Below are positions 1 to 64,000 of a stretch of DNA of 64,000 nt, one piece after another. Each line of letters starts with the position of its first letter. Position 1 is the stretch's first letter. The DNA lies in NCBI RefSeq assembly GCF_001592745.1, contig NZ_LUKD01000005.1:372001-436000 (forward strand). The letters are read 5' to 3'. Position numbers and translations under genes: made by a program. Under the pieces are notes generated by a model that was given only the letters and a program-made list of their open reading frames with translations, was not told where the DNA came from and did not search any database. Source of the stretch: Bdellovibrio bacteriovorus. GTDB taxonomy: Bacteria; Bdellovibrionota; Bdellovibrionia; Bdellovibrionales; Bdellovibrionaceae.

Positions 1-420
1 TTCACGCTCAACCACCACCAAGGCGCCGAAACCTTTTTGCGCAGTTAAGATGATGCCTTTCGCGATCTCTTCGATGATTTGCGTTTCTTGAATTGTCGAG
101 GCGTCATTGAAGAAAGGATTGCTTCCAATGTGCGCTAAAGCACGGCGAATCTCGCCTTGGAAAAGGACGACCACGATCACAAAAAGATTTGAGAAGAACT
201 TTTCTAAGATCCAATTAAACGTAAAAAGTTCTAGCCAAATACTCAGGATGTACCCGATGGCTAGAACTCCAAGACCGGAAAGCATTTGGATGGTGCCCGT
301 TCTTTTGATCAGAACCAGGATCCGGTAAACCACCATCCATACTAGAAGCATATCGACAGCATCTTGCACGCGCAGATGCTGGACGATAAATATCAAGTTG
401 TCGACAAACTGTTGCAACAT
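1..420 (-). CDS. cdaA: Diadenylate cyclase CdaA, N-terminal part (cut by window edge)
   Basis: The reverse strand reads without a stop from an ATG at 420 to the window edge (140 codons). CdaA is a membrane enzyme that condenses two ATP into cyclic di-AMP, which controls osmolyte transport and wall homeostasis. Visible: an N-terminal hydrophobic region with several membrane segments (residues about 1-90), then the start of the DAC domain with the family-typical GEIRRALAHIG stretch and GFGALVVVERE at the cut end. The catalytic DGA and RHR motifs would lie beyond the edge. It starts 48 bases after the ftsH stop on the same strand, so it is probably the distal gene of that operon. Family identification is firm; completeness cannot be judged. 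Confidence 0.9.
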   Translation of the reverse strand, partial: MLQQFVDNLIFIVQHLRVQDAVDMLLVWMVVYRILVLIKRTGTIQMLSGLGVLAIGYILSIWLELFTFNWILEKFFSNLFVIVVVLFQGEIRRALAHIGSNPFFNDASTIQETQIIEEIAKGIILTAQKGFGALVVVERE

Positions 421-468
421 CAAGATGCCTCTAATTATTAAAACGTTCTACTAAAAGCTTCGCGAATA

Positions 469-2415
469 CTAGATAGTCACAGGACCCGTGTTGCCTACAG
501 GATCAGATCCCGAAGAATCTTTTTTACCCGCCGTCACCACAGCACCTAAACCGCCACCATCTCTTTTGTTGTTACGGTATTTTTCAATCTCCGCAACAGC
601 CGCACCGTTCACAAGCATTTCTACTTCGTGACCGTCGATAGTTTCGTACTCAAGAAGGGCGTTCGCCAATCTTTCAAGAGCATCTTTGTAATCCGTCAAG
701 ATACGCACCGCTGTGGAGTATCCTTCGTTGATGATCTTAGAAACTTCCGCATCGATCTCTTGCGCTTTTGATTCAGAGTAATCTTTATGCGTGTGACCGT
801 ACTGCATTCCCAAAAACACAGGACCTTCACGTTTTTCAAAAGCCAAAGGACCTAACTTACTCATACCCCATTGGCAAACCATGTGGCGAGCCAAGTCTGT
901 TGCGCGCTCGATATCGTTACCAGCGCCCGTTGTGATGTCTTTAAAGATCACTTCTTCAGCGGCACGACCACCAAACAAGAAGGCAATCATGTTTTCCGCT
1001 TTTTGTTTCGACAATGAAACGCTTTCTTTTTCAGGCAATGTCTGTGTCACACCCAACGCCATACCGCGAGGAATGATTGTTACTTTATGAATTGGATCAA
1101 GGCCTGTTAGTTTTTTACCAACCAGCGTATGTCCTGCTTCGTGATAAGCCGTCACGCGCTTATCTTCGTCAGAGATAACCATGGATCTTCTTTCAGAACC
1201 CATGATGACTTTGTCTTTGGCTTTTTCAAAGTCTTCCATATCCAAGTATTTTTTATCTGTGCGAGCGGCGATCAATGCCGCTTCGTTCACCAAGTTCTCA
1301 AGGTCAGCACCCGAGAAGCCCGGAGTACCACGAGCAATCTTAGACGGTTCAACGTCAGGACCCAATGGAGTCTTACGCATGTGAACCGTTAGGATTTGCT
1401 CTCGACCTTTAAGGTCTGGCTTATTCACAACGACACGGCGGTCGAAACGACCTGGACGAAGAAGAGCGGGATCGAGAACGTCAGGACGGTTCGTCGCTGC
1501 GATCAAGATAACACCTTCAGAAGATTCGAAACCATCCATCTCAACAAGAAGCTGATTCAGAGTTTGCTCACGTTCGTCGTGACCACCACCCATACCAGCA
1601 CCACGATGACGTCCTACTGCATCGATCTCGTCGATGAAGATCAAACATGGAGCATTCTTTTTACCTTGCTCAAACAAGTCACGAACACGGCTCGCACCCA
1701 CACCCACGAACATCTCAACGAAGTCAGATCCCGAGATTGTGAAGAATGGTACACCCGCTTCACCCGCAACGGCGCGAGCCAGCAATGTTTTACCTGTTCC
1801 CGGAGGACCTACTAGCAAAACACCTTTAGGAATACGACCACCTAATTTTGTGTATTTTTTTGGATCTTTGAGGAAGCTGACGATCTCTTGCAAATCTTCT
1901 TTAGCTTCATCCACGCCTGCCACTTCTTTGAACGTCACACGATTTTTGTGCTCCGTTAAAAGGCGCGCGCGGCTTTTGCCGAATGACATAGCTTTACCAC
2001 CGCCGACTTGAATCTGGCGCATGATGAACAAGAACATCGCGACGATCAAAATCAATGGCAACCAGTTCACAATCAAAGATTGGAAGAAGCCACCGTTGTC
2101 AGCACGTTCGTAGTTTGGAGTAATACCGTTTGCTTGAAGAAATTTATAACCCTCATCTTGAGTGTTACCGATAATGGCAAAGTGAGTTCCATTATATTTC
2201 TTTTCAAATTCCGGTTTCATTTCACCGACAATTTCACTTGTGTCCTGACGGAAAGTGACAGTCGCAACTTCACCAGCTTTCACAGCCTCTGTGAATTTCG
2301 AGAAGTTAAAATCAGCAATCACTTTTTGGTGCTTACTCTCATAGGCCTGAAACAGAAAGACAGCCATAATGATGAGGAAGAACCAGAGTGCTAGCGTTTT
2401 TTGAGTAGAGCGCAT
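469..2415 (-). CDS. ftsH: ATP-dependent zinc metalloprotease FtsH
   Basis: Membrane-anchored AAA+ protease that degrades misfolded membrane proteins and short-lived regulators as a cytoplasmic-facing hexamer. With the ATG at 2415 (648 residues) there is a first membrane segment at about 8-25, a small periplasmic domain, a second segment at about 112-132, Walker A GPPGTGKT at about 203-210, Walker B IFIDE near 260, the second region of homology (AATNRPD...RPGRFDR) and the zinc site HEAGH near 425. I chose ATG 2415 because AAAGGA lies seven bases upstream; the longer frame begins with an unsupported TTG at 2430. The glycine- and serine-rich C-terminal tail is normal for the family. It lies between tilS and cdaA on the same strand. 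Identification is certain. Confidence 0.98.
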
Positions 2416-2445
2416 TTCAGTTCCTTTCAAACGAGGTCTAAAGTC

Positions 2446-2457
2446 ACCCTTGAGGGT
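2446..2457. promoter_or_regulatory. Short dyad upstream of ftsH
   Basis: ACCCTtgAGGGT is a perfect 5-bp dyad with a 2-base centre. It extends as an imperfect dyad with one mismatched pair to 2443-2460. It sits in the 75-base gap between tilS and ftsH, about 30 bases before the ftsH start. It could be an operator or simply chance; no heat-shock sigma-factor consensus is evident. Confidence 0.25.
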
Positions 2458-2490
2458 AACACGGTTTAAGGGTCACAAACACCTCTCAAA

Positions 2491-3441
2491 TCAGGACTGG
2501 ACCTTAATTTGCTCTGCGTTAACTTCCCAGTGGCATCCGCCGACTTTGAATGTGATCACTTTTTGTGACTTGTCCAGGCGCTTTTGTATTTCTTCGAGAT
2601 GAGACTGCGAAAAATCTTTTTTTCCTAGAGCAAATAAATATTGCGCTAGCAGTCGTTTTTGTTCGAAGGGGCTTAATGTGAGATAAAAACCCCGAGATAA
2701 GCCCTGTGTCTTATAAGCCTCATTTTGACTCAAAAGATCTCCCCAAGCGCGATTTTCCATCTCAAGCGCAATGGTTTCTAAAGAGCGAGCTAATGACGAA
2801 GCAGCTCCTCGCGAACGCTTCTCTAAAGCTTTCAACCAATCCTCGCGAATCCAGTTGCGCAGAGGGTCCAGTTTGTCGTTGCTAGGATCTTCAAAAATGC
2901 GAAGCTTTTCTTCGCGCAGATATTTTTTTAATTCTCGCTTTGTGATTTCCAAAAAGGGACGAAACTTGTCGTCTTTTAGGACATGCATGGCTTGAAATCC
3001 TTGGGACCCCGTACCTCGTATCAAACGCAAAAGTCGAGTCTCCAAAAGATCGTCTCGATGATGTCCTGTAGCAAGAATTTGAAAACCTTGTTCCTTCATG
3101 AGGCGGGTTAAAGCTTCGTAACGCAGCTCGCGATATTCTGCTTCTGATTTTGCTAAGACGGACGATTTTAAAGGGAAAAATTCAATGCCTAATTTAGTGC
3201 ACAGTTTTTCGCAAAAGATTTGGGCTTCCTTGCGATACTCTTGATTGGAATCTTCACCATGATGAAAGTAGCACGCCCCTAAAAGTTCTTTCTTATGAAT
3301 TTTCGAAAGCACGCGCAAAAGCGCGACCGAGTCCGTCCCACCCGAAAGAGCCACCAAAATCTTTTTCTCATTCAGCGAGTGTGTTTTTACTAATTTCCAC
3401 ACGTGATGATCTAAATCTTGCTTGGCTCTTTTTAGTTTCAC
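2491..3441 (-). CDS. tilS: tRNA(Ile)-lysidine synthase TilS (short form)
   Basis: ATP-dependent enzyme that converts the wobble cytidine of the CAU-anticodon isoleucine tRNA to lysidine, so AUA is read as Ile. The N-type ATP pyrophosphatase P-loop SGGTDS is at residues 33-38, followed by the family pattern ATGHHRDDLLETRLLRLIRG and the FEDPSND motif near residue 185. At 316 residues it lacks most of the C-terminal domain of the 432-residue E. coli enzyme, like other short forms. The start is GTG at 3441, supported by GGGGAG about seven bases upstream. Its start is two bases past the stop of the aldehyde dehydrogenase, so the two are co-transcribed. Confidence 0.95.
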   Translation of the reverse strand: MKLKRAKQDLDHHVWKLVKTHSLNEKKILVALSGGTDSVALLRVLSKIHKKELLGACYFHHGEDSNQEYRKEAQIFCEKLCTKLGIEFFPLKSSVLAKSEAEYRELRYEALTRLMKEQGFQILATGHHRDDLLETRLLRLIRGTGSQGFQAMHVLKDDKFRPFLEITKRELKKYLREEKLRIFEDPSNDKLDPLRNWIREDWLKALEKRSRGAASSLARSLETIALEMENRAWGDLLSQNEAYKTQGLSRGFYLTLSPFEQKRLLAQYLFALGKKDFSQSHLEEIQKRLDKSQKVITFKVGGCHWEVNAEQIKVQS

Positions 3442-3443
3442 TC

Positions 3444-4793
3444 TTACTCCCCGGCCACCGCCACCGTTTTGATATTCACGAATTCCAGAATACCAAAGTG
3501 CCCCAGCTCTCTTCCATAACCCGACTCTTTCACTCCTCCAAAAGGAATGCGCGGGTCCGACTTCACATAATCATTCACTACGACAAATCCGGCCTGCAAC
3601 TCTTTTTCCACAAGCTCTTTGCCTTTTTTTAGGTCACTTGTGAAGATGCCACCGCCCAATCCATACGGAGATGAGTTTGCGAAATCCAAAGCTTCCTGTG
3701 TGCTTTTTGCAATAATGATCGAAGCCACGGGTCCAAAAACTTCTTCGGCGTGAAGTTCGGGGTGATTGTTTTCGAAGACGATCACCGTCGCAGGATAATA
3801 AGCTCCCTCACCTTGCGGCGCTGTGCCACCAAGAACGACTTTACCACCCCAGGATTTGAGCTTTTCAACTTGCTCGATAATTGTCTTTTGGAACTTTTTG
3901 CTCGCAAGTGGTGCGATTTCTGAGGCTTTCATTTCATTCACAAAGTGCTGAATAAAATCCTTCGCGATTTTTTCATGCACGATAAATCTTTTTCCCGCCA
4001 CGCAGCTTTGCCCACAATTTACCAGACGCGCCTTCACGCACGTTTTCGCGGCCATTTCAACATCGGCATCCTCAAGAACGAGATAGGCATCACTGCCACC
4101 CAACTCAAGAACAATTTTCTTTAAATTCTTTGCCGCCTCGGTCGCTACAGATCTTCCGCCGTTGGAACTTCCAGTGAAAGTCACCCCTCGCACATTTTTA
4201 TCTGCAATCACTTTGGCCGCGACTTCATGATCCACTTGGATATTTCTTAAAAGTTTATATCCCGATGTCAGATCTGAAAAAATCTGCCCGACCATCGCAG
4301 CTGTTCCTGCCGTCAGATCTGCGTGTTTTAATAGGATGACATTCCCCGCCATCAACGCGGGGGCTGCAAATCGAATCGTCTGCCACAGAGGAAAATTCCA
4401 AGGCATGATACTAAAAACCACGCCCAAAGGTTGAAAACTCACCTCGGCCGTTTTGTAAGGAGATGAAGCAGCCACTTGATTTTTAAGCATGTGAGCCGCC
4501 TCTTTCGCATAGTATTCACAAGTGACAGCGCACTTTTCAACTTCCGCTTTTCCTTCCGCGATCAGCTTTCCCATCTCGGCATTCATCATTTGCGCGAGTT
4601 CCGTTTTATGCTGCCGAAGACTTTGTGCAAGTTTATTTAAAACGACGGCGCGCTCTTCGAAAGAAGTCTTACGCCACTTGCTAAAATCCTCACAAGCCCC
4701 TTGAATGGCTTTTTGCGATTCTTCCCAAGATGTGTGTTGATAGGTTTTTAGAGTTTCGCCGGTGGCAGGATTGACTGTGGAAAATGTATTCAT
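3444..4793 (-). CDS. NAD(P)-dependent aldehyde dehydrogenase, succinate-semialdehyde type
   Basis: Oxidises an aldehyde to the acid. Visible family marks are NPATGE at the N-terminus, the cofactor loop VTFTGSSNGGRSVA, the general base in LELGGSD, the catalytic cysteine in NCGQSCVAGKRF and the C-terminal PFGGVKESGYGRELG. The 449-residue length and the N-terminus match the short YneI/Sad group, whose members act on succinate semialdehyde, but substrate choice cannot be read with confidence. A strong AAGGAGG precedes the ATG. It is the first gene of a run with tilS and ftsH; there is no obvious functional link among them. Confidence 0.88.
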   Translation of the reverse strand: MNTFSTVNPATGETLKTYQHTSWEESQKAIQGACEDFSKWRKTSFEERAVVLNKLAQSLRQHKTELAQMMNAEMGKLIAEGKAEVEKCAVTCEYYAKEAAHMLKNQVAASSPYKTAEVSFQPLGVVFSIMPWNFPLWQTIRFAAPALMAGNVILLKHADLTAGTAAMVGQIFSDLTSGYKLLRNIQVDHEVAAKVIADKNVRGVTFTGSSNGGRSVATEAAKNLKKIVLELGGSDAYLVLEDADVEMAAKTCVKARLVNCGQSCVAGKRFIVHEKIAKDFIQHFVNEMKASEIAPLASKKFQKTIIEQVEKLKSWGGKVVLGGTAPQGEGAYYPATVIVFENNHPELHAEEVFGPVASIIIAKSTQEALDFANSSPYGLGGGIFTSDLKKGKELVEKELQAGFVVVNDYVKSDPRIPFGGVKESGYGRELGHFGILEFVNIKTVAVAGE

Positions 4794-4843
4794 GGCAGGC
4801 CTCCTTCAGCAAGGCTGCCACAGAATTTTCGATTTTAGGAGAA

Positions 4844-5104
4844 CTAAAGAGTTGTAAATACTTGGGTGAACGAATAAACGAGGCCCAATAAAAATGCCCC
4901 CGTCATCGACCCCCAAGCCATCGACTTATAGAATTTGCCAAGCTGCATTGCTGCGCGCGCATAAGGTCTTTCGGACGCCAAAAGCGGAATTGGTTTCACC
5001 ACCGTTCGAATGAACTGGTGACAACACAAACAGAACAGCACAACTGAAATGACGCTTAAGATTTCATTTTCCATGTCCGTCTTGTCGGAGAAAAATCGTC
5101 TCAA
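4844..5104 (-). CDS. Small predicted membrane protein
   Basis: I do not recognise a family. The protein has two hydrophobic stretches, one near the N-terminus (LSVISVVLFCLCCHQF) and one near the C-terminus (MAWGSMTGAFLLGLVYSF), consistent with two membrane helices and a short positively charged loop. The listed frame opens with TTG at 5104; an in-frame ATG at 5074 would give 77 residues and begins just before the first helix, which I consider the more likely start. No strong ribosome binding site marks either. It lies 25 bases downstream of the prepilin-like gene on the same strand, so it may belong to that transcript. Confidence 0.55.
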   Translation of the reverse strand: MRRFFSDKTDMENEILSVISVVLFCLCCHQFIRTVVKPIPLLASERPYARAAMQLGKFYKSMAWGSMTGAFLLGLVYSFTQVFTTL

Positions 5105-5129
5105 CTTGAGATCGCCTTAAGTCGAGTTC

Positions 5130-5933
5130 TTAAGGACAGACTTTATAGATGCCGCGAATGACACCGGATCGGGGGCCCATGGCCTGACGCTTATTCGTGC
5201 GAAACACGCGCGTGGGGTCTTGATCTTTTTCCTGCCACTGCAACATCTCAGAAGTCACTAAAGACGCCTTAAACGAAGCATAGCCGCCATTATACCCATT
5301 GGAAGTCACCCATCGATATTCGCAATAAACATCAAAGGATTCGCTCGTATCAAGATCCTCTTCACCCAATCCACTGGAGGCAGAAACTGTCCCGCACGAA
5401 TCGATAATCTTGGCACGATCTGGAGAACCGGAAAGAGTCTTGATGATCTGCTGCGTTTGCAAAGGGCGAAGAGGATACGCCAATGAAGATTCATCAAATG
5501 TAATTTCAAAAACACCTTTGTATTCGTCAGGATTTCCTGTCGGATAAATGTCTTTGAACGTGATGCTCTTTACTTTAATACTGGAACCCGGAAGGCTGTC
5601 GCCAGTTTTAGCTACAATCGCTGAGGCGTTGTTTACACCTTGGCGTAATTCTTTTAAGTTCAAAATCGTTTCGGAGGGTTTTGCCGCTGTCGGCGAAGCC
5701 GCCACGTCAATCACGCGGCCTTTAAGTTGCCATGAACACACTTCGGTTTTTGTGAGTTGGGCAAGCATCAGATTTTTAAGTTCGATGACTTCCTGCTTTT
5801 GGCGAAGGGAGCGCACTTCTTTTTGTTGCGCCTGAAACATGGAAGCGACCATCACCAACATAATACTGCCAATCGCCACGGCGACTAACATTTCAATCAA
5901 ACTTAATCCCGCAGAATTCAATTTCTTCGTCAT
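5130..5933 (-). CDS. Prepilin-type N-terminal methylation domain protein (PilW/GspJ-like)
   Basis: The N-terminus MTKKLNSAGLSLIEML, followed by a 20-residue hydrophobic helix, is a class III signal peptide: cleavage is expected after the glycine at residue 9, and the conserved Glu+5 is present. The residue after the cleavage point is Leu rather than the usual Phe. The remaining 230 residues have a heptad-like stretch (RSLRQKQEVIELK) and two late cysteines, as in minor pseudopilins. It should be processed by prepilin peptidase and join a type IV pilus or type II secretion pseudopilus, but no pilus genes adjoin it. It overlaps the upstream gene by one base (ATG/TAA junction), implying coupling. 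Confidence 0.8.
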   Translation of the reverse strand: MTKKLNSAGLSLIEMLVAVAIGSIMLVMVASMFQAQQKEVRSLRQKQEVIELKNLMLAQLTKTEVCSWQLKGRVIDVAASPTAAKPSETILNLKELRQGVNNASAIVAKTGDSLPGSSIKVKSITFKDIYPTGNPDEYKGVFEITFDESSLAYPLRPLQTQQIIKTLSGSPDRAKIIDSCGTVSASSGLGEEDLDTSESFDVYCEYRWVTSNGYNGGYASFKASLVTSEMLQWQEKDQDPTRVFRTNKRQAMGPRSGVIRGIYKVCP

Positions 5934-6304
5934 TAAGAGGGATCGGAGTCTTTGTTGGTATTTTCTTTTTTTATGATATCGATTTCGGCGGTGATTTTGA
6001 ATTTATGAGTCTCGGCGAACTTGGAGGCCTCTTTCACAAAATCAATTTTTTGGATGATGCCTAAGATTTCTTTTGTCACGCGATTGGTGACCTCTTCTTT
6101 AGACTTATTGGCACCTTGAATTAGAAGATTCAAGGCTTCTTTGGGCAGTTTCAATTCAGAGACATAGGCGCGCAAGCTTTCTTCGGTCATGAAAGCGGCA
6201 CTGACTCCGGCTGTAAAAACTTTTTTTACAGTGTCACCCAGAAGACCTTTAAGGTCTCCGGAGTTGTCCTTATCGTCTTTTCTATTTGAATCATCAGACG
6301 CCAT
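5933..6304 (-). CDS. Small helical protein, unknown function
   Basis: 123 residues. The ends are charged and low-complexity (N-terminal Asp/Lys/Asn-rich, C-terminal KKENTNKDSDPS). The middle looks like amphipathic helices: GLLGDTVKKVFTAGVSAAF, then TEESLRAYVSELKLPKEAL and a Val/Ile-rich helix ending in FKITAEIDIIKK. The pattern recalls short phasin-like or coiled-coil surface-associated proteins, but I cannot name a family. Its ATG lies 11 bases inside the end of the START-domain gene upstream, and it abuts the prepilin gene, so the three are one transcriptional unit. Confidence 0.75.
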   Translation of the reverse strand: MASDDSNRKDDKDNSGDLKGLLGDTVKKVFTAGVSAAFMTEESLRAYVSELKLPKEALNLLIQGANKSKEEVTNRVTKEILGIIQKIDFVKEASKFAETHKFKITAEIDIIKKENTNKDSDPS

Positions 6305-6725
6305 AAAGCTGTTTCACTCGCTTGTGATAGCTGCTAATCATATTTGGAAGATTCACGCTGACCAAGGCATTTGCAATCGGACCGGGAACAAACATGCTGA
6401 AAGTCGCTTCAACCGAATAAGTCGCGCGCGTTTTGCCAGCTTCGTTTTCCAATTTCCAGGATCCTACAGACGTTTTAAAAATGTCTCCGGACGCAAACTC
6501 CCAAGTAATGCTTGTAGGTGCATTCTCTGTCATCCACAAACTGTACTTAAACGACTTCATTACTTGCACGTTGTATTCAACAAGCTTGCGATTGCCTTCA
6601 GACTTTAGAACTTTGCACTGTTTTACCTCAGGTAAAAACTCGTGGTATTTTTCATAGTCCGCGATGATTTTATAAAATTGTTCGGGAGTGCAATTGAAAA
6701 CTTCGGTGGTTGATGCTTTTGCCAT
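6294..6725 (-). CDS. SRPBCC/START-like protein (RatA/Coq10 family)
   Basis: About 143 residues from the ATG at 6725; a longer frame from a TTG at 6746 is less likely. The sequence follows the Coq10/RatA polyketide-cyclase-like pattern: an N-terminal strand, then TPEQFYKIIADYEKYHEFLPEVKQC, a central VEYNVQVMKSFKYSLWM, and a C-terminal helix (IANALVSVNLPNMISSYHKRV). These fold into a hydrophobic-ligand cavity. E. coli RatA is proposed to act on the 50S subunit and Coq10 binds quinone; which applies here cannot be decided. It is the upstream member of the group with the helical protein and the prepilin-like protein. Confidence 0.8.
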   Translation of the reverse strand: MAKASTTEVFNCTPEQFYKIIADYEKYHEFLPEVKQCKVLKSEGNRKLVEYNVQVMKSFKYSLWMTENAPTSITWEFASGDIFKTSVGSWKLENEAGKTRATYSVEATFSMFVPGPIANALVSVNLPNMISSYHKRVKQLYGV

Positions 6726-6798
6726 AAAATAAGTGTGTCTTTGCAACGACTCTCAAGTCAACGCCGACCTAGACCACGAATGATTATGTTACAACAAC

Positions 6799-7092
6799 CT
6801 AAGACTTTTTAAATAGAGCTTCGGCCGCAGCCCTTAATGCCGCTGCCTTATCAATGCCGCCGCCACTGCCTTTGCGTGGAGTAAAGTAATCACAGAAGTT
6901 GGCTCGGTCTTTTTCGCGAACCACATCCGCTTGTGGCTCACGACATTCATTATAAACTTTGGGATCGTAGTGTTCGCAATTCTTGCACACGTGAACATCG
7001 GCGCGGCAATGAGGGCATTCCTCACGACGACCGATGACTCCGGCAAAGGCCATCTCTTTGTTGCAATTAAAGCAGAACAACTTTCCTTCCAT
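6799..7092 (-). CDS. Small zinc-ribbon protein
   Basis: 97 residues with three CxxC knuckles in the first 40 (CFNC, CPHC, CKNC) and further cysteines in NECREP and NFCDYF, consistent with one or two zinc-ribbon modules. The C-terminal 25 residues are glycine- then alanine-rich and helical. I do not recognise a specific family. The ATG overlaps the stop of glpX by one base, so it is translationally coupled to that gene. A role in nucleic-acid or protein binding is possible, not shown. Confidence 0.8.
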   Translation of the reverse strand: MEGKLFCFNCNKEMAFAGVIGRREECPHCRADVHVCKNCEHYDPKVYNECREPQADVVREKDRANFCDYFTPRKGSGGGIDKAAALRAAAEALFKKS

Positions 7093-8051
7093 TACTGAGG
7101 CTTCTTATTCAAAACATGGTGAGCTTCGATGTTACGGATGGTACCTGTCGCTGAACGCATGACAATCGAATGCGTTTTCGCTTGTCCGCCTGGCATGAAA
7201 CGAACACCTTTTAAAAGAGATCCGTCGGTCACGCCTGTTGCAATAAACATCACAGGGCCTGACGCCAATTCATCAATTGTAAATTTCTTTTCTAGATCCG
7301 CGACACCCATACGTTTTGCGCGCACTTTTTCTTCGTCATTTCTAAATTTCAAACGACCTTGGAAGTCTCCACCTAAACACTGCATCGCTGCAGCTGAGAT
7401 CACTCCCTCTGGGGCACCACCAATACCTAAGAGTAAATCAATGCCTGTGTCATTCCAACCCGTAGACACCGCCGCAGACACGTCGCCATCACCGATCAAA
7501 TTAATACGCGCGCCCGTAGCGCGAGCTTCAGCGATCAACTTTTCATGACGAGGGCGATTCAATATAACAACCGTCATTTCACTTACAGACTTACCCAAAG
7601 CCTTTGCAACAGCTTTGATGTTTTCTGTTGCCGACTTATCAATGTCGATGTGACCTTTTGCTCCGGGACCGCACGCGATTTTATCCATGTATGTGTCAGG
7701 CGCATGCAGGAATTTACCTTGTTCCGCAACAGCGATAACAGAAATCGATCCCGGCCCACCCGTCGCACAAATAGTCGTTCCTTCAAGAGGGTCTAAAGCG
7801 ATATCCAGTTTTGGAGCATCTTCTGTCTTGTGACCCACTTTTTCGCCGATATAAAGCATCGGAGCCTCGTCGCGCTCTCCTTCACCGATGACAACGGTGC
7901 CATCCATGCGAATGTGATCAAAGGCTTTTCTCATAGCGTCGACCGCGGCTTTATCCGCCGTTTTTTCTTCTCCACGTCCAACCCAAGTTGCTGAAGCCAA
8001 AGCAGCAGCTTCTGTTACACGTACAAATTCTAAAGCCAGGTTTCTGTCCAT
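7092..8051 (-). CDS. glpX: Fructose-1,6-bisphosphatase class II
   Basis: Dephosphorylates fructose 1,6-bisphosphate to fructose 6-phosphate for gluconeogenesis, a step expected in an amino-acid- and lipid-feeding predator. The 319 residues match GlpX throughout: MDRNLALEFVRVTEAAALAS at the N-terminus, GEGERDEAPML, the metal-binding DPLEGT motif, GIGGAPEGVISAAA near residue 215, and a C-terminal TGVTDGSLLKGV. Its first 22 bases overlap the end of the thioesterase gene and it overlaps the zinc-ribbon gene by one base, so the three form a compact operon. Confidence 0.96.
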   Translation of the reverse strand: MDRNLALEFVRVTEAAALASATWVGRGEEKTADKAAVDAMRKAFDHIRMDGTVVIGEGERDEAPMLYIGEKVGHKTEDAPKLDIALDPLEGTTICATGGPGSISVIAVAEQGKFLHAPDTYMDKIACGPGAKGHIDIDKSATENIKAVAKALGKSVSEMTVVILNRPRHEKLIAEARATGARINLIGDGDVSAAVSTGWNDTGIDLLLGIGGAPEGVISAAAMQCLGGDFQGRLKFRNDEEKVRAKRMGVADLEKKFTIDELASGPVMFIATGVTDGSLLKGVRFMPGGQAKTHSIVMRSATGTIRNIEAHHVLNKKPQ

Positions 8052-8440
8052 GAGTCACTCTCCGCTGCGGCTTTCATCTCGGCCGACAGTCTTTGTAGTT
8101 TTAAGTCCGGTCCTAATGCTACATGCACGGTCTTCGCAAGCGAACAAATTTCTTTATTACGTCCCCGCAAGCGATACTGCAAAACGATGCGATTGCCTTC
8201 GGTGCGCCCCTGCACTTCAATTTCTAAATCGTCGCCAAAAAAAGTCGGCTTTATATGTCGAACCTGGGTCTCGTAAACAGCAAACTGACTTGCTGACCCC
8301 GGTTTTTGGTAATCCAAAAGACCCTTCGCATGTGCCCACCCCACCCGCGCTTCTTCATAAAAACGCAGATAATTGCTATGGTGAACAATGCCCATCAAGT
8401 CCGTTTCGTAAAACTGCACTTTGTGACGATGAATAAACAT
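8030..8440 (-). CDS. Acyl-CoA thioesterase, YbgC/4-hydroxybenzoyl-CoA family
   Basis: A 136-residue hotdog-fold protein. The signature YETDLMGIVHHSNYLRFYEEARVGW near the N-terminus carries the catalytic aspartate of the 4HBT/YbgC family. Members hydrolyse short- or medium-chain acyl-CoA, and YbgC is linked to the Tol-Pal region in other bacteria, though no tol genes are present here. It is the first gene of the operon with glpX, overlapping it by 22 bases. The final stretch of its frame therefore encodes the start of GlpX in another frame. Confidence 0.9.
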   Translation of the reverse strand: MFIHRHKVQFYETDLMGIVHHSNYLRFYEEARVGWAHAKGLLDYQKPGSASQFAVYETQVRHIKPTFFGDDLEIEVQGRTEGNRIVLQYRLRGRNKEICSLAKTVHVALGPDLKLQRLSAEMKAAAESDSWTETWL

Positions 8441-8479
8441 TGATTATTTCTAGTCTAAACGGTTAGTTTTAGTCAACGA

Positions 8480-8524
8480 CCGGCAGGTCGCAGTGCCGGA
8501 GCGCCTTCGGGCCCGTAGCTGAAG
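8480..8524 (+). repeat. Structured GC-rich intergenic element upstream of pgsA
   Basis: CCGGCA (8480-8485) pairs with TGCCGG (8494-8499). Immediately after comes a second GC-rich stem-prone stretch around GCGCCTTCGGGCCC (8501-8514). It lies between the divergent thioesterase and pgsA genes, in a likely pgsA leader. The core resembles the hairpin core of the large repeat at 60353-60365 only loosely. Confidence 0.4.
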
Positions 8525-8547
8525 CAGAAGCATCAACAAAGGACGAT

Positions 8548-9108
8548 ATGACAGCAACCGAATTCCAAAAAAATCTTCCGATGAGAATCACCCTCAGTCG
8601 TATCTTCGCCGTGCCCGTTATTGTGGCAATGATGTGGCCCGACACCCTGGCATGGAATATTGCTGCCGCTGTGTTTTTCATTCTGGCTTCGATCACGGAT
8701 TACTACGATGGGTATTACGCTCGTAAGTACAATGCTGTTAGCAATTTCGGAAAGTTCATGGACCCGATCGCCGACAAAATCCTTGTGACCAGTGTGTTGG
8801 CCATGCTTCTAGCTCAAGGAAAAATCGACGCCTGGATGGTGATCATCATTTTGGCGCGTGACAACTTCATTGGGGGCATCCGCTCCGTTGCCGCGGCAGA
8901 TCAAATCATTATTGCCGCCAAACCCGCCGGAAAATGGAAAACGGCCATGCAAATGGTGGCCATCCCGATTGTAATTATTGGAAATTTAGAGCCTTACCTG
9001 CCTTATTTGGACAAAATTGGCTACGGCGTCTTGTGGATCAGCGTCATTTTGAGTATAACCAGCGGTATCGAATACTACTTAGGTTATCTTAAAAGCCGAA
9101 AGGCTTAA
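8548..9108 (+). CDS. pgsA: CDP-diacylglycerol-glycerol-3-phosphate 3-phosphatidyltransferase
   Basis: Integral membrane enzyme that makes phosphatidylglycerol phosphate from CDP-diacylglycerol and glycerol 3-phosphate, the committed step to PG and cardiolipin. The CDP-alcohol phosphotransferase motif is complete: DYYDGYYAR, then the FGKFMDPIADK block with the two late aspartates. Several hydrophobic segments follow. AAAGGA seven bases upstream supports the ATG at 8548. At 186 residues it has the normal length. Homologues of this family can use other alcohols, but the overall length and N-terminal LPMRITLSR favour PgsA. Confidence 0.93.
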   Translation: MTATEFQKNLPMRITLSRIFAVPVIVAMMWPDTLAWNIAAAVFFILASITDYYDGYYARKYNAVSNFGKFMDPIADKILVTSVLAMLLAQGKIDAWMVIIILARDNFIGGIRSVAAADQIIIAAKPAGKWKTAMQMVAIPIVIIGNLEPYLPYLDKIGYGVLWISVILSITSGIEYYLGYLKSRKA

Positions 9109-9117
9109 TGGACGGTT

Positions 9118-9258
9118 ATGCTTTTGCATTTATCACCTAGCAATTGGTTCTTCATTTTCTTAGCTCTTTTGCTATCGAGCTATTTGAAGATTGCTTCGGC
9201 TAAAACGCAAAAGCCCGTTTCTTTTGCAAGTTCCTCTTTCAGTTCCATCTTGCGCTAA
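9118..9258 (+). CDS. Possible small membrane peptide (46 residues)
   Basis: An ATG ten bases after the pgsA stop opens a frame with one hydrophobic segment (NWFFIFLALLLSSYL) followed by a polar Ser/Lys tail. It ends exactly where the opposing emrB-like gene ends. GGACGG just upstream is a weak ribosome binding site. There is no homology I can recall; it may be a real small membrane protein co-transcribed with pgsA or a chance frame. Confidence 0.3.
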   Translation: MLLHLSPSNWFFIFLALLLSSYLKIASAKTQKPVSFASSSFSSILR

Positions 9259-10818
9259 TTAGTGCGCATCGACGACCTTGTTTGTCTTCTCTTTAAACTT
9301 TAAGAAATAAAGAGGGATGAATGACAACGCAAAGATCAACATCATCAGGAACATCAACTGAGTAAAGCTCAGCATGAAGACTTGGTTCTGAATACGTCCG
9401 TAAAGACTTCTCAACGCCGCCTCAGATCCCGTCGCCATTCCTAAACCTTCACTCATTTTAACGCCCATGCCTGAAGCTGAGGAGTAATACGCACTTTGAG
9501 TTTGAGGATTTAATAATGAAACCTTTCCGGCGAGATCCAGATAGTTTTGATGACTGTTCTTTGTGAGTAAAGTTCCGATAAGAGCAATCCCCACACTGCC
9601 TCCAATCTGGCGAGCCAGATTTAAGAGTCCAGAAACCTGCCCCATCTCTACGCCTTTGAACTGACTTAAAATCGAAGAGTTGATTGGAACGAATAAAAAC
9701 GCCATTCCGAATCCACGCACAAACATCATGTTCAGAACGTCGCGCTCTGAGGATTGAGGTGATAAGCGTGTCATTAAAAACAAACAGATTTCCAGGGACA
9801 CCAAGCCGATAAAAATTAAGATCTTCGGATTCGTCCCTTTAAACATCTGGCGACCTACAAAGGGCATGACTGCCGCAGTTAAAAGAGATCCTGGAATAAA
9901 GAGCATGCCCGTCTGGGTTGCATCCAAGTGCAATGTTCGGCCGACGAAAATGGGAAGAATAAAGACCACTCCATAAAGGAAGAATCCCACCATGGCCATC
10001 AACATCACGCCGTTACTCACTAAAGGTTTTAAGAACAATCGCACATTGATAATGGGATTTTTTACGCGCAATTCCCACCATACAAAGAGCGGCAAACTGA
10101 CGACCGCGATCAGGGAGTTGACCACAATCATACGTGAGGCAAACCAATCTTCCGCTTCACCGCGTTCTAAGACGAACTGCAGACAACCTATACCCAATAC
10201 CAAGAAAGTCAGACCCCAAATATCAAGTTCTTGTTTTTCATGATGCTGGCCCTCTTCTTTGGGACGATTGAAAATCACGGCGGCACCGATGAAGAACGCG
10301 AGCAAACCCAAAGGCAGGTTGATGTTGAAAATAGATCTCCAACCGAAGTTGTCAGTCAGATATCCCCCCATCGTGGGACCCAGTGTTGGACCAATCATCA
10401 CACTCATACCAAAGATCGCTCCGGCGATACCGGCTTTTTCTTTTGGGAACTGCTCATAGATTAAAGTTTGAGATGTGGGCAATAGAGCTCCGCCCGCCAA
10501 ACCTTGAAGAATTCGAAAGATGGTCAGAGTTTCTAAATTCGGCGCCAGACCACAGGCCACAGAGGTTCCCGTAAACAGAAGAATACATCCTAAAAAATAA
10601 GTCCTGCGACCAATGCGCTCCCCCAACCATGCAGAGACTGGTAAGACAATGGCATTGGCGATCGCGTAGCCCGTGATCACCATACTGATGTCTTCCAACG
10701 TGGCACCTAAGTTCCCCATCATAGAGGGTAAGGCCACGTTCACGATCGAGGCGTCGATGATTTCCAAAAGCGAAGCCATCACCGCTACGACAATAATCAG
10801 TACGGATTCCTTTTTCAT
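9259..10818 (-). CDS. emrB: EmrB/QacA-type MFS drug exporter (DHA2, 14 membrane segments)
   Basis: Proton-driven inner-membrane exporter of 519 residues with about fourteen hydrophobic segments. Motif A GERIGRRTYF follows segment 2, and the DHA2 antiport signature is visible as GPTLGPTMGGYLTDNFGWRSIFNINLP. With the adjacent membrane-fusion protein and TolC-type channel it forms a tripartite pump spanning both membranes, as EmrAB-TolC does for hydrophobic toxins. It is the last gene of the tolC-emrA-emrB operon, 11 bases after emrA. The operon is divergent from a MarR regulator, which probably controls it. Confidence 0.93.
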   Translation of the reverse strand: MKKESVLIIVVAVMASLLEIIDASIVNVALPSMMGNLGATLEDISMVITGYAIANAIVLPVSAWLGERIGRRTYFLGCILLFTGTSVACGLAPNLETLTIFRILQGLAGGALLPTSQTLIYEQFPKEKAGIAGAIFGMSVMIGPTLGPTMGGYLTDNFGWRSIFNINLPLGLLAFFIGAAVIFNRPKEEGQHHEKQELDIWGLTFLVLGIGCLQFVLERGEAEDWFASRMIVVNSLIAVVSLPLFVWWELRVKNPIINVRLFLKPLVSNGVMLMAMVGFFLYGVVFILPIFVGRTLHLDATQTGMLFIPGSLLTAAVMPFVGRQMFKGTNPKILIFIGLVSLEICLFLMTRLSPQSSERDVLNMMFVRGFGMAFLFVPINSSILSQFKGVEMGQVSGLLNLARQIGGSVGIALIGTLLTKNSHQNYLDLAGKVSLLNPQTQSAYYSSASGMGVKMSEGLGMATGSEAALRSLYGRIQNQVFMLSFTQLMFLMMLIFALSFIPLYFLKFKEKTNKVVDAH

Positions 10819-10829
10819 AAAAAACGACC

Positions 10830-11678
10830 TTAGTGCTTATGCACCTTTACGAACGCTGAAAGACCGGCTTTTAAAGCTTCCACTTCTTCAGCCGTCACAT
10901 TTTCAAATCTGATTTTCACAGGAACGCGCTGAACAACCTTCGTGAAGTTTCCCGTCGCATTGTCTGGAGGAAGCAAGGTGAATGTCGCGCCTGTCGCAGA
11001 ACTGATAGATTCTACGACCCCTACGAAACTGCGTCCCGAAATCGCATCCACGTCGATATTCACGCGCTTACCGGGCTGCACTCCTTCGATTTCAGTTTCT
11101 TTGAAATTCGCCGTGACCCATCTTTCACCCGCATCGACAAACCCTACTAGCGGGACACCCGGAGCCGCCAACTGACCAACCTCCACCGACTTCTTTGCAA
11201 TAAAACCGTCAGAAGGAGCTTTGATTTTGGTATTTTCGAAGTTCAGCTCAGCTTGTGCCACTTGAGCTGACAAAGCTTCAAACTTTGCTTTGGCTTCGGC
11301 AAAAGAAGTGGAAGCAGCATCATATTGCTGCTGAGAAACGACGCCTTTAGAAAAAAGCTCTGACAGACGTCTTTGGTTTTTTTCTAAATCGCGCTTACGA
11401 GCTTCCAAGGAAGAAAGTTCGCCTTTCATTTGACGAAGAGTGTTTTGGTAATCGCGCTCATCAAGTTCAATCAACAAGTCACCCTTCTTCACTCGCAAAC
11501 CTTCTGTGACATGAACTGCTTTGACGTAACCGCCGACTTTAGCAGCAATCATCACAGAGTGCGCTTCAACTTGTGCATTGTCCGTCGTCACAAACATAAA
11601 ATGTTCGTAAACGAAATAAAGTGCACCCAAAACTGCGATCGCACCAATACCTGATAAAATCTTTTTCTTCTTATCCAT
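10830..11678 (-). CDS. emrA: EmrA-like membrane fusion protein (HlyD family)
   Basis: Periplasmic adaptor of the tripartite pump. It has an N-terminal membrane anchor (LSGIGAIAVLGALYFVYEHF), a lipoyl/barrel half (TTDNAQVEAHSVMIAAKVGGYV), a central coiled-coil hairpin (LSSLEARKRDLEKNQRRLSELF) and a C-terminal barrel. At 282 residues it is shorter than E. coli EmrA (390), mainly through a shorter hairpin. I chose the ATG at 11678 because GAGG lies about six bases upstream; the longer frame opens with TTG at 11690. It lies eight bases after the TolC-type gene and 11 bases before emrB. Confidence 0.92.
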   Translation of the reverse strand: MDKKKKILSGIGAIAVLGALYFVYEHFMFVTTDNAQVEAHSVMIAAKVGGYVKAVHVTEGLRVKKGDLLIELDERDYQNTLRQMKGELSSLEARKRDLEKNQRRLSELFSKGVVSQQQYDAASTSFAEAKAKFEALSAQVAQAELNFENTKIKAPSDGFIAKKSVEVGQLAAPGVPLVGFVDAGERWVTANFKETEIEGVQPGKRVNIDVDAISGRSFVGVVESISSATGATFTLLPPDNATGNFTKVVQRVPVKIRFENVTAEEVEALKAGLSAFVKVHKH

Positions 11679-11686
11679 TTTCAACC

Positions 11687-13000
11687 TCAATTAAAATCAA
11701 CCAATTTTTGACCTGTGCTCAGCTCAAGATTTACAAGTGCTTCAATAGCACCAATCTGAGCATTGACCGCGCCGGCTTTTGCCCGGTACAACTCTGCTTC
11801 CGCATCAAGAACATCTGTATTTGTTCTTGCACCGACTTTTTGTCCTTCTCGTGATAGACGAACGCTTTCTTCAGACTTTGCAATATCGTTTTGACGAGCT
11901 TCAAAAACCGCGCAGTAATAAAGATACTTGCGCTTCCAGAAATCGAAGTCGCGTTTAGCTTTAAGTTCCGCCTGACGAAGTGTTTTTTCAGCTTGATATT
12001 TTTGCTCGATACTTTGTTTCGAACGCGAGATCGATGTCATACCATCAAAGATATTCCAAGTAAGACTGATGCCGTACTGCCAAGCATCGCGAAACCCGTT
12101 TTCATAATCGTCGAAGCGATCATTGCGATTGTTGTAGTACTGATATTGACCAATCAAAGCCAAACGTGGAACCCAGTATTTTTCAGCCGAGTCTTCCTGA
12201 TAACGAAAACCCTCTGCTTTCTGACGAAGGGATTGAAGATCTTTACGCTCACTCGAATTAAATTGGGTCACTTTTGCGACAAGCTCCGGTTTTAAACGTG
12301 GAAGCACCCCTTCCACTTCAGAGACATCTTGATCCTGCCCCAAAGCCTCACTTAATCGCGCACGCGCCACCTCAACATTATCCGTTGCATTGAGTAGCTC
12401 CGACTGCGCTTCGCTCATCTGAACTTCGACACGAAGTACGTCGTAGTTCGTCGAAGTCCCCACTTTTTTAAATAGACGAACATCTTTAAGGTGATCGTTT
12501 AAAGCGCGCACATTTTGTTCTGCCACTGCTTTAAGTTCTTTGGCAGCAAGGGCCTTATAAAAAAGCACGACGACTTCGCGCTCAACCTGGAAGCGAGTCC
12601 AGTCATATTCATTCTTTGCGGAATCTTCAAAAGCCCCCGCACTGAGATAGCGGTTCGTGCTTGAAAAACCATCAAAAATCGACCACTGGGCCGTTAAATA
12701 GAGATTTGTCGTGGGTACAACCTGAGGAATGGTCAACGGAGTGTTATTCATGGTCACGTCCACCAACGCATACTTCTTGTTAAAGAGATAACTGGCGTTG
12801 GCTGACAAGCTGGGTAAGAAACCGGAGTAAGACTCGGTCTTCTTCCAACTGCTTTCCTTGTATTGGGACTCGGACTTTTGAACTTTTGGAGACTGAGCCA
12901 TAGCTTCGTCCACCGCTTCACCGAGTTTCATTCCTTGAGAGTAAGATTCTAATGAGACGAACAAGACTAAAGAAGAAAAGATCCATTTGAGATGATTCAT
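11687..13000 (-). CDS. TolC-family outer membrane efflux channel
   Basis: 437 residues from the ATG at 13000, which has AGGTGG four bases upstream; the longer frame from 13033 lacks support. A signal peptide (WIFSSLVLFVSLESYSQG) is followed by two internally related helical/strand halves with the repeated family pattern SLTWNIFDGMTSISRSKQ and AQWSIFDGFSSTNRYL. It forms a trimeric barrel-tunnel delivering substrates to the outside. It is the first gene of the pump operon and divergent from marR, with a nested inverted repeat in the shared promoter region. Confidence 0.93.
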   Translation of the reverse strand: MNHLKWIFSSLVLFVSLESYSQGMKLGEAVDEAMAQSPKVQKSESQYKESSWKKTESYSGFLPSLSANASYLFNKKYALVDVTMNNTPLTIPQVVPTTNLYLTAQWSIFDGFSSTNRYLSAGAFEDSAKNEYDWTRFQVEREVVVLFYKALAAKELKAVAEQNVRALNDHLKDVRLFKKVGTSTNYDVLRVEVQMSEAQSELLNATDNVEVARARLSEALGQDQDVSEVEGVLPRLKPELVAKVTQFNSSERKDLQSLRQKAEGFRYQEDSAEKYWVPRLALIGQYQYYNNRNDRFDDYENGFRDAWQYGISLTWNIFDGMTSISRSKQSIEQKYQAEKTLRQAELKAKRDFDFWKRKYLYYCAVFEARQNDIAKSEESVRLSREGQKVGARTNTDVLDAEAELYRAKAGAVNAQIGAIEALVNLELSTGQKLVDFN

Positions 13001-13028
13001 AAGCCACCTAACTATGTATTGGTTGTAA

Positions 13029-13060
13029 CACAAAACCGTTTGCGCTGCAAACCATTTGTG
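13029..13060. promoter_or_regulatory. Nested inverted repeat, probable MarR operator
   Basis: In the 117-base gap between tolC and marR, an inner perfect dyad GTTTGCgctGCAAAC (13038-13052) is enclosed by CACAAA (13029-13034) and TTTGTG (13055-13060). The centres differ by only half a base. The dyad overlaps the -35 of a candidate marR promoter (TTGCGC at 13040, 16-base spacer, TACTAT at 13062). MarR proteins typically bind such dyads and repress both divergent units; binding here is inference. Confidence 0.6.
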
Positions 13061-13117
13061 CTACTATCAATTGGGTATTAAAAACCACAGCAACTGATTT
13101 TCGATTGGAGGTCGATT

Positions 13118-13576
13118 TTGAAAAAGAATGAGGCAGGCTCAATTCCGGCATGCTATAACGGCGTACACCCGGCGTTAAAGACCTCTTTTGGCTATTCTTT
13201 TATCAAAGCGGCCATGAAATACCGTACTATGCTCTCACAAGAACTTGAGAAGCATAAACTTGTGACTGCGCATATTGGAATCTTAAAGCTTCTCAACCTT
13301 CATGGCCCCGCAAGTCAGATTGCCTTAGGTCAAGACATGGGTGTCGACAAAGCCTCTATGGTGAAGTTTCTTGATGGGTTAGAAAAGATGAAATGGGTGC
13401 GACGAGTGCCTGACAAAGTGGATCGTCGAATCAAACTTGTTGAACTGACCCCCAAAGGAACTGAGGGGCTTAAAAAAGTGTTAGATATGCATGCCTCTAT
13501 CACTAGCGAGTTTTTAGGTCCGTTAACCGCGAAGGAACGACAAATTCTCCACGAGATGTTAAATAAACTCACCTAG
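13118..13576 (+). CDS. MarR-family transcriptional regulator
   Basis: A 152-residue winged-helix repressor. The DNA-binding part follows the MarR pattern: ASQIALGQDMGVDKASMVKFLDGLEKMKWVRRVPDKVDRRIKLVELTPKG, where the DxxDRR wing motif is clear. The start is a TTG at 13118; GGAGG ends about seven bases before it and no in-frame ATG lies close by. It probably senses a toxic ligand and derepresses the divergent tolC-emrA-emrB operon. Its stop lies two bases from the end of the convergent solute-binding gene. Confidence 0.92.
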   Translation: MKKNEAGSIPACYNGVHPALKTSFGYSFIKAAMKYRTMLSQELEKHKLVTAHIGILKLLNLHGPASQIALGQDMGVDKASMVKFLDGLEKMKWVRRVPDKVDRRIKLVELTPKGTEGLKKVLDMHASITSEFLGPLTAKERQILHEMLNKLT

Positions 13577-13577
13577 A

Positions 13578-14315
13578 TCATTGATAGACTTTTAGAATCT
13601 TCCTCAGAACACCTGTGGTTTGAATATTGAAAATGGCTTTATCGAAACTCTCCTGACGGATAGATGACTTTTTCGACAGGGCGCACTTGGTCTGCACGGA
13701 ATCCATATTTAAATCGACCGCATCCAGATTTGGATAGATTCGTTTATAGAAATCAAACTCTAAATTCGACATCACTAGATAGTCGATGCGTCCCTTGAGA
13801 ATTTTTTGAATGTTACTTTCGTTCGTCGACGTATCTTCGCGCAGGATCTGTTTCTTTGCAAAATAGGGGTCGAGATTCTGATAAATAAAATTAAGAACCG
13901 TTCCGACACGAGCGCCGTAAAGGTCGCTGATTCGTTTAATCGGTTTACTATCAATGTGCACAATCAAATTTCGACTTTCATAAAGGGCATCACTCCAATA
14001 AACGTCATTCTTGATCGCCGGCTGCCACACCTCATTCAGATGGCAAAGAATATCAACACTGCCCGCTTTGAGATTTTCCGCGACACGTATTTTGGGAAGT
14101 AAAATGAATTGAGGCTCGCGCTTCAACTCTTTCGCCAAAGCCAAACCTAAATCTTTAAGAATGCCTTCTTGAAGGACTTGCCCTTGTGGCAGACGAGTCA
14201 ATCCTAATAAAGGCATCGCATAGTTTGAGTTAACGCCATAGCGAAGCACCTGTTTTTCTTTTGCAAGAGCCCAGGAGGAAAAAAGAATGACGAACACAAA
14301 CCCACACAGCTTCAT
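13578..14315 (-). CDS. Periplasmic solute-binding-like protein (SBP family 3 fold)
   Basis: 245 residues with a signal peptide (LCGFVFVILFSSWALA). The mature part follows the type 3 extracellular solute-binding layout: VLRYGVNSNYAMP, GILKDLGLALAKELKREP (usually FDxDLxxxLA), a hinge around YGARVGTVLNF and a terminal RQESFDKAIFNIQTTG. No permease or ATPase gene lies nearby, so it may be an orphan receptor, for example presenting a ligand to a sensor, rather than part of a transporter. Ligand unknown. It converges on marR with a two-base gap and no obvious terminator. Confidence 0.75.
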   Translation of the reverse strand: MKLCGFVFVILFSSWALAKEKQVLRYGVNSNYAMPLLGLTRLPQGQVLQEGILKDLGLALAKELKREPQFILLPKIRVAENLKAGSVDILCHLNEVWQPAIKNDVYWSDALYESRNLIVHIDSKPIKRISDLYGARVGTVLNFIYQNLDPYFAKKQILREDTSTNESNIQKILKGRIDYLVMSNLEFDFYKRIYPNLDAVDLNMDSVQTKCALSKKSSIRQESFDKAIFNIQTTGVLRKILKVYQ

Positions 14316-14615
14316 ATCACACCCGAGACTATAGGTTCTTAACTCTATGTCACCGAAAAACCCTGAACAATGCTGACTTTCCTAAGAAAGCAGTGCCTGT
14401 CCACAATGGACGAAAAGGTCATTGATGAATTACCTGCCTTAAGTTCGTGTGGTCAAACCCATGGAGATTTTTACAACAAATGGAACAGCATAAATTGTTT
14501 ATTTCATGAAGGAATTTCACTCCAACGGAAGCACATGGAACACTCTGGAACAATATGGAGGGGGTTTTCGAGTCTATGAGTGACACTCAAATAATTCCCG
14601 TCTACACCCTCGCTC
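14316..14615. other. Intergenic region upstream of the first TIGR02147 gene
   Basis: About 300 bases between divergently read genes. I see no convincing gene. A short frame starting ATG at 14576 with GGAGGGGG some 11 bases upstream overlaps the start of the next gene in another frame and ends after 27 codons; it could be a leader peptide or chance. The related words aaatggaaca and acatggaaca recur at about 14476 and 14533, without clear meaning. Confidence 0.4.
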
Positions 14616-15416
14616 ATGGCAAAACACCACTATCGAGACTATATTTTAAAAGAACTTGAACGTAGACAAAGAAAGAATCCGTCTTACTCTCTTCGCGCCT
14701 ACGCTCGCGACCTTGAGGTTCCTTGCTCACGATTGAGCGAAATCCTAAATGGCAAAGTGGGTCTTTCTGAATCCCGCGCTATGAATCTAGCCGTAAAACT
14801 AAATTTGGCTCCATCGGAAAAAGACTTCTTCGTCGACTTGGCACTTTCGGAACATGCTCGCAGTGCGGTTCTACGCGAGATGGCTTTAAAACGCGTGCAA
14901 GCTCGCGAAGAAGCTTTTGAAAAAATCGGGGAAGACCAGTTCGCCATTATTTCTGACTGGTACCACACGGCCATTGCAGAACTTTTAAATCTAGATCAAT
15001 TTGTTGCAACACCTGAAAACATGTCTCAACGACTGGGCCTTCCTGTCGACACAGTGGAAAAGGCTTTAGAACGTTTGCAAAATGTCGGGCTCGTTACAAA
15101 ATCTGCTGAGGGCGTTTGGACTTCAAGCAAGAACAAATACTCCTCAACCTATGCCCCTTCCTCTGAAGCAGCTCGCGCTTTCTACAACCAGATGCAGACT
15201 AAAGCCTCTGAAGCGATGGTTCCTAACAGCGGAAAGCGCTGGGACATGGGATGCACTTTGGTGCCAACAAATCGCGATAAAGCCAAAGAGATCTCTCAGA
15301 AGATTCGTGCTTTCCGTCTGGAAATCATGCAAGAACTGCAAAGCTCTGAGAGCAAAAATTCCCTTTTTGCGCTTTCAACAAGCTTCTTTGAACTTACAGA
15401 ACAGCAGTCATCTTAG
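14616..15416 (+). CDS. TIGR02147/DUF4423 family protein, putative regulator
   Basis: 266 residues. The N-terminal third reads as a helix-turn-helix of the XRE kind (SLRAYARDLEVPCSRLSEILNGKVGLSESRAMNLAVKLNL). The middle has the family pattern EDQFAIISDWYHTAIAELLNL, followed by a winged-helix-like stretch (MSQRLGLPVDTVEKALERLQNVGLV). The C-terminal part is the DUF4423 region, ending IMQELQSSESKNSLFALSTSFFELT. The family is expanded in Bdellovibrio and Fibrobacter and its members are thought to be DNA-binding; targets are unknown. A paralogue is at 62717-63517. A terminator follows directly. Confidence 0.85.
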   Translation: MAKHHYRDYILKELERRQRKNPSYSLRAYARDLEVPCSRLSEILNGKVGLSESRAMNLAVKLNLAPSEKDFFVDLALSEHARSAVLREMALKRVQAREEAFEKIGEDQFAIISDWYHTAIAELLNLDQFVATPENMSQRLGLPVDTVEKALERLQNVGLVTKSAEGVWTSSKNKYSSTYAPSSEAARAFYNQMQTKASEAMVPNSGKRWDMGCTLVPTNRDKAKEISQKIRAFRLEIMQELQSSESKNSLFALSTSFFELTEQQSS

Positions 15417-15440
15417 GATTCGCCATAATTTCATCTTTCA

Positions 15441-15480
15441 AAACGCCACAACGTCATCGTTAGTGGCGTTTTTTATTTTT
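15441..15480 (+). terminator. Rho-independent terminator after the TIGR02147 gene
   Basis: AAACGCCAC (15441-15449) pairs with GTGGCGTTT (15463-15471) across a 13-base loop and is followed by a T-rich tract. It separates the TIGR02147 gene from the secreted metallopeptidase gene. Confidence 0.85.
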
Positions 15481-15509
15481 AGGTCTCTGGATTGCATTTC
15501 CGTTAAGTC

Positions 15510-16613
15510 ATGAAAAAACACGTTTCAACGCTCCTATATTTCATCTTAGGTTTCTGCTTTGTTTTCTTTACAGGCTTGTCCACAAGTTATGCAAAGCCCA
15601 AAAAGAGCGCCCCGCCCTCCCCTGTGTCTTCTGCCAACAACCCTCTGGAAATGGTGAAGCCTTTTAGCAATCTCACAGCCGACTTTTACGATTTTGTTCT
15701 GCGCTACAATGGCCGACTTATTCCCCAAAAAGATCTGCAGCCCTGGTTCATCAAAATACAAAATGCAGCGGAAGACTATTTCAAATCTATCGGTGTTCAA
15801 TACCAACTTGAAATGGTGAAAAGAGAAGATTTAGAGTTTCAAGGAAGCTTTATCGAAAAGATCTCTTACCCGCTTTTTATCATCTCCGAGGTTTCAGAAT
15901 CCCGTGAAAGCAATGGACAATTCTTTGAGAAGGTTCTGGCAGATGACCGCTTTCAAAATTTAAAAATGGTGTTTGATCCATTTCTGCCGTTGTGGAGTGG
16001 CCCGATACAAGGTTTCTTTGAACCGTCTTCAAACTCTCTTTACTTCAGCGTGACCGCCCTTTCTTATCGCACAGGTGGTTTGGGTGACACTTTAGAACAT
16101 GAGCTTCGGCACGTGCTTGAAAACGAGAACTTGCTTGCGGGAGTGTCGACTCTAGCCAGTATCACGTTGATCGCCGATAAGAAAACCTCCGAGGTCTATT
16201 CCGACTTCCTTCGTCTGGATGAAATAGACACGCATATGTCAGATATTGATTTTCTGACCGAAAAAGCTCCTGGATTAGAAGAAAACGTTCTGGATAAAAG
16301 CTCTTTAAAAAGACTTCGTGAAGAGCGAAACAGAAACCTTGAATTTAAGAAAGAAACGGCTCGAAGACTTTTAAAAAACTCTTTCAGATACCTTTCTAAA
16401 TTCAAAGCGAATATTCGCACCATCGCCTTGAACTGCCGGGCGGACGAGACTTCTCCCCTGCGAATCTGCAAGACTTCCGATATTGAAGGCGAAAGCTACG
16501 ACCAGATCGAGATTCGCTTTCCCGCCGACTCTGCTCAGACTGATCTTCAGAAGGTCACAGAGCTATTAGAGTGGTCGATGCAACGACTGTCTCTTTATCA
16601 AGCCTCGTTTTAA
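15510..16613 (+). CDS. Predicted secreted metallopeptidase-like protein with HELRH
   Basis: 367 residues with a signal peptide (LLYFILGFCFVFFTGLSTSYA) then a short Pro/Ser/Lys linker. Residues 197-201 read HELRH within LGDTLEHELRHVLE, a match to the HExxH zinc motif. Acidic candidates for a third ligand follow in SEVYSDFLRLDEIDTH (about 227-242). The rest is helical and I recognise no named peptidase family. The C-terminal third carries two cysteines (NCRADETSPLRICKTS) that could form a disulphide. Peptidase activity is inferred from the motif and export only. It has its own terminator. Confidence 0.65.
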   Translation: MKKHVSTLLYFILGFCFVFFTGLSTSYAKPKKSAPPSPVSSANNPLEMVKPFSNLTADFYDFVLRYNGRLIPQKDLQPWFIKIQNAAEDYFKSIGVQYQLEMVKREDLEFQGSFIEKISYPLFIISEVSESRESNGQFFEKVLADDRFQNLKMVFDPFLPLWSGPIQGFFEPSSNSLYFSVTALSYRTGGLGDTLEHELRHVLENENLLAGVSTLASITLIADKKTSEVYSDFLRLDEIDTHMSDIDFLTEKAPGLEENVLDKSSLKRLREERNRNLEFKKETARRLLKNSFRYLSKFKANIRTIALNCRADETSPLRICKTSDIEGESYDQIEIRFPADSAQTDLQKVTELLEWSMQRLSLYQASF

Positions 16614-16654
16614 AGCATCCTCCAGGTAAGAATTTCATAGCGTTTCCTGACGGC

Positions 16655-16690
16655 AAGTGCGTCTCTAAATCTAGCGACGCACTTTTTTTT
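16655..16690 (+). terminator. Rho-independent terminator
   Basis: AAGTGCGTC (16655-16663) pairs with GACGCACTT (16676-16684) and is followed by a run of T. It ends the transcript of the HELRH protein gene. Confidence 0.85.
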
Positions 16691-16779
16691 CAAAACTCAG
16701 GAATTAATAATTTGTTTCGTAGGATGCATTGTATTATCGGCACCGACTTAGAGTAATAGAACACTCACAAGGAGATCAT

Positions 16780-17259
16780 ATGATCCGTTTTATGAAAACT
16801 TTTGTATTCTTAGCTTTAGTGGTTTTGGGCTTTCAAAGTGCCTCTGCTCGACAACTGGAACTTCCTCTTCAGCACCCAGATGAGATCCTAAAGAAAACCA
16901 CTGTATTTTCAAAAAACATTGAACGCACCACCCTTCAAAAACTTCCAAAGGTGATTCAAAAAACAGCTTCTGAAATTGAAATCCCTTTTGAACTTGGTGA
17001 TGGCTATTACGATTCTTATGCTTCTGTTATCTATCGCGTCTTTGATCCTCAAACTAAGAAAACGGTGGGATACATTTTCGCCGAATTTATTACTTACACT
17101 CAAGATCCAGAAGCTTACATTGTCGGTGCGTATGTCAACACCGCTGGCCGCCGTATTGGTGAATTAGAATATATGGAGTATTACTATGGTCCTAGCGAAA
17201 AATGGATCGACACCGTACCTGAAGATTTCCGCGAGCAACTAGAGAATGAAGGATTCTAG
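16780..17259 (+). CDS. Small secreted protein, unknown function
   Basis: 159 residues from the ATG at 16780, chosen because AAGGAG lies seven bases upstream and a signal peptide starts there (MIRFMKTFVFLALVVLGFQSASA). The mature protein is acidic, has no cysteines in its mature part and has several aromatic-rich strands (DGYYDSYASVIYRVFDPQTK, ELEYMEYYYG). The pattern of a short strand-rich domain is unlike any family I can name. It stands alone between two terminators. Confidence 0.8.
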   Translation: MIRFMKTFVFLALVVLGFQSASARQLELPLQHPDEILKKTTVFSKNIERTTLQKLPKVIQKTASEIEIPFELGDGYYDSYASVIYRVFDPQTKKTVGYIFAEFITYTQDPEAYIVGAYVNTAGRRIGELEYMEYYYGPSEKWIDTVPEDFREQLENEGF

Positions 17260-17327
17260 TGGTGTTGACGTCACTCAGCCGTTTTGAAGATGGACTGCGG
17301 TGGCGACATATGACTGGATAAAAAAAC

Positions 17328-17360
17328 AAAACCCCTAGTAATTTCTCACTAGGGGTTTTT
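17328..17360. terminator. Bidirectional rho-independent terminator
   Basis: AAAACCCCTAGT (17328-17339) pairs perfectly with ACTAGGGGTTTT (17348-17359). T-rich tracts follow on both strands. It serves the secreted-protein gene from the left and the tRNA-Gly transcript from the right. Confidence 0.9.
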
Positions 17361-17417
17361 AATTTTATTTTAAGCTCTTTTATTTCAAGAAATGTTAATT
17401 TAAACAGCTTGAAAATT

Positions 17418-17493
17418 TGGAGCGGGAGACGGGGCTCAAACCCGCGACCTATGCCTTGGCAAGGCATCGCTCTATCAACTGAGCTACTCCCGC
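17418..17493 (-). tRNA. tRNA-Gly (GCC)
   Basis: The reverse strand gives a full cloverleaf with acceptor GCGGGAG/CTCCCGC, D stem GCTC/GAGC, anticodon stem ATGCC/GGCAT with loop TTGCCAA (anticodon GCC), and T stem GCGGG/CCCGT. Discriminator U and an encoded CCA at 17420-17418 complete it. The D loop is AGTTGATA, so position 19 is A rather than G, and the T loop is TTTGAGC, so position 56 is U rather than C. The two changes keep a Watson-Crick 19-56 contact. A bidirectional terminator lies 57 bases downstream. Confidence 0.96.
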
Positions 17494-17556
17494 GCTCGAA
17501 GAGAAACCAAAATTACAGTTGCCAGCCTTCGTTGTCAACGGGTAAAAATCAAAAAA

Positions 17557-17706
17557 ATGAAGGCTTTACTGTACAGTCGCATCAAAAAATGGATGATTTT
17601 CGCTCTTATAGGCTGCGTTGCCTATTTTGTGGGCTATATTTGGGGACACAAGAATCATAAGGTGCAAGAAAACTCACAACCTCCTGCTCTTACTGTCCCC
17701 CGCTAA
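17557..17706 (+). CDS. Small single-pass membrane protein (49 residues)
   Basis: The frame opens with ATG at 17557 and ends with TAA at 17706. The N-terminal RIKKW, then a membrane segment (MIFALIGCVAYFVGYIWG) and a polar, proline-containing tail (QENSQPPALTVPR), form a sensible small type II membrane protein. The ribosome binding site is poor. It lies between the tRNA and a convergent gene. I cannot name a family; it may be a chance frame. Confidence 0.45.
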   Translation: MKALLYSRIKKWMIFALIGCVAYFVGYIWGHKNHKVQENSQPPALTVPR

Positions 17707-17718
17707 ACTGAGCCTCTG

Positions 17719-18585
17719 CTAGCGCATACTTTTTGGAATTCTAACCACTCTGAAACCCGTATCACCATAGCCTTTGTTCGGTGGAGCATATCCGCGCCAT
17801 GTAGCAGAGATCAAATTCGCATCATCAAGAAAGCTTCCACCGCGAGTCGTGTGAACAGCGTTGGGCTCACCTTTCATGGGTTCGTTCCCATTCGTAGGCG
17901 CATTGTCATAACCCCTTACGTAAACATCTTCAGTCAACTCCCAGACATTTCCAAGCATATGAAAAAGCCCGTACGGATTGGCACAGTAGCCCGGCATTCT
18001 ATTGTTCAAGTAAGGAACAGGACAGGAATCGACTGCGTGGGCATAACTCTCGCTGCCGATGTTGCCTGCGAAGAAAGGAAAGTTAGTGTCCATCTCGTCA
18101 CCCCAGTAATATGTCGTCTTTGTACCGCCGCGAGCTGCGTATTCAAATTCAGCTTCAGTCGGAAGACGATAGGTGGCTGTCGGATCAATTAAATTCAATG
18201 TGCGCGTGAATTGTTTTGCCTGTTCATAGGAAATCCAAACTGCGGGATTGCTGTCCCCTTCTTGCACGTACGTCAATGGCGATCCATTTGCCATCCACGG
18301 TTCTGACTGCATAATTGTTTTGTACTGAAGCTGCGTCACCGTGAATTGACCGATTTGGAATTTTTGAAAGTTACGGGGCTTTGCTGGCGCGGCTTCGAAG
18401 TCATCGTTATTCCCGATCATGACTCCGCCAGCGGCCGGTATTTCACAAAAGGTCATCGTGACATAACCGTCAAGAACGACAGTCTTTTGATTTTTACAGG
18501 CACTTTCTTTCGCGAATGCGGATTCAAAGCTCGCTAATGTAGCTAAAGTGAATGCGGCAAGTAGGAAGGACTTAAGGTTTTTCAT
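17719..18585 (-). CDS. Secreted SUMF1/FGE-domain protein without the catalytic cysteines
   Basis: 289 residues from the ATG at 18585 (GGAG about eight bases upstream), with a signal peptide (SFLLAAFTLATLASFESAFA). The FGE-sulfatase fold is plain: FQIGQFTVTQLQYKTIMQ, YRLPTEAEFEYAARGG, YGLFHMLGNVWELTEDVY, TRGGSFLDD and a terminal DTGFRVVR. In formylglycine-generating enzymes the RGGSW segment is followed by the two active cysteines; here that stretch (DDANLISATWRGYAPP) has none. It is therefore more likely a structural, binding or other SUMF1-fold protein than a sulfatase activator. The remaining cysteines could form disulphides. Confidence 0.85.
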   Translation of the reverse strand: MKNLKSFLLAAFTLATLASFESAFAKESACKNQKTVVLDGYVTMTFCEIPAAGGVMIGNNDDFEAAPAKPRNFQKFQIGQFTVTQLQYKTIMQSEPWMANGSPLTYVQEGDSNPAVWISYEQAKQFTRTLNLIDPTATYRLPTEAEFEYAARGGTKTTYYWGDEMDTNFPFFAGNIGSESYAHAVDSCPVPYLNNRMPGYCANPYGLFHMLGNVWELTEDVYVRGYDNAPTNGNEPMKGEPNAVHTTRGGSFLDDANLISATWRGYAPPNKGYGDTGFRVVRIPKSMR

Positions 18586-18926
18586 TTTTAATCTCCAGGA
18601 TTGTTTGTTTTCAGAGACTTGATATTGCACCGTCGATGCCAGCCTCTGTCCCACCTGCTTTCAATAACTTATGTGCGTATTTCAAGAACGCTGCCGGGCC
18701 TCCGTCAGGCCTTTTCGCCGAGATCCTGGCTCTTGCCGAAGTTTCGGCAGCTGCTTGATTCATGAGCCTTGACAGATAGGCCGTACGACTCACCTTGTTA
18801 CTGTGCGACAAGAAGAGGACGACAATAAGAATTGAAAGAAATTTCTAACAAATCGTTTATGTAGGTTAACGGAAAGAAACATGACTCCTGCGATGGATCC
18901 GCTAAAAGATTCTTAAAGGAGTCTTT
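18586..18926. other. Divergent intergenic region with two hairpins
   Basis: About 340 bases between divergent genes for two secreted proteins. GGCCT (18697-18701) pairs with AGGCC (18707-18711), followed by TTTT, and GCCGAAgtTTCGGC forms a second hairpin near 18735. A 66-codon reverse frame at 18611-18811 has no ribosome binding site and no recognisable product, so I do not call it. Promoters for both flanking genes must lie here. Confidence 0.4.
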
Positions 18927-19520
18927 ATGAAATTTAACATCATCCTGTCGGCCCTGGTATTTTTTGGCCTCAACTCTCAGGCTTCTACTTTTGAAAATGT
19001 TCGTGGGACCTATAAAATCCTGAATTGCAAAAATGAGTCGGCGAATCCTTCTGTGGGAGATGCGAAGCTTTGCAATAACAAACAAGTCACTATTCATCCT
19101 GAAACTTACGGAACTTCTATTTACTTTTCTCAATGGGTTAATGGCGAAGAAGCGGTCCGCTCTTTTGGTCTTCCTAAAAACATGAGTCAGTTGCCTCACG
19201 GAAAATATTCCGAAAAAGGTGATTACTATGCTTCTTTTATTAATGACCAATACGGCTATGGTGAAGTGATCATCATGCGCAAGGTCTCCGGAGATCTTTA
19301 TCACCTCTCTATGCATCGCCGGTCGGATACACTAAAAACTTTGGATATCTTTGAGATTGATCTTGAAAGAACGTCCAGAACTTCCGAACCCCTTCCCGCA
19401 ATTCCTGAAATTGAAGATGGCGGAGATCCTTGTGGCCTACCCGAGTACGACCTTAAAGCGTCGCCAGCTAGCTGTGATGACAAAGACAGCCATGGCGGTA
19501 AGTATAAGAACATTAAATAA
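18927..19520 (+). CDS. Secreted protein, unknown function
   Basis: 197 residues with a signal peptide (FNIILSALVFFGLNSQA) and an AAAGGAG ribosome binding site six bases before the ATG. Its mature part has paired cysteines near both ends (LNCKNESANP...KLCNN and GDPCGLPEY...ASCDDKD), suggesting disulphides. The centre is strand-rich (HPETYGTSIYFSQWVNGEE). No family recognised. The last 84 bases overlap, antisense, the 3' end of the ABC permease gene, so its Cys-rich tail is encoded opposite the permease C-terminus. Confidence 0.8.
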   Translation: MKFNIILSALVFFGLNSQASTFENVRGTYKILNCKNESANPSVGDAKLCNNKQVTIHPETYGTSIYFSQWVNGEEAVRSFGLPKNMSQLPHGKYSEKGDYYASFINDQYGYGEVIIMRKVSGDLYHLSMHRRSDTLKTLDIFEIDLERTSRTSEPLPAIPEIEDGGDPCGLPEYDLKASPASCDDKDSHGGKYKNIK

Positions 19521-20513
19521 GATCAGCCGAGCATCCCCACCTTTAAGCATGATATTACGAAGAAGCTCGATGAAATATGTCAGCGGATTGATGTAAGAAA
19601 AAATTCTTAAAACCCAGGGCATGTTTTCAATAGGAAAGACAAGCCCTGAAAGAAGCACTGACGGAAATAGATAGAGAAATCCTCCCATCATTGATTGCTG
19701 CTGGTTTTTGGCGACAGTCGAAATAAAAAGTCCAATTCCCACCGTACAACACACAAATACAAAAGACGAAAGAAGCAGGATTATAAGACTGCCTCTTAAA
19801 GGCATTCCGAATAGAGCGACGGCCACTCCCACAATCAAAGGAATGTTACTCATTCCTAAAAGCACAAACGGCACTGTTTTACCAAAAATAACTTCTTCTG
19901 GTTTTATCGGAGCCGAAATCAGCGTTTCAAATGTTCCCATCTCTTTTTCTTTTGCGATCGACATACTGGTCAGCAAAATCGTGATAAGACAAACCAGCAA
20001 ACTCATGACGCCGGGAACGAGAAACAAAGCCGTTCTTAGAGCGGGATTATAAAGAACCCGCACGTCAAAATGAAAAGGCGACTGTTGAGGGTGCAGGGAT
20101 TGCACGACACTTAAAAAATATCTTTCAATACTTTGTGCACGAGTGACATTCGTGGCGTTGATAAGAAGCTGCACCTTCCCGTCATCGCGGCCTAAGCTTT
20201 TATCTAAACCACCGGTTGGAGCCACGAGGACGGCATCGGCTTCCCCTTTATTGACTTGATCGAAAGGATCGAGTGACGAGGTCTTCGCGGGAATAAACCA
20301 TCCTGAGGCTAAGGCCTTGCGGTAGATCTCTTGAAGACTGGTGTCGTTCGGCGCTCCGAAAACACTAAGGCGGATATTCTTTGCTTCTGTAGATAAAGCC
20401 ACACCAAAGATAGTCAGTTGCACACAAGGAGCCACGAATAAAAGCATGCGCATACGAGGGTCACGCAAGGTCTGCAAAAATTCTTTTCGGATAAAGCCTA
20501 AAAGTGTTTTCAT
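19437..20513 (-). CDS. ABC-2 type exporter permease (YbhR/YhhJ-like)
   Basis: 358 residues, with an N-terminal membrane segment after a cytoplasmic amphipathic start (IRKEFLQTLRDPRMRMLL), a large extracytoplasmic domain (about 40-170) and five C-terminal membrane segments with the family pattern MSIAKEKEMGTFETLISAPIKPEEVIFGK. It is the last gene of a five-gene operon of the YbhG-F-S-R kind, overlapping the preceding permease gene by four bases. YbhFSR exports cations or drugs in E. coli; the substrate here is unknown. Its last 84 bases lie antisense to the convergent secreted-protein gene. Confidence 0.9.
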   Translation of the reverse strand: MKTLLGFIRKEFLQTLRDPRMRMLLFVAPCVQLTIFGVALSTEAKNIRLSVFGAPNDTSLQEIYRKALASGWFIPAKTSSLDPFDQVNKGEADAVLVAPTGGLDKSLGRDDGKVQLLINATNVTRAQSIERYFLSVVQSLHPQQSPFHFDVRVLYNPALRTALFLVPGVMSLLVCLITILLTSMSIAKEKEMGTFETLISAPIKPEEVIFGKTVPFVLLGMSNIPLIVGVAVALFGMPLRGSLIILLLSSFVFVCCTVGIGLFISTVAKNQQQSMMGGFLYLFPSVLLSGLVFPIENMPWVLRIFSYINPLTYFIELLRNIMLKGGDARLILFNVLILTAMAVFVITASWRRFKVVLG

Positions 20514-21616
20514 GGTTCGACGTCCTTTTTAAACTTTTTCGTCGCAAGCAGGATCATCAAACAAAAAAGCCCGCACAAAGCGAGAAACGAAGGAAGGATG
20601 TCTAAAAAGCTGGATCCTTGCAGGTACAGCTGCCGACTGATCTTAATAAACCAACGCGCCGGTAAAATCATCGTGACGTAGTAAAAGAACGACGGCATGT
20701 GCTCGTTAGGAAAAATAAAGCCTGAAAGCAATATTGTCGGTAAAAGCCCCGACAACATTGCAATCTGCATACTTAGCTGCTGCTTACGAGTGACGACAGA
20801 GATCAACAGACCTTGCGCCAAATAAGTACTAAGAAAAATCATGCATGCTAACAGGTACACCAAAAAGTTTCCTTTAAAGGGAACTGAGAACACCAGTTGA
20901 GACATAATAAAAACGAAAAACACCGCAACCATTCCCATCACAGAATAGGGTAAAAGTTTACCCAGAATAATCTCGATCGGTCTTACGGGCGTTGCCAGCA
21001 GCAACTCCATAGAGCCATTTTCCCACTCGCGAGCAACGGTGAGAGCCGTCATCAAAATAGAAAGAATCGCAATGATCGCAGCCGCTAAGCCCGGCACCAC
21101 AAACCAGCGGCTGTTCAATTCCGGGTTAAATAAAAATCTCGTTTTCACATCAATGCGAGGCTTGATCTTTCCAAATTCATTTTCAAGAACCCGCCGATGA
21201 ATGCCACCCAGATAACCTGCGATAGAACCCGCAGACGAATTGTCAGAGCCATCGATTAAAACCTGCACCGACGCAGTTGAAAAAGGCCTTAAATCTTGAG
21301 TTAACGTCGGAGGCATAATCAAAGCCGCATGAACCCGTCCCTCATCCAAAGCTTGAACCGCTTCCGCAGGACTATGCACGGGATCCGAAACGAAATAGCC
21401 TGAGCTCGTAAATGTCTTTTCTATATTCCACGACGTCTGTGTTTTATTTCCGTCAAAGACCGCAAGTCCAATTTTATCCATGTTGAATTCTATGGCGTAT
21501 CCAAAAAAAAGTACCATTACCACAGGCATTCCTAATGCCAGGGCCATGGTGAATGGATCGCGCACAATATGGAAAACTTCCTTTTTCGCTATCGCTAAAA
21601 TAGAGCGAAGTTTCAC
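20510..21616 (-). CDS. ABC-2 type exporter permease (YbhS-like)
   Basis: 368 residues with the same layout as its neighbour: IAKKEVFHIVRDPFTMALAL at the N-terminus, a large extracytoplasmic loop, and TVAREWENGSMELLLATPVRPIEIILGKLLPY before the C-terminal membrane bundle. The two permeases should form a heterodimer fed by the two ATPase subunits encoded upstream. It overlaps both neighbours by four bases (ATGA), so translation is coupled throughout. Confidence 0.9.
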   Translation of the reverse strand: MKLRSILAIAKKEVFHIVRDPFTMALALGMPVVMVLFFGYAIEFNMDKIGLAVFDGNKTQTSWNIEKTFTSSGYFVSDPVHSPAEAVQALDEGRVHAALIMPPTLTQDLRPFSTASVQVLIDGSDNSSAGSIAGYLGGIHRRVLENEFGKIKPRIDVKTRFLFNPELNSRWFVVPGLAAAIIAILSILMTALTVAREWENGSMELLLATPVRPIEIILGKLLPYSVMGMVAVFFVFIMSQLVFSVPFKGNFLVYLLACMIFLSTYLAQGLLISVVTRKQQLSMQIAMLSGLLPTILLSGFIFPNEHMPSFFYYVTMILPARWFIKISRQLYLQGSSFLDILPSFLALCGLFCLMILLATKKFKKDVEP

Positions 21617-22353
21617 TTTCCCTCCACCTGATGAATAAAGACATCTTCCAGTGTGACCACGTGCGGATCTCTATCGGGGAAACTATTATGTTTCAAACCT
21701 GAGGGCGAATCTAAGGCGATGAGTTCTCCGGACCGCATCAGGGCAATACGCTCACATTGTTCGGCTTCATCCATGTAATGGGTCGTGACGAAAACAGTCT
21801 TACCCTCTTTGGCAAGCTCACGAATTAAAGCCCAGAAGCGTTGACGATAGGCCGGGCTCACACCCGCCGTCGGTTCATCTAAAAACACCAACTCAGGATC
21901 ATGAAGCAGCGAAGCCACAAGACTCACCTGTTGTTTCACGCCGCCGGGAAGATCGCGAACCAAACTTTTTTCAGACTCTTTAAACTTAATAAAACTTAAG
22001 AGCTTTTCTTTTTGTTGTTGAAAATTTAAATCCGAAATTTTTCGTAAAGAAGCGGTGAACGCCAGATTTTCCGCTACGCTCAAGTCGTCATAGAGCGTGA
22101 ATTTCTGAGACATGTAACCGACTTTCTGCTTCACCTGAAACGAGTCTTTCAGAACATCCAAGCCGCAGACCCAAGTCTTCCCATGAGTAGGAAGTAATAA
22201 CCCACAAAGAACTCGGATTGTCGTCGTTTTACCTGCGCCATTGGCGCCTAGAAATCCAAAGATCTCCCCTTTGCTGACTTTAAAAGAAATATCATTCACT
22301 GCATAATAGTCGCCAAATTTGACTGAAAGACCTTCGACCTCAACCGCATTCAT
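21613..22353 (-). CDS. ABC transporter ATP-binding protein (second half of a YbhF-like pair)
   Basis: 246 residues. Walker A GANGAGKTT, the Q-loop at MSQKFTLYDDL, Walker B LVFLDEPTAGVSP and the H-loop FVTTHYMDE are in place. The signature region reads LPGGVKQQVSL, a variant of LSGGQ (Leu-Pro-Gly-Gly-Val). E. coli YbhF carries two such domains in one chain; here they are separate genes coupled by a four-base overlap. The subunit presumably pairs with the product of the upstream gene to form an asymmetric nucleotide-binding dimer. Confidence 0.9.
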   Translation of the reverse strand: MNAVEVEGLSVKFGDYYAVNDISFKVSKGEIFGFLGANGAGKTTTIRVLCGLLLPTHGKTWVCGLDVLKDSFQVKQKVGYMSQKFTLYDDLSVAENLAFTASLRKISDLNFQQQKEKLLSFIKFKESEKSLVRDLPGGVKQQVSLVASLLHDPELVFLDEPTAGVSPAYRQRFWALIRELAKEGKTVFVTTHYMDEAEQCERIALMRSGELIALDSPSGLKHNSFPDRDPHVVTLEDVFIHQVEGK

Positions 22354-23108
22354 AAGGCCTCCAAAGAGGAGTCGTATTGCAAAAACACTTCATCAAAGCT
22401 TTTGCAGCCTTTCTCTTTTAGAATTTCTTGCGGAGTGCCTTCAAGCAGCATTTTTCCATCAAAGAGCAAATGCACCTGTTGGCACTTTAAGGCTTCATCC
22501 ATATAAGATGTCGTTACCAGAATAAGAATGTCTTCTTGCTCTTTGAGTTCGTAAAGAAGTTCCCAGAAATCGCGACGACTCAAAGGATCGACACCATTGG
22601 TAGGCTCATCCAGCAATAGAACTTTCGGGGAAGACAGAAGCGCACAGATCAAACCCAGCTTTTTGTACATCCCGCCGGATAATTGCGAAGCCAGTCGATC
22701 CGTGAATTTTTCTAAGCGAGCCATATGCAAAAGCTTTTGCCGACGGTTTTTATATTCTTCTTCAGGAAGCTGGTACAACGTTTTAAAAAACTCCAGATGT
22801 TCGTGAATGCTGAGCTCTGGATAAAGACTTTGCGTCTGTGGCATATACGCAACGAGTTCGCGAATCTTAGAAAATTCCACCGGAGAGTCTTCATCAAGAA
22901 AAACTATTTCACCTGCATCTGGTTTTAAAAGACCCATGATGTGGCGAAGAAAAGTGGTTTTACCTGCGCCCTCAGGCCCAATGATCCCGTGAATCTGATG
23001 CGGGGCAAACTGCATAGAAAGACCTTTGAGAGCTTGGGTTTGTCTCAGCTTCTTAGAGACATTAACAGCTTTCAAAGAAATGTCTTTCACGGTTCGTCCG
23101 CGGCCCAT
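22350..23108 (-). CDS. ABC transporter ATP-binding protein (first half of a YbhF-like pair)
   Basis: Up to 252 residues. Walker A reads GPEGAGKTT, the signature LSGGMYKKLGL, Walker B VLLLDEPTNGVDP and the H-loop LVTTSYMDEA, where Ser replaces the switch His. That could make this ATP site the degenerate one of the pair. The start is uncertain: ATG at 23108 overlaps the preceding gene by 22 bases, while GTG at 23090 would give the same four-base overlap seen at the other junctions of this operon. Confidence 0.9.
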   Translation of the reverse strand: MGRGRTVKDISLKAVNVSKKLRQTQALKGLSMQFAPHQIHGIIGPEGAGKTTFLRHIMGLLKPDAGEIVFLDEDSPVEFSKIRELVAYMPQTQSLYPELSIHEHLEFFKTLYQLPEEEYKNRRQKLLHMARLEKFTDRLASQLSGGMYKKLGLICALLSSPKVLLLDEPTNGVDPLSRRDFWELLYELKEQEDILILVTTSYMDEALKCQQVHLLFDGKMLLEGTPQEILKEKGCKSFDEVFLQYDSSLEAL

Positions 23109-23824
23109 TCCAGGGTCATTCCCGGCTTTAAAAAGCCTTCGGGATTATTAAAGTAAATTTTTACGGCGTACACCAAACGCGTTCTTTCATCCCGGGTCTG
23201 GACATTCTTAGGTGTAAATTCAGCTTCGGGATTGATATAGGAAATCACGCCTTGAAAACTTTTATGATCTAACTCTGGAACTTCAGCCATCACTTTTTGT
23301 TCCAGCTTCAACTTAGAAATTTCATCGTGAGGCAAATAGAAATAAGCATAAACTTCTTCAAGGTTACCTACCGTTAAGAGCTTCGCTCCTGGAGGCACCA
23401 TTTCGCCCGGCTCAAAATAGGTCGTTAACACCGTGCCTTTTAACGGAGACGCGATGTCACACCAGCCTTGGCGTAAGGAAACATCGTCCATTTTATTTTT
23501 CATTTGATCATAGGCTTCTCGTGAAATACCGCCGCTGCGAAAAAGACTGTTGGAACGATCATAACTGCTTTTGATAAGCCGATAAGAAATACGGATGTCT
23601 TCGCAAGCCAGCTTTACGACTTGTTGACCCTTTTCGACGATCTGCCCTTCACGCACTGGAAATTCTTCAATCACCGAAGACACCCGAGCCGGGATATCCA
23701 CCTTGGTCACTTCCACCGTACCAGCATAAGCAAATTCAGTTTTAAACAAGAAAACTTTGACCACGTAGGCCAGGATAAGAATCACAACGATGAGAACAAC
23801 CGGGATGACTTTCTTTTTTGACAT
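23087..23824 (-). CDS. HlyD/YbhG-like membrane fusion protein
   Basis: 245 residues with an N-terminal anchor (VIPVVLIVVILILAYVVKVFLF), the lipoyl-type segment VTKVDIPARVSSVIEEFPVREGQIVEKGQQV, a short helical hairpin (SYDRSNSLFRSGGISREAYDQM) and a barrel with GTVLTTYFEPGEMVPPGAKLL. It is the first gene of the exporter operon and probably links the ABC complex to an outer-membrane channel, for example a TolC homologue encoded elsewhere. Promoter not obvious; the upstream hairpin at 23865 belongs to the next gene. Confidence 0.88.
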   Translation of the reverse strand: MSKKKVIPVVLIVVILILAYVVKVFLFKTEFAYAGTVEVTKVDIPARVSSVIEEFPVREGQIVEKGQQVVKLACEDIRISYRLIKSSYDRSNSLFRSGGISREAYDQMKNKMDDVSLRQGWCDIASPLKGTVLTTYFEPGEMVPPGAKLLTVGNLEEVYAYFYLPHDEISKLKLEQKVMAEVPELDHKSFQGVISYINPEAEFTPKNVQTRDERTRLVYAVKIYFNNPEGFLKPGMTLEWAADEP

Positions 23825-23864
23825 GCTTCACGATAGCGCCAATGGAGGGCCAGAGTAAACATGT

Positions 23865-23897
23865 AAAAAAAGCCGATGTTTCAACAACACCGGCTTT
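23865..23897 (-). terminator. Rho-independent terminator (reverse strand)
   Basis: On the reverse strand AAAGCCG and CGGCTTT (plus positions 23891-23897 and 23869-23875) form a stem followed by seven T. It ends the transcript of the HEFGH metallopeptidase gene just before the exporter operon. Confidence 0.85.
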
Positions 23898-23922
23898 GAT
23901 CATTTTCTTTAGTCAGAAAATA

Positions 23923-24810
23923 TTAGCGACCTGGAAAGAACCAGCAGCGAGGACGAACACCCGCAACGTCACGAGGAGCATAGCAAGAACCTTGCTTGTA
24001 ATCAGAGTTGCTCACCGCTTCGCTCTCTTTAGCTACGCACAACATACCTTGGAAGTATGTATCCAAACGACATTGAGTGTCTGGATGCTGATCGTTCATA
24101 CGAGTCACTTCTCGTTTATCAGGAGTTCCAAAATTAGGTGCTGTTGTTTCTTTACGTAAAGATTGGAAAAGATTAGCGACAGATTGGCCAGCCAAAGAAG
24201 TTCTTAAACAGATCAAACGCTCTTTCTCGTCAGAGAATTGCGCTTCACAACCCGCCACTGCGTACGGATCCAAATCAAGATCTTTCAAGATCGCGGCGTT
24301 GTCATCTTCAGCAAAGAAGCGGCGAAGACATTTCAAAGTCGCGAAATAGTCAGAGCCCCCTTCGTTTGTCGCCCATGAACCCATCCAACCAGAAATTTTT
24401 GGTGCGCCCCCATTGTGGTGACCGAACTCATGACAAGCTACCAACGCGAAACCTTCCACATTTGTTGCTTGGTGACGAGCCAAACCGCCGTACATATTTA
24501 AGATCTGAGTTTTGCCTGATCTTTGTGCAGAAGCGTTCACTGTCGCGTCTTTCCAAAGGCGGTTGATCTTCAAAGTGTCGCCCATTCTTTCAACGTCAGC
24601 TTTGTAGATTCTTTCTAAACGATCCAAAACATCATTAAATTGCTGCTCTGTGATACCGCCAGCAGTGAATAGTCCCACTGGAATTCTCATATCATTTTCT
24701 GGAACGAAACCGTGGCAAAGAGAAACTGTGTCCGTGGTTTTATGCGTGAAGCCGAGTGTTGCGATCAATGCAACAGCCGCCGTCACACGCGTAAGCGTTG
24801 ATTTTGTCAT
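23923..24810 (-). CDS. Predicted secreted zinc metallopeptidase (HEFGH)
   Basis: 295 residues with a signal peptide (TRVTAAVALIATLGFTHKT). Residues 127-131 form HEFGH in ALVACHEFGHHNGG, and a Glu in NEGGSDYFATLKCL (about residue 150) sits about 20 residues on, an arrangement like gluzincin peptidases. Eight or so cysteines spread over the mature part suggest disulphides and an extracytoplasmic location. I recall no named family; it looks like a predator-specific secreted peptidase. AGGAGG lies nine bases before the ATG. It is monocistronic with its own terminator. Confidence 0.75.
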   Translation of the reverse strand: MTKSTLTRVTAAVALIATLGFTHKTTDTVSLCHGFVPENDMRIPVGLFTAGGITEQQFNDVLDRLERIYKADVERMGDTLKINRLWKDATVNASAQRSGKTQILNMYGGLARHQATNVEGFALVACHEFGHHNGGAPKISGWMGSWATNEGGSDYFATLKCLRRFFAEDDNAAILKDLDLDPYAVAGCEAQFSDEKERLICLRTSLAGQSVANLFQSLRKETTAPNFGTPDKREVTRMNDQHPDTQCRLDTYFQGMLCVAKESEAVSNSDYKQGSCYAPRDVAGVRPRCWFFPGR

Positions 24811-24941
24811 GACTTTCCCCTCCTTGAGTCTAGACGTACTAAAAATCGTAACAACCTAGTGCGGCCATATTCAATTAAATAACTTTAACGTTTCGCACCG
24901 CACCTACGTCCATACGATGACCTCGCATTTTACAAAAGACT

Positions 24942-24969
24942 TAAAGTTCCACAATTTTCCCGTCGAGAA
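24942..24969 (+). promoter_or_regulatory. Candidate sigma-28 (FliA) promoter for the chemoreceptor
   Basis: TAAAGTTC (24942-24949), a 12-base spacer and GTCGAGAA (24962-24969) resemble the flagellar consensus TAAAGTTT, 11 bases, GCCGATAA, matching 7 of 8 and 6 of 8 positions with one extra spacer base. It lies 44 bases before the MCP start. Motility-class control of chemoreceptors is common, so this is plausible but unproven. Confidence 0.4.
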
Positions 24970-25013
24970 GACTATTGGTGTACTAATCATTTTTTTTTAA
25001 CAGGGAGTCTTAG

Positions 25014-26675
25014 ATGAAATTAGGAACGTCAGGATCATCATGGTTTAAAGGTTTGCGCGGCAAGCTCTTCTTGTCAGCAATGCTGCCAGTGATTGCTTTC
25101 GGTGTCCTCACAGGAATTTCTTTAAACTCCATGAGTCACCTGGGTGACATGCTGACGGATGCTTACACAGACGTGATCCCGAACATGGATGGCCTTGGCC
25201 GCATTGGTATGCAACGCGCTCGTATTGGCTATTTTATTTGGGCCGCCCTTGCGAATGAACATGATAAAAAGTCCCGCGATAACTTTATCAAGAAAGCCAA
25301 AGAAGCTTTTGCAGACTTTAAAGAAGGTCAAGCTTACTACGAATCCACTCGTTTAGATGATGAAGAACAGAAAAACTACGCCAAAGCTCGCGAAGTCAAA
25401 GAACAGTTTTACACTCTTACAGAGAACATGATTGCCGGCCTCGAAAAGAATACTCCGGAAGATAATGCAAAAGTACATACCGCAATGAATGGCGGAGAAT
25501 GGCATGTTTTGGCTCTGCACACACAAGCGGCAATTGCAACTAACATGGAATTGTACAACAAGCGCTCTTTGGAGAACAATAAAATGCAAAAAGAGAAGCG
25601 CGTTTTTGAAACTCAGCTTCTTCTTTTGATCGCGGGCTTCTGTGCGACCGCGATGTTTGGTCTTTTGATGTGGATTGCATACCGCGTTTCAAACACAGTC
25701 AGTGGAATTGCCTCTGGCCTTGATGAGTCGGGTTCGCAAGTCGCATCTGCAATCACTCAACTTTCAGCTGCTGGACAAACCCTCTCTGAAGCTTCTACGG
25801 AAGCCGCGGCTTCTTTAGAAGAAACTGTCGCTTCTCTTGAAGAAATGTCTTCGATGGTAAAAATGAACTCTGACAATGCAAAACAAGCAGCAGCTCTATC
25901 TCAATCATCTAAAGACGCTGCAGAACACGGACAGCAAGAGATTCATCATTTGATCGAATCTATGCGTGACATTTCGTCTTCTTCTAAAAAGATCGAAGAA
26001 ATTATCAGCGTGATTGATGATATCGCATTCCAGACAAACTTATTGGCTTTGAATGCTTCGGTGGAAGCAGCTCGCGCCGGAGAACATGGAAAAGGTTTCG
26101 CCGTTGTCGCCGAAGCCGTTCGCACCCTAGCACAACGCTCCGCAGTGGCAGCCAAAGACATCAACGGTCTTATTAAAGAAAGCGTTGAGAAGGTCGAAAA
26201 AGGATCCACGATCGCGGATCGTTCAGGCGAAGTTCTTTCTAACATCGTAAACTCTGTTAAAAAGGTCGCAGATCTGAACAATGAAATTTCAGCGGCTAGC
26301 GGTGAGCAGACTACGGGCATCCAACAGATCAGCCGGGCCATGAATCAACTCGATCAAAGCTCACAATCCAATGCGGCATCCTCTGAAGAAGTCGCGGCAT
26401 CTGCTGAAGAAATCAATGCACAGGCTTTGAATATGAAGAAGATGGTCGAGAATCTGAATGCTGTTATTTTAGGCTCTTCACAGGGGCCTATAGCGAAGCC
26501 TTCTGTCCACAAAACTTCTGCAAAAAAAGAAGCTAAAGTGCTTTCATTCCAAGAGAAAAAATCCTCTGAAAAACCAGCCCGTCCCGTGGGGAAAAAGTCA
26601 CAGACCGCGTCGAGCGTCATTCCATTTGATGATGACGGCCCGACTCGCAAAGTGGGCACTACAGACGGTTTTTAA
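25014..26675 (+). CDS. Methyl-accepting chemotaxis protein lacking HAMP
   Basis: 553 residues: membrane segment one (LFLSAMLPVIAFGVLTGISL), a helical periplasmic domain of the four-helix-bundle type (about 40-190), segment two (LLLLIAGFCATAMFGLLMWIAYRV), then directly a long coiled-coil signalling domain. The hairpin tip FQTNLLALNASVEAARAGEHGKGFAVVAEAVR is nearly canonical, and Glu/Gln-rich methylation-type patches flank it. I see no HAMP domain between segment two and the signalling helix. The tail is Lys/Ser-rich without an NWETF-like methyltransferase tether. Ligand unknown. GGGAG lies about eight bases before the ATG. Confidence 0.95.
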   Translation: MKLGTSGSSWFKGLRGKLFLSAMLPVIAFGVLTGISLNSMSHLGDMLTDAYTDVIPNMDGLGRIGMQRARIGYFIWAALANEHDKKSRDNFIKKAKEAFADFKEGQAYYESTRLDDEEQKNYAKAREVKEQFYTLTENMIAGLEKNTPEDNAKVHTAMNGGEWHVLALHTQAAIATNMELYNKRSLENNKMQKEKRVFETQLLLLIAGFCATAMFGLLMWIAYRVSNTVSGIASGLDESGSQVASAITQLSAAGQTLSEASTEAAASLEETVASLEEMSSMVKMNSDNAKQAAALSQSSKDAAEHGQQEIHHLIESMRDISSSSKKIEEIISVIDDIAFQTNLLALNASVEAARAGEHGKGFAVVAEAVRTLAQRSAVAAKDINGLIKESVEKVEKGSTIADRSGEVLSNIVNSVKKVADLNNEISAASGEQTTGIQQISRAMNQLDQSSQSNAASSEEVAASAEEINAQALNMKKMVENLNAVILGSSQGPIAKPSVHKTSAKKEAKVLSFQEKKSSEKPARPVGKKSQTASSVIPFDDDGPTRKVGTTDGF

Positions 26676-26716
26676 TCCATTGCTCCCTCATGGTGCTTAG
26701 GCTACGATGAGGGGGT

Positions 26717-27856
26717 ATGAAAATCCCATTTAATATTCCGCCAAAAAGCTCGAATGAAGAGAAATATATCTCTCAGGCCATCGCCAATAAAAAATTAAGC
26801 GGCGAAGGCTCTTTTAATAAAAAATGCGCTGAGTGGTTTAATAAAAATCTTCCGACTCTGATGACCGTCATCACTCCTTCATGCACATCGGCTCTTGAAA
26901 TGGCCATGGTGCTTGCTGACATCGGACCTGGAGATGAAGTTATTCTGCCTTCCTTCACGTTCACATCCACAGCTAACGTCGTCGCGCTTTACGGTTCGGT
27001 CCCCGTCTTTGTCGATGTCGATCCCTTAACAATGAATATTGATCCCGCGGCTATTCAACGGGCCATCACTCCGCGTACTAAAGTCATCATGCCGGTGCAT
27101 TACGCTGGTGTGGGTTGCAAGATGGATGAAATCATGGCCCTAGCAAACCAACACGGCATTTGGGTTGTTGAAGACGCAGCTCAGGGCATTTTTGCTTCGT
27201 ACAAAGGAAAAGCCTTAGGTACTTGGGGCCATATGGCGGCATTCAGTTTTCATGAAACTAAGAATATCGTTTGTGGTGAAGGTGGAGCCCTAACAATCAA
27301 TGATCCCCGCCTAGTGGCGCGAGCTGAAATCGTCCGCGACAAGGGTACGAACCGTCAGCAATTTCTGAACGGCCAAGTGGATAAATACACGTGGCAGGAC
27401 AAAGGCTCTTCTTATCTTCTTTCGGAACTTTCCGCCGCCTTTCTTCTTTCCCAATTGGAAGAAGGCAAAGAGATCACAGCAAAACGCTTGGCTTTATGGA
27501 ATCAATACCATCAAGGTTTAGCGGACCTTGAAAAAAACGGCCACTTGCAACGCATGACAATTCCTAGCGGGTGCCAGGCGAATGCTCATATTTACTATCT
27601 GCTTTTAAATTCGTCTGAGGTGCGTGCGGCTTTATGGACTTACCTGAAAGAAGCTGGCATTCAATCCACCACTCACTATGTGGCACTTCATTCGGCTCCG
27701 GCGGGAGTGAAGTACGGTCGCGTGTCGGGTTCGATGAAAGTCACAGACGATCTTTCCAATCGCCTGTTACGTCTTCCGATGTGGGCTGACCTTTCCAGTG
27801 ATGAGGCAGCCTTGGTTCTTGAAAAAATTCATTCGTTCTTTAAGGGGCAAGCATGA
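26717..27856 (+). CDS. wecE: dTDP-4-amino-4,6-dideoxygalactose transaminase-like (WecE)
   Basis: 379-residue PLP-dependent DegT/DnrJ/EryC1 aminotransferase. It tracks E. coli WecE closely: MKIPFNIPP, TPSCTSALEMA, PSFTFTSTANVVAL, MPVHYAGVGCKMDEIMALA, VVEDAAQG, the catalytic lysine in SFHETKN and VRDKGTNRQQFLNGQVDKYTW. It should convert dTDP-4-keto-6-deoxyglucose to the 4-amino sugar using glutamate. The next two genes provide the substrate. No WecD acetyltransferase follows. It is the first gene of a four-gene operon and overlaps rmlA by four bases. Confidence 0.92.
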   Translation: MKIPFNIPPKSSNEEKYISQAIANKKLSGEGSFNKKCAEWFNKNLPTLMTVITPSCTSALEMAMVLADIGPGDEVILPSFTFTSTANVVALYGSVPVFVDVDPLTMNIDPAAIQRAITPRTKVIMPVHYAGVGCKMDEIMALANQHGIWVVEDAAQGIFASYKGKALGTWGHMAAFSFHETKNIVCGEGGALTINDPRLVARAEIVRDKGTNRQQFLNGQVDKYTWQDKGSSYLLSELSAAFLLSQLEEGKEITAKRLALWNQYHQGLADLEKNGHLQRMTIPSGCQANAHIYYLLLNSSEVRAALWTYLKEAGIQSTTHYVALHSAPAGVKYGRVSGSMKVTDDLSNRLLRLPMWADLSSDEAALVLEKIHSFFKGQA

Positions 27857-28740
27857 AGGGTATCATCCTAGCTGGCGGCGCAGGATCGCGTCTTTATCCA
27901 ATGACTCGGGTCATGACAAAACAGCTTCAGTCTGTTTACGACAAACCCATGATTTATTATCCGCTGAGCATTCTTATGTTAGGTGGAATCAAAGATATTC
28001 TTCTGATCACAACACCGGATGATCAACCCTTGTTTAAAAAACTTTTGGGTGATGGTTCTCAATTTGGCGTGAAGCTCAGCTATAAAATTCAGGAAAAGCC
28101 GAACGGACTTCCTGAAGCTTTTGTCTTGGGTGAAGATTTCATTGGCAACGATCACGTATGCTTGATCTTAGGTGATAATCTTTTCTATGGAGATTTGGAT
28201 TTCTTCCGTCGCGCGATTGAAGAGCAAAAGGCAAAAAAATCAGATCTTCACGGACGTGTTTTTGCTTACTACGTTGCCGACCCCACAGCTTACGGTGTTG
28301 TTGAGTTTGATAAGATGACTAAAAAAGTAAAGTCGATCGAGGAAAAACCAAAACAACCGAAATCCAATTATGCCATCCCGGGGCTTTACCTTTTCGATAA
28401 CACAGTTTCAAAGCGTGCGAAGGAATTAAAACCTTCGCCTCGCGGTGAAACAGAAATCGTGGATTTGATTCTGTCTTACCACAACGAAGGTAAACTGGGA
28501 GTTGAAATGATGTATCGTGGTCTTGCTTGGCTCGACACGGGCACTCCCCGATCCCTTCTAGATGCCGCTGCTTTTATTGGTGCCATCGAAGAACGCCAGG
28601 GCATGAAAGTGGCCTGCCTTGAAGAAATCGCTTATCGCATGAAATTTATTAATCTTGAGCAATTACAAAAAATCACTTCGGAACTTCCTAAGTGCTCTTA
28701 TCGCTCCTATTTAGAAAAAATCATCTCTGAGGAACTATGA
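27853..28740 (+). CDS. rmlA: Glucose-1-phosphate thymidylyltransferase
   Basis: 295 residues, making dTDP-glucose from dTTP and glucose 1-phosphate. Diagnostic stretches are LAGGAGSRLYPMTRVMTKQL, YDKPMIYYPLSILMLGGI, ILGDNLFYG, GRVFAYYVADPTAYGVVEFD and YRGLAWLDTGTPRSLLDAA. The length is normal. It overlaps wecE and rmlB by four bases each, giving tight translational coupling. With RmlB and WecE it supplies a dTDP-activated amino-dideoxy sugar, rather than rhamnose, since rmlC and rmlD are absent here. Confidence 0.97.
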   Translation: MKGIILAGGAGSRLYPMTRVMTKQLQSVYDKPMIYYPLSILMLGGIKDILLITTPDDQPLFKKLLGDGSQFGVKLSYKIQEKPNGLPEAFVLGEDFIGNDHVCLILGDNLFYGDLDFFRRAIEEQKAKKSDLHGRVFAYYVADPTAYGVVEFDKMTKKVKSIEEKPKQPKSNYAIPGLYLFDNTVSKRAKELKPSPRGETEIVDLILSYHNEGKLGVEMMYRGLAWLDTGTPRSLLDAAAFIGAIEERQGMKVACLEEIAYRMKFINLEQLQKITSELPKCSYRSYLEKIISEEL

Positions 28741-29723
28741 AACAAACGGTTTTACTGACCGGCTGTGCTGGCTTTATTGGATCTAACTTCGTAAGAACGG
28801 TCGCTTGCCGCGATGAAATCAAAGTGCAGTACGACTTCGTGATCGTCGATGCTCTGACTTACGCAGGTAATCTTGCGAATATTCAAAAAGAACTGGATAC
28901 AAATCCCCACTTGAAATTTTATCACCTGGACATCCGCGACTCTCACAAAATGGATGAGCTTTTTAAGAAGTATCAATTCAGCGGTGTGATCAATTTCGCG
29001 GCTGAATCTCACGTGGATCGCTCTATCGAAAGCCCTAACATCTTTGTAGAAACAAATGTTCTGGGAACTTTGAATCTTTTAAAAGAAAGCTTAGCGCTTT
29101 TTGAAAAAAATCCGAACTTCCGCTATCTGCAAATCAGCACGGATGAAGTTTACGGCACCTTACAGATGTCCGATCCCGCTTTCACAGAAAATACGCCGAT
29201 TTCACCGAACAGCCCTTATAGTGCTTCAAAGGCCAGCGCCGATCTTTTGTGCCGCTCTTTCTTTGAAACATACAAGCTGCCAGTGATGATCACTCGCTGT
29301 TCTAACAACTACGGTCCATTACAGGTCGAAGAAAAATTCATTCCTTTGATGATCAAACGGGCCCTGGCGAATCAACCCCTTCCGATCTATGGGACCGGCA
29401 TGAATATCCGCGACTGGATTTATGTTGATGACCACAATGAGGGCGTATGGAAAGTCTTCACCTCGGGGCGCGCCGGGGAAGTTTATAACTTAGGCGGAAA
29501 TTCAGAAAGACAGAATCTGGATGTTGCAAAGCTCATCTTAAAACACTTGGGAAAATCCGAATCGCTTTTAAGCTTCGTGCAAGACCGTAAGGGTCACGAT
29601 TTCCGCTATGCGATTAACTTCTCAAAAGCGCAAAAAGAATTAAACTGGAACCCTACAGTGAAGTTTGAAGAGGAAGGTCTTCTTCGCACCATCAATCACT
29701 ACAAAGCCTTATGGACGAAGTAA
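28737..29723 (+). CDS. rmlB: dTDP-glucose 4,6-dehydratase
   Basis: 328-residue extended short-chain dehydrogenase. The NAD motif GCAGFIGSNFVR is at the N-terminus, AAESHVDRSIESP and STDEVYGTL follow, the catalytic YSASK motif is at PYSASKASADLL, and NNYGPLQVEEKFIPLMI and RDWIYVDDHNEGVW complete the family marks. It produces dTDP-4-keto-6-deoxyglucose, the substrate of the WecE-type transaminase. It overlaps rmlA by four bases and the glycosyltransferase by 13. Confidence 0.97.
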   Translation: MKQTVLLTGCAGFIGSNFVRTVACRDEIKVQYDFVIVDALTYAGNLANIQKELDTNPHLKFYHLDIRDSHKMDELFKKYQFSGVINFAAESHVDRSIESPNIFVETNVLGTLNLLKESLALFEKNPNFRYLQISTDEVYGTLQMSDPAFTENTPISPNSPYSASKASADLLCRSFFETYKLPVMITRCSNNYGPLQVEEKFIPLMIKRALANQPLPIYGTGMNIRDWIYVDDHNEGVWKVFTSGRAGEVYNLGGNSERQNLDVAKLILKHLGKSESLLSFVQDRKGHDFRYAINFSKAQKELNWNPTVKFEEEGLLRTINHYKALWTK

Positions 29724-30865
29724 AAGTCCTTCACTGTATTCACTCTCTGTCCTGGGGAGGCCTAGAAATTTACACCGTCGAGCTGATTCAGAAGCTGGCG
29801 GAAAAAGGCCTTCTCCAAAAAGTATTATGTTCCGCGCACTCGCGTGTGACCGAAGAACTGAAAAAATCAGGCATTGAAGTTTTACCTTTTCCAGAGAAAA
29901 AACTTTCGAAACTTAAAACGGCTCGCCTGATTAAAAACATCATCCAGGAACACGGCATCACTCACCTGCACTCTCACACCCGTTTGGATATGTGGGCTTG
30001 TGCTTTAGCGAAGTGGAATCTTCCCACGATTAAACACATCTACAACCTTTACATGAACGCGACACCGAAAAGGGATTTTGTTCATAAGTGGCTCTTTTCT
30101 AAAGTGGATGCTTTGTGCAGCTCTTCAGAAAATATTTTAGAAGATGTGAAAAAGAACTTCCCTATCGCTCCTGAAAAACTGCACCTCATTCGTTATGGTC
30201 GCAAGACAGAGAGCTTCAAGCACGACGGTCTAAAACGCCAAGAGCTGCGCGATAAATATGGAGCGCGAGTAGAACAAATTGTTTTCGGAACTCTTTGTCG
30301 TATTGATCCGGGCAAGGGAGTTCGCGAGCTTGTTCAGGCCCTGGAATATTTGAACGACCACGAGCTAGAGAAGACACAGCTTTGGATTGTCGGCGACCCC
30401 ACGATCATCGGAAAAAATTCGGACGGCACTCCTATTTTTGAAGGCCCGTCCGAAGAATTAAGTCGTTGGATTGCCGAGCGCATGGAAAATCCGCGCTACA
30501 AAGATCACATCGTCCGTATCCCTTTTCAGAAAGATTATGTCTCTTACATTGATGCCTTAGACGTCTTTGCCCTGGCATCCTACAACGAAACTTATTCTTT
30601 AAGTGTACTAGACGCCATGATGATGGCAAAACCCGTGATTGGTACGAACGCCGGAGGGACTCCTGAACAGGTGGGATTGCATAACGAACGTGGCGTTTTA
30701 GCCGAACCTAAGGATGCCGAGTCTCTATCGCAAGCTTTCCGCCACTATTTAAAACGTCCCGAAGACATCCAGATTCAAGGTCACAAGGCCCAGCAATGGT
30801 CAATAAGCCAACACAATTGGCCTGTCACTCAAGAGGCTTTTTTAAGCCTCTATAAATCGCTTTAA
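29711..30865 (+). CDS. Glycosyltransferase family 4
   Basis: 384 residues of GT-B fold: an N-terminal domain opening VLHCIHSLSWGGLEIYTVELIQ and a C-terminal domain with the UDP/ADP-sugar pattern FGTLCRIDPGKGVRELVQAL and the EX7E-type block ALASYNETYSLSVLDAMMMAKPVIGTNAGG. It probably transfers the sugar made by the upstream genes onto a surface glycan, but the donor cannot be read from sequence. No signal or membrane segment. Its TAA overlaps the TAA of the convergent GT17 gene by two bases. Confidence 0.9.
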   Translation: MDEVKVLHCIHSLSWGGLEIYTVELIQKLAEKGLLQKVLCSAHSRVTEELKKSGIEVLPFPEKKLSKLKTARLIKNIIQEHGITHLHSHTRLDMWACALAKWNLPTIKHIYNLYMNATPKRDFVHKWLFSKVDALCSSSENILEDVKKNFPIAPEKLHLIRYGRKTESFKHDGLKRQELRDKYGARVEQIVFGTLCRIDPGKGVRELVQALEYLNDHELEKTQLWIVGDPTIIGKNSDGTPIFEGPSEELSRWIAERMENPRYKDHIVRIPFQKDYVSYIDALDVFALASYNETYSLSVLDAMMMAKPVIGTNAGGTPEQVGLHNERGVLAEPKDAESLSQAFRHYLKRPEDIQIQGHKAQQWSISQHNWPVTQEAFLSLYKSL

Positions 30866-31698
30866 CCTTCAGGATTTAAAATCAGGTCCGCCAACTGAGC
30901 TTGATGGGTCTGCACATAGCGTGGAAATTCTGAATCCACTGCCACAAATTCAGATTCAATCTCTTGCCCGTAAAGACTTCCGCCTTTGCGGATGATTTCT
31001 TCCACTTTTTTAGGATCTTTGAAAGTGTCTTTATTGTGCTCCTTGTGCGCATAAGCTTCAATTTTTTCAATCACTTTTTTTGCGCCCCCGAGATAACTGA
31101 AATGCCAGCCCCCATTCGGAATCACGGTGATCTCATTCGTGCTTTGACGAGTTTCACGATACAGACGTGTTTTTTTGATCGTTTTGATATCTTTATAATT
31201 TAACATCACCGTACCGTACCAGGGCATATAGCCATTCACTAAGGGAATAGGCTCGGGGTATTTTTTTACAAAGCAGTTCAGATAATAGTAGTAAAGCTTT
31301 TGCTGAAAAACCTTAATACCTGGCTGATGCGCATACTGCTTCACCAACTCAGGACGAGGTATTTCATCCACATCCGAAACGATAATCACGTCATCGGGTT
31401 TCGCATTTTTTAAGCCTTGGAGAATTTGTTCTTTTTGATGGTCATCATAGTCCCAGGTTTTCGGAACACGCCATTTAGAAAAAAAGTTGGGATATTGATC
31501 CACCACCACATGCTCAATCTTGTGCAAAAATGGCTTAAATCTTTCTTTGTTTTGCTCGAAGAAAAGAGGCTTGTCTTTCTTTTGGAAAGTACGAGTGGCT
31601 TCAACCAGAACGAAACGATCAACGACTTCGTTTAAAGTATTCAAACGAATTTCTAATAGGTCCATTTCGTTAAAAAATGCAAAACAATCGTAAATCAT
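30862..31698 (-). CDS. Glycosyltransferase family 17 (MGAT3-like)
   Basis: 278 residues. The GT17 signature opens the protein: MIYDCFAFFNEMDLLEIRLN, followed by DRFVLVEATRTFQKKDKPLFF, the metal-binding type VSDVDEIPRPE, and GGWHFSYLGGAKKVIEKIEAYAHKEHN. In animals GT17 adds bisecting GlcNAc to N-glycans; bacterial relatives are scattered in polysaccharide loci. Substrate here unknown. It overlaps the upstream GT4 gene by four bases, and that gene overlaps feoB, so it sits at the end of a feoA-feoB-GT4-GT17 transcript. Confidence 0.88.
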   Translation of the reverse strand: MIYDCFAFFNEMDLLEIRLNTLNEVVDRFVLVEATRTFQKKDKPLFFEQNKERFKPFLHKIEHVVVDQYPNFFSKWRVPKTWDYDDHQKEQILQGLKNAKPDDVIIVSDVDEIPRPELVKQYAHQPGIKVFQQKLYYYYLNCFVKKYPEPIPLVNGYMPWYGTVMLNYKDIKTIKKTRLYRETRQSTNEITVIPNGGWHFSYLGGAKKVIEKIEAYAHKEHNKDTFKDPKKVEEIIRKGGSLYGQEIESEFVAVDSEFPRYVQTHQAQLADLILNPEG

Positions 31699-32753
31699 GA
31701 TCTCCCCAATACTTTCTTATACACTTCGACCGTGTCCTGCGCACACTTTTCCCAAGTGAAACGCGGGGCTTGTTTCAGCCCTTTTTGAATCAAAGCTTCA
31801 CGGTAAGCCTGATCCGTTAATACTCTACTTAAGGCGGCCGCCATCTCTGTCGGACTTCCCGGATCTACAAGACTTGCAGCATCTCCACTGATTTCTTCTA
31901 AGACGCCTCCGGCACTTGTCACAACAGGCGTTCCTAAAGACATGGCTTCTAAAACGGGAATTCCGAAACCTTCATACCAGGACGGAAAAAAGAAAACACG
32001 GGCACGCTGGTAAAGTTCAGAAAGCTTTTCCGTTGGCACATAGTTTAAGTGAATGATGTCATTTTTAAACGGAGAACTTTCCAAAGCCCGTTGGATTTCT
32101 TCAGCACCAAATCCCCAAGCGCCCGCCAACACCAGTTTTTCTTCAAATCCCTGAACCTTCAAAGCCTCAAAAGCGCGAATCACGCCCAGAACATTTTTAC
32201 GTTTTTCTAACGTCGCTAAAAATAAAATATACTTTTCCGGCAAACCCAGCGAAGGACCTTGGCCCGCCATGCGCGAACGATTGCACCCCAGATAAGTCAA
32301 ATGCAGGCGATCTTCCAATTGAGGAAAGTATTTTAGAACCTGGCTTTTCGTAAATAGGGAATTCACGATGACCGCATCCACCGAAGAATTTAAAACATTC
32401 GTCATATCGCGAATGCCTTTCAGGAAGAACTCGGGACGATTGTACTTTTCTTCAAAGACAATCATATCGTGAATCGTGACGATTCGGGGCAAGAAACCCT
32501 TCACGTTCAATTTGAAATCCGGACCGTGGTAAAGACCGTCTGAGGACCACTTTAAAGGAAGAAAACTTTCGGCTTTGCGACCTGGTAAAATGGATTCGAT
32601 GTTTTTCTTATTTTTATAGCGAGAAATCTTTACGGCGGGATGAACCTCTAAATCCTTTTCTTGAGAAAAGTGCTCAAGGAGCTGAAGCATATAAACTCCA
32701 ACTCCGGTCACTTTTTGCGGATTCAAGGTGCTGACATCAAAATATATTCTCAT
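31695..32753 (-). CDS. Glycosyltransferase family 4
   Basis: 352 residues, GT-B fold. The N-terminal MRIYFDVSTLNPQKVTGVGVYMLQLLEH, the hinge pattern YILFLATLEKRKNVLGVIRAFEAL and the donor block FFPSWYEGFGIPVLEAMSLGTPVVTSAGGVLEEISGDAA are typical of mannosyl- or similar GT4 enzymes. It presumably works with the GT17 and the convergent sugar-nucleotide operon on a surface glycan. It overlaps feoB by four bases, an unexpected neighbour. Confidence 0.9.
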   Translation of the reverse strand: MRIYFDVSTLNPQKVTGVGVYMLQLLEHFSQEKDLEVHPAVKISRYKNKKNIESILPGRKAESFLPLKWSSDGLYHGPDFKLNVKGFLPRIVTIHDMIVFEEKYNRPEFFLKGIRDMTNVLNSSVDAVIVNSLFTKSQVLKYFPQLEDRLHLTYLGCNRSRMAGQGPSLGLPEKYILFLATLEKRKNVLGVIRAFEALKVQGFEEKLVLAGAWGFGAEEIQRALESSPFKNDIIHLNYVPTEKLSELYQRARVFFFPSWYEGFGIPVLEAMSLGTPVVTSAGGVLEEISGDAASLVDPGSPTEMAAALSRVLTDQAYREALIQKGLKQAPRFTWEKCAQDTVEVYKKVLGRS

Positions 32754-34669
32754 GGAACGCCTATGAATCTTAAGCCTTGAACTATCAAGACTACAAGAAC
32801 ATAGGCGAAGAGATTAAAGGCAACAAGTTGCGTTACCGCGAACTTCCAAGAGCCACTTTCACGGATCTGCACACCGACCGTGGACATACACTGCAAAGCG
32901 ATAAGGAAGAAGACCATAAGTCCAATCACTGAACTCACGGTAAAGATTTTTTCACCTTGAGCATTGGTGGCCGTACTCATCTGCGTTAAAAGAGCCTCTT
33001 GCTGAGAGTCTTCATCTCCATCCGTGATATTGAAAGTGACGGCCAACGACGAAACAAAGACTTCGCGAGCGGCAAAGGCCGAAATTAAACCGACTCCCAC
33101 ACGCCAGTCCACCCCCATGGGTGCAACCACAGGCTCAATCACTTTACCCAATTGACCCACGTAGCTTTCTTCAAGCTTTTGGTGAGCATCTTCTGTTTGG
33201 TAATTCGGGAATGTCGATCCCGCCCAAATAACGACGGCAAAGGTAAAGATGATGGGACCTGCGCGTTTCACGTAAGACAGAGTTCTTGTCCACGCATGGC
33301 GAACTAAAACACGGAACTTAGGGCGGCGATAAATCGGAAGCTCCATCATGAACAATGAAGGCTCCTGACGAGGGATGAATTTGCTCACTATGCCTGCGGC
33401 CAAAGCTCCTAAGAACATAGATCCGATGTAAAGAGCCGCCAGTGCCAATCCCGCCTTCCATGCCGACTCGCCATGGAAAAGAAACGCGATACAAAGAGCA
33501 TAGACCGGCAAGCGCGCCGAGCAGCTCATCAAGGGAATCACGAAATTCGTGATCATGCGATCTTTTGTCGATGGAATGTTACGAGTCGCAATAATCGCTG
33601 GGACCGCACAGGCAAAACCAGAAAGAAGTGGCACGAATGAACGACCGCTCATTCCCAAGGCTGAAAACGGACGATCAATCAAAGTTGCCGCACGCGCCAG
33701 ATAACCCGTGCTTTCAAGAATTCCAATTCCCAAGAACAAGATAAAGATCTGCGGAACAAACACCATGAAAGCTGCAAAGCTCGTGATCACGCCGTTAGCT
33801 AAGAAGTCGGCCCACAAAGTACCCGGCCCGAGCCCAGCCACCCATTCATTGGCAACGCTGAACCAACCATCAATCATATCCATAAATGGAGTCGCCATCC
33901 AATAAACGCTTGAAAACAAGGCACTCATGATAACGATGAATAAAGCAAAACCGAGGAAAGGATGCAGCAGTACCCGATCCAACTTTTCAGTCGTCGCCAC
34001 GATGCGGTTGAGACGCTCTTGAGCATGATCTGTTTTATGAGATAAAGCCTCTTTGGCAATCTGTTCGCACTGATTGAGTTTGGTTTCCTGAATCTCGAAA
34101 GACCAAGGCACCGGACGGGAAGGTTCTTTCGTCCAATGAAGTTTTTTAGCTTCAGCAACGATCTCTTTAAGACCGCCCGCTAATAAGCCATCAAATTGAA
34201 GAACCGGACAGCCCAAAGTTTTTTGCAAATAAGGAATGTCAATTTCAATACCTTCTTTACGAAGAAGATCCGACATCGTGATAACCACCATCAAAGGAAA
34301 GCCTGTTTCACGAAGTTGCATCACGAGTTGCAGATGACGAGAGATCTGAGTCCCATCGACAACAACGATGATGCCATCAATCTTTTTAACTTTCGGATTT
34401 TCGTAAATGGATTTTAAGGTCACCCACTCATCCGCACTTTTGGGGTGCAGGCTGTAAGTGCCCGGAGTGTCCATGACCATCATATTGGACTCCCCCAGAT
34501 GAGACGCTAAATGGCCTAAAGAAAACTCCACCGTCGCGCCCGGATAGTTCACAGTTTTAAAACGAGAACCCGTCAGCCAGTTATAGAGAGTGGTTTTTCC
34601 AGAGTTCGGCGCGCCGACCAGCGCGATAGAAAGTTGCTCAACAGCTAGTTCAGTTTCACTCGTGCGCAT
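32750..34669 (-). CDS. feoB: Ferrous iron transporter FeoB
   Basis: 639 residues: a cytoplasmic GTPase domain with G1 GAPNSGKT (19-26), NYPGATVEFS, and G3 DTPG (67-70), then a membrane domain with two Gate motifs, including MSGRSFVPLLSGFACAVPAIIATR. It takes up Fe(II). The G4 motif reads TMSD (131-134) instead of the usual NxxD. The chain is shorter than E. coli FeoB (773) mainly at the cytoplasmic spacer and C-terminus. It overlaps feoA by 25 bases and the following glycosyltransferase by four. Iron regulation is expected but I see no convincing Fur box. Confidence 0.95.
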   Translation of the reverse strand: MRTSETELAVEQLSIALVGAPNSGKTTLYNWLTGSRFKTVNYPGATVEFSLGHLASHLGESNMMVMDTPGTYSLHPKSADEWVTLKSIYENPKVKKIDGIIVVVDGTQISRHLQLVMQLRETGFPLMVVITMSDLLRKEGIEIDIPYLQKTLGCPVLQFDGLLAGGLKEIVAEAKKLHWTKEPSRPVPWSFEIQETKLNQCEQIAKEALSHKTDHAQERLNRIVATTEKLDRVLLHPFLGFALFIVIMSALFSSVYWMATPFMDMIDGWFSVANEWVAGLGPGTLWADFLANGVITSFAAFMVFVPQIFILFLGIGILESTGYLARAATLIDRPFSALGMSGRSFVPLLSGFACAVPAIIATRNIPSTKDRMITNFVIPLMSCSARLPVYALCIAFLFHGESAWKAGLALAALYIGSMFLGALAAGIVSKFIPRQEPSLFMMELPIYRRPKFRVLVRHAWTRTLSYVKRAGPIIFTFAVVIWAGSTFPNYQTEDAHQKLEESYVGQLGKVIEPVVAPMGVDWRVGVGLISAFAAREVFVSSLAVTFNITDGDEDSQQEALLTQMSTATNAQGEKIFTVSSVIGLMVFFLIALQCMSTVGVQIRESGSWKFAVTQLVAFNLFAYVLVVLIVQGLRFIGVP

Positions 34670-34875
34670 GCCGCTTCCTCATTTCGCAAAGCTAGAAAAC
34701 TCGTGTTAAAACGGATCAGAAGAGGCCCGCCAAAAGGAGCACGACCTAAAATCGTGATCAACATGCCGACTCTTAAGCCCATTTCATGTAAACGCTCACG
34801 GAACACATTGTCTGCGGCGAATCCGGTGATTTCGACCTTCTGGCCTGGCTTTAATGATTTATCCAGTAAGTTCAT
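34645..34875 (-). CDS. feoA: Ferrous iron transport accessory protein FeoA
   Basis: 76 residues of SH3-like fold: SLKPGQKVEITGFAADNVFRERLHEMGLRVGMLITILGRAPFGGPLLIR, a clear FeoA pattern. It interacts with the FeoB GTPase domain. I prefer ATG 34875, with AGGGAA about seven bases upstream and a family-typical N-terminus; an in-frame ATG at 34917 would add 14 residues. Its end overlaps feoB by 25 bases. Confidence 0.93.
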   Translation of the reverse strand: MNLLDKSLKPGQKVEITGFAADNVFRERLHEMGLRVGMLITILGRAPFGGPLLIRFNTSFLALRNEEAACARVKLN

Positions 34876-35083
34876 AGAGTTTCCCTTGGGATCAATGAGC
34901 CTCTTAGTTAAAAGCATGCCCCCACAAAAGGAAGTTCTTTAACCCCCTGCGGACCAATTGAAAACAAAATGAGAACCAACATCAATTTCCCCTCGTAAAC
35001 CGGTATAAATATGAGCCCCACCATGGTCTTGTTTTTAAGACCAAAGGTTAAGTTTCACAGACCAAGACCGATCTGAAGTCTAT

Positions 35084-36139
35084 ATGGATTTTAGTATTAA
35101 GACTTCTTTGAGTATGAGCGCCGCGATCCTGACTTTGAGCCTCTCTGCACAAGCTTCGGAAGTGGTCTATCTTCCGGCTTACTGTGCTCCCGAACACTTA
35201 ACTGTCTTTGTAAATAACAAGTCTGCTGAGCCAGAGCGCATCTGGACTCAAACGCGCTTTGATCAGGAAATCCAAGAGCTTCACTATGATGTTGAAGCAA
35301 AATCTCAGATTAAAATTCGTGGAACTGAATTTCTGCCCACAAGGATGGCCGCCTCCTTCAAGTACTTCTCGAAGAGTCTACAAGTCAGTGTTGCCTGCGA
35401 AGAAAGTGCAAGTACTCCTTTAACTTCGAATGTAGGCCCTTCGGCTTCTCATTACCTGCCAGCCAACACGAAATCCGTGAAGATGCATTTGTTAAACCTT
35501 TTCTTAAAGTCGAACTCTGTTCAATTGAGAGCCTTTAACAAACTAGGATCTTTGATCGCAGAAAAGTCGATTTCACTTCAGAGCTATTATGATACGGAAA
35601 GCTTTAAATGGAGTTTTCAACAAAATGTCGCGCGCATTGAAGTGCAAGGCTTAGAGCGCGTTCATTCACTGTTGTTCTTTGATGCCAATGGCGTGGAAAA
35701 GCCAAGTCCAGCCGTGACTTTGGAACCTGCCCACCTGGACCCTTCAACGAAGAAAACTTACTTCTTAGTTTCAACGAAAGATGCGCAGGCCGACGAAGCT
35801 TTTGTTGTCGGTTTTGAAGATGAGGCTCAGATCAAAACAGCTCGAGAGCAGATTCAAAATCCTGCCTTAGAAAAGATTTTGGTGGCCGGCATCGAGTTGG
35901 GATCGGGTGGCTTTAATCGTGCCTTTTACAATAAGAACAAAGCGCCCTACTCATGGTCTGTGAACCGTGTCGATGCTTTTGCCGACTTTGCCCACATCGA
36001 CTGCGACGGCAGTCCCGATCTTACCGAGGAAAGACTGATGCTAAAATTAAACGAAGGCGGTCGCATCTGTTTCTGGCGCTACCGCATCGTACGTGAACTT
36101 ACTCTGGATGAAGTTCGCCGCGGGAAACTTAAGCCTTAG
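35084..36139 (+). CDS. Secreted protein with C-terminal BP74-like domain
   Basis: 351 residues with a signal peptide (TSLSMSAAILTLSLSAQASE). Residues about 27-230 are strand-rich, with no family I know. Residues about 239-340 (from AFVVGFEDEAQIKTAREQI through YSWSVNRVDAFADFAHIDCDGS to ICFWRYRIVREL) follow the layout of the BP74/calmodulin-binding-protein domain of eukaryotes and some bacteria: F.V.l.d...I..AR, a WS.....d.i.f......iCD block, and a W..R.vrE end. Function in bacteria unknown. The start lacks a good ribosome binding site. The 3' end overlaps the convergent PTPS gene by 11 bases. Confidence 0.7.
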   Translation: MDFSIKTSLSMSAAILTLSLSAQASEVVYLPAYCAPEHLTVFVNNKSAEPERIWTQTRFDQEIQELHYDVEAKSQIKIRGTEFLPTRMAASFKYFSKSLQVSVACEESASTPLTSNVGPSASHYLPANTKSVKMHLLNLFLKSNSVQLRAFNKLGSLIAEKSISLQSYYDTESFKWSFQQNVARIEVQGLERVHSLLFFDANGVEKPSPAVTLEPAHLDPSTKKTYFLVSTKDAQADEAFVVGFEDEAQIKTAREQIQNPALEKILVAGIELGSGGFNRAFYNKNKAPYSWSVNRVDAFADFAHIDCDGSPDLTEERLMLKLNEGGRICFWRYRIVRELTLDEVRRGKLKP

Positions 36140-36623
36140 AGGGAACGACGGTGGAAGCCCCCTGCCCTTGGGTTTCTGCGACGTAGACTCGCACTTGTCT
36201 GACCCCATATTGTTCAAATTCTTTATAGAATTCTTCAGCCAACAATCTTGAAAGTTGTTCCACACTGGTGTTTGTCACCGGCAATAGCAAAACCTCACTG
36301 AGCGGAAAAACATAAAAACGGTCACGAAACGTAACCTCTAAGCCTTTGGCGGTTTCTTTAAACTTCATGTCGGGATGCTGCTTTGGCAAAAGAACAATCT
36401 CGTCCCATTGATCCAGGCGCGCCTTGATGAATTTCTTAAAAACGTTAAAGTCCATAAAGTAACCATCCGCATGAAGATCTGACTCTACCGGAGTCTTAAT
36501 GTCCACACGCACCTGATAGTTGTGTCCATGCAGACGCTCGGCATGGGTTTCATCAAAGATCAGGAAGTGAGCCGCGGAAAATTTGAAATTCTGCTTAGCC
36601 AAATGCAATGTGGTCGTGGACAT
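36129..36623 (-). CDS. 6-pyruvoyl-tetrahydropterin synthase family, PTPS-III motif (probable folate bypass)
   Basis: 164 residues from ATG 36623, supported by GAGG six bases upstream. The zinc histidines are present (SAAHF at 16-20 and HGH at 32-34). The segment before HGH reads HAERLHGH: the catalytic cysteine of QueD is absent and a Glu gives the pattern ExxHGH, which defines the PTPS-III class. PTPS-III enzymes replace FolB by making 6-hydroxymethyl-dihydropterin from dihydroneopterin triphosphate in some bacteria and in Plasmodium. A folate role is therefore inferred. It is head-to-head with a second PTPS gene, only 20 bases apart. Confidence 0.85.
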   Translation of the reverse strand: MSTTTLHLAKQNFKFSAAHFLIFDETHAERLHGHNYQVRVDIKTPVESDLHADGYFMDFNVFKKFIKARLDQWDEIVLLPKQHPDMKFKETAKGLEVTFRDRFYVFPLSEVLLLPVTNTSVEQLSRLLAEEFYKEFEQYGVRQVRVYVAETQGQGASTVVPSKA

Positions 36624-36643
36624 AGTCACCTCAAAGTGCTTAT

Positions 36644-37012
36644 ATGAATAACATGAAATTCGAACTGAAGCAGCATTTTCAAATTGAATCAGCCCGTTTC
36701 TTGCCGCACTTACCGAAAGAGCACCCTTGTTCTCGTATGCATGGGCATAGCTTTAAGATCATCCTGACTTTAGTGGGAAATCTAGATCCCAAAATTGGTT
36801 GGGTGATTGACTATAATGACATTCAAGCCAAGATGAAGCCGCTATTAGAAAAAATCGATCACCGCGTTTTAAACGAAGTTGATGGCTTGGAAAATCCCAC
36901 GTCAGAACTTTTGGCAAAATGGGTTTATGACCGCGCACTCCCCGCCCTGCCGATGTTAACGCGTGTTTCTATTCTAGAGACTCCGTTCACGGAGTGTTCT
37001 TATCCCGCTTAA
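36644..37012 (+). CDS. queD: 6-carboxy-5,6,7,8-tetrahydropterin synthase QueD
   Basis: 122 residues (120 or so if the second Met at 36653 is used). The motif CSRMHGH (residues 29-35) is the CxxxHGH form of PTPS-I/QueD, with the catalytic cysteine. GWVIDYNDIQAKMKPLLEKIDHRVLNEV holds the Asp-His pair, and ENPTSELLAKWVYDRAL and a terminal ETPFTECSY are typical. It makes the carboxy-tetrahydropterin that leads to preQ0 and queuosine in tRNA. Divergent from the PTPS-III paralogue. Confidence 0.93.
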   Translation: MNNMKFELKQHFQIESARFLPHLPKEHPCSRMHGHSFKIILTLVGNLDPKIGWVIDYNDIQAKMKPLLEKIDHRVLNEVDGLENPTSELLAKWVYDRALPALPMLTRVSILETPFTECSYPA

Positions 37013-37085
37013 AAGCCTGCAACCTGCGCCTGATCTTTAACAGAACGACTGGCGCCTCCGACTGCCCTCATAAATACTCGGGCTC

Positions 37086-38111
37086 ATGCGGGGATTTTTA
37101 AAGAGTTTTTGTGCCATCATAACTTTGCTTCTGGCAGTTCCCTCTTTGGGGAATGAGCTGGAGCTGATTTTTTACCGCGCCCCTGCTCCCCTGAATTGGT
37201 CGACGCCAGGTAATTTAGTAAGAAGCACCTTTAAGAATTTAAAATTTAAAATCGGTGATCGGCCTTATCCCCACAGCATCTCTCACGTCAATGTGCGGTT
37301 GCAATGCGGGAAGAAAACTTCGCTCTATCGAGGCATGACCTCCAAGAAATCTAATTTTTCTTATGCCTGGGATTTTGTCATTGAGGGCAAGGCGTTAGAC
37401 ACTTTTTTAATCAACGTCAAAGGTCGGTTCTACACAGAAAAAGAAATACGTACCTGGCTTCCGACTTTAAAAGCTCAAGGTTATGTTCGAAGCCTTAAAG
37501 TTCTTTTGAATGAATCTCAGTGCTCTCGCGCAGAACGATATCTTTCGCTGTATGAGAACTTGGGGTTACAAAATATTTACGGTGGATTGCGATCTTTACC
37601 CTTACAGGGAGAAGGCGCCGGCTGTGCGGCCTTTGCGGTGAGCTTCTTGCAGATTTTAGATCTGTTCCCGTCTGAACTTGATGAGTATTGGAAAAGAAGA
37701 CTTTACGTTCCCTTGGAAATTCTTTCGACTCAAGAAAGAAGTGCGCGCATCGGTGCTATCGGCTATATGCGTGGTAAAGACCGCTGGTGGGCCCAGCCCT
37801 CAGAAAAGCACATCATTTTAGATTTCTGGGATCCGGAAAGAATGTTTCAATGGCAGGCCCAAATGCTTTCACAAAAAGCGAAATTGCCCGTTTATATGTC
37901 TTGGGAACAAGATCCGGGAAATGTTTTTGAAAGACTTGTCTGGGATGCCCGCAGTTACCCAACTCCGATGACTTACTTTTTTCAGTTTCGTCGGGGGATT
38001 TTAGAAAAAACCGTGAACTATCACATTAAAAATCGCGAAAGGCTTTTAACTCAGGAAGAGGTTTTAGATCGCTCTTCCCAAGTCTGTCGTAACTTTAGTG
38101 TCTGTCGTTAG
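37086..38111 (+). CDS. Secreted protein, possible permuted papain-like fold
   Basis: 341 residues with a signal peptide (SFCAIITLLLAVPSLG). No family recognised. An early histidine in SISHVNVRLQCG (about residue 65) and a later cysteine in GEGAGCAAFAVSFLQIL (about residue 180) occur in the order His then Cys, with local patterns like those of permuted NlpC/P60-type (YiiX-like) hydrolases. That is a tentative reading. The C-terminal part is rich in Trp and Tyr (KDRWWAQPSEKHIILDFWDPE). The stop overlaps the end of the convergent psd gene. Confidence 0.7.
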   Translation: MRGFLKSFCAIITLLLAVPSLGNELELIFYRAPAPLNWSTPGNLVRSTFKNLKFKIGDRPYPHSISHVNVRLQCGKKTSLYRGMTSKKSNFSYAWDFVIEGKALDTFLINVKGRFYTEKEIRTWLPTLKAQGYVRSLKVLLNESQCSRAERYLSLYENLGLQNIYGGLRSLPLQGEGAGCAAFAVSFLQILDLFPSELDEYWKRRLYVPLEILSTQERSARIGAIGYMRGKDRWWAQPSEKHIILDFWDPERMFQWQAQMLSQKAKLPVYMSWEQDPGNVFERLVWDARSYPTPMTYFFQFRRGILEKTVNYHIKNRERLLTQEEVLDRSSQVCRNFSVCR

Positions 38112-38935
38112 ACGATCAAAGGGGCATTGACCTTAACAGCAGGTCCCGTATCCAGATGTTTTTCAAACTTCTGACGGAAGTTCGGTGGATATAACATCAC
38201 CACAGTAGAGCCCATGCGGAACATACCTAATTCAGATCCTTTGTGAACCGGGATCTCTGGGCTGTAGTTTTTGTGTGTGAAAATATGCGGGCCCTTTTGG
38301 TTGCCACGCACTTTATCATCAAAACTCAAGACGATGTGCCCTACATTCGTGGCACCAACGAAGACCACGCCGACAGGACCCATATCTGTTTCAATCTCAA
38401 CAAGCACGCGCTCGTTCACCGAGAAAAGATTCGGAATATTTGTCGTGCTCCACTCGTTCACCGGCCATAATTCACCGGGCATGTAACGAACGTTCGTGAT
38501 CACTCCATCCACCGGTGAATGCACACGATGGTAGTCCGTCGGGCAAAGATAGTATGTCAGGAAAAAGCCCCCGGCCCACTTTTTCTGGCACTCGGGATCT
38601 TGGGTGAACTCATCCAATTTATAAGAAAGACCTTTTGCCTGAATCAGGGTGCCACCATCAATCGGATAAGCTTGCGTGATACGGCTGTCTGCTGGATGAA
38701 CAGCCCAAGACGAGCCGACGGGGCGCAGGCTTGGTTTTAAGCGGCGAACAAAGAAGTCCCCGATGGATTTGTAAGAGGTGTAAGGCATCTCCGCCTCTTC
38801 CAAATTAATGTTATAAAAACGGGCAAAGGTTCTGATACTCAGGTGCATAAGCCACTCAGGGCCTTCCCAGTGCATAAGATGACCGACCCAGCGGCTTAAA
38901 ACTCGTTTTGGCAGAACTCTGGTAATTGCAGACAT
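38108..38935 (-). CDS. psd: Phosphatidylserine decarboxylase
   Basis: 275-residue proenzyme that cleaves itself to generate a pyruvoyl group and decarboxylates phosphatidylserine to phosphatidylethanolamine. Visible: the N-terminal FYNINLEEAEMPYTSYKSIGDFFVRRLKPSLRP, the CPTDYHRVHSPVDG block with the charge-relay His and Asp, VFVGATNVGHIVL, and the self-cleavage site MGST in FRMGSTVVMLYP. The usual LGST is MGST here, which still provides Gly-Ser-Thr. It is monocistronic, convergent with the preceding secreted-protein gene. Confidence 0.95.
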   Translation of the reverse strand: MSAITRVLPKRVLSRWVGHLMHWEGPEWLMHLSIRTFARFYNINLEEAEMPYTSYKSIGDFFVRRLKPSLRPVGSSWAVHPADSRITQAYPIDGGTLIQAKGLSYKLDEFTQDPECQKKWAGGFFLTYYLCPTDYHRVHSPVDGVITNVRYMPGELWPVNEWSTTNIPNLFSVNERVLVEIETDMGPVGVVFVGATNVGHIVLSFDDKVRGNQKGPHIFTHKNYSPEIPVHKGSELGMFRMGSTVVMLYPPNFRQKFEKHLDTGPAVKVNAPLIV

Positions 38936-39040
38936 AAAATATTTATATCTGACTCACAGCCATTTGTCACCTGAAGAGCTATCAGCTAGGATGCTTGAAA
39001 CCTTTTTGATGCTTAACAGGCATCCCAGGAGCCAAGAACC

Positions 39041-40585
39041 GTGTCTAAGATATTTCAGAATATCGAAATTCCTATTGATGCTGATTTAGATGAAAAGTTG
39101 CAATGGTTGATGCCCGACCACGGTCCTTACCGTATTCTTCGCCAAAGCGTTGATGCGAGACGCTCTCACTCCCCGCATTTTGTTTATTCAATTGAGGTTG
39201 CGGAAAAAGGTGAAACTCTTCAGATTCCTCAATTCGAATTAGAGAAAATCTCTCACGCCAAAGAAAAACCATTGATTGTCGGTACAGGTCCAGCAGGTCT
39301 TTTTGCTGCCTTACGTTTTGTCGAAAGAGGCGTTCCTTGCGTGCTTTTTGAGCGCGGTTCTGACAGCGGCGAGCGCATCAAGGGTATTAATCAGTACTGG
39401 CGTTACGGAAAGCTCGATCCGCGCAACAACGTGTGCTTTGGTGAAGGCGGCGCGGGTCTTTATTCGGATGGTAAACTGATCACGCGTATTAAATCTCCGC
39501 ACATTCCTTATGTGATGAATCGTTTGGTGAAATTTGGAGCTCCGGAAGAAATTCAATGGCTTTCAAATCCTCACGTGGGTTCGGATCGCATTCGTCGTGT
39601 GATTCCCAAAATGCGTGAATTCTTGAAAGCCAGTGGCTGCGAAATTCATTTCAACACCCAAGTGACAGAAATCCTTCTTGAGGGTTCGCAAGTCGTGGGT
39701 GTGCGCACTGAGCATGGGACTGAATTTAAGTCTCCGCACGTTGTTTTAGCTACGGGTCACTCTGCCGAAGACATGATCAATCATTTGCGTGATATTGGTG
39801 TGCACTTGGACGGAAAGTCTTTTGCGATGGGCCTTCGCGTGGAGCATTCTCAAGCTTCTATTAACAAGATCCAGTATCGTCAGTTTTCAGAGCATCCTAA
39901 ATTAGGAGCGGCAAATTATAAACTGGCTCACCACAATGATAAAACAGGCATCGGTGTTTATTCTTTCTGCATGTGTCCGGGTGGCTATGTGCTTTCTTCA
40001 GGAACGGAAGCCGACGGTATCGTTTGCAACGGGATGAGTAACTATAATCGCAACTCGCCGTTTGCGAACGCGGCGATCGTCGTCAGTATTGATCATGAAA
40101 AGAATTTCGGCAAAGACGTCTTTGGCGGCATGAAGATGCGTCGCGATTTAGAGACACGCGCGTATCAATCAGTGCTAGATGCTGGGGGCAGTCGCGAGTT
40201 GCCAGCGCAGAATCTTTTAGACTTCTTGTATGGAACAAATTCTAAAACAGGGCCTCGTGCTTTGCGTGCGGGTTCTTCTCCTTCAGGTGCTATCAATATT
40301 CGTCTGGACGAGCTACTTCCTAAAAACATGCGTGATCGTTTGCGCGAAGGTTTTGAAAAATTCCAAGGCAGCATGAAAGGGTTCTTAACTGAAGATGCGC
40401 AAGTGTACGGCATTGAATCGCGTACGAGCTGCCCTGTTCGTGTGACCCGCGATAACGACAGCTTAGAAAGTATATCGCACAAAGGTTTGTATCCTGCCGG
40501 TGAAGGTGCGGGCTACGCGGGCGGAATCACTTCGGCCGCATGTGATGGTATACGCATCGCAGAAAAAATTATTGAACAACTTTAG
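39041..40585 (+). CDS. FAD-dependent dehydrogenase (COG2509-like)
   Basis: 514 residues. The FAD motif GTGPAGLFAALRFVERGVPCVLFERG lies at about 85-110, preceded by a small N-terminal domain (IPIDADLDEKLQWLMPDHGPYRILRQSVDAR). The pattern GEGGAGLYSDGKLITRI, a CPGGYVLSSG segment and GLYPAGEGAGYAGGITSAACDGIR identify the large NAD(FAD)-utilising dehydrogenase group of unknown substrate. It starts at GTG 39041 with AGGAG nine bases upstream. Cytoplasmic, apparently monocistronic. Confidence 0.9.
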   Translation: MSKIFQNIEIPIDADLDEKLQWLMPDHGPYRILRQSVDARRSHSPHFVYSIEVAEKGETLQIPQFELEKISHAKEKPLIVGTGPAGLFAALRFVERGVPCVLFERGSDSGERIKGINQYWRYGKLDPRNNVCFGEGGAGLYSDGKLITRIKSPHIPYVMNRLVKFGAPEEIQWLSNPHVGSDRIRRVIPKMREFLKASGCEIHFNTQVTEILLEGSQVVGVRTEHGTEFKSPHVVLATGHSAEDMINHLRDIGVHLDGKSFAMGLRVEHSQASINKIQYRQFSEHPKLGAANYKLAHHNDKTGIGVYSFCMCPGGYVLSSGTEADGIVCNGMSNYNRNSPFANAAIVVSIDHEKNFGKDVFGGMKMRRDLETRAYQSVLDAGGSRELPAQNLLDFLYGTNSKTGPRALRAGSSPSGAINIRLDELLPKNMRDRLREGFEKFQGSMKGFLTEDAQVYGIESRTSCPVRVTRDNDSLESISHKGLYPAGEGAGYAGGITSAACDGIRIAEKIIEQL

Positions 40586-40663
40586 GTGGTCTCATTTTCC
40601 CACCGACAATTTTTGGCCTAGACCTTGCAATTTCTCCCCGATGTATCTTTTGGAGGAGAAAAC

Positions 40664-42349
40664 ATGTCTACAAAACCACTTATCGGAGTCATTCTGACTC
40701 TTTTCTTGGGTGCGCACTCGTTTGCGACAACTCCCCAGGAGAAAAAACAAGATGTTGTCACTAGAACCGCGGCGAGCGGACAAACTGTTCGCTCAGAGCT
40801 TTCTTTAAATGTTACGCGCTCAGAGCCTTACCAGGACACTTACACTGAGCAAGTTCCTTATCAAGCTGAAGAAACCTACTACGTCGACATTCCCTATGAA
40901 ACCACTGAAACCTATTACGAAGACGTTCCTTATTATGAGCAAGAAACTTACTGGGAAAACGTTCCTTACACAGAACGTGTCGCCTACACGGACTATGAAG
41001 AATATTACGACAACGATTATGTTTGTCGAAACGTAACAAAATACCGAGAGGAGTGTTCTAACGAACGCGTCTGCGAACCGGGCCGCAATGTGTGTCGTCA
41101 GGTTGAAGAATGCGGCACGAACGCCCACGGACAACGCATCTGCAAGACACGCAAAGTGTGTGAAGATGGTCCTCGTGAATGTCGTGACTTACGTCAATGC
41201 CGCCAAGTCCCCTATTCAGATCGCGAATGTGGATATGAGCGTGTTCGCAAAACTCGCCCGGTCACACGTTACCGCGAAGAAACTCGTTATCGTCAAGAAC
41301 AGCGCACCCGCACAGTGACTAAGTACCGCAAGGAACTTCGCACACGCAAGGTGACTAAATATCGCCAAGAAGAGCGCACTCGTACAGTGACGAAATACCG
41401 TGAAGAAACACGTTGCTGCGTGACTCGCTATAGAGATGTCTTTGATCATCAGTTCACGCAACCGGCTTCGGTAATCTTCCCTGCTGGATCTGAACTTTTG
41501 GCGAATGAAACTGAATCTGTGAAGTTTGTTCTTACAGGAACAGAGGCCGCTCCGATTGTTACCGTCACTGTGAAATCAGATATCTTTACTTACACCGTGG
41601 CAGAAACTCGTCAGGATGGACGCGAAAAAGTATTCGTTCTTGCGGTTGCGCCTAAATGGTCTGTTGAAAATGCGGGTACGACTTCAGTCAAAGGATTGAA
41701 ACTTGCGTTTACGAAAGGCCAAGGCAAGATCTCTTTCCAAGAAACGGTGGCCGGTTCACGTTTGACTTCGACTTACGCGATTGAAGTACGTGATTCACAA
41801 AGCCAGTCTTTGGTTTTTGAAAATCGTTTAGAAAATTCGGCGGCAAAAATTGTTGAGATCGCAACTCCGGGTCTCGCTCGTGAAGGTAAGTACGCGATCA
41901 CTTTGCGTGTCGAACGCAAAGGGCAAAACGTCGCTGGCGGATTGATCCAATTTGAACAAAACGCGGAGTACGAAAAGAAAGGCCTTGCCGAAGAAGAAAT
42001 CAGTCTTTTGAGCGATTCAAAACAAGTGGCTATTGTTGGAATTGAAAGCGCTGGAGCAGATCGCGTGGTTGCAATTCGCGATAACACTCCTCATATCGAA
42101 GAAGTTCAATCGACTTACAAACTTGTAGTTTGGAAAAAACTTTCTAGCGGCAAGATTGAATGGTTGGGCGAAAAGAACTTCGCGCGCGATGCGATTCAAC
42201 GTGCCGATGGCAGCCTGGGTATTGCATTGAAAGAGATTGGATTAAATCCGTCTTCTAGCACGAAACTTTACATGGACCTTGTGGTTCGTCGCGAAAGTGC
42301 GCAGTACTTGTCGAACCGCGTGCAGTTTATTGTGAATAAAACATTTTAA
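40664..42349 (+). CDS. Secreted protein with Tyr/Glu repeats, Cys-rich core and Arg/Lys repeats
   Basis: 561 residues from ATG 40664, with GGAGGAG about six bases upstream and a signal peptide (LIGVILTLFLGAHSFA). Residues 52-116 hold a 12-residue acidic aromatic repeat of the form PYxxxETYYxDV (about five copies). Residues 121-189 carry ten cysteines in spaced motifs. Residues 199-257 hold an 11-residue basic repeat VTKYRxExRTRT (about four copies) ending in CC. Residues 262-561 look like strand-rich globular domains. The layout resembles YTV-type repeat proteins of planctomycetes in style only. An adhesive or wall-linked surface role is a guess. A terminator follows. Confidence 0.85.
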   Translation: MSTKPLIGVILTLFLGAHSFATTPQEKKQDVVTRTAASGQTVRSELSLNVTRSEPYQDTYTEQVPYQAEETYYVDIPYETTETYYEDVPYYEQETYWENVPYTERVAYTDYEEYYDNDYVCRNVTKYREECSNERVCEPGRNVCRQVEECGTNAHGQRICKTRKVCEDGPRECRDLRQCRQVPYSDRECGYERVRKTRPVTRYREETRYRQEQRTRTVTKYRKELRTRKVTKYRQEERTRTVTKYREETRCCVTRYRDVFDHQFTQPASVIFPAGSELLANETESVKFVLTGTEAAPIVTVTVKSDIFTYTVAETRQDGREKVFVLAVAPKWSVENAGTTSVKGLKLAFTKGQGKISFQETVAGSRLTSTYAIEVRDSQSQSLVFENRLENSAAKIVEIATPGLAREGKYAITLRVERKGQNVAGGLIQFEQNAEYEKKGLAEEEISLLSDSKQVAIVGIESAGADRVVAIRDNTPHIEEVQSTYKLVVWKKLSSGKIEWLGEKNFARDAIQRADGSLGIALKEIGLNPSSSTKLYMDLVVRRESAQYLSNRVQFIVNKTF

Positions 42350-42383
42350 TTAAAAATCGGCGACCTCCTGGGTTTGTTGGTTT

Positions 42384-42418
42384 CGGCTCTGCTCCCCAAG
42401 GCAGGGCCGTTTTTTTTC
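42384..42418 (+). terminator. Rho-independent terminator
   Basis: CGGCTCTGC (42384-42392) pairs with GCAGGGCCG (42401-42409, one G-U pair) and is followed by eight T. It ends the repeat-protein transcript. Confidence 0.9.
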
Positions 42419-42448
42419 TTCCCCTCTCTCGTTGTGCTTCGAGCGAGG

Positions 42449-42583
42449 GTTTGGGTTGGAGGGAGGTTTGGGGTTCGTCACTTCGTTCGGGCACGCCGTC
42501 CAGGCTCAGTCGGTGCCGAGGCTTCGCCTCGGTACCGAAGGCCCTCTCTTCGGACGCACCCCAAACCTCCCTCCAACCCAAAC
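42449..42583. repeat. Large intergenic inverted repeat A with inner hairpin
   Basis: Arms 42449-42474 and 42558-42583 are perfect 26-base inverted copies rich in GGTTTGG/CCAAACC. With one mismatch the stem continues to 42479/42553. Inside the 83-base loop a second stem of 13 base pairs (42510-42522 with 42526-42538, loop TTC) is present, with one G-U pair. It is non-coding and stands outside any transcript I can define. It could be a miniature mobile element, a nucleoid or protein-binding site, or a structured RNA. Confidence 0.9.
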
Positions 42584-43160
42584 TTTGCTGAACACAAAGT
42601 CACGGATTTTGAGAGCGGGATTTCAAAGTTTTTGGCTGATAAGTGTCCTTCGTTCTACAGGGCGTTGCTCGATGATGATCCTTAATTGCCTGCATTTCTG
42701 ACGCATATGCTTGCCGCCACGGTGGCGGTAGAATTCTGGGTTTTCGATACCTTCAATCAGTTTGTTTAACTTCCTTTAGAAAGTGCAGACTCCCTGCCCA
42801 ACTTCTTGTTTGCTTAACGCAAGTGCTTACTGCCACCGTGGCAGTGAAATTTTGGATTTAATTTTTAGCTTTTTGAGTTGGTGTTCTTCTTGCGTCCACG
42901 GTGGAAGTAAATCTGTGGTGAAATCCTATAGTTTTTTTGAACTTCGGGAATATTTCTTTTGAAGAATAGACTCGATAACTTTGTAGCAAAATTAAACTCT
43001 GCTACTTTCCCTTCAAATTCTTTTGTGCCCTTATTTGATTCAGATTCCGGTCTTTTTTTGTCTTTTGCATTTCCACAGTTGGTTCTGATCTTTGATGATT
43101 CCGTGGGGTTTGTTTTTGAAAATGTATATCTGTGCGGCTTTTTACTAAGGAGCTTTTGAT
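42584..43160. other. Gene-free stretch with three related palindromes
   Basis: About 580 bases without a convincing gene. A 66-codon frame at 42959-43159 has no ribosome binding site and an unlikely composition. The stretch contains three palindromic units, at 42711, 42822 and 42889, each about 35 bases, described separately. The last part should hold the promoter of the GlsB-like gene at 43161. Confidence 0.5.
42711..42905. repeat. Three diverged palindromic repeat units
   Basis: Unit 1 centres on CCGCCACgGTGGCGG (42714-42728), unit 2 on ACTGCCACcGTGGCAGT (42829-42845), unit 3 on TCCACgGTGGA (42895-42905). The flanks also align: gCTT(G/A)C before and a GTxGAATT/GTGAAATT/GTAAATC-like run after. 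The arms change together (CCGCCAC with GTGGCGG; CTGCCAC with GTGGCAG), so pairing or dyad symmetry has been kept. Spacing between centres is about 116 and 63 bases. Confidence 0.7.
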
Positions 43161-43412
43161 ATGGGTATTATTGGCACTATTGTTATCGGATTTATTGTGG
43201 GTTTGATTGCGCGGTTTTTGATGCCTGGTAAGGATAAGATGGGTTTCATCTTAACTACTATTCTGGGGATCATTGGTGCCGTTGTTGGGACCTATATTGG
43301 AAGCGCTCTGGGGTGGTATGAAGTGGGTGAAGAAGCCGGGTTTCTTGCTTCGGTTGTCGGTGCGATGATTGTTTTGCTGATTGCGCGGCTTTTGATGGGA
43401 AGACGAAGCTAA
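43161..43412 (+). CDS. GlsB/YeaQ/YmgE-family small membrane stress protein
   Basis: 83 residues, almost all hydrophobic and glycine-rich, with three membrane segments: GIIGTIVIGFIVGLIARFLMPGK, FILTTILGIIGAVVGTYIGSALGWY and ASVVGAMIVLLIARLLMG. The G-x-x-x-G spacing, RFLMPGKD and the C-terminal RRS match the transglycosylase-associated family, whose members are induced by envelope or acid stress. AAGGAG is about nine bases before the ATG. A bidirectional terminator follows. Confidence 0.88.
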   Translation: MGIIGTIVIGFIVGLIARFLMPGKDKMGFILTTILGIIGAVVGTYIGSALGWYEVGEEAGFLASVVGAMIVLLIARLLMGRRS

Positions 43413-43473
43413 AGTCTTATGTTACAGCAAGCTTAGAGAAATTATCGACACTTCCTATCCCCTCAACCACAAA

Positions 43474-43502
43474 AAAAAGGCACCCTTTCGAGGTGCCTTT
43501 TT
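43474..43502. terminator. Bidirectional terminator between the GlsB-like gene and icmF
   Basis: AAAGGCACC (43476-43484) pairs with GGTGCCTTT (43492-43500), with A/T runs on both sides giving T tracts for both strands. It separates convergent transcripts. Confidence 0.9.
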
Positions 43503-43526
43503 CAACTAAAATGAATTCGTAATCCC

Positions 43527-46500
43527 CTACAGATTTCTTCTGTATTGGCCGCCCACTTCGTACAGAGCTTGAGTCATTTGGTACAAGCTGCAGTGTCTTG
43601 CTGCTGTCATCAACGCTGTGAAGATGTTTCCGCCGTTCAGAACTGTGTCTTTCAAATTCTGCAACTGACGTTCGCCTTCGGTTTGATGGTCCTTTTGGTA
43701 TTTCTGCACATTGCTTAACTGCGCGTTTTTCTCTTCGTAAGAAGCGCGAGCGAGTTCGATCTTTGGTGGCACGTAATCCGCCGCCATCGTTTTTGGATCG
43801 ATGAATGTGTTTACACCAATGATGGGCAAAGTGCCGTCGTGTTTAAGTCTTTCATAATACAACGACTCTTCCTGGATTTTGGAACGTTGGTATTGAGTCT
43901 CCATTGCACCCAAAACGCCGCCGCGTTCGTTGATCTTTTTAAATTCGTTTAAGACCGCTTCTTCAACTAGATCTGTCAATTCTTCGATGAAGTACGAACC
44001 CTGCATTGGGTTTTCATTCTTCGTCATACCGAACTCACGGTTGATGATTAGCTGAATTGCCATGGCACGACGAACAGATTCTTCTGTTGGCGTCGTAATA
44101 GCTTCGTCATACGCATTCGTGTGCAAGCTGTTACAGTTGTCGTAAAGAGCAATCAACGCCTGCAATGTCGTACGAATATCGTTGAAGTCGATTTCTTGCG
44201 CGTGCAAGGAACGACCTGACGTTTGAATGTGGTACTTCAATTTTTGTGAACGATCGTTTCCTTTGTAAAGGTCCCGCATCGCTACCGCCCAAATACGGCG
44301 GGCCACGCGTCCCAAGACTGAATACTCAGGATCTAGACCGTTACTGAAGAAGAAACTTAAGTTCGGAGCAAAGTCATCGACTTTCAATCCACGAGCCAAA
44401 TAGTACTCAACGAATGTGAAACCATTTGAAAGTGTGAACGCCAATTGGGAAATCGGATTCGCACCCGCCTCGGCAATGTGGTAACCCGAAATACTGACTG
44501 AATAGAAATTTCTGACTTTGCTGTTTACAAAGTATTCTTGAATATCACCCATCATCTTCAGAGCGAAGTTGATAGAGAAGATGCAAGTATTCTGCCCCTG
44601 GTCTTCCTTTAAGATATCGGCTTGAACCGTGCCGCGCACTTGTTGCAAAGTCCAGTTGGCAACATCACTCCACTCTTCGGGAGTCAGCTTACGACCTAAC
44701 TCGCTTTCTTTCTTTTCAACCTGTTGATCAATCGCCGTGTTGAAATAAAAAGCCAGAATCATCGGTGCCGGACCGTTGATCGTCATACTCACAGAGGTAT
44801 TTGGATTGATAAGATCAAAGCCTGCATAAAGCTTTTTCATATCCGCCAAAGTACAGATACTAACGCCCGACTCGCCCACTTTTCCGAAGATGTCGGGACG
44901 CTGATCAGGGTCTTGTCCATACAGTGTGACAGAGTCAAAAGCCGTCGAAAGACGATGAGCCGTTTCACCCTTAGTGAGATAATGGAAACGACGGTTTGTT
45001 CTTTCTGGCGTTCCTTCGCCCGCAAACATACGCTTTGGATCTTCATCCGCGCGTTTTAACTGGAACACACCTGCCGTGTAAGGGAATTCACCCGGAACGT
45101 TTTCAAGTTTTAAATATCTAAAGCGATCGCCCCAGTCTTTAAACTTAGGGACAACCACGCGACGGATTTTCGTGCCCGATAATGACTCGCGCACCAAAGG
45201 TTGGCGGATTTCTTTGTCACGGACTTTAAACACCAACTCATCACCGGAATAAGTTTCAATCAACTTTTCATAACCTTGAAGTTGATCAATCTCTTCTTGA
45301 GTGAAGTCTGAAGAAAGTTCTGCTTCGACCTTTTTAACGGTTTCAGGGCTTGTTCCCAAAAGAGGAGCCACTTTCTTAAGGCCACCCAATTGAGAAGCTT
45401 TTTCCGCCAATGTTTCCGTGCGCTTTTTATACTTGTGAACAGTGCCAACGATTTCAGCCAAATAGTTTTGGCGATCGGCTGGGATGATCACGTGTTCTTC
45501 TGCTGAAAGAATATTCGCTTTGAATTTAGGATCCACCTGCCATTTAGCTCCCTGACGAGACTCTAAAAGATCAGCAAGTTGGAAGAATAATTTATTCACG
45601 CCGCCGTCGTTGAATTGTGAAGCCTGAGTCAAGAACACAGGAACTTGCACTTTTTCATCAAAGATCTTGCGAGAGCGTTTGTATTGTTTTGTCACGTCAC
45701 GAAGAGCGTCTAAAGCTCCGCGGCGGTCGGCTTTATTTACCGCAATCAAGTCCGCAAAATCGATCATATCGATCTTTTCAAGCTGCGACTGCGCACCGAA
45801 ATCCGAGGTCATCACGTACATGGACATATCACTGACTTCCGTGATCGCCATATTGCCCTGACCGATCCCCGAAGTTTCCGCGATAACGAAATCAAAATCC
45901 AACTGACGAATGAACTTCAAAATTTCAGGCAAAGAAGACGCGATCTCACGACCTGATCCACGTGAAGCGACGGAACGCATGAACACGTGGTTGCGAGACA
46001 ACGAGTTCATACGAATACGGTCGCCCAACAACGAGCCACCCGTTTTACGCTTCGAAGGGTCTACACAGACCACACCGATTTTTTTATTGGGATAGGCATT
46101 CAAGAATCTTTGCACAAGTTCGTCGATCAAAGAGGACTTACCTGCGCCACCTGTGCCGGTGATACCTAAAACCAAAGGCTCGCCATTTTTCGCTTTGAAG
46201 TTCTGCAAGCCAAAGTTTTCTAGTGAATAGTCTTTGTGACCGTTTTCAATCGCCGTTAAAGCCACGCCCAATTCCACTGAAGGAATGGTGTCGCCCGCAA
46301 AGATATTCTTTTTCGTTTTAAATTCTTTTTGTTTTTCTAAGACATCAAAGTCACAGCCACGAATGACTTGTTCAATCATTCCCTCAAGACCCAATTTACG
46401 ACCATCTTCCGGGTGGAAGATCTGGGCGATACCGTAAGCTTCCAGTTCACGTTTTTCTTCGTGAACGATCACACCGCCACCGCCTCCGTAAATACGCACG

Positions 46501-46769
46501 TAACCTGCGCCCGCTTCGTCTAGAAGATCCTTCATGTACTTGAAGTACTCCATGTGACCGCCCTGGTAAGAGCTGATGCAGACGCCTTGAGCACCTTCTT
46601 GCAAAACGGCTTTCACCACATCACTGACCGAGCGGTTGTGACCTAAGTGAATGACCTCGGCTCCCATATCTTGAAGAATACGGCGCATGATATTGATGCT
46701 GGCGTCATGGCCGTCGAAAAGTGCGGCGGCCGTTACGATACGAATAGGATTCTTAAGTGTATATGCCAT
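43527..46769 (-). CDS. icmF: Fused isobutyryl-CoA mutase IcmF
   Basis: 1080 residues with three modules in IcmF order. The N-terminal B12-binding domain has DGHDASINIMRR at 19-30. A MeaB-like G-protein domain has the P-loop GTGGAGKSS at 205-213, and a C-terminal acyl-CoA mutase TIM barrel runs from about 520. It interconverts isobutyryl- and n-butyryl-CoA with coenzyme B12, and related forms take isovaleryl- or pivalyl-CoA; the fused GTPase edits the cofactor. Substrate preference cannot be read. It lies five bases downstream of the enoyl-CoA hydratase gene, in an operon suited to branched or short-chain acyl-CoA degradation. Confidence 0.95.
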   Translation of the reverse strand: MAYTLKNPIRIVTAAALFDGHDASINIMRRILQDMGAEVIHLGHNRSVSDVVKAVLQEGAQGVCISSYQGGHMEYFKYMKDLLDEAGAGYVRIYGGGGGVIVHEEKRELEAYGIAQIFHPEDGRKLGLEGMIEQVIRGCDFDVLEKQKEFKTKKNIFAGDTIPSVELGVALTAIENGHKDYSLENFGLQNFKAKNGEPLVLGITGTGGAGKSSLIDELVQRFLNAYPNKKIGVVCVDPSKRKTGGSLLGDRIRMNSLSRNHVFMRSVASRGSGREIASSLPEILKFIRQLDFDFVIAETSGIGQGNMAITEVSDMSMYVMTSDFGAQSQLEKIDMIDFADLIAVNKADRRGALDALRDVTKQYKRSRKIFDEKVQVPVFLTQASQFNDGGVNKLFFQLADLLESRQGAKWQVDPKFKANILSAEEHVIIPADRQNYLAEIVGTVHKYKKRTETLAEKASQLGGLKKVAPLLGTSPETVKKVEAELSSDFTQEEIDQLQGYEKLIETYSGDELVFKVRDKEIRQPLVRESLSGTKIRRVVVPKFKDWGDRFRYLKLENVPGEFPYTAGVFQLKRADEDPKRMFAGEGTPERTNRRFHYLTKGETAHRLSTAFDSVTLYGQDPDQRPDIFGKVGESGVSICTLADMKKLYAGFDLINPNTSVSMTINGPAPMILAFYFNTAIDQQVEKKESELGRKLTPEEWSDVANWTLQQVRGTVQADILKEDQGQNTCIFSINFALKMMGDIQEYFVNSKVRNFYSVSISGYHIAEAGANPISQLAFTLSNGFTFVEYYLARGLKVDDFAPNLSFFFSNGLDPEYSVLGRVARRIWAVAMRDLYKGNDRSQKLKYHIQTSGRSLHAQEIDFNDIRTTLQALIALYDNCNSLHTNAYDEAITTPTEESVRRAMAIQLIINREFGMTKNENPMQGSYFIEELTDLVEEAVLNEFKKINERGGVLGAMETQYQRSKIQEESLYYERLKHDGTLPIIGVNTFIDPKTMAADYVPPKIELARASYEEKNAQLSNVQKYQKDHQTEGERQLQNLKDTVLNGGNIFTALMTAARHCSLYQMTQALYEVGGQYRRNL

Positions 46770-46774
46770 TTGGA

Positions 46775-47575
46775 CTATTGACCTTTAAAGTTCGCCTTAC
46801 GTTTTTCGATGAAAGCGGAAGTGCCCTCTTTCACGTCTTCAGAGTCGAAAAGATCTGCAAAGATCTTCGCTTCATTTCTTTGCGCCTCTTCCACATCCAT
46901 ATCCCAAGCTTGGTTGATGGATTTTTTCGCAGAACCCACTGCAATCGGAGCTTTTGCTAAAATAGCTTCCACAGTTTTCATCACAGTGTTCATAAGCTCT
47001 GCTTGCGGAACGACTTTATTCACAAGACCCATTGTGTGCGCTTCTGCCGCAGTGATCATACCGCCTGTGTAAGTTAATTCACGCGCGCGACGTTGACCGA
47101 TAGCGCGAGCCATGCGAACTGTCCCGCCAAATCCTGGGATCAATCCCAGACTCACTTCGGGAAGACCGAACTTTGCATTTTCAGAAGCATAGATAAAATC
47201 ACAACCCAAAGCCAACTCACAGCCGCCGCCCAAAGCAAAACCGTTCACCGCCGCGATGACTGGAATTTTTAGAAGAGTCAGCTCGTGGAAAATACTTTGA
47301 CCACGTTGAGCAAAACTCAACGCTTTTTCTTCATCGAGTTCATGGATTTCTTTGATATCCGCGCCAGCCACGAAAGCCTTTTCGCCACTGCCTGTGATAA
47401 TAAGAGCGCGCGCATCTTCGTAGTGCATTTCACCGATTTGACGAAGAGCTTCGCCCATCTCGTTTAGCACCATAGAGTTCAATGCGTTAAGAGCTTCAGG
47501 ACGGTTCACCGTCATCACCCAAACGCCGTTTGGTTTTTGTTCAACTAAAATTGTCTTGTAAGTAAAACTGCCCAT
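46775..47575 (-). CDS. Enoyl-CoA hydratase (crotonase family)
   Basis: 266 residues. The oxyanion-hole strands are visible at KAFVAGADIKEIHEL and ALGGGCELALGCDFIYA, with the catalytic glutamates in GGGCEL and GLPEVSLGLIPGFGGTVRM. It hydrates trans-2-enoyl-CoA, probably crotonyl-CoA, judged from the neighbouring hydroxybutyryl-CoA dehydrogenase. Same strand and five bases upstream of icmF; the hbd gene ends nine bases before it. Confidence 0.92.
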   Translation of the reverse strand: MGSFTYKTILVEQKPNGVWVMTVNRPEALNALNSMVLNEMGEALRQIGEMHYEDARALIITGSGEKAFVAGADIKEIHELDEEKALSFAQRGQSIFHELTLLKIPVIAAVNGFALGGGCELALGCDFIYASENAKFGLPEVSLGLIPGFGGTVRMARAIGQRRARELTYTGGMITAAEAHTMGLVNKVVPQAELMNTVMKTVEAILAKAPIAVGSAKKSINQAWDMDVEEAQRNEAKIFADLFDSEDVKEGTSAFIEKRKANFKGQ

Positions 47576-47584
47576 TTTTAAAAC

Positions 47585-48445
47585 CTATTTCGCTGAATAG
47601 TCGTAGAAACCACGACCTGTTTTACGTCCCAACCATCCTGCTTCAACATACTTCACGAGCAATGGACATGGACGGTATTTAGAATCTCCCAAACCATCAT
47701 GAAGCACGTTCATGATCGCAAGGCACGTATCAAGACCGATAAAGTCTGCCAAAGTCAAAGGACCCATCGGTTGGTTTGTTCCCAATTTCATCGCGGAATC
47801 GATAGACTCAACAGAAGCAATGCCTTCATGAAGAGTGTAAACCGCTTCGTTAATCATCGGCATCAAGATGCGGTTCACGATAAAGCCTGGCATGTCTTTC
47901 ACAGACTCAACAAAAACCTTATCCATTTTTTCTGCCAAAGCTTTTACTGTCGCGAAAGTCTCATCAGAAGTTTGCAGACCACGAATACCTTCAACAAGTT
48001 TCATCAAAGGAACCGGATTCATAAAGTGCATGCCTGCGACTTGAGTTGGACGCTTCGTCACTGCCGCGATCTTTGTAATAGAGATTGAAGAGGTATTAGA
48101 AACAAGCAAAGCCTCTGGCTTCACGGCTGCGTCTAGGTCTTTAAAGATTTTCAATTTCAAATCGATGTTCTCTGTCGCAGCTTCAATCACGATGTCGCAG
48201 TCTTTAAGAGCGGAAGCTTCTTGAGCGGTTTTAATACGACCCAACAATATCGCTTTGTCCGCTTCGCTCATGCCGCCTTTTTTGATAATGCGGTCACAAG
48301 AACCAGCGATCGTTGCGATCCCTTTTTCCAAAGCAGCGCCGTTGACGTCCATCATGATGACGTTGAAGCCAAAGTTTGCCGCTACTTGTGCGATGCCGTT
48401 ACCCATTTGCCCAGCGCCGACGACGCCGATCGATTTGATATTCAT
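47585..48445 (-). CDS. hbd: 3-hydroxybutyryl-CoA dehydrogenase
   Basis: 286 residues. The NAD motif [20 protein letters not shown] opens the protein, followed by the catalytic His in [53 protein letters not shown] and a terminal [12 protein letters not shown]. It oxidises 3-hydroxybutyryl-CoA to acetoacetyl-CoA. The operon hbd-crotonase-icmF would take butyryl-type intermediates into central metabolism. The acyl-CoA dehydrogenase step is not encoded here. Confidence 0.94.
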
Positions 48446-48562
48446 TTACCACTCCGCGTTAAAATACTGTTGAAAATCGAACTGTTTACCAGTACTTCAC
48501 TTTGGTCTGGAGGTCAAAAGTTCTGGTCTTGAGCGCAGAGCCTAAAGCCTCAAAATAGAGAG

Positions 48563-49936
48563 ATGCGGTCCGTAGTATCAAAGACATTGGCGTTTCTCTT
48601 TCTTTCCTCGAATTCGTGGGCCGCTCTGGCGACAGATGCTAGCGCCGCTGTCTCTTTTTATCGCAGCAAAAACAGCCTGTTTCCCTCTGGCCAGGTGAGT
48701 CGAAATACTCTGGATAATAAGCTTTTACGAACAGAAACCGAGATCGCTTACCGCACCTCCTGGGACAAAAAAGAATACGTGATGCAAGCATCGCAAATTT
48801 TGCGCGACATTCACGTGTCTCGTTATGCCGACACCAAGACAACAGCGGTTCTTCTGAGTGTCGATCGCAGCGATGCTCCGGCTGTGAAAACTCTTCCAGC
48901 CAAGGCGGCTTTAGAGATCTTGGCGACAGATGATTACTGGGCTCGCGTGAAAGAAAGAGCAAGCAGCACACAAGGCTATTTGCCTTTGCACCTTTTGCAA
49001 GCCCGCCACGACGATGTAGGGGTTTACGTGAACATCATGGACACCTATGTGCGCAAAGAGCCTAGCTCAAACGGACGCGTAATAACGACTCTTCCCCGCC
49101 TGCAAAGAGTGATTCCTTTAGAGATCACAAAGAGCTTTCTGAAAATTCAATACGCGCAAAACATCGGCTACGTCGACGTGACTCACTTTGTATCACGTGC
49201 AGATTACGCAAATCTCGCTTATCACCCCAAGAAAAACTGGATGGCCGCCCTGTATCGCAATAACGATGTACTCATCACCCAAAAAGGCGAAACGGTTCCG
49301 TTGAAAGAAATCTTAGGGTACGTGACAAACAGCCATCGCGGAGTTGTCATCCGTCCCGAGTCTTCGTCTTACGGTCCTCCCCTTCGTGCGCGCGTAGAGA
49401 TTCTTAAACCGGAAGCTCATGTCTGGGGCGTCAGCAAGCTCGATGGTCATGGCGAAGTCTGGTGGAAAAGAAAAAATCTTTTGGTCGAAGAAAAAGGAAC
49501 GCCCTCAGAGACAACAGTTTCCACGGACGTTTTGATGAAAAGAGAAATCTATTCCATAGCCTTTGAAAATAAAAATTCCGTGCGCGGTTTGGTGTCTTCC
49601 GAAGGTGTTTTTCGCACTGAAGACGGTCTGACGTGGACCCTGATTCCTCAGTTTGGAAAACAGACTTACCCGGTCAGCATTCACCCGGATGGCACTTGGT
49701 TTGTGGGATCTTTCAAAAGCACGAATCAGGGAAAAAGTTTTGAGCCTTTCATTCGCTGGGACAACATCGCCGAAGCTATTGAAGCGGCTTATCACCGCAA
49801 TCCGAAAATCTTGCGCCTGACACAAATTGAACCTTTACCCAACTCCAAAGTTCAAATCTATGTCGACACAGGAAGCAGCAAAGTAAAACTTCGCAGCTCT
49901 ATTGGAAATCTCCATTGGGATGTGATTAAAAACTAG
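48563..49936 (+). CDS. Secreted protein with SH3-like and sialidase/BNR-like repeats
   Basis: 457 residues with a signal peptide (SKTLAFLFLSSNSWAALA). Residues about 85-215 contain two SH3-like stretches (KTLPAKAALEILATDDYWARVKE and NIMDTYVRKEPSSNGRVITTLPRLQRVIPLE). The C-terminal part has an Asp-box-like pattern (SSEGVFRTEDGLTWTLIPQF and FVGSFKSTNQGKSFEPFI), suggesting a small beta-propeller-like module. Possibly it binds cell wall; catalytic residues are not evident. It starts 117 bases from the divergent hbd operon and is monocistronic. Confidence 0.75.
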   Translation: MRSVVSKTLAFLFLSSNSWAALATDASAAVSFYRSKNSLFPSGQVSRNTLDNKLLRTETEIAYRTSWDKKEYVMQASQILRDIHVSRYADTKTTAVLLSVDRSDAPAVKTLPAKAALEILATDDYWARVKERASSTQGYLPLHLLQARHDDVGVYVNIMDTYVRKEPSSNGRVITTLPRLQRVIPLEITKSFLKIQYAQNIGYVDVTHFVSRADYANLAYHPKKNWMAALYRNNDVLITQKGETVPLKEILGYVTNSHRGVVIRPESSSYGPPLRARVEILKPEAHVWGVSKLDGHGEVWWKRKNLLVEEKGTPSETTVSTDVLMKREIYSIAFENKNSVRGLVSSEGVFRTEDGLTWTLIPQFGKQTYPVSIHPDGTWFVGSFKSTNQGKSFEPFIRWDNIAEAIEAAYHRNPKILRLTQIEPLPNSKVQIYVDTGSSKVKLRSSIGNLHWDVIKN

Positions 49937-49937
49937 C

Positions 49938-50231
49938 CTACTTCCAGAGCTTTCCCGCGCACATCAGATAAAACATTTTGAAATCCCCGCGCAAGGACCA
50001 CAGAGGATGCGTGAAGGTCGCTGGGCGATTCTTTTCAACAATAAAGTGCCCGACCCAAGCAAAACCATAACCAATCAACGGTAAAAGCCACAGAACGGTC
50101 CAAGTCTTCGTGATGAAGGCATAAATGAACACGGCGTGAACTAAAAAAGTCCCGACGAAATGCAGACGACGATTGCGCGGATCTGAATGTTCGCGCAAAT
50201 AAAAAGGCCAGAATTCTTCGAAGCTTTTCAT
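49938..50231 (-). CDS. Mpo1-like (DUF962) membrane protein
   Basis: 97 residues with two hydrophobic stretches. The conserved histidines of the Mpo1/YGL010w family are visible in FYLREHSDPRNRRLHFVGTFLVH and GFAWVGHFIVEKNRPATFTHPLWSLRGD. Yeast Mpo1 is an Fe(II) dioxygenase that removes one carbon from 2-hydroxy fatty acids; the bacterial members are uncharacterised. It lies 18 bases after plsC, so it may belong to the same lipid-linked operon. Its stop nearly abuts the convergent gene. Confidence 0.88.
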   Translation of the reverse strand: MKSFEEFWPFYLREHSDPRNRRLHFVGTFLVHAVFIYAFITKTWTVLWLLPLIGYGFAWVGHFIVEKNRPATFTHPLWSLRGDFKMFYLMCAGKLWK

Positions 50232-50249
50232 AAAAACCTCGCTGAAAAA

Positions 50250-50987
50250 CTATACTTGAGCCTCAGGGAAATAAGGCTGCATCATGTGACGAACCTTTTC
50301 TTGCAACTGGGGTCGCGACTCTAAAGCATATTGAGTGGCATCCACCGGTGGCAACACATACAAGGTCACCGTGCGCTTCCACACGCCCCAGTTCGGAACA
50401 ATATGGCCTTTAGGAAGAATCGCCGCCGCCCCTTTGACCACAACCGGTACAATCGGAGATTTCGCATTAATGGCAAAGATAAAAGGACCTGACTTGAAAG
50501 ACCCGAGCCTTTCCGTCACTTGCCTTGTTCCTTCGGGCGCCAGAGCAAAACGCTCCCCCGCTTTGATACGAGTTTCAGCCTCTTTATAAACCTTAAAAAC
50601 CTCTTCGCGACGGTCGCGCGCAATCGGCAAAATTCCGGCTCGACGCATAGCCGGGCCAAAAACAGGAATGCGGAAAAGCTCGATCTTCGCACCGAAACGG
50701 AAACTTCCCAAGTATCCATTCATCGCGAAAATATCAAAGAAGCTTGTGTGGTTGAAAACGTAAATAAATCCGCCAGGAGGTTGATTCTCAAGGCCTTTCA
50801 CGATGACTTCAACGCCGAACATGCGGCAAGCACCGCGGGTCCAAATTTCAACAATGCGATCTTCGAGCGGGCGGTTCTTCATTGTCAGATTCACAATGAT
50901 AAGAGCGATCGAACACAACATTGTGTGAATCGGAAAATAAACAAGTGCTAAAATGGAGCGAGGGTATGAAAGTAATTTCCAAAACAT
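50250..50987 (-). CDS. plsC: 1-acyl-sn-glycerol-3-phosphate acyltransferase
   Basis: 245 residues. The catalytic NHTSFFD motif (HX4D) is at about residue 79-85, and the phosphate-binding FALAPEGTRQ block follows at about 150. An N-terminal hydrophobic segment anchors it to the membrane. It makes phosphatidic acid from lysophosphatidate. The ATG lies one base after the stop of the upstream RelA/SpoT-like gene, so the two are translationally coupled. Confidence 0.9.
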   Translation of the reverse strand: MFWKLLSYPRSILALVYFPIHTMLCSIALIIVNLTMKNRPLEDRIVEIWTRGACRMFGVEVIVKGLENQPPGGFIYVFNHTSFFDIFAMNGYLGSFRFGAKIELFRIPVFGPAMRRAGILPIARDRREEVFKVYKEAETRIKAGERFALAPEGTRQVTERLGSFKSGPFIFAINAKSPIVPVVVKGAAAILPKGHIVPNWGVWKRTVTLYVLPPVDATQYALESRPQLQEKVRHMMQPYFPEAQV

Positions 50988-50988
50988 A

Positions 50989-52095
50989 TTAACTCATCTC
51001 AGGAAACAAACGTTTGCGCGCCGCTGTTCTCTGTCTTTCTTTGTACGCTTGATGCTCTGAGGGGCCTGATAAAATTCTTTCGTGAGCCGATTGATCCATG
51101 ATCTGCACTTCAAAAGGATAAAAGAAACTAAAAGCTTCTTGGCTCCCTTGGGGTTTAATATGAATCAATTTACGGGAAATGAATTTAATAAACTTATAAT
51201 CCGCACCGGAAAAGAAATTTTCTTTTCGCAGATACTGAACGTTATCACCCATCTCGGAGAGTTTTTGATCAAAAGCAGCTTGAATACTTTGCTCATCCAA
51301 AGTGTCCAACCGGTGAGAAAGATCGTCACACACTTCCATGAATACATTCACCGGATAAAGATTGTTAGAGCTTTGATCCGGCATGATGTGCGGAAAACTG
51401 ATCACATTTTCTTTCACCAAAAAACGTACGACTTGGAAAGTATCAAAAAGATTGCGCGTGATAAAACGTACACCCAGCTTATCAAAGATCTTCATCGCCA
51501 AAGCATCGGGTTTGGCCAAAAGTTTAATCACCGTGCTGGAAGAAGTTTTAAATGGTTTTACTTCAAAACCTAGAAGTTCAATAGGATCTAAGATGTGCTC
51601 ACCAGCCGTAGAACTTTGCAAAAAAGTCCGGTGAGTCGTGCCGTCATAGCGGATGCACTCTTGAAACGGCGAAAGAATTTGCGATTGGATTTCTTCAGAA
51701 AAAGAACTGAAGAGATCATTTTCTGCATGAACAAAAACGTGCATGCAGCGAAGAATCGCACAGGCCCAGCGTTGCAGTTGAACTTGTTCGGGGTCTTGTG
51801 AACTTGCGTAAATTAATAACTGGCGGATGTCCCCAAGCTGGCGGCGGTCTCTAAAAATTTCAGGAAGTTCTTTATCTTCAAAGCCCAGCTTTTCTAACAT
51901 CAGAACCAGGGCACGACGGTGGTAGTACCAAAGTTTTTCTAAGTCGTTTTCTTTGGTGAAATCGAATCCATAACTTAAAAGGAAAGACGTCGCGGCCTCG
52001 AGAGAATGAATATTGAGCCTAGGAATTTCGATGGCAGAATGACCACCGACAACCGAGTTCAGAATGGAAGAATCAAAGATGAAACGTTGAGGCAT
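50989..52095 (-). CDS. Protein with divergent RelA/SpoT-like motifs (TIGR04552-type unknown)
   Basis: 368 residues, no signal or membrane segment. It recalls a conserved deltaproteobacterial family of unknown function (TIGR04552-like). Three stretches echo the RelA/SpoT synthetase domain: DKLGVRFI (205-212, compare DxxGxRii), FEVQIMD (328-334, compare EVQIRT) and EHQAYKERQ (347-355, compare ExxHxxYK). The substrate-loop region reads MPDQSSNNLYP where synthetases have PKxNGYxSxH, so the Tyr is missing. Activity is uncertain: a divergent or dead alarmone enzyme or a nucleotide binder. It is coupled to plsC, one base apart. Confidence 0.6.
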   Translation of the reverse strand: MPQRFIFDSSILNSVVGGHSAIEIPRLNIHSLEAATSFLLSYGFDFTKENDLEKLWYYHRRALVLMLEKLGFEDKELPEIFRDRRQLGDIRQLLIYASSQDPEQVQLQRWACAILRCMHVFVHAENDLFSSFSEEIQSQILSPFQECIRYDGTTHRTFLQSSTAGEHILDPIELLGFEVKPFKTSSSTVIKLLAKPDALAMKIFDKLGVRFITRNLFDTFQVVRFLVKENVISFPHIMPDQSSNNLYPVNVFMEVCDDLSHRLDTLDEQSIQAAFDQKLSEMGDNVQYLRKENFFSGADYKFIKFISRKLIHIKPQGSQEAFSFFYPFEVQIMDQSAHERILSGPSEHQAYKERQRTAARKRLFPEMS

Positions 52096-52143
52096 TCCCC
52101 TATCTTCAAACTCGATAGGGGGTGAAGCAAGACGCAGCGCTTA

Positions 52144-52800
52144 TTATTGGATCAAAGCACACGTGTAGGCTTTGAACTGACCCAGAGTACCCGAAGCAGG
52201 AGAATATCCGTTTACCGCCGTACGATTTTGATATGTCACATTCCCTTGAGCAAGAGTGCCGTCGTATTGACCTTGGAACACGATATCACCGTAAGAGTCG
52301 CTAAACTTCACTGTGAATTGACGCGTATTGCGATTAATAGTTCCTGAAGCCGCCGCAGAAAACTCAACTTGGTAAGGCTGGATCACCTGGCCGTTATAAG
52401 ACTGACCCGCGTAGGAATCAAAGATCTTGATAAGAACAGTTGAAGAACCCGCCACTAAATTTCCCGAAGAATCAAATTTAAATGCACCGAAGAAATCAAT
52501 ACCAGTCTTATCATTGATATTGCCGCTGATAGTGCCCAGTGTTTGTGGATCCAAGGTAGCAGAGATAAAACTCTTTACTTGGGATTCAAAACTTCCTGAA
52601 TTGTAGTAATCATAGATCTTACCCACATTCATGGAGGCATTCCCGCAGCTATTCACCGCATTGGGCTGAGTGACCGCCGGTGTGTTTGAGCGGCCCGCAA
52701 CGCGTGTCGCGCTGGATTCCTTCTTCGCACAAGCTGATAAGGACAAAGCCACAAGGACCAAGATTCCCATCACTGATTTGTTAAAGAAAGATGTTTTCAT
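52144..52800 (-). CDS. Lipoprotein, unknown function
   Basis: 218 residues from ATG 52800, with GGAG upstream. The signal peptide ends in the lipobox LSAC, so the mature protein is acylated at Cys. The mature part has a low-complexity Ser/Asn/Thr/Pro N-terminus and a strand-rich C-terminal half (VLIKIFDSYAGQSYNGQVIQ, GQYDGTLAQGNVTYQNR). Cysteines at both ends could pair. No family recognised. Monocistronic. Confidence 0.85.
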   Translation of the reverse strand: MKTSFFNKSVMGILVLVALSLSACAKKESSATRVAGRSNTPAVTQPNAVNSCGNASMNVGKIYDYYNSGSFESQVKSFISATLDPQTLGTISGNINDKTGIDFFGAFKFDSSGNLVAGSSTVLIKIFDSYAGQSYNGQVIQPYQVEFSAAASGTINRNTRQFTVKFSDSYGDIVFQGQYDGTLAQGNVTYQNRTAVNGYSPASGTLGQFKAYTCALIQ

Positions 52801-52889
52801 AAAAGCCTCCATGCCAATCATAGAGGCAAGAGGCGGACCATCAAAAATGCAATATATTGGATTTGAGAGGGAAAACCCGTCTCACCCTG

Positions 52890-52915
52890 AAACATCCCTC
52901 CTTCGAGGGACGTTT
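52890..52915. terminator. Hairpin, possible weak terminator
   Basis: AAACATCCCTC (52890-52900) pairs with GAGGGACGTTT (52905-52915) around CTTC, with one G-U or A-C imperfection. A short T run follows on the plus strand. It lies downstream of the 894-codon metallopeptidase frame, between two same-strand genes. Confidence 0.45.
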
Positions 52916-52950
52916 TAAGTGCTCGGGTGTTTAATATTTGAACAGCGCTT

Positions 52951-55614
52951 TTAACGTAATTTATCGAAGGCCAAGAGCACATTGATTTCCGCTGTCAGCC
53001 ATAAAGAACCCGCAGAATCGACCAGGCCTTGATTCAGAAGCTGCGCCGGTAGCTCCGCCGGCTTTTTTATAGAAGCCAAATCAAAGCTTGGATCCACTTC
53101 TTTCAAAACGGCATTCACTTTGTTGTACTGCTCGCTACGAATCAGAGCTTTCTTCATTTCAACTTCAAAGCGCAAACCACGAGACGAAACCAAGTTCATC
53201 CATTTCGTACGCTCTTCCGCCGTTAGATAACTGCGCGCGACTTTAACTTCTTTAGTAAGCCCTTGTCCCACTCTTAAAATCGTCTCACCGTTTTCTACAG
53301 CCGTAAGATCCAAGTAAAGTGCTGCCAGGATATCGGCATCTTGTTCTTTAATGATATTGCGTGGAAGAACCTGACTGACGATCGTAAGAGCCCCTTTGGC
53401 GTCGGTTTCGCTTTCATCGACTTTAGGCAGAAGAGCGGAAAGACCCGAAGCCAATGCCTTTTTATTCACCAACGAAAGCTGGTGGAAGAAAGAAAGAATG
53501 CGATTTTGTTGAAAACTCGTCAGCGTGTACTCACGTCCACCCAATGTTTTACCTTGAGCAAAGTAAGGACTATTCGCAAGCTCAGTGATTTGTCTTTCAA
53601 TAAAGTCTTTAGCAATGCTGCCGTCAGAGTTTCTCCAAAGATCATTAAGCACAGCCGCGTATCCACCGGCTTCTGCCAAAGAGCGTGTGCGCTCACGACC
53701 TAAAGCATCGTCCATTCCCACTTTGGAATAATGGATCTGACCTGACTTTACGTTTTCAATTGAAGCAAACTGTGGCGATGGGACAGAGTTGACTGTTTTA
53801 TCTAAAAGAACCTGATTAATAAACTTCAATGTATCAAGATTGACCTTCCCCCACTTCACCGTGTCTTGAAGAACCACGTCGATGTCGTTAACGACCGTCG
53901 GTTGATCTGCGGGGTACAGACGGCCAATGATGGAGGCAAAAAGAACTTTAATGAAACGTTCTTTTTCATATTTCGTATCCAAGTACTTGCGAAGAAGCGG
54001 ATTGTTTCCGGCATCGAAGCGCTCGCAGCCATAAATCTGCAAAGCTTGGCTTGAAGCTAAAGCGATATCGTCATCCGTGCAGTAGCGAGAGATCTTTTCG
54101 TCTAATGCCGCATGGTCCGCCGAGTAAGCCCAATCCATCGCCATCTTATCATAGGAAAGAGGCGCATATTTGATTCTGGCTGCCATCAAGACGTCATCAA
54201 TACCGCTGACATAATCCATGATACTTGTCGACGTTTCCAAACCTTGGTGGTTTGGATCTTGAAGATAGTTTTTCGCCGCAGCTTCAATATCTTTTGTAGA
54301 CACCTTCGCAGAGAAGGATCCCGCAAAGTTATGACGAAGTCCCAAAGCATGTCCTAGTTCGTGAGCCACAGTGGCGCGCACGCTGTCTTGAGCTAAGCGC
54401 AGTCTTTGAGAGTCATTGGCCTCTTTCGCGATCACATCCAATGCAGCTAGATTTTGGGTAAGGTCACAAGAAACGGCGCCGGGTGCGACTGGAGTGTCAT
54501 TATTGAGATGAACTAAATCACCAGAGCCGACTTTCGTGAAAACGGACGGCATAAATACTTGAGCTCTTAAGACTTCACCCGTCAGAGGATCCGATTGGCC
54601 AATAGCGTAAGCCGCGCCTGAATCTTCCCAAGGAATCCAGCGCACCATGATGCTGCGATCTTCGGGGCCCGCTTGAGGATCTACATTTGTTTTTACCGCA
54701 ATAACGTCGCGGCCAAAAACTTTATTCCAATAAAGAGCGCCTTCTTTTACGGCCTCCAAATATTGAGCGGGGACCGCATCAGAAATACGAACGACAATCG
54801 GGCCTTTTTTCGGAGACAAATCCCACTTTGTGATCAAATTGATGATGTCTTTGCTGTGCTCTTTCTTACCTAGTTTCGTCACGAAGAAGCCGACACGTCG
54901 GCTTTTGTCATACTCTTTCGGGCGGAAATCCGGAGTCAGATTATAAGCGCGAATTTGTACATTCATCGCCACCGTCTCTTCACGATTTTCCACTGTTGAA
55001 GTATTGCGGTCAGGTCCCGATTTAACTAAATCAGAACGAATCTTGATGATTTGTTCTAGCTCGATATTCTTTTCATCAAACTTAATACCGCGAACGAACG
55101 AGTCTTCAACCACCAAAGAAGGCAAAGAACTTTCCGTCAGGTCATCACTATTTCCACGAGGAATATCCGTGTCATAGGAACGTTGCTGAACAAAGGTTTT
55201 TAAACCTTGTCCCCAGTCGAAAGTAATCGCATCGGCATCTTCAGAAACAACCTCGAAAGTCTGGATCAGGTTCACGGTTTGGATTTCTTTGTAGATGCTA
55301 TTGTAGTTTTGGGCGAGCAAAGCAATGCGGCCGCCCGATTTGTCAAATGTGACAACCTGTGGTTTTAAGTCATACCATTGCGGCGTGGAACCTGAAGTTT
55401 TGCCTGAAGAGATTAAAAGAAAGACTTTCCCTAAAGACGACTTCTGGATCGTGATGCAGGACTTATTAGCACACACGTCAGCGGTGTTACTCGTAAACGA
55501 CTCGAGCATGTTGTTGGGAGCCTGTTTTTCAACGACAGTTTCTTTAGTACACGCTGATAGTAACAAAGAGGAAAGTGCAATGCTGAGAAGCCCGATGCGC
55601 TGATTCGAATTCAT
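52951..55614 (-). CDS. Lipoprotein zinc metallopeptidase (metzincin-type)
   Basis: 887 residues from ATG 55614. The lipobox LSAC gives an acylated, envelope-anchored protein. The zinc motif HELGHALGLRHNF (His418, Glu419, His422, His428) is the full metzincin form HExxHxxGxxH. Upstream, SDAVPAQYLEAVKEGALYWNKVFG and IMVRWIPW match the layout of large DUF4953/DUF5117-type zinc peptidases. The C-terminal 400 residues are helical. Substrate unknown; prey-protein degradation is plausible for this organism but not shown. The transcript is separate from its neighbours. Confidence 0.88.
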   Translation of the reverse strand: MNSNQRIGLLSIALSSLLLSACTKETVVEKQAPNNMLESFTSNTADVCANKSCITIQKSSLGKVFLLISSGKTSGSTPQWYDLKPQVVTFDKSGGRIALLAQNYNSIYKEIQTVNLIQTFEVVSEDADAITFDWGQGLKTFVQQRSYDTDIPRGNSDDLTESSLPSLVVEDSFVRGIKFDEKNIELEQIIKIRSDLVKSGPDRNTSTVENREETVAMNVQIRAYNLTPDFRPKEYDKSRRVGFFVTKLGKKEHSKDIINLITKWDLSPKKGPIVVRISDAVPAQYLEAVKEGALYWNKVFGRDVIAVKTNVDPQAGPEDRSIMVRWIPWEDSGAAYAIGQSDPLTGEVLRAQVFMPSVFTKVGSGDLVHLNNDTPVAPGAVSCDLTQNLAALDVIAKEANDSQRLRLAQDSVRATVAHELGHALGLRHNFAGSFSAKVSTKDIEAAAKNYLQDPNHQGLETSTSIMDYVSGIDDVLMAARIKYAPLSYDKMAMDWAYSADHAALDEKISRYCTDDDIALASSQALQIYGCERFDAGNNPLLRKYLDTKYEKERFIKVLFASIIGRLYPADQPTVVNDIDVVLQDTVKWGKVNLDTLKFINQVLLDKTVNSVPSPQFASIENVKSGQIHYSKVGMDDALGRERTRSLAEAGGYAAVLNDLWRNSDGSIAKDFIERQITELANSPYFAQGKTLGGREYTLTSFQQNRILSFFHQLSLVNKKALASGLSALLPKVDESETDAKGALTIVSQVLPRNIIKEQDADILAALYLDLTAVENGETILRVGQGLTKEVKVARSYLTAEERTKWMNLVSSRGLRFEVEMKKALIRSEQYNKVNAVLKEVDPSFDLASIKKPAELPAQLLNQGLVDSAGSLWLTAEINVLLAFDKLR

Positions 55615-55744
55615 GTAGGAACCCCCAAAAACCAATATTCAAGAGACACTTATGCCAAAGAAACCCCGAGGGCAAAAGATGTCTGAAAAAAAGTATGAAA
55701 TGTTGATAAGGTTGACAGGTTTGCGCCGTCCTAAAGCGCTTATA

Positions 55745-55812
55745 AGCCAATTGAGGTCGTCCTAACCTCATTGGCTGTATTTCAGCATCGGACCTTGAGG
55801 CCTTTCGAGGCC
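55745..55812 (+). promoter_or_regulatory. Two hairpins in the leader of the CPXCG gene
   Basis: AGCCAATTGAGGT (55745-55757) pairs with ACCTCATTGGCT (55765-55776) with one bulged T. GGCCTttcgAGGCC forms a second hairpin at 55799-55812, just before the gene at 55848. They lie in the divergent promoter region. An attenuator, protein site or RNA element is possible. The second could be a terminator but no strong T run follows. Confidence 0.5.
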
Positions 55813-55847
55813 CTTTAGACAATAAAGACGTAACTTAAGAGGTCCTT

Positions 55848-56063
55848 ATGGAATGCAAAATACAATGCCCCTATTGCCGGGAAAAGTTCTCTATTCAAGT
55901 CTTTCGAGAGGACGGTGAAGACCAGGAATTCATTTGGGATTGCGAGATTTGTTGCCGCCCGATTGATATTCATGCGTTTTGGGATGAAGATCGTGATCGA
56001 TTTAGACTGATGGTAGGACAAGGCGGCGATTTCGATGAAATGCGAATTGACCCGATTTTTTGA
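55848..56063 (+). CDS. CPXCG cysteine-rich protein
   Basis: 71 residues. CPYC at residues 7-10 and WDCEICCRPIDIHAFW match the CPXCG family (two metal-binding Cys pairs), whose function is unknown. GAGG about eight bases before the ATG supports the start. It is followed by the GNAT gene 12 bases later, and these two plus the FAD oxidoreductase seem co-transcribed. Confidence 0.9.
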   Translation: MECKIQCPYCREKFSIQVFREDGEDQEFIWDCEICCRPIDIHAFWDEDRDRFRLMVGQGGDFDEMRIDPIF

Positions 56064-56075
56064 ATATGTCTTTAT

Positions 56076-56633
56076 GTGTCTATGCACATTCGTCCTTTAG
56101 AACTTCGTGATTTGCCGGCTGTTAAAGCCTTCACCGATGCCAGCATCGGTCTAAACTACTTCACTTTAAAAGAGCTGGAAGAGTGTTATCAGAAATCTTT
56201 TTCTGGCGACGTGATGTGTTCTTTTGTTTTAGCCAATTCACAAGATGAAATATTTGGTTTGCGATTAGCCTATCCTCCGGGCTCTTGGAGCAAAGGAAAA
56301 GGCAAAAAACTGCGTTCGGATCTTTGGAAAGTGCCGTTAGAAAAAGTCGGATATTTTCAAAGTCTCTTTTTGTCGGAAGCAGTTCAGGGTGAAGGTTGGG
56401 GACCAAAATTATCAGATTCGTCCATCCAACAATTCAAACAGCTTGGAACAAAAGCCATTGTTACTCACGCTTGGAAGGAATCCCCGAACAACTCTTCGAT
56501 TCGCTATTTGACTAAGTTTGGTTTTGAAAGTGTTGCGACTCATCCTGAATATTGGATTGATGTAGACTATGAATGCGTGCGTGACGGAAAACCCTGCCGA
56601 TGCACGGCAGAAGAAATGATTAAATATCTGTAG
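56076..56633 (+). CDS. GNAT-family N-acetyltransferase
   Basis: 185 residues. The acetyl-CoA-binding pattern VQGEGWGPKLSDSSIQQF (Q/R-x-x-G-x-G/A) is at about 105-122, followed by HAWKESPNNSSIRYLTKFGFESVATHPEYW, a motif B-like end. The C-terminus carries a Cys-containing KPCRCTAEEM. Substrate unknown. Seven bases later comes the amine/amino-acid oxidase gene, so an amino compound may be the acceptor, but that is a guess. Confidence 0.85.
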   Translation: MSMHIRPLELRDLPAVKAFTDASIGLNYFTLKELEECYQKSFSGDVMCSFVLANSQDEIFGLRLAYPPGSWSKGKGKKLRSDLWKVPLEKVGYFQSLFLSEAVQGEGWGPKLSDSSIQQFKQLGTKAIVTHAWKESPNNSSIRYLTKFGFESVATHPEYWIDVDYECVRDGKPCRCTAEEMIKYL

Positions 56634-56639
56634 GTCTTT

Positions 56640-57812
56640 ATGAGTATTTCTTATTGGCTTGATTCAGCAACTTCTTCATCTCCTTCCGCAAAAGTCTATG
56701 ACTTTGTGATCGTTGGCGCCGGCATTGCGGGACTCTCTACCGCCTATTGGCTGCAAAAAGAAAATCCCACCGCTCGCATTGCGATCATTGAAAAACACCG
56801 CTTGGGATTTGGCGCTTCAGGAAGAAACGCAGGATTTGTGACTTGCGGATCCACCGAGCACTTTATCAAACTCAATGAACAATTTGGTTTACAGAAAGCC
56901 ACAGAGATCTGGAAGTTTTCTGAAGACAATCGCAAACTTCTTTTAGAGCACATTATTGAAGACAAAGCCGATGAACTGGATTTCCGTCACACGGGTTCTT
57001 GCACGGTCGCTCCAAGTTCAGAACATTGGCTGAAATACAGAATGACAGCAAAACTGATGCAGTCCGCTGGCATTGATGTTCATGAAATCGGGCCTACTGA
57101 TTTAGAAAAAGATTTCGGCGTCACCGGTTTTGAAGGCGGCATTCAATATACAGGTGATGGATACATTCATCCGGTCAAACTTCTGCAGCGTCTTCGAAAT
57201 AAAATCAAAGCCGATATTCACGAAGGCACGGAAGTGTTTTCGGTAAAAGACAAAGGTACAACCCAAGTCTTACGCACAGACCATGGGGATTTTGAAGCTC
57301 CCCGAGTGATCTTCACCTTGAACGCTTATTTGCCTTTAGTTTTAAAGAACTTTGAATCCTTGATTAAGCCCGGTCGTGGGCAAATTCTGGTCACTGAGCC
57401 CTTGCCAGCGTTTGTACGAGGGCCTTGTTATCTGACGAAGCATCTCTGTTACTTCCGTCAACTGCCGACGGGACACTTGCTGATTGGCGGCTTCAGAAAT
57501 TTAGCCATTGATGTAGAGAATACTTATTCAGATGAAACTACATCTTTAATTCAGACGGCTCTTTTTGATTTCGTAAAGAGCCACTTCAAATACGGGAAAG
57601 AAGCGAAGATCGCCTACCAATGGTCCGGCATTATGGGCTTCTCTCCGGATGGCCAAATGATTCTAGGAGCCCTTCCAGAAAACAAAAACATCCACATCAT
57701 GGCCGGCTGCTCAGGCCACGGCATGGGCCTAAGCTTCAACGCCGCAAAAACCCTCGTGGCCGGCATGCACGGAACCGAAATCCCAAGCCATCTATCAATC
57801 TCCCGCTTCTAG
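56640..57812 (+). CDS. FAD-dependent amino acid/amine oxidoreductase (DAO family)
   Basis: 390 residues. The dinucleotide-binding VIVGAGIAGLSTAYWLQKENP is at about 21-45, the DAO pattern GFGASGRNAGFVTCG follows, and the C-terminal SPDGQMILGALPENKNIHIMAGCSGHGMGLSFNAAKTL is typical. It resembles glycine oxidase or gamma-glutamylputrescine oxidase (PuuB), but substrate cannot be set. Last gene of the CPXCG-GNAT-oxidase group; a 70-base palindrome starts two bases after its stop. Confidence 0.88.
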   Translation: MSISYWLDSATSSSPSAKVYDFVIVGAGIAGLSTAYWLQKENPTARIAIIEKHRLGFGASGRNAGFVTCGSTEHFIKLNEQFGLQKATEIWKFSEDNRKLLLEHIIEDKADELDFRHTGSCTVAPSSEHWLKYRMTAKLMQSAGIDVHEIGPTDLEKDFGVTGFEGGIQYTGDGYIHPVKLLQRLRNKIKADIHEGTEVFSVKDKGTTQVLRTDHGDFEAPRVIFTLNAYLPLVLKNFESLIKPGRGQILVTEPLPAFVRGPCYLTKHLCYFRQLPTGHLLIGGFRNLAIDVENTYSDETTSLIQTALFDFVKSHFKYGKEAKIAYQWSGIMGFSPDGQMILGALPENKNIHIMAGCSGHGMGLSFNAAKTLVAGMHGTEIPSHLSISRF

Positions 57813-57814
57813 AG

Positions 57815-57884
57815 GTGCCTGCTTCTTTTTTGGGTCTACAGCGCATCAATTGATGCAGCGTAGACCCAAAAAAGAAGCAGGCAC
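57815..57884. repeat. 70-base near-perfect palindrome B
   Basis: Arms 57815-57839 and 57860-57884 are perfect 25-base inverted copies. Inside, a three-base internal loop is followed by a further perfect GCATCAA/TTGATGC stem (57843-57849 with 57850-57856). It is therefore one hairpin with a single internal loop and no free end loop. It begins two bases after the oxidoreductase stop and precedes an ordinary terminator. Confidence 0.92.
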
Positions 57885-57890
57885 TCCAAA

Positions 57891-57921
57891 AAAAAGCCCA
57901 GCGTTTTTAGCTGGGCTTTTT
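57891..57921. terminator. Bidirectional terminator
   Basis: AAGCCCAGC (57894-57902) pairs with GCTGGGCTT (57910-57918) and is flanked by A and T runs. It serves the oxidoreductase transcript and the convergent fadJ transcript. Confidence 0.9.
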
Positions 57922-57980
57922 CTTACATGGGCCAGTTGGAAATACTCCCCTGGCGCCTTTTCTGGTTTTCTAAACTTTTC

Positions 57981-60134
57981 TTAGTTATAGAACTTGCGGT
58001 TTGATTTTGCCATGTTCGTTAATGGAACGGATGGTTTCAAACGGCCGGCTTTACGAGTGGATGCGTACATCGCTAATTGATCGGCGACGTATTGAGTTCC
58101 TACGGTGTCTGTGTACTTCAGAAGACCGCCGCGGAATGGAGGGAAGCCTGTTCCCATGATCATCGCAAGGTCGACTTCGTGAGGAGTTTCAACGATGCGG
58201 TCTTCAACCAAAGCCAAAGAACACTCGTTCACCATTGCAAACACGCCGCGCTCGATGCACTCTTTTGAGTCATATGGATTTGTTGGCTGACCCAATCCCA
58301 AAGCCGCATAGATGCTTTGGTCGACGTCGCCACGTTTTCCGTCTTCAGAATAGTGATAGAAGCCTTTGCCATTCTTACGACCCAAACGACCGGATTTTTC
58401 AAGAGCTTCCATGCAAGGAGCCATCTCGATGCGCTCACCAAAAGCTTTTTTGAAAATCTTAAGAACCTTGATACACACATCAAGACCGACTTCGTCCATC
58501 AACTCAAACGGTCCCATCGGCATACCGAATTCTTTAACGTAAGCCTTATCAACCACTTCAATGCTCATACCTTCTTGCATTAAGAAAGCCGCTTCAGCCA
58601 TATACGGAAGAAGAAGACGATTCACTAAAAAACCGGGACCGTCTTTAACCACAACCGGCATTTTTCCCATCTTCTTAGTCAATTCAAAGATTGTCGCAAT
58701 AGTTTCATCCGAAGTTTTTTCACCGCGAATAACTTCTACTAAAGGCATTTTGTTCACCGGATTGAAGAAGTGCATACCCGCAAAGTACTCGGGACGAGGA
58801 TGACCCTTAGACATCTCTGTCACTGACAACGAACTTGTATTCGTCGCGATAATCGCATCCGGGCGCATTTGACCCGCGCACTCACCGATCACTTTTTGTT
58901 TAATCCCCATGTCTTCAACAATAGCTTCGACAACAACATCCAGATTTTTAAATCCAGAATAATCCGTTGTCACAGACACCATGTCCATTTTTTGTTGGTA
59001 CTGATACTTATCAATGGATTTACGTTTAAGAAGCTTCATCCAAAGATCCGAAGCATGCTTAAGACCTTTACCCAAAGCATCGGTATTTAAGTCCTTCATA
59101 CGAACTTGAACACCTTTATCTGCAGCGACGTAAGCGATACCACCACCCATTGTGCCGGCACCAAGAATACCCATGCCTTTCACTTCGCGTGGTTTTACAT
59201 CGACGCCTGGAACACCGTTTTGTTTTTTAACCATTTCGGTCAAATAGAAAACGTGGATCAAGTTTTTAGAAATATCTGTAATACCCAATTCACAGAAGCC
59301 TTCACGCTCAATGCGCATACCGGCTTCACGGTCACTCATACCGTAAGTTTTTTGAATCACTTCCAAAGCCTTCAAAGGAGCTGGATAGTGACCCTTTGTC
59401 GCCTTTAAAACACCCTCACGAGCTTTTTTGAAAACGATGCCGCGACCCAAAGCGCCCTCAAGAACTTTGTTCACCGCACCTTGAGGCTGGAATTTCTTAC
59501 GACGTTTTTTCGCGCCGTTAGAGATAATTTCTTTCGCCCATTTGACAGCTTGTTCATCCAAAAGATTGGGATGAACGACTTTATCAACCAGACCTGACTT
59601 CAAAGCTTTTTTAGAGTTCACAGATTTACCAGCTAAGATAATATCCAAAGCCGCCTGCAAACCAATCACGCGAGGCATACGTTGCGTACCACCAAACCCC
59701 GGCAAGATACCCAACTGAATTTCAGGAAGACCAATTTTCGTAGAGGAATCATCAGAAGCGATACGATAATCACAAGAAAGAATGAATTCACAACCTCCAC
59801 CCATGCAAGCACCATGGATAGCCGCCATCGTCGGCATTGGAAGATCTTCCACCATATTCATGATGTCCTGACCACCCTTCACCGCCGCCTCAAACTGATC
59901 TTTCGTCGTCATGCTTTTGATTTCTTCAATATCAGCACCCGCAATAAAAATTTTAGGCTTCGCTGACTTAAAGATGACCGCTTTGTAAGAAGACTTCTTA
60001 AGCTCTTCAAGAACTTCCTTAAGTCTCATCATAACCGGAGTAGAAAACTTATTAACCTTCTCCCCAACCAAATCAAAAACAACAACCGCAATCTCACCCT
60101 GAGGAACGATCTTAATACTCTCTTGAATAGACAT
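57981..60134 (-). CDS. fadJ: Fatty-acid oxidation complex alpha subunit (FadJ/FadB-type)
   Basis: 717 residues joining enoyl-CoA hydratase (IHGACMGGGCEFILSCDYRIAS, with catalytic Glu also in GLPEIQLGILPGFGGTQRM) and 3-hydroxyacyl-CoA dehydrogenase (NAD motif GILGAGTMGGGIAYVAADKG at about 320, catalytic His in GMHFFNPVNKMPLVEVIRGE). It performs two beta-oxidation steps and pairs with FadI in a heterotetramer. The length fits FadJ (714). It is downstream of fadI with a 305-base gap that contains a large inverted repeat, unusual for an operon of two partner subunits. Confidence 0.95.
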   Translation of the reverse strand: MSIQESIKIVPQGEIAVVVFDLVGEKVNKFSTPVMMRLKEVLEELKKSSYKAVIFKSAKPKIFIAGADIEEIKSMTTKDQFEAAVKGGQDIMNMVEDLPMPTMAAIHGACMGGGCEFILSCDYRIASDDSSTKIGLPEIQLGILPGFGGTQRMPRVIGLQAALDIILAGKSVNSKKALKSGLVDKVVHPNLLDEQAVKWAKEIISNGAKKRRKKFQPQGAVNKVLEGALGRGIVFKKAREGVLKATKGHYPAPLKALEVIQKTYGMSDREAGMRIEREGFCELGITDISKNLIHVFYLTEMVKKQNGVPGVDVKPREVKGMGILGAGTMGGGIAYVAADKGVQVRMKDLNTDALGKGLKHASDLWMKLLKRKSIDKYQYQQKMDMVSVTTDYSGFKNLDVVVEAIVEDMGIKQKVIGECAGQMRPDAIIATNTSSLSVTEMSKGHPRPEYFAGMHFFNPVNKMPLVEVIRGEKTSDETIATIFELTKKMGKMPVVVKDGPGFLVNRLLLPYMAEAAFLMQEGMSIEVVDKAYVKEFGMPMGPFELMDEVGLDVCIKVLKIFKKAFGERIEMAPCMEALEKSGRLGRKNGKGFYHYSEDGKRGDVDQSIYAALGLGQPTNPYDSKECIERGVFAMVNECSLALVEDRIVETPHEVDLAMIMGTGFPPFRGGLLKYTDTVGTQYVADQLAMYASTRKAGRLKPSVPLTNMAKSNRKFYN

Positions 60135-60439
60135 TCTGAAAACTCCTAAGTTGCAAAAACAAAAAAAGAAAATTTAAAAAATCAAAACTAAAACGCCCCA
60201 AAAACCCAGGCCATCGCATCCACCAGAACCAACCGCCGAAGGCCAGAAAACCACAAAAACCGATGCCAGCCCTTGAAACGAAGAAACGAACACGTTCTTT
60301 GCCGCGAGCTCTGTGCTGGCCTCTGTACTCAGTGGCGAGTTCCGCAGCAGTAGCCCCAAAGGGGCACGTCCGCGAGGACTGTCCGAGCCAATGAGAACAG
60401 AGGCCAGCACAGAGCTCGCGGCAAAGCACCGAGATCGAC
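60135..60439. other. fadI-fadJ intergenic region (305 bases)
   Basis: No gene here; short frames on both strands are products of the inverted repeat at 60297-60426. The section nearest fadJ (60135-60296) is rich in A and C on the plus strand, holds no recognisable promoter on the reverse strand, and would be the fadJ leader. Confidence 0.6.
60297..60426. repeat. Large intergenic inverted repeat C between fadI and fadJ
   Basis: Arms 60297-60326 and 60397-60426 are perfect 30-base inverted copies centred on TGCTGGCC/GGCCAGCA. With scattered mismatches pairing continues inward to about 60336/60387. The loop has its own hairpins: GCCCCaaaGGGGC (60353-60365) and GTCCgcgaGGAC (60368-60379). On the reverse transcript it lies between fadI and fadJ, where it could protect fadI mRNA, act as attenuator or be a mobile element. 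Confidence 0.92.
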
Positions 60440-61783
60440 CTACCCCTCGTTCTCAAGAACCATCGATCCGCCTTGGCCTCCACCAATACAAAGTGTCGCC
60501 AAGCCAAACTGAACGTTTCTGCGTTTCATCTCTTTTGCCAAAGTGAGAACGATACGAGTTCCTGTCGCTCCTACGGGGTGACCGAAAGCAATCGCGCCGC
60601 CGTTCACATTCAAGATGTCATCACGGATTTCACCGACTTTGGAAGTTAAGCCTAATTTTTCTTGGGCAAATTTGTCAGAATCCATAGCTTTTTGGCAGGC
60701 CATGACTTGGGCTGCAAACGCTTCGTTCAACTCAACAAGTCCCATGTCTTTCATTGAAAGACCCGCGCGCTTCAACGCCAACGGTGAAGAGTACGCAGGG
60801 CCTAATCCCATGCGCTCAGGTTCCAGACCGGCAAAGCCGTAGGAACGGATTGTTGCCAGTGGCTTGTAACCCAAAGAGTCCGCTTTTTCACGAGACATCA
60901 TCAACACCATCGCGGCGCCATCTGTGATCGGGCATGAGTTCCCCGCCGTAATAGAACCTGTCGCTTTATCAAAGAAAGGTTTCAATTTCGCCAAAGCTTC
61001 GATCGTTTGAGATTCACGAGGACCGATGTCGTCAGAGACAACTTCTTTGTATTCAGGAGACAGATACACCGGAGTGATCTCTTCCTTCATACGTCCCTCT
61101 TTCATCGCTTGTGCCGCTCTTAAGTGCGAGCGAAGAGCAAATTGATCTTGCATATCGCGAGATAAGCCCCACTCTTTTGCTAAGATCTCGGCCGTTTGTC
61201 CCATGTTGATGCCGACGAAAGGATCTGTTAGACCCAACATCACAGAGATTTGCGGGAAGTGTTCGTCACGCATATTTCCTTGCAACAAAGCTTTGATCTG
61301 ATTCATGTCTGCTTTGAAAAGCTTCCACAACAAAGGCAAAGCTTGCTTCGGACCTTTTGCCGCAAAAAGACCGTCGTAGATATCTTGGAATTTTTTAGGA
61401 AGAAGCGTCGGCATTTGCGACATGCTTTCCGTACCACCGGCAAGAACAACATCCATCGTTCCGGATTTAATTTTTTCGTAACCGTTAGAGATAGACTCTA
61501 AAGCGGAAGCACAGTTTCTATGCACTGTGTACGCGGAGGTCTTTAAAGGAATGCCTGAATTCAAAGCAACAACGCGAGAAATGTTTACGGCATCAGGAGG
61601 ATTTCCGGTGTTGCCGATAATCACTTCGTCAACACTGTTCACATCAAGATTAGTTTTTGCGATGAGTTGTTTTAAGGCAGTTTTTCCAAGTTCTGCCGGA
61701 TGAACTTTCTTAAGTTTTGTCCCTGCTTTTGCGAACGGTGTACGAACACCTTCAACAAGAACCACATCACGTGGTGATTTCAT
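60440..61783 (-). CDS. fadI: Acetyl-CoA acyltransferase (3-ketoacyl-CoA thiolase, FadI-type)
   Basis: 447 residues. The nucleophilic cysteine is in VHRNCASALESISNGYE near residue 95, the acid/base His in GGAIAFGHPVGATGTR near 395, and the second Cys in LCIGGGQGGSMVLE near the end. NEAFAAQVMACQKAMDS is also typical. It cleaves 3-ketoacyl-CoA to acetyl-CoA in the last beta-oxidation step, with FadJ as partner. It lies upstream of fadJ on the same strand, separated by the inverted repeat region. The promoter would lie just above 61783. Confidence 0.95.
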   Translation of the reverse strand: MKSPRDVVLVEGVRTPFAKAGTKLKKVHPAELGKTALKQLIAKTNLDVNSVDEVIIGNTGNPPDAVNISRVVALNSGIPLKTSAYTVHRNCASALESISNGYEKIKSGTMDVVLAGGTESMSQMPTLLPKKFQDIYDGLFAAKGPKQALPLLWKLFKADMNQIKALLQGNMRDEHFPQISVMLGLTDPFVGINMGQTAEILAKEWGLSRDMQDQFALRSHLRAAQAMKEGRMKEEITPVYLSPEYKEVVSDDIGPRESQTIEALAKLKPFFDKATGSITAGNSCPITDGAAMVLMMSREKADSLGYKPLATIRSYGFAGLEPERMGLGPAYSSPLALKRAGLSMKDMGLVELNEAFAAQVMACQKAMDSDKFAQEKLGLTSKVGEIRDDILNVNGGAIAFGHPVGATGTRIVLTLAKEMKRRNVQFGLATLCIGGGQGGSMVLENEG

Positions 61784-61972
61784 GCAATTCTCCTTAATTG
61801 GTATAAGCCATTAAAATCATATGTCTTTTCGGTTGTTCCACCAAATATAAATAGCAACAAAATGAGGCAGATCTGGACCTGACGCACCGCGCCCCTTAGC
61901 TTGAAGAACGCGAAAGCCTTGTCCAGCTTGAAGAAGAACCTAAAAAATAGAAGCAGAACTCTAGAAATGAGG

Positions 61973-61995
61973 AAGGGTCACCTAGACCCTTTTTA
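61973..61995. terminator. Hairpin with T tract, part of a terminator pair
   Basis: AAGGGTC (61973-61979) pairs with GACCCTT (61985-61991) and is followed by TTT on the plus strand. It lies between fadI and the secreted protein gene, on the downstream side of the latter. Alone it would terminate plus-strand transcripts, of which I see none, so its role is unclear. Confidence 0.4.
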
Positions 61996-61998
61996 AAG

Positions 61999-62023
61999 AA
62001 GCCTCATCGGAATCGCGAGGCTT
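61999..62023 (-). terminator. Probable terminator after the secreted protein gene
   Basis: On the reverse strand AAGCCTC and GAGGCTT form a seven-base stem with a short loop, followed by a T-rich tract. It ends the transcript from the secreted protein gene. Confidence 0.7.
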
Positions 62024-62040
62024 TATACAAAACAAATCAG

Positions 62041-62706
62041 CTAATCGCGGATTACGGGCTTTAAGAAAAACACACTCTGCCAAAATAGACGTGTGTGTTC
62101 GTAGTTCATGGCCCTGAAGTCTTCTTTTGAAAAAATCGAAGATACAAAAAAACGAGTCAGATCACTTTGAAAACCTGTCGAAATCGGGTCAATGGCAGAG
62201 TAAACGATCTCATGCAGGACGAGGGCGACTTTATTGACGTCATCCAGACGATGCCACATCTTGCGATCGATACGAATCGCGTTCACCCGACGTTCGGCAA
62301 ATTGCACGAGCGGATAGCCCTTCCAATGACCATCAACGAAATTATCATCTGTGGTTAACACCAAGGGGCCCTCGACCAATTCCCACTGCAGGCGACGAGC
62401 GGTATTATATAAATGCATCATCACTTCTGGAGAAAACTGATTCAGGTCGATGAGTTTTCGATAAATCTTTTCGCGAGGAAAAGACGCCGGAAACAGACGG
62501 AAGACGGCTTCTTTTTTCAGTCCTAATACGAAAGTTGTTTTTGAAGGTAGGGAGGCATCATAAGGCGAGCGCTCCAACAGATCCAGAAGATAGGCTTTTT
62601 CACCAACGACAATCCCCTTTCCGCCATTGCTTTCTCGATTTTCAAGAGTCCCCGCCGTGGCCACGAAAGAAAACATCAATATGAAAAAGAAACCTAAAGT
62701 TTTCAT
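62041..62706 (-). CDS. Secreted protein, unknown function
   Basis: 221 residues with a signal peptide (LGFFFILMFSFVATAG) and GGGAGC ahead of the ATG. Mature start ENRESNGGKGIVVGEKAYLLDLLERS and the later VALVLHEIVYSAID recall small exported proteins common in Bdellovibrio that combine a glycine-rich opening, YLLD and a VHEALY-like motif. That link is from memory and unverified. HEIVY is not a full HExxH motif. It lies ten bases downstream of a TIGR02147-family gene, so the two are likely one operon. Confidence 0.75.
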   Translation of the reverse strand: MKTLGFFFILMFSFVATAGTLENRESNGGKGIVVGEKAYLLDLLERSPYDASLPSKTTFVLGLKKEAVFRLFPASFPREKIYRKLIDLNQFSPEVMMHLYNTARRLQWELVEGPLVLTTDDNFVDGHWKGYPLVQFAERRVNAIRIDRKMWHRLDDVNKVALVLHEIVYSAIDPISTGFQSDLTRFFVSSIFSKEDFRAMNYEHTRLFWQSVFFLKPVIRD

Positions 62707-62716
62707 CAGTAGCTCC

Positions 62717-63517
62717 CTAAGTTTTGTTAATGAGCGGGTAAAGTGAAATGCTCAGTTGGTAAATCTGATCTTTCTCGTCGCAGTCATCCAGAAATTGCCC
62801 CAGTTTACGACGGAATTGTTTGATCATTTTTTTGGCTTCAAGAAGTTTTTTTGCACTGGTTGCCATCATCATCGATGACTGATCTCTCTCTTCAAGAGTG
62901 AACTTTTCTAAGGCGCTATGCGCCCGAATTAAAATTTCGGATTGCATTTTTCGATGAGCTTCCGACGCGCGAGTTTCGCTTAAAATGTCGGTACTGAAAC
63001 CCTCGGAAGTGTCGAACCAGCGACCCTTTTCGTCGATCTCTAAAAGCCCCACACGCATCAGTCGATCGCGACACTCGGCCGCTTGTTTTTCACTAATCCC
63101 CACGGTCTTTGCGACCCATTTAAGATCCGGCTCAAAGGACTTCAGCTTCATCAACTCAAGAACTTGGTAATGAGTGATGTCTGAAATTATTTTGAAAGAA
63201 TCTTCGGAGATCTGCTTGTAAGGAACAATTTTCTTCGGCGTTACCGGAAGAGCTTTACGACGATATTTATTTGCCTCTACTACTTTATAGCGATCAATTT
63301 CTTCGGCGCTCAGTCGCAGTTTTTTGCCGATACGCTCTACCAACTCGGGATGCACCGGGCGTTCATTGCGCAAGATCTTAGATAAACGCGAGTTGTCGAC
63401 ATCAATAAACAAAGCAAAAGAGCGAAGGGAATATCGAGGATTCACCTTCTTCTTGGCGTCAAAAGTGAACCGCAGAAATTCAACGAAATCTTGCTTTTGC
63501 TTCACATCATTAGTCAT
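62717..63517 (-). CDS. TIGR02147/DUF4423 family protein, putative regulator
   Basis: 266 residues from the likely ATG at 63517; the longer frame begins at a TTG (63541). Same architecture as the protein at 14616-15416: N-terminal HTH (YSLRSFALFIDVDNSRLSKILRNER), EDSFKIISDITHYQVLELMKL, a winged-helix-like segment (WVAKTVGISEKQAAECRDRLMRVGLL) and a helical C-terminal DUF4423 region. Identity between the two copies is modest, so they are old paralogues. It lies directly upstream of a secreted-protein gene in the same operon, suggesting a regulatory pairing. No strong ribosome binding site at either start. Confidence 0.8.
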   Translation of the reverse strand: MTNDVKQKQDFVEFLRFTFDAKKKVNPRYSLRSFALFIDVDNSRLSKILRNERPVHPELVERIGKKLRLSAEEIDRYKVVEANKYRRKALPVTPKKIVPYKQISEDSFKIISDITHYQVLELMKLKSFEPDLKWVAKTVGISEKQAAECRDRLMRVGLLEIDEKGRWFDTSEGFSTDILSETRASEAHRKMQSEILIRAHSALEKFTLEERDQSSMMMATSAKKLLEAKKMIKQFRRKLGQFLDDCDEKDQIYQLSISLYPLINKT

Positions 63518-63707
63518 GCGGGCAATCAACCGTGCGTACAAGCACTTGTCAATAAGCGGGTACGTTTAACGTACCCAAGTTCTAGAACCACAAAGAAATT
63601 TCAGGGACAAATGTACTCGAAATCCGCTACAGATCTGCAATCTACGAAAGACTCCCCGGAATTCTCGTTGCTAAAATGAGGCCTCAACGCTCACAAGGAT
63701 AGGCATC

Positions 63708-64000
63708 GTGAATTCAAATACCGTCGTACTCAGACGCAGTTCTCCCCTGACCCGCGAAGAAGTTCGCGCTCTTCTGGAAAGCCTCGTGCAGGCTTTGGTT
63801 CCCCAACCTGGAAGCATCCGTGTCAATTACACCCAGGCAGAAAGAACGACGATCTATCACATCGATTGCCCTAAAGAATGCATTGGGCACCTCATTGGAG
63901 CTAAGGGTCGTACCGTCTCGAGTTTACGAACACTTCTCACGGCCATCACCGCGGGACACGGCTTCCGATCGATCATTGAAATCCCCTTCTACGAAATATA
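63708..64000 (+). CDS. khpA: KH-domain RNA-binding protein KhpA-like (cut by window edge)
   Basis: A GTG at 63708, with AAGGAT about nine bases upstream, opens a frame that runs off the window (97 codons). The KH motif is visible: IDCPKECIGHLIGAKGRTVSSLRTLLTAI, with the GAKG loop typical of KhpA; the segment ends IIEIPFYE. KhpA proteins bind RNA and pair with KhpB in firmicutes. The N-terminal about 40 residues are an extra helical region. An unmarked extra tail may lie beyond the edge. Confidence 0.85.
   Translation, partial: MNSNTVVLRRSSPLTREEVRALLESLVQALVPQPGSIRVNYTQAERTTIYHIDCPKECIGHLIGAKGRTVSSLRTLLTAITAGHGFRSIIEIPFYEI

Follow-up and report, generated by a model that had tools for sequence, protein, structure and literature searches.

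The window, the whole 64,000-nt stretch of Bdellovibrio bacteriovorus DNA that was analysed, contains a reverse-strand open reading frame at 50989..52095 (−) that starts with ATG and encodes a 368-amino-acid protein with an N-terminal helical region followed by a predicted RelA/SpoT-type synthetase fold. Two NCBIfam models match the protein over its full length, TIGR04562 (394.9 bits against a cut-off of 140, residues 8–364) and TIGR04552 (394.2 bits against 125, residues 5–364), and both carry a family number with no functional name. Directly downstream, after a gap of 1 bp, lies a plsC-like 1-acylglycerol-3-phosphate acyltransferase gene (50250..50987, (−); PF01553, E 4.7e-26), followed by a gene for a small Mpo1-like (2-hydroxy-palmitic acid dioxygenase) protein (49938..50231, (−); PF06127, E 4.8e-40). 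A probable small lipoprotein gene lies 48 bp upstream (52144..52821, (−)), and its product has an LSACA lipobox-like start and no Pfam family. The genome from which the window comes (3.76 Mb) holds one copy of the family gene and one canonical long Rel. The reading frame, which the first-pass annotation had picked out by its motifs, is confirmed as a gene. Within the class Bdellovibrionia, 118 of the 144 genomes have a match above the family cut-off. The suggestion that it forms a previously undescribed branch holds in part: an NCBI number already existed, but no functional name is attached to it, and the literature mention found for the family is an entry in a mutation table (PMC9888234). In genome G115 the match falls into two adjacent parts, covering positions 2–113 and 114–351 of the model (L062:5421-6128 and G115:C135:55529-55873), owing to a frameshift or an assembly error.

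Alone, the 368-aa protein matched the RelA/SpoT profile PF04607 at E 0.036 and 14.8 bits (the Pfam gathering score is 27), with residues 183–229 aligned to profile positions 4–49. More distant members of the family score better on this profile than the window protein. When 36 members were run against 24,736 Pfam models, PF04607 was matched by 34 of them at E ≤ 1 (best E 4e-9), and every other Pfam family was matched by at most two. In whole-genome scans, two members exceeded the gathering score, and as called proteins L184 reaches 35.8 bits and L185 32.0 bits; the match of L184 runs over residues 188–390 and profile positions 4–111 of 113. Searches of the PDB with single protein sequences gave only noise, and therefore a family profile was needed. 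Run against 177,635 distinct PDB sequences, this profile hit four at E ≤ 10, and each of the four is an alarmone synthetase (YwaC, E 0.011; RelSeq, E 0.042; and two mycobacterial Rel proteins). As sequence matches they are individually weak, but their common family membership is not. The hhalign probabilities were low, 16 to 42%, with shallow alignments.

The AlphaFold2 model, built with 41 family sequences, has a mean pLDDT of 88.6 and a pTM of 0.79. A Foldseek search of the PDB placed alarmone synthetases in the first 37 chains, with a best E of only 4e-4, and VIA-align placed them in its first 23 entries, led by RelQ (5ded; Z 11.2 over 152 residues, 3.6 Å). The part of the model matched by these folds comprises residues 120–354, and as modelled the synthetase fold is present. 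Residues 1–130 modelled alone (pLDDT 83.6) matched nothing significantly in the same searches (best Foldseek E 3.1, VIA-align Z 3.7). We had considered this region as a degenerate HD hydrolase and rejected the assignment, as the separate prediction and fold search gave no usable match; a very degenerate HD remnant within these residues is possible. At 368 aa, and with no HD, TGS or ACT domain found in a Pfam scan, the protein is not a long RSH (Rel/RelA/SpoT) protein.

The synthetase motifs follow one another in the order K183-x3-S187-x3-K191, D205-K-L-G208-V-R210, E329-V-Q331-I and H348-x2-Y351-K352, and by sequence count the spacings from K183 through S187, K191 and D205 to R210 (4, 4, 14 and 5) are nearly equal in the genome's own Rel. 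For conservation, 136 distinct family members were compared, of which 109 belong to the class and 27 to other parts of the phylum; K180, K183, K191, D205, G208, R210, N244, N293, R308, E329 and Q331 do not vary among them. The putative syn1-like ATP site, K180-x2-K183-x3-S187-x3-K191 (51523..51558, (−)), keeps its lysines in 136/136 members and S187 in 131/136, with K183, S187 and K191 aligned to the R-x-K-x3-S-x3-K motif of the solved synthetase YwaC. The canonical Arg of R-x-K, which is usual but not required for the superfamily, is replaced, position 181 being mostly Pro, and in the alignment to YwaC the invariant K180 stands one residue before this position. The syn2-like D205-K-L-G208-V-R210 (51466..51483, (−)) aligns with YwaC, RelSeq and mycobacterial Rel, and the syn4-like E329-V-Q331 (51103..51111, (−)) with the EIQI of RelSeq. 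By alignment, D205 and E329 are the counterparts of Asp264 and Glu323 of RelSeq, which are reported to be catalytic in that enzyme, where Tyr308 serves in base stacking (PMC9143738). The syn5-like H348-x2-Y351-K352 (51040..51054, (−)) aligns to the AHWxYK of Rel; H348 and Y351 are kept in 135 of the 136 members and K352 in 131, with Arg in the rest. A further, family-specific motif, H119-x3-H123-x3-D127, lies on one helix (51715..51741, (−)), with H119 present in 136/136 members, H123 in 130/136 and D127 in 133/136.

The ordered DxxGxR, EVQI and EHxxYK signatures reported for this protein are thus confirmed, with their key residues invariant or nearly so, and on sequence grounds the ordered motifs exceed chance, as judged from this invariance and from the independent profile and fold searches. 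The proposal of a divergent RelA/SpoT relative is backed by the sequence profile, the predicted fold and the motif conservation; the profile search gave PF04607 and the predicted fold is that of an alarmone synthetase, and the outcome that would speak against kinship, a missing profile match with a different fold, did not appear. We conclude that the 368-aa protein almost certainly belongs to the RelA/SpoT synthetase superfamily, by its fold and its catalytic core. The kinship of TIGR04552/TIGR04562 with RelA/SpoT is new here; the NCBI family number is pre-existing.

The acceptor (G-)loop, residues 239–305 (51181..51381, (−)), is remodelled, with a helical insertion between the invariant N244 and N293. 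Its size is put at about 45 residues because two helices, 249–260 and 268–285, are predicted between these Asn residues in the AlphaFold model. The family shows no recognisable GRFKDYIAxPKxNGYQSxH block in one contiguous piece. At the position of SxH, which is described as guanosine-recognising (PMC12226406), members of the class mostly have F302-I303-K304 (FIK) and members elsewhere [AS]-I-[QH], a pairing that assumes the Y300 register; in three non-class members a His stands there, giving Y-x-[AS]-I-H, near YQSLH. The register is ambiguous, and fixing it with hhalign was abandoned, as the runs pair Tyr308 of RelSeq with either Y300 or F295. The Y300 position is Tyr in 100, Phe in 30 and His in 6 of the 136 members. 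RelSeq contacts GDP through Lys297, Lys304, Asn306 and His312 (PMC9143738), contacts that are only partly represented here because the register of Tyr308 varies by alignment run. The earlier remark that the Tyr-containing loop has changed is therefore right for the loop, which is altered by a large insertion; depending on the alignment, the Tyr is either retained as Y300 or has F295 in its place. With the block absent and the register ambiguous, the protein lacks the canonical G-loop, with PKxNGY and SxH, that marks strict-sense (p)ppGpp synthetases. Since the loop is rebuilt and SxH replaced by FIK, (p)ppGpp as a product is possible but not assured. Judged by these residues, the donor side seems intact, and the acceptor side looks unlike the standard guanosine site.

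Compared with the small alarmone synthetases RelP/YwaC and RelQ/YjbM (PF04607), the family is alike in predicted fold (Z about 10–11), in the order of syn1, syn2, syn4 and syn5 and in the catalytic Asp and Glu, and it likewise has no recognised HD, TGS or ACT domain. It differs from them in about 100 additional N-terminal helical residues, in the loss of the canonical Arg of R-x-K, in the helical acceptor-loop insertion of about 45 residues, and in having FIK or [AS]I[QH] for SxH and EVQIMD for EVQIRT. The genome's own bifunctional Rel (L203, 738 aa) keeps its HD and SYNTH motifs and has the synthetase motifs in a like order, whereas its HD hydrolase, its C-terminal regulatory region and its canonical GRFKDFIAMPKANNYRSLH block are all absent from the 368-aa protein. 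The toxSAS, CapRel and Tas1 proteins share the synthetase fold (Z about 7), but the family has no evident antitoxin and no defence-model match, and it is a core gene of the phylum. Two other kinds of PF04607 protein were seen. A separate 345-aa protein with an extra C-terminal region, found in two genomes of the phylum (L204:4543-5580 and L206:655-1692; 67 bits), is a synthetase other than the family, and a 453-aa protein with an apparently signal-like N-terminus (L205:4749-6110; 31.7 bits) is possibly an exported alarmone-synthetase-like protein.

On balance, we favour a catalytically competent enzyme of the RelA/SpoT synthetase superfamily, namely an ATP pyrophosphotransferase that depends on Mg2+ and has a non-canonical acceptor loop. 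By homology, K183, S187 and K191 would hold the ATP phosphates and D205 and E329 the Mg2+, and the acceptor, sitting in a loop other than the canonical G-loop, would receive pyrophosphate on one of its hydroxyls; in this scheme we infer catalysis, metal and donor. Two kinds of acceptor appear about equally likely, GDP/GTP, which would yield (p)ppGpp, or another ribonucleotide-type molecule. Catalytic competence itself seems probable from the conserved residues. The first-pass annotation had also raised a nucleotide-sensing pseudo-enzyme. On that reading the protein would bind a nucleotide in the fold without catalysis and regulate the downstream acyltransferase. The lost Arg of R-x-K, the rebuilt acceptor loop and, within the class, the translational coupling of the gene with plsC speak for such a protein, but this reading is disfavoured because the ATP and proposed Mg2+ residues never vary: D205, E329, K183, K191 and R210 are unchanged in 136 members from several classes, which is unusual for pseudo-enzymes. 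A dedicated PlsC regulator also fails to explain the phylum-wide conservation because plsC does not adjoin the family gene outside the class, and we consider the pseudo-enzyme or sensor reading unlikely.

A special case of the pyrophosphotransferase is an extra (p)ppGpp synthetase that uses the ordinary GDP/GTP acceptors despite its odd loop and supplies ppGpp independently of Rel. The catalytic core, invariant in 136 members, agrees with this, as do the nearest folds, those of the small synthetases RelP/RelQ, and the His at SxH in the three non-class members. Lys297, Lys304 and His312 of RelSeq (contacts from PMC9143738), however, have no clear counterparts, FIK replaces SxH in class members, and Rel is already present in the good-quality genomes tested, so that we hold this special case to be possible but doubtful, and we are equally hesitant about (p)ppGpp as the main product. 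A toxic or RNA-modifying synthetase, such as a toxSAS-like tRNA pyrophosphokinase or a (p)ppApp maker acting as a defence or competition factor, would come from the same superfamily, and CapRel and Tas1 are among the VIA-align matches (Z 7.2–7.3). It is nevertheless very improbable: PADLOC gave no match, on which ground a defence system was rejected, no antitoxin-like partner is evident among the adjoining genes, the gene is near-universal in the phylum with no plasmid match, and the protein does not have the GxN motif that characterises enzymes making (p)ppApp (PMC12226406). The lower VIA-align matches to DNA polymerases lambda and beta (Z 6.5–7.5, lambda at about 7.5) would agree with a protein that shares only the nucleotidyltransferase fold and transfers a nucleotide instead of pyrophosphate, as in pol-beta-like chemistry; as the higher fold matches and the sequence-profile matches are all alarmone synthetases, there is hardly any likelihood of this.

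The plsC adjacency behind the putative functional link to lipid synthesis is conserved within Bdellovibrionia and does not extend beyond it. Of the 142 class loci, 103 have a plsC-like gene downstream on the same strand at a distance of −60 to +100 bp, and in 43 of these the two genes overlap by 4 bp; the 142 loci include near-duplicates drawn from two collections. Outside the class, the family gene had no plsC homologue next to it, and since the adjacency is confined to the class we rejected it as a demonstration that the protein acts in lipid metabolism. There, pgpA (phosphatidylglycerophosphatase A, PF04608) is near the family gene in 15 of about 28 loci, always on the other strand and in most cases directly divergent from it. 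As pgpA often lies next to recA, this adjacency may be incidental. The occurrence of phospholipid genes in two contexts, plsC in the class and pgpA outside it, is at most suggestive, and the plsC coupling hints that the output of the enzyme would matter during membrane phospholipid synthesis. Other neighbours recur as well. At many loci of the class a homologue of the lipoprotein gene adjoins the family gene, a neighbourhood conserved in part of the class. Genes for a fused methylmalonyl/isobutyryl-CoA mutase-like protein, an enoyl-CoA hydratase and a 3-hydroxyacyl-CoA dehydrogenase form a row at 43527-48445 in the window, and many other class loci likewise have them no more than about 5 kb away from the family gene. 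Outside the class, two oxidoreductase-like genes running in the same direction often come next after the family gene (L190, L191, L192, L193, L194, L195, L196, L197, L198 and L214); their products are about 400 and 650 aa long, and the larger has cysteine clusters like those of ferredoxins.

Across the phylum, 261 of the 291 genomes sampled carry a family match, as do 209 of the 223 of good quality; most have a single copy, and many of the genomes lacking a match are small. In a 59-genome sample, all 45 good-quality genomes had a PF04607 match, the best being the canonical long Rel where listed. The best 80 of 511 relatives in a scan of genome contigs are titled as Bdellovibrionota-type or as unplaced metagenome bins, and the family presumably has members in myxobacteria too. 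A plasmid search gave no family relative. Phage or plasmid origin was rejected, there being no viral-contig and no plasmid relative; the one 'phage' match lies in a record rich in cellular genes. That match, at 10001-11083 of L224 (MW495066.1 113540-134622), is a family member with 28% identity over 95% coverage; the 274-kb record was deposited as 'Microcystis phage MaAM05' and has the family gene beside engB, glyS, secF, secDF, acpS and mtgA, so that it seems to be a contig of bacterial, perhaps Bdellovibrionota, origin deposited as phage.

In experimentally evolved Bdellovibrio sp. NC01, a one-base deletion at 1,817,535 in DOE51_RS08710, a 'TIGR04552 family protein', reached >75% in line B (PMC9888234). 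Genome G015 is NC01, for it has 12 of 12 published ancestral bases at their stated positions, with agreement in the residue types. The deletion lies in codon 247 of 366 of its family gene. As the frameshift precedes N293, E329 and HxxYK, an inactive product is to be expected, and from its frequency in line B it follows that the gene was not needed: it is dispensable in NC01 coculture, its loss having been either selected or hitch-hiked. All six evolved NC01 lines survive starvation better (PMC9888234). We did not accept the frameshift as the cause, as all six lines improved and the mutation is at high frequency in one only; thus, the starvation phenotype is not assignable to it.

The RelA/SpoT superfamily has already yielded unexpected chemistry, namely (p)ppApp and tRNA pyrophosphorylation, and an enzyme with a rebuilt loop may make a different signal molecule. 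A bolder form of the proposal, to which we give only modest credence, is a phylum-wide second nucleotide signal enzyme that works beside the Rel stringent response, with an acceptor other than GDP, GTP, ATP or tRNA and a possible tie to phospholipids. The gene is a core gene of nearly the whole predatory phylum and has so far been known by a family number alone; with its superfamily placement, catalysis apparently kept and its loop rebuilt, its product is therefore directly testable. Bdellovibrio alternates between a starving attack phase and growth inside prey. If true, this phase switch could plausibly be controlled through a second nucleotide signal that tracks the making of membrane.
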